Below, in pieces: positions 1 to 8,774 of a stretch of DNA of 8,774 nt. Under the pieces are notes generated by a model, which made no database searches, was not told where the DNA came from, and saw only the letters and a program-made list of their open reading frames with translations. The translations under genes and the position numbers were made by a program. Every line of letters begins with the position of its first letter. Within the stretch, counting starts at the first letter, position 1. This stretch comes from Myxococcales bacterium (GTDB taxonomy: Bacteria > Myxococcota > Polyangia > Polyangiales > Polyangiaceae): NCBI GenBank assembly GCA_020430865.1, contig JAGQIY010001259.1, positions 1 to 8,774 on the forward strand. Reading direction: 5' to 3'.

Positions 1-2
1 AC

Positions 3-47
3 TCGGTGCTTGAGCGTTCGAAGGACGTTGTTATGGGGAGAGGGTGA
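3..47 (+). CDS. Possible C-terminal tail of an upstream gene (partial)
   Basis: The frame ending in the TGA at 45-47 is open back to the window edge and reads SVLERSKDVVMGRG before the stop. Its stop would overlap the GTG start of the next gene as GTGA, the same 4-bp arrangement used by the FHA/kinase pair later in this window. That makes a translationally coupled upstream gene plausible. Only about 14 codons are visible, no domain can be recognised, and one other frame is also open here, so this may be chance. Confidence 0.3.
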   Translation, partial: SVLERSKDVVMGRG

Positions 48-814
48 CCGCGTCGTCCTCCCCCCAGGTGAACTGCAAGGTGTGTGGCTCCCCCCACCCT
101 CTCCATGCAGGGGAGTGCAGACAATGTGGTGCGGTGTATGACGAGGCGAGTCGATGTCCCCACTGCCGAGCGCTGGCAGGCACTGAACTTCGCAGCGGGC
201 GCCACGTATGCAGGATCTGCGGGGGCCCACGGATCCCCGCCACGGACCGCAGGGTACAGCGCCGCGGCGGAGAGAAGCAGGCCCTGGTCGAAGCCCGAGC
301 CACGAGAGCTCGAGCCAGGCGTCGAGCCGCGCTCGCGGTGCTGGCTGCACTCTTCACGCTGCTGTCGGCGCTGGTCGCCGTCACGCTAGGGTGGCTCGAG
401 CTCCCCCTCGTGACGGTGAGCTGGCTCGCCTCCGGATTGTGGCTCGCTACCATGTTGGTCGCGTGGAACCGCGCCCGAGCTGCTCGCTCCGCGGCGCAAG
501 AGGCCGAGGAGCGAGCCTGGGTCGACGTCACCGAGGACGCGGTCGCTAGTTTCCCCGAGGTAACTGAGCGAGACGTTGGTGAGCTGCTCGGGGTCGCCCC
601 TGATCGCGCCGAGGCGCTGCTGACTCGACTCGTCAGGCAAGATCGCGTGGATAGCGAGATCGATGACGACGCGCGCATCGTGTTCCGACGCCCGCGCTCG
701 CGGTTGGATGGCCCTTCCCTGAGGCTGCGAGTCGACGAGCTCAGCGAAGAGCTCGAGGACGACGCGAGCGAAACCGCTGACGAGCAGGAAACTCGCGGAC
801 GCTCGCGGGTGTGA
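44..814 (+). CDS. Zinc-ribbon, two-TM membrane protein with winged-helix-like C-terminal domain
   Basis: A 256-aa protein of unknown function. The N-terminus carries eight cysteines in four CxxC pairs (C11/C14, C25/C28, C38/C41, C56/C59), as in two tandem zinc ribbons. A basic Arg/Ala-rich stretch (residues 84-94) leads into two hydrophobic segments, about 95-117 and 121-141, that should form a membrane hairpin with both ends in the cytoplasm. Residues 160-216 look like a small winged helix: helical segments around ERDVGELLGV and RAEALLTRLV, then DSEIDDDARIVFRR as the wing. The tail is acidic. The GTG start follows a purine-rich GGGGAG at 35-40, with short spacing. The fold assignments are by eye. 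It could be a membrane-tethered regulator or a zinc-binding membrane scaffold; the winged helix may mediate protein contacts instead of DNA binding. A 427-bp gap separates it from the next gene, so no operon is implied downstream. Confidence 0.8.
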   Translation: MTASSSPQVNCKVCGSPHPLHAGECRQCGAVYDEASRCPHCRALAGTELRSGRHVCRICGGPRIPATDRRVQRRGGEKQALVEARATRARARRRAALAVLAALFTLLSALVAVTLGWLELPLVTVSWLASGLWLATMLVAWNRARAARSAAQEAEERAWVDVTEDAVASFPEVTERDVGELLGVAPDRAEALLTRLVRQDRVDSEIDDDARIVFRRPRSRLDGPSLRLRVDELSEELEDDASETADEQETRGRSRV

Positions 815-844
815 ACCGTCGCTCTCTGTGTAAGCGCCTACCCG

Positions 845-864
845 GTGCGAAACTCAATTCGCAC
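845..864 (+). terminator. Small hairpin downstream of the zinc-ribbon gene, possible terminator
   Basis: GTGCGAA, a 6-nt loop, then TTCGCAC form a perfect 7-bp stem starting 31 nt after the stop codon at 812-814. Its position suits a terminator, but no T-run follows, so it is not a classical intrinsic terminator. It may protect the 3' end of the mRNA, or be chance. Confidence 0.25.
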
Positions 865-1005
865 TCTACGAAAGCTGCCCCCACGTAACGCTGCGACCCT
901 CACCAGGCTGGTGCGTTGCCCCGAGGTATGGCGCCAGCAGCGGCGACTTTCTCGGCAATTCGGGGCGTTTTGCGCAGAACGACCCGCGGTGAGGCAGCGC
1001 ACGGC

Positions 1006-1024
1006 GGGACGGGCGTGCCGTCCC
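1006..1024. repeat. GC-rich 7-bp inverted repeat
   Basis: GGGACGG, a 5-nt loop (GCGTG), then CCGTCCC. It is the most stable small stem visible in the gap before the PAP2-type gene. No T-run follows. A role as an RNA hairpin or protein site is possible but unproven. Confidence 0.4.
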
Positions 1025-1115
1025 ACTCGTGGCTGGAGCGTCCCGGCAACCCGGGGTGCTGGGATTCGCTTGGCTTGCTGCGCTCGGCACGACCCTCGCA
1101 TAACCTCCTGGGTGT

Positions 1116-1140
1116 GCGCGAGTCTGGCGCGAGTCCAGAC
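1116..1140. repeat. Direct repeat one helical turn apart, overlapping an inverted repeat
   Basis: GCGCGAGTC occurs at 1116-1124 and again at 1127-1135, an 11-bp period. The second copy overlaps a perfect 6-bp inverted repeat, GTCTGG (1122-1127) and CCAGAC (1135-1140). Two identical half-sites on the same DNA face about 100 bp before a start codon are typical of a regulator binding site. The identity of any regulator is unknown, and a 9-bp repeat can arise by chance in GC-rich DNA. Confidence 0.4.
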
Positions 1141-1241
1141 CATGACGTACAGGAGTCGCACGGGAAACACTGGCCCCAAACCTCAGGGCGCCCAGTCCAC
1201 GCGCAGGCGCCGAACACCGGGACACGAACGAAATCGAATCG

Positions 1242-2267
1242 ATGGCCGTCAATCACGACATAGTGGCTCCTGCCAGCAGCGGCTCTATCACGGATGGCCT
1301 GCGCCGGTTCTTCCGTGAGTTCGCCGTTCAGGACTGGCTGGTCGTGGTGTTCCTGAGCACGTTGCTCGGGGCAGTGCTCCTCGCCCCACCAAGCGCGGCT
1401 CGCAGCAAGAGCCTGTCCGATGTGCTGGAGTTGATCCTGGTGTTCGGGGTCACGCTGACGCTGATTCGCAGCTCGGTGCTCAAGCATGGCTTCGCCGCGC
1501 CGCTGGTGTATCGGCTCGGCATGTTCGGTCCCGTGCAGCTGAGCTACTTCATCCTCGCAGGACTGCTCCCGGTGGTGAATCCGGGCAACCTGGACGAACA
1601 GCTCTACCAGCTCGATCTGCGTTTCCTCGGGGTAGAACCCGCGGTGCTGCTCGACAAGGTGGTGAGTCCAACGACGAGCGAGTGGTTCGCGTTCTTCTAC
1701 TTCAGCTACTTCTTCCTGCTGGCGCTCCACGTCTTGCCGATGCTCTTCTTCGTACGTCGGCGGCGCCTGATGAGCGAGTTCACGCTCGGGATGATCGTCC
1801 TGGTGTGCGTGGTCCACGTCACCTACATGTTCGTGCCTGGGTTCGGCCCCATCCGCCACCTGGCGTTCGAGCACCCGCTGCCCTCGGGTATGTGGCACGA
1901 CATCGTGATCAACACGGTCAACTCTGGCGGCGCGCAGAAAGACATCTTTCCTTCGCTACACACCGCGGGGCCGACCTTCTGCGCGCTGTTCTCGTTTCGC
2001 CACCGCGACAAGCTCCCGTTCAAGTACACCTGGCCCATCGTCACCTTCTTCGCCCTGAACATCATCGTCGCGACCATGTTCATGCGCTGGCACTGGGCGA
2101 TCGACGTCGTGGTGGGACTCTCCCTGGCGTACACGCTGAGTGTGCTGGTTCCGCGCATCAGCGCCTGGGAACTCCGACGTCGCGAGGCCAAGGGCCTGAT
2201 GGACATCTGGCCGCGCTTCGCTCGGGCCGACGCGCGTCAGACCTCGCTGAGTAGCAGCGCGCGCTGA
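1242..2267 (+). CDS. AUR1/PAP2-type integral membrane phosphatase or phosphotransferase
   Basis: A 341-aa polytopic protein with about seven hydrophobic segments (roughly 31-49, 60-78, 95-112, 147-170, 179-198, 264-281, 286-303). It carries the PAP2 active-site signatures: FPSLHTAG (catalytic H240) and RWHWAIDVVVG (R282, nucleophile H284, D288). The first PAP2 motif is not the classical KxxxxxxRP; GFGPIRH at 201-207 stands in that place, as in the AUR1/inositolphosphotransferase-like branch (PAP2_3). Family members hydrolyse or transfer lipid-linked phosphate groups at the outer membrane leaflet side, for example phosphatidate, undecaprenyl pyrophosphate or, in the AUR1 branch, inositol phosphate onto ceramide. 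Substrate cannot be set from sequence. The ATG at 1242 is the first start after the in-frame TGA at 1143; no strong ribosome site precedes it. The Arg-rich, Ser-rich C-terminus is probably cytoplasmic. The gene converges on the lipoprotein gene with 10 bp between stops. Confidence 0.88.
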   Translation: MAVNHDIVAPASSGSITDGLRRFFREFAVQDWLVVVFLSTLLGAVLLAPPSAARSKSLSDVLELILVFGVTLTLIRSSVLKHGFAAPLVYRLGMFGPVQLSYFILAGLLPVVNPGNLDEQLYQLDLRFLGVEPAVLLDKVVSPTTSEWFAFFYFSYFFLLALHVLPMLFFVRRRRLMSEFTLGMIVLVCVVHVTYMFVPGFGPIRHLAFEHPLPSGMWHDIVINTVNSGGAQKDIFPSLHTAGPTFCALFSFRHRDKLPFKYTWPIVTFFALNIIVATMFMRWHWAIDVVVGLSLAYTLSVLVPRISAWELRRREAKGLMDIWPRFARADARQTSLSSSAR

Positions 2268-2277
2268 CTCGCCGGAC

Positions 2278-2982
2278 TCAGCAATCGCTGCAGGTCGAGC
2301 AGCTCTGACAGGGGTTCCACTGACAGGACGAGTTGCAGTATTGCCACTTGTCTACCCCGCAGCAGCGGTACTCCATCCCGCTCTTCCAATCACACTGGTT
2401 GCCCGCCTTGAGCTGGCAGTTGCCCCAGGTGCAGTCGCTCTGGCAGACCTGTTCGGAGCAAGCATCGCACCCGCCGGCTCGCGTCGTGCCAGGAGCGCAG
2501 CCCCCTTCACCACTGCAGCTACCGAAGGCCTGCCAGCGGCAGTCGCTTCCGCAAGTACGCACCTCCGTTCCGCAGTTCCCACAGGCTTGGCTGTCCTGGG
2601 CATCGGGCTCGCACTCACCCTGCTCCTCGCACTGAGGCACTTGCCAGGTGCCCGCATCACCGCATCGGCGACGGAGTACGCCGCACGACGCGCAAGGGAT
2701 GGGAGGGTTCGGGATGACTTCCACGTCGCCAGGACTGCAGCTCGCGCTGCTGCCCCCCATCGCGCTGCCGGCGTGGCCAGCGCCTCCACCTTCACCCGAG
2801 CTGCTCCCCCCCTGACCACCGAAGGATTCCGCTCCAGTGCCTCCGTCCCCAGCCACACCGGCCGTGGACACTGCGCCACTGCCACCGATGCCGCCAGGCC
2901 CAGCGATGGTGTCGCCGCCACCCGCAGAGCACGCGACGACACAGCCCACGAGTGCCACGGCCAGGAGGGGTCTCTTGAGCAC
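2278..2982 (-). CDS. Cysteine-rich lipoprotein with Gly/Ser-rich linker
   Basis: A 234-aa predicted envelope lipoprotein. The N-terminus (MLKRPLLAVALVGCVVAC) is a lipoprotein signal with a VVAC lipobox at C18; LVGC at C14 is an alternative. Residues 19-81 are a Gly/Ser/Ala low-complexity spacer common in Polyangia surface lipoproteins. The rest holds 26 cysteines, an even number. Two units share spacing: C97/C100/C107 with C118/C124, and C134/C137/C144 with C156/C162. A looser third unit starts at C172. Trp residues sit at matching places (W113, W150, W186). The pattern suggests small disulfide-knotted repeats outside the cytoplasm; binding partner unknown. The GTG start is forced, because an in-frame stop lies four codons upstream. 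It is the last gene of the minus-strand operon, 23 bp behind the kinase, which links it to that signalling pair. Bacterial annotations of such repeats are often wrong, and I assign no enzyme activity. Confidence 0.85.
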   Translation of the reverse strand: MLKRPLLAVALVGCVVACSAGGGDTIAGPGGIGGSGAVSTAGVAGDGGTGAESFGGQGGSSSGEGGGAGHAGSAMGGSSASCSPGDVEVIPNPPIPCASCGVLRRRCGDAGTWQVPQCEEQGECEPDAQDSQACGNCGTEVRTCGSDCRWQAFGSCSGEGGCAPGTTRAGGCDACSEQVCQSDCTWGNCQLKAGNQCDWKSGMEYRCCGVDKWQYCNSSCQWNPCQSCSTCSDC

Positions 2983-3005
2983 CGGATCACACTAGCACGG
3001 ATGCT

Positions 3006-4931
3006 CTACTTGAAGCAGTGACGCTTCGGCACGCGGACGCCGTGAGAGTCGAGGATCCACGGCGGGTTGCAGCTATCAACGACCGCCGGTCGGCTAGCGT
3101 GACCGCGCGAGGTGGCAGCCGGATGAACCGCCTTGGGCTTCGCGCTGGGCTCGCTCGGGAGGTCACCGAGCTCGACGACCTCCGTAGACGAGCTGGCGCT
3201 TCCCCGAGGCGTAGGTGGCAACTGGTCCAGTGTGAGCGGCTGCTCCGCCTCCCCCGACGGCGCCGGAGCGCTCGTCGCTGGCTCAGCCCCTGGTCCATCG
3301 TCTCTCTCTTCACCCCCCAGCGCCCAGAGCAGCCCACCTCCCAGCAAGAACACCAGCGCCGCGACAGCGACACCAACGCGCACGGGAGCACGCAGAGCGC
3401 CAGATGCTGGCGCCACACTGAGACGCTCCATGGATGGCGCCGCCTGTGAGGTGAGACTCGGCCGCTCGGCGCCTTCGTTGCCGTGCGGTAGTAACCCGTG
3501 CGACGATGGAGCGTGCACCGATGATCCACGACCCGTCGCAGCGGGTGACAGCACGTCGGTCGCGGCTGTGACCACGTTCGTACCGAGGCCGGTAGCGGAC
3601 GTCACCGCGGTGGGACCGACACCGATCGCCGCAGACGCGCCGCTGGGCTGACGAGCAGCCGCGGCGCCTCCCGACACCGCCGCCAGATCCGGGGCCTGGA
3701 CTCGAGTCAGCGCCTGGGGACTCAGACGTTCGGCGGCGTAGTCCAGGGTGCCGGCCCCGCGACTCGACTGCTCGGGCTGGTTCAACAGCACGCCCACGGC
3801 GGCGCTATCGGGATGCCAGGTGTCAGCCTCGATGTCGTATGCCTCGATCTGTGCGACTCGAGCGGCGCGTCGCGCGAGCGCCGACCCAGCGACGTCCTGC
3901 AGCCAGCGTTGTATCTCCCGGGGGGGGACCACGCCCATGACCTGTTCCAGGGCCTCGGCCATTCGGCGCGCGCTCTGGAAGCGATCCGAGGCGTCCAGCG
4001 CCAGGCCCTGCATGACCACCGCATCGAGCTCCGCTGGTACATCCGGACGGAAATGAGACGGAGGATCCAGAGCGCCTTGAGCGACCAGCTTGACCAGGTC
4101 GTTGGGGTGGTCCGCGCGAAACAGCGGCCGCAAGGTGAGCAGCTCCCACAGCACGACGCTCGCTGCGTAGACGTCCGCGCGGCGATCCACGATTTGCTTG
4201 AACAGCTGCTCTCGAGGCATGTACTCGAGCTTGCCTTTGAGCTGCCCGGTGGCGGTGACCTGGACGCGGTCGTGCGCCATGGCGATGCCGAAATCGACCA
4301 CGCGCGCGAGACCATCTTCGCCGACCAGGATGTTCTGCGGCGAGACGTCGCGATGCACCAGCCCCAGCTCTCCGCCGCTATCGTTGAGCGTCTCGTGCGC
4401 GCCGTGGAGGCCCTCGAGCGCCCCCACCAGGATCCCGGCTGCGACCTGTACGGGCACTTGCCTGTTGCGCTGGCGCAGGCGGTGGATCAGCCGCGAGATG
4501 GATTCGCTCGGAACGTAGTCCATCACGAGCAACAGCTCCCCCGGAGCGCTGACCACGTCGGTTACCGAGACCACGTTTGGGTGGCGAACCCTCCCGGCGA
4601 GTCGTGCCTCATCCACGAACATGCTGACGAACCGTGCCTCCCGCGCCAGGTGCGGATGCAGCCGCTTGATCGCTACGGCGCGGGAGAACCCGACTGGACC
4701 GATCAGGCGCCCGACGTGCACCTGAGCCATGCCGCCAGAGGCGAAGCTGTCGAAGAGCAGGTAGCGACCGACGCGAATCGGGTCCTGGAGTGTTCTGGCG
4801 TGGGGCGCGATGCTGGCGTGGAACCCCGAGTCGGGCTCGCCCGCAGCCGCACCGGCACCCGATGGCGTCGCCTGGGGGGGAGGGAGCACGCTCGCGCGAT
4901 CCTTGGAAATGGGACTCCCCTGCCCGCTCAC
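3006..4931 (-). CDS. Transmembrane Hanks-type Ser/Thr protein kinase
   Basis: A 641-aa kinase. The catalytic domain spans about residues 54-335: glycine loop SGGMAQV (65-71), VAIK lysine K89, helix-C glutamate E108, HRDVSPQN loop (D195, N200), DFG at 213-215, subdomain IX D253 and subdomain XI R317. All residues for phosphotransfer are present and it is an RD kinase, so activation-loop phosphorylation is likely (T226 and T228 are candidates). The usual SPE of YMSPEQ reads PRE here (YMPREQ, 237-242), an odd change, although E241 is kept. Residues 385-515 are Ala/Ser/Thr-rich linker, followed by one TM helix (about 517-538) and a Pro-rich outer segment ending in a 20-residue tail with two cysteines (C621, C639) around NPPWILD, which resembles tails I associate with myxobacterial kinases. 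The GTG start overlaps the FHA gene stop as GTGA and has a strong ribosome site. Cotranscription with an FHA protein suggests a kinase-reader pair. Confidence 0.95.
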   Translation of the reverse strand: MSGQGSPISKDRASVLPPPQATPSGAGAAAGEPDSGFHASIAPHARTLQDPIRVGRYLLFDSFASGGMAQVHVGRLIGPVGFSRAVAIKRLHPHLAREARFVSMFVDEARLAGRVRHPNVVSVTDVVSAPGELLLVMDYVPSESISRLIHRLRQRNRQVPVQVAAGILVGALEGLHGAHETLNDSGGELGLVHRDVSPQNILVGEDGLARVVDFGIAMAHDRVQVTATGQLKGKLEYMPREQLFKQIVDRRADVYAASVVLWELLTLRPLFRADHPNDLVKLVAQGALDPPSHFRPDVPAELDAVVMQGLALDASDRFQSARRMAEALEQVMGVVPPREIQRWLQDVAGSALARRAARVAQIEAYDIEADTWHPDSAAVGVLLNQPEQSSRGAGTLDYAAERLSPQALTRVQAPDLAAVSGGAAAARQPSGASAAIGVGPTAVTSATGLGTNVVTAATDVLSPAATGRGSSVHAPSSHGLLPHGNEGAERPSLTSQAAPSMERLSVAPASGALRAPVRVGVAVAALVFLLGGGLLWALGGEERDDGPGAEPATSAPAPSGEAEQPLTLDQLPPTPRGSASSSTEVVELGDLPSEPSAKPKAVHPAATSRGHASRPAVVDSCNPPWILDSHGVRVPKRHCFK

Positions 4932-6010
4932 TCGTGCCCTCCAGGCTCGGCCTTGAGCAGGTGACGAGGAGCGACAGCACCCTCACGCTCCGCGACCGCG
5001 CGCGCGACGGCATCGCGGACCGTACGCAGCAGCTGGCCAACGTTGCCGGGCCAGCTCTCGAAGTAACAGGCCTCGACGAACTCGACCTGGATCCCAATCA
5101 ATCCCCGCGGAATCACGGACGAGACCAGCAGCGGGATATCCGGGCGACGTTGTTCCAGGCCGGGCAGGGCCACCCGGAGCGCCCCACCGAGCGCTGCTTG
5201 CTGCAGCAGCGAGCTGCCGCCTGCGACTCCGAACAGCAGCCGTGTTCCGAATGTGTTCGCCTCCAGCACGAGCCGATCGAGCTGACTCGAGGAGAGTTTG
5301 TCGGAACGAGTCACGTAGAGTGCCCCCTCGCCAGCACTGCGCAGGGCCCCGCGCACACGCTGATTTCCGAATAGCTCCACCTCGAGCAATCTGGGAGGGA
5401 TCCGGCTGGGATCGAACTCGGCCCAGGTCCGCATCTGACGCCCCGCCAACGCCCTGGCAAAGGCGCGCTTGCCGCTGCCAGGCCCCCCCAAGACGACGAC
5501 GTGGAGCGCCGAGCCAGCGCTACTGTTCAGCGCGTCTCTTACCTCACGGAAGCAGGCGCCACCCAGCAGACCGTCGGCCGAATGCTGCTCCTCTAGCTCT
5601 TCCAGCACTCCACACGTGAACAGACTGCGTCCGACCCGCAGCAGGGCTCCCGGCCTGAGAACGCACTCCTCCACGCGCTCCTGGTCCAGCCAGATCCCGT
5701 TGCGGCTCCGCCGATCCTGCACTCGAAGACCGTCAGCTGCTGGCGAGACGATGGCGTGAGCACCGGAGACGTGTGGGTCGTCCAGCTCGATCCGGTGATC
5801 ACCCCCTCCACCCGGCGCGCCCCGCCGACCGATGATCGCTGGTGACGGGACGGCCTCGACGAGGTGCCGTGAACGCCGCGGCGCGTGCTCCTCGAACAAG
5901 CCCTGGAGCACCCACTGTTTGGTGGGCGCCGGGCGCACCAGGCGACCCCCACGGGACATCCCCGAGGACTCGTCGACCTCACGCACCAAGCTCGTCGTCA
6001 AGGCTGACAT
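4928..6010 (-). CDS. FHA-domain protein with degenerate sigma54-activator-type AAA+ domain
   Basis: A 360-aa protein. Residues about 58-135 form an FHA phospho-threonine-binding domain: GR at 61-62, DPHVSGAHA with S82 and H85, and SRNG with N104 and G105. Residues about 145-335 align by eye with the AAA+ domain of bacterial enhancer-binding proteins: Walker A GGPGSGKR (K181), LEVELFG (209-215), RRPDIPLL (288-295) and WPGNV (320-324). Key parts are lost. The segment between ELFG and the Walker B strand is short and has no GAFTGA loop; Walker B reads GALYVTR where LFLDE is expected; the sensor II arginine of WPGNVREL is G325. No helix-turn-helix follows; the protein ends about 10 residues after helix AVAPRHLLKA. 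It therefore should not activate sigma54 promoters and is better seen as a nucleotide-binding or scaffold pseudo-ATPase. It is first in the operon with the kinase. The start may be M1 or M18; neither has a good ribosome site. Confidence 0.88.
   Translation of the reverse strand: MSALTTSLVREVDESSGMSRGGRLVRPAPTKQWVLQGLFEEHAPRRSRHLVEAVPSPAIIGRRGAPGGGGDHRIELDDPHVSGAHAIVSPAADGLRVQDRRSRNGIWLDQERVEECVLRPGALLRVGRSLFTCGVLEELEEQHSADGLLGGACFREVRDALNSSAGSALHVVVLGGPGSGKRAFARALAGRQMRTWAEFDPSRIPPRLLEVELFGNQRVRGALRSAGEGALYVTRSDKLSSSQLDRLVLEANTFGTRLLFGVAGGSSLLQQAALGGALRVALPGLEQRRPDIPLLVSSVIPRGLIGIQVEFVEACYFESWPGNVGQLLRTVRDAVARAVAEREGAVAPRHLLKAEPGGHE
4937..4942 (-). promoter_or_regulatory. Ribosome binding site for the kinase gene
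   Basis: On the minus strand GGAGGG lies 5 nt before the GTG start of the kinase, inside the last codons of the FHA gene. This near-perfect Shine-Dalgarno fixes the GTG at 4931 as the start and supports coupled translation of the two genes. It is the clearest ribosome site in the window. Confidence 0.7.
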
Positions 6011-6058
6011 ACTACTGTCTGGCGTTCATCGGCGGCAACACGCCTTGCCAGCGATTAT

Positions 6059-6075
6059 CCACGCTGAAAGCGTGG
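6059..6075. repeat. 7-bp hairpin in the FHA-operon leader
   Basis: CCACGCT, triloop GAA, then AGCGTGG. The perfect stem starts 49 bp upstream of the FHA start and would lie in the 5' leader of that transcript. No T-run adjoins it. It may be an mRNA structure or an operator. Confidence 0.4.
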
Positions 6076-6090
6076 TCAATCACTCGCCTG

Positions 6091-6103
6091 GGTGTGACAC
6101 ACC
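6091..6103. repeat. GGTGTG-A-CACACC palindrome, possible operator
   Basis: A perfect 6-bp inverted repeat around a single central A, about 81 bp upstream of the FHA start codon. With no loop it suits a dimeric regulator and not an RNA hairpin. Function is inferred from form and position only. Confidence 0.4.
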
Positions 6104-6142
6104 GCTCGCAGTATCGCAGACCAGGCAAGGTGGCGCCCGCCG

Positions 6143-6160
6143 ATGCGAACCCGGTCGCAT
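6143..6160. repeat. 6-bp inverted repeat ATGCGA/TCGCAT
   Basis: ATGCGA, a 6-nt spacer, then TCGCAT. It is the third inverted repeat on the FHA side of the divergent region. A repeat this short is easily fortuitous. Confidence 0.3.
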
Positions 6161-6338
6161 TCTGCAACACGTGGCCGTACCTGGAGACGCCGCGTACCCG
6201 GCGCCCCGCGGCTGCAGATCGCCGAAAATCATCTACTAAACCAAGCGATGGATAGCGCGGTTCGGCTTGCGGAAACCACGCGAGCGCTGACAAGCTACCG
6301 CGCTGGCGCGCTCTCTGCGTCACTATCCCCTCCAACGA

Positions 6339-7208
6339 ATGGTCGCCCTCGCACCGACACAGCCACGTTACGAGGCAACGAAACGGACGCGTCCGTGGAT
6401 GTGCCACGCTCTCGTCTCGGCGATGCTCTTCGGCGTCGCGAGCCCCGCCCACGCGGCACCGGAGGCGTGCTTCAAGGCCTACGAGCTCGGGCAAAGGCTC
6501 GACAAGGATCAACGCCCGCTCGCCGCGAGAGAGCAGTACGTCCGCTGCTCCGAGCTCTGCCCAGAACCCCTACGCAAGGACTGCATCGCGTGGCAGGACG
6601 TGGTGGAGAGCAAGCTCGCGCGGGTGGTTCTGCGCGTCGCGCACGCCGAGGACGAAGTCAGTGTCTATCTCGATGGGCAGCCTCTGTCTCGAGATCGATT
6701 CACGGGACCGCTCGACCAGCGGCCAGCGCTCTGGGTCACCGCGGGGCGCCATCAACTGCGCGCGAAGACCCCAGGCTTCGATGACTACGCGGAAACACTC
6801 GAGTTGCTCGAAGGCGAAGAGCGCCCGATCGTCGTCTCGTTTCACAGGCGCGATGCAGTCACGCCATCCTCGGGCGATCAGCTCGTGCCCTGGCTGGCCA
6901 TCGGCGTCGGCGGGGTAGGGCTGCTCGGCTTCGCGTACTTTGGTAGTCGGGGGCTGGGCGGCAAGTCGGACCTCGACGCATGCCGCGGTCATTGCTCCGC
7001 GGAAGCGGTGGATGATGTCCGGAAGGACTTCCTGTTTGCCGACGTCTCGCTGATCGTGGGTCTCGTTGGCATCGGCGTGGGGACCTTCTTGCTGCTCGAC
7101 TCGCAGGGAGCCAAGAGCGAGCCGACCTCGAGTTCGACTCGCACCTGGATCCAGATCGGCACCCAGGGGCGCGTGTCCGGCGCTTGGGTGGGTGGCGATG
7201 TCTGGTAG
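6339..7208 (+). CDS. Secreted or membrane-anchored PEGA-like envelope protein
   Basis: A 289-aa protein. A basic n-region (KRTR, 15-18) precedes a hydrophobic core and an AHA-type cleavage site near residue 39 (ASPAHA, then APEACF). The following segment (ACFKAYELGQ to about 92) has paired cysteines C44/C70/C74/C82 and a helical-repeat look, matching a common myxobacterial type in which such a segment is followed by a beta-rich PEGA-like domain, here about 96-170 with YLDGQPL and TAGRHQLRAKTPGF. Two hydrophobic segments (about 182-203 and 231-253) flank a loop with C215 and C219. It should sit in the envelope with the N-terminal part outside the cytoplasm. PEGA domains are thought to be structural or surface-layer modules; no enzyme activity is expected. 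The start at M1 keeps the positive charges of the signal; M21 is an alternative. The gene is divergent from the FHA-kinase operon and overlaps the next gene by 11 bp. Confidence 0.8.
   Translation: MVALAPTQPRYEATKRTRPWMCHALVSAMLFGVASPAHAAPEACFKAYELGQRLDKDQRPLAAREQYVRCSELCPEPLRKDCIAWQDVVESKLARVVLRVAHAEDEVSVYLDGQPLSRDRFTGPLDQRPALWVTAGRHQLRAKTPGFDDYAETLELLEGEERPIVVSFHRRDAVTPSSGDQLVPWLAIGVGGVGLLGFAYFGSRGLGGKSDLDACRGHCSAEAVDDVRKDFLFADVSLIVGLVGIGVGTFLLLDSQGAKSEPTSSSTRTWIQIGTQGRVSGAWVGGDVW
6383..6396. repeat. 14-bp perfect palindrome near the PEGA-like gene start
   Basis: ACGGACGCGTCCGT is identical to its reverse complement. It lies within the first codons if translation starts at 6339, or 2 bp before the alternative ATG at 6399. 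It could be an operator overlapping the translation start region. Confidence 0.4.
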
Positions 7209-7941
7209 GCCACGACGCTCGCGAGGCTGGGGGCTCTTCACGTGTTGTGTCGTGAGCTGTAGCCTCACCCAGTCTCTGGACGGCTACGAAGGGCCGAGCG
7301 AGGAACCCACGCCTGATGCCGGAGCCGACGCGGGTGACGCTGGCGGAGACGCGGTCAGCTGTGGGGTCGGTACGAAGCGCTGTGGTCTGAGCTGCGTCGC
7401 GATCAGCGATCCGGACTACGGCTGCACCAGCGAAGGCTGCACCGCGTGCGCGGTGGCATCCCACGTGGAAGCGATCTGCGGCGCGAGCGGATGCGAGCCT
7501 GTCGGCTGCGAACCAGGGTACGCGAGCTGTGACGACGACCTCGGCAACGGCTGCGAGACGCCCCTTGGAACGGCGACCGACTGCTCCTCCTGTGGCGAGG
7601 TCTGTGCGTCACCGAACGGCGACGTCGCGTGCGATCCTCAGGCGCTGCGCTGCGCAATTCAGAACTGCCCCGCGGGCAGCGCCGACTGCAACGGCGATCC
7701 CAGCGATGGTTGCGAGGACACCCTAGACTCCCTGGAGCACTGTGGCGCGTGCAGCGCCACGTGTCCGGCGAGCTTCAGCTGTACCAGCGCGGGCGGAGGC
7801 TTCCAGTGCGCGTGCCCGAACGCTGCGGCGTGCGACTCCGGAAGCGTCGGCGACTGCGTCCAAGGGCTCTGCGTGTGCGGCGGCTCGACGCTATGCGCGC
7901 CAGGGCAACGCTGCCAGGCAGACGGCAAGTGCGGGGAATGA
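7198..7941 (+). CDS. Cysteine-rich lipoprotein with NGCE-type repeats
   Basis: A 247-aa predicted lipoprotein. The start is taken at ATG 7198, inside the end of the PEGA-like gene (11-bp overlap), because it yields a proper signal: a basic n-region RPRRSR, a short hydrophobic core and lipobox VVSC at C21. A longer reading from 7066 would bury this signal. An Asp/Ala/Gly/Pro linker (31-52) leads to a region with 32 cysteines. Two 30-residue units, 107-136 and 160-189, have identical cysteine spacing (C111/C119/C129/C132/C136 and C164/C172/C182/C185/C189), with DLGNGCET and DPSDGCED as the signatures. This repeat is widespread in myxobacterial surface proteins and is often misnamed an enzyme. 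The C-terminal part (204-245) is another compact cysteine-rich stretch, EGF-like in spacing only. It is likely translated together with the PEGA-like protein and placed on the envelope surface. The binding partner is unknown. Confidence 0.85.
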   Translation: MSGRPRRSRGWGLFTCCVVSCSLTQSLDGYEGPSEEPTPDAGADAGDAGGDAVSCGVGTKRCGLSCVAISDPDYGCTSEGCTACAVASHVEAICGASGCEPVGCEPGYASCDDDLGNGCETPLGTATDCSSCGEVCASPNGDVACDPQALRCAIQNCPAGSADCNGDPSDGCEDTLDSLEHCGACSATCPASFSCTSAGGGFQCACPNAAACDSGSVGDCVQGLCVCGGSTLCAPGQRCQADGKCGE

Positions 7942-7961
7942 TCCGTGTGGAACCGTTTCGA

Positions 7962-8774
7962 CTAGCAGCGGCGACGTAGCACGATCAGCCCCAGCGCACC
8001 GACCAGGGACAGCAGACCAACGGGGCTCGAGCCGCGCCGGGCTCCGGCGACGCTGCAGCCGCCGTCGTCGCTGACGATACGCGTCCCTGGGCCCGCACCT
8101 ACTTGCCCCGCGGAACCACCTACGTCGGCCTTGCCGCCGCCCCCGGGCCAGCCGCCTGGCGCACCGCCCGCGCCGCCCCAGTCTCGAGCACCGGCGCCGG
8201 AGCTCCCGCCGGCCTCGCTTCCCCCGCTGCCACCACTCGCGTCGCATTGCACGACCCGGTAGCTGATCCACATCTCGGGCCCGAACCACTCCCGGGCCTC
8301 GTCCAGGAGCTGCCAGCGCGTCACGTAGACGCCCGGCTCCTGAGGGGCGGTGCCGGAGAGGTCGAAGCGAGTCTTCGCGTTGGGCGCCACGCTGGCGTTG
8401 CTCGCCTGGTTCACGGAGACGCGATGCGTCCCCAGGAAAGGATCGTCGGTGTCGCCCGGGACCCCCAGCCGGATGGACTCACCCACGCCGCTGCCGCCGC
8501 CATCGGTCCAGCTCGCTCCGCCAACGTTCTTCACCTCGAACCAGGAGTCGACCGCGTCTCCCGCGCAGACCTCGTAGTAGGCCTCACCCGAGTCGTCTGC
8601 GCTTGCGCTGCTGCCCTGATCCACGAACTCGGCGTCCAGCGCGGGCAACGGAGGTTCAGGGGGGGAGATACAGCTGCCCGTCGCTTGCAGCAGCTCGATG
8701 TCGGAGCCGTAGAAGAACTGCAGGATCCGCTGGTAGTCGTAGCCCTTGGAGTTCTCGAGGCAGCGCGCCCCCCA
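7962..8774 (-). CDS. SpoIID-like / NBR1-Ig surface protein with MYXO-CTERM-like tail (partial, 5' end outside window)
   Basis: The last 270 residues of a protein that begins beyond the right edge. The first 35 visible residues (WGARCLENSKGYDYQRILQF, then FYGSDIELLQ and a cysteine) resemble the end of a SpoIID/LytB-type peptidoglycan-acting domain, where Y..IL..FYG is typical. Residues about 66-176 match the NBR1-type Ig domain: SWFEVKNVGGASWT, the VAPNAKTRFDLSGTAP strand, EPGVYVTRWQL and EWFGPEMWISYRV. A Gly/Ser/Ala linker (180-233) follows, then GGCSVAGARRGSS, a hydrophobic helix and LRRRC at the end. This tail fits the MYXO-CTERM sorting signal handled by myxosortase in myxobacteria, so the protein is probably displayed on the cell surface. 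The in-frame TTG at 8648 is an internal leucine, not a start. The gene converges on the lipoprotein gene with 20 bp between stops. Confidence 0.85.
   Translation of the reverse strand, partial: WGARCLENSKGYDYQRILQFFYGSDIELLQATGSCISPPEPPLPALDAEFVDQGSSASADDSGEAYYEVCAGDAVDSWFEVKNVGGASWTDGGGSGVGESIRLGVPGDTDDPFLGTHRVSVNQASNASVAPNAKTRFDLSGTAPQEPGVYVTRWQLLDEAREWFGPEMWISYRVVQCDASGGSGGSEAGGSSGAGARDWGGAGGAPGGWPGGGGKADVGGSAGQVGAGPGTRIVSDDGGCSVAGARRGSSPVGLLSLVGALGLIVLRRRC

Follow-up and report, generated by a model that had tools for sequence, protein, structure and literature searches.

An FHA protein encoded with a Ser/Thr kinase

The 8,774 bp of Myxococcales DNA analysed here (the window) encode a protein with an FHA domain followed by a sigma54-type AAA+ domain, next to the gene for a transmembrane Ser/Thr kinase, and the locus raises the question of what such a protein does when the parts needed for activating sigma54 are missing. 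The gene (4928–6010, minus strand) translates as a single 360-residue open reading frame, P0001, which we describe as an FHA pseudo-enhancer-binding protein on the basis of the reading frame, its Pfam matches and six further members that share its losses. Pfam finds the FHA domain (residues 59–127, E 2e-9; 5630–5836, minus strand), in which R62, S82, H85, S102, N104 and G105 are invariant among these relatives, and Sigma54_activat as a partial match only (residues 154–223, E 2.8e-6, covering positions 8–78 of the 168 in the profile). The shrunken AAA+ core spans residues 152–283 (5162–5557, minus strand) and includes a retained P-loop, GGPGSGKR (residues 175–182; 5465–5488, minus strand), and a Walker B remnant, GALYVTRS (residues 229–236; 5303–5326, minus strand); it is followed by the AAA+ lid (residues 284–345; 4976–5161, minus strand), which is the most conserved part of the protein and has a sub-threshold Pfam match. 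The other landmarks named in the original prediction, LEVELFG (209–215), RRPDIPLL (288–295) and WPGNV (320–324), are likewise reproduced in the translation, and the structure prediction it had proposed, an AlphaFold model, keeps the AAA+ fold of an enhancer-binding protein (EBP), with pLDDT mostly >90 in the core. The database record of the window protein (P0002) is shorter, beginning 17 codons downstream; we favour the ATG at 6010 because an N-terminal TTS is common to P0003–P0006.

The gene order is a divergent PEGA-like membrane protein gene (6339–7208, plus strand; Pfam PEGA E 0.027, a weak match below the cut-off), the FHA protein gene and the kinase gene (3006–4931, minus strand; 641 aa, Pkinase E 4.2e-27), whose GTG start overlaps the FHA-gene stop codon by 4 bp. 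A 5.6-kb contig (5617 bases; L001) from a Polyangia metagenome-assembled genome repeats this arrangement, with 70%, 68% and 75% identity in the PEGA-like, FHA and kinase proteins respectively. The adjacency of the FHA and kinase genes is directly visible at these two loci, and a third instance may be inferred from a pair in which the longest contig of both genes has 1599342 bases; differing longest contigs in the other pairs are uninformative, since those of the window's own pair differ too (7498 and 203610). The proposal that the FHA gene has been kept intact and is co-translated with the kinase thus agrees with the 4-bp overlap and with its maintenance in all seven known members, with the nuance that one of them, P0007, has Arg in the P-loop.

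Loss of the sigma54 activation machinery

FHA-type sigma54 EBPs are reportedly found in myxobacteria, and the window protein resembles them in having an FHA domain, then a sigma54-type AAA+ domain and lid; it differs in lacking GAFTGA, L2, the arginine finger, the Walker B acids, the sensor II Arg and a helix-turn-helix (HTH). Alignment of P0001 to intact FHA-EBPs reveals a deletion of ~9 residues at the GAFTGA loop, ~10 residues missing at the L2 position and ~10 more missing at the FRxDLxxRL position, which we take to be the arginine-finger segment. PMC7175178 identifies the arginine fingers of NtrC1 and PspF as R299 and R168, respectively. The DE of Walker B is replaced by TR at residues 234–235, and the sensor II Arg by G325.

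These losses are common to the whole clade of decayed proteins. GAFTGA is absent from all seven members, and a GAFTGA-type loop occurs in all 30 intact relatives compared (29 displayed, one by eye), as GAFSGS in 13 and GAFSGA in 10 of the 29 parsed, the 30th also being GAFSGS. Walker B reads TR or SR in 7/7 and DE in 30/30; the arginine-finger segment is deleted in the clade and present in 30/30 (29 by pattern; L065 has FRADLLFRF); the sensor II residue is Gly or Ser in 7/7 and Arg in 30/30 (26 by pattern, four by eye). The clade proteins end after the lid, and in none of the seven does Pfam find an HTH family at E 0.01. The original prediction that P0001 is without GAFTGA, the Walker B acids, the sensor II Arg and a DNA-binding domain is therefore borne out at every one of these sites, and the L2 and arginine-finger segments are to be added to its list. 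With five defining features absent and the AAA+ fold present, P0001 is not a bacterial EBP (bEBP) by membership.

This pattern of residues speaks strongly for a loss of sigma54 activation. With L1, the arginine fingers and the Walker B acids gone, P0001 would have no known means of coupling ATP to sigma54, and with the HTH gone it would have no means of sitting at an enhancer; from established EBP biochemistry we infer that it has no known route to ATP-driven remodelling of the sigma54 holoenzyme.

Conservation within the clade

A protein search, which like the profile and kinase searches scored ~8000 candidates, gave 23 matches, of which seven (P0002 and P0003–P0008) belong to the clade. The clade has seven known members (39–85% identical); P0002, a fragment of the same protein as P0001, was omitted from their alignment (A2; P0001 and P0003–P0008), and A2 with its seven rows, when used as a search profile, gave 25 matches and no new close member. 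All seven have an FHA domain by Pfam, and the conserved R, S, H and N-G of that domain are presumably the phosphothreonine-site residues. The P-loop Lys is retained in six of the seven. Invariant positions number 26 of 104 in the FHA region, 37 of 148 in the AAA+ core with its preceding linker, 32 of 62 in the lid, and 0 of 31 in the N-terminal extension.

Over 360 aligned codons the window and L001 genes differ at 26% of first, 18% of second and 55% of third positions, and the decayed protein is, as judged from such comparisons, under selection. Absence of so many catalytic residues might in itself indicate a recent pseudogene or a sequencing artefact, an explanation that is effectively ruled out by the identical losses in 7/7 members, the intact frame, the third-position excess and the conservation of half of the lid. 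The original prediction named as evidence against itself any close homologue in which GAFTGA and Walker B are intact, and of the six clade relatives 0/6 are of this kind; its further question, whether the lost residues are consistently lost, is answered by their shared absence in 7/7. Intact homologues start only at ~30% identity to P0001.

The clade appears to be narrowly distributed. Among 317 genomes of the class to which L001 belongs (six candidates scored per genome), there is one member, in the L001 genome itself (E 3.4e-192), followed in strength by intact FHA-EBPs in genomes G212, G221 and G219 (E 3.7e-39 and weaker). A search of viral contigs gave no relative. A search of genome contigs gave two loci, L001 and one from Arthrobacter (L002), which was dropped as a weak 25% match. 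In searches of open-access papers, no title or displayed abstract among those listed describes this type of protein.

Relationship to intact FHA-type enhancer-binding proteins

Intact FHA-EBPs occur at 30 or more loci in 13 of the 317 genomes at E 1e-110, counts that are lower bounds as five candidates were scored per genome. At seven of the 30 loci the flanks contain a homologue of the PEGA-like protein (31–37% identity). In three of these (L091, L092 and L093) the order is a divergent PEGA-like gene, the FHA-EBP gene and then directly a kinase gene on the same strand, in operon form; in the other four, variants of this order (L037, L038, L039 and L095), the PEGA-like and FHA-EBP genes are again divergent and a kinase gene lies ~1–5 kb off, running on the other strand from the EBP gene. 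The order differs at L096, where a PEGA-like gene (27%) is followed by a kinase and then a divergent EBP. By hand count over nine genomes, 10 of 26 intact FHA-EBP matches have a kinase match of E 1e-85 or better within ~6 kb, and the remaining 16 have no kinase at that threshold and distance. The decayed protein shares its gene neighbourhood with some of these intact Polyangia FHA-EBPs.

A protein tree of 50 sequences (seven decayed proteins, those of 30 intact loci and 13 others) recovers the decayed clade with full support (100/100) on a long branch (length 2.03). In the unconstrained tree it falls outside the subclade that holds the loci with the three-gene module. When it is constrained to group with nine EBPs of that subclade (L047, L060 and the seven with a PEGA-like flank), the penalty is 3.62 log units (AU p 0.413), and with a wider set of 28 EBPs it is 0.79 (AU p 0.481), so that the tree neither supports nor rejects placement with the module-locus EBPs. 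Profile comparison matches the decayed clade best (score 242) to a set of four intact FHA-EBPs (A3; three from PEGA-flanked loci, the fourth being P0027), as against 215 and 209 for other FHA-EBP sets, although the top rank of A3 is partly by construction, its members having been chosen among the best matches to the clade. Since the tree leaves the placement undecided, shared gene order is the main evidence for descent. In some Polyangia genomes an intact FHA-EBP takes this place in the arrangement, and a gutted FHA-EBP is accordingly the most likely identity of the decayed protein; the original assignment as a former FHA-EBP stands on these intact relatives at syntenic loci and is not settled by the tree alone.

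The kinase and its linker motif

The VAIK, HRD and DFG residues of the kinase are intact, and the catalytic Lys, HRD and DFG are invariant in eight aligned kinases. A transmembrane segment is predicted from hydropathy at residues 514–537 (3321–3392, minus strand). In the best 120 of 4880 kinase matches the first seven stand apart from the rest, five at 73–100% identity (the window's included) and two at 57–60%, over 92–100% of the query; the others mostly cover about half of it, P0068 being an exception (92% coverage at 41% identity). Among the matches listed these seven kinases divide into five and two, as the FHA proteins do: the FHA pair P0007/P0008 (66%) corresponds to the kinase pair P0046/P0047 (72%), and the closest pairs are P0004/P0006 (85%) for the FHA proteins and, among the matches listed, P0043/P0044 (89%) for the kinases. 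As the seven species are one lineage, this agreement of seven FHA proteins with seven kinases is near to a single evolutionary event.

The cytoplasmic linker of the kinase (residues 364–513) is poorly conserved apart from a block of 22 residues, TLDYAAERLSPQALTRVQAPDL (residues 395–416; 3684–3749, minus strand), a putative docking site. Outside the block 5 of 128 positions are invariant in the seven kinases, and within it 15 of 22, including T395, S404 and T409, giving the pattern TLDYAA...ALTRV.AP.L. Within the best 120 of 4880 kinase matches the motif occurs in seven, which are the seven orthologues, and it is in none of the 10 kinases compared from genomes that carry EBPs (for two of them the reading frame is short or cut). 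The motif could also dock something else. In a kinase tree the nearest other neighbour of the window and L001 kinases is a kinase fragment from another genome (L097, in G250), with which they form a group at 93/96 support; no FHA gene lies beside L097, which counts against a strict coupling of FHA proteins to this subgroup of kinases. The kinases adjacent to FHA-EBPs form no single supported clade, and 12 kinases, including that of L096 near an FHA-EBP, make up a separate group (95/74).

Possible roles of the decayed protein

We favour, with some reserve, a neofunctionalised FHA-type EBP that is now a stoichiometric partner of the co-translated kinase, docking on a Thr of its linker and using the AAA+ and lid part as a scaffold. 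The ancestor was probably an intact FHA–AAA+–HTH sigma54 activator encoded between the PEGA-like and transmembrane kinase genes; in this lineage the DNA-binding domain has been lost along with the sigma54-contacting loop, L2, the arginine fingers, the sensor II Arg and the Walker B acids, and what is left is an FHA domain that keeps its phosphothreonine-site residues, a P-loop in most members, and the strongly conserved lid. The kinase would autophosphorylate T395 or T409 in its own cytoplasmic linker motif, the FHA domain would dock there, and the AAA+/lid part may act as a non-hydrolysing scaffold or a nucleotide-sensing regulator. Phospho-dependent docking is the simplest function to propose because the FHA site is retained and the co-translated kinase has a Thr-containing linker, and the phospho-dependent scaffold suggested originally would fit the retained FHA residues, the matching sets of seven FHA proteins and seven kinases, and the linker motif. 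A more specific version, which we put forward only tentatively, has the activator turned into a dedicated kinase subunit whose FHA domain locks on the autophosphorylated linker and whose dead AAA+ domain senses nucleotide through its P-loop without hydrolysis. If it is true, what was once a transcriptional output would now be a post-translational controller of the kinase that had signalled to it.

The retained fold and lid would also suit a dominant-negative EBP that joins the ring of an intact FHA-EBP in the same cell and so poisons or tunes sigma54 transcription. EBP hetero-oligomers have reportedly been observed elsewhere, and genome G001 carries both a clade member and an intact FHA-EBP (L051, E 5.5e-125); we nonetheless think this unlikely, as the arginine-finger segment that would make the contact in trans is deleted and the gene adjoins a kinase gene, not that of an intact EBP, at both loci seen. 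FHA domains bind many partners, and the PEGA-like neighbour is conserved too, so the protein might instead be a free-standing phosphoprotein adaptor with another partner, for example the PEGA-like protein or a substrate of the kinase, its adjacency to the kinase reflecting co-expression only; the linker motif, specific to the kinases of this lineage among those examined, speaks against such an adaptor and makes it quite improbable. GAFTGA loss alone is already known, since a preprint (PMC10274813) describes the GAFTGA-less NtrC proteins of Caulobacter and Rhodobacter as regulators that bind DNA and act at sigma70 promoters, and a sigma54-independent role in transcription could be imagined by analogy, the L1 loop of the EBP AAA+ domain being deleted lineage-wide in both cases. 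Those proteins, as portrayed in that preprint, bind DNA, whereas the clade proteins additionally lack the catalytic acids and the DNA-binding part, ending at the lid with no Pfam HTH at E 0.01 in 7/7, and we regard this role as very improbable.

The unusual point of the favoured kinase-partner reading is that the whole output machinery has been lost within a kinase operon, and it would show a transcription factor before and after its conversion into a signalling subunit, with intact counterparts at similar loci elsewhere. We know of no FHA partner encoded beside the gene for the kinase StkP. StkP, a precedent for a phosphorylated juxtamembrane Thr (PMC12077195), resembles the window kinase in having a Thr-containing cytoplasmic linker between its kinase domain and membrane helix, and differs in having PASTA domains as its extracellular part. 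The mycobacterial PknQ–MupFHA pair (PMC4238996), a second precedent, is similar in that an FHA protein is encoded near a Ser/Thr kinase; there the FHA domain is modelled on the kinase activation loop and not on a linker motif, and MupFHA is not described as EBP-derived.

Sigma54 promoters between the divergent genes would be a sign of autoregulation, and a simple scan for the -24/-12 consensus weighs neither for nor against it. In nine such regions, with 120 bases added on each side, the window and L037 each gave a single 10-of-13 match and the other seven regions gave none; the same scan of the nine sequences overall (140,390 bases) gave 56 matches of 10-of-13, 13 of score 11 and one of score 12.

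Kinase region beyond the membrane helix

The transmembrane serine–threonine kinase (3006-4931, minus strand) contains two conserved segments past its membrane helix. One is the C-terminal end, C.PP...D..GVRVPK..CF (3009-3071, minus strand), a looser version of which is seen in other kinases from the Polyangia genomes compared. The second is an island with the motif EVVELGDL..E (3132-3191, minus strand), corresponding to kinase residues 581-600, in which 10 of the 20 positions are invariant.

Variation among FHA-type enhancer-binding proteins

Alignment shows that P0009, an FHA-type sigma54 enhancer-binding protein, lacks GAFTGA and retains the Walker B DE and a C-terminal region past the lid; it perhaps represents an independent, earlier stage of the type of loss seen in the decayed clade to which the window protein (4928-6010, minus strand) belongs. 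In the intact proteins of this type at loci L041-L070 the loop at the GAFTGA position is predominantly GAFSGS or GAFSGA rather than GAFTGA, and three have GAFSSS.

Other genes in the window

Downstream of the divergent PEGA-like membrane-protein gene (6339-7208, plus strand) is a gene for a cysteine-rich protein (7066-7941, plus strand) that has no match in a Pfam search and is 68% identical across 248 residues to its counterpart in L001, a Polyangia contig with the same PEGA-like, FHA and kinase gene arrangement. It is followed by a gene (7962-8774, minus strand) encoding an N_BRCA1_IG domain protein with a sub-threshold MYXO-CTERM-like end; stretches resembling this protein occur in proteins near the intact FHA-type enhancer-binding proteins of L037, L038, L039 and L095, where these are divergent from a PEGA-like gene. 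The window also encodes a protein with weak zinc-ribbon matches, all below the cut-off (44-814, plus strand), and a PAP2-superfamily membrane protein (1242-2267, plus strand).
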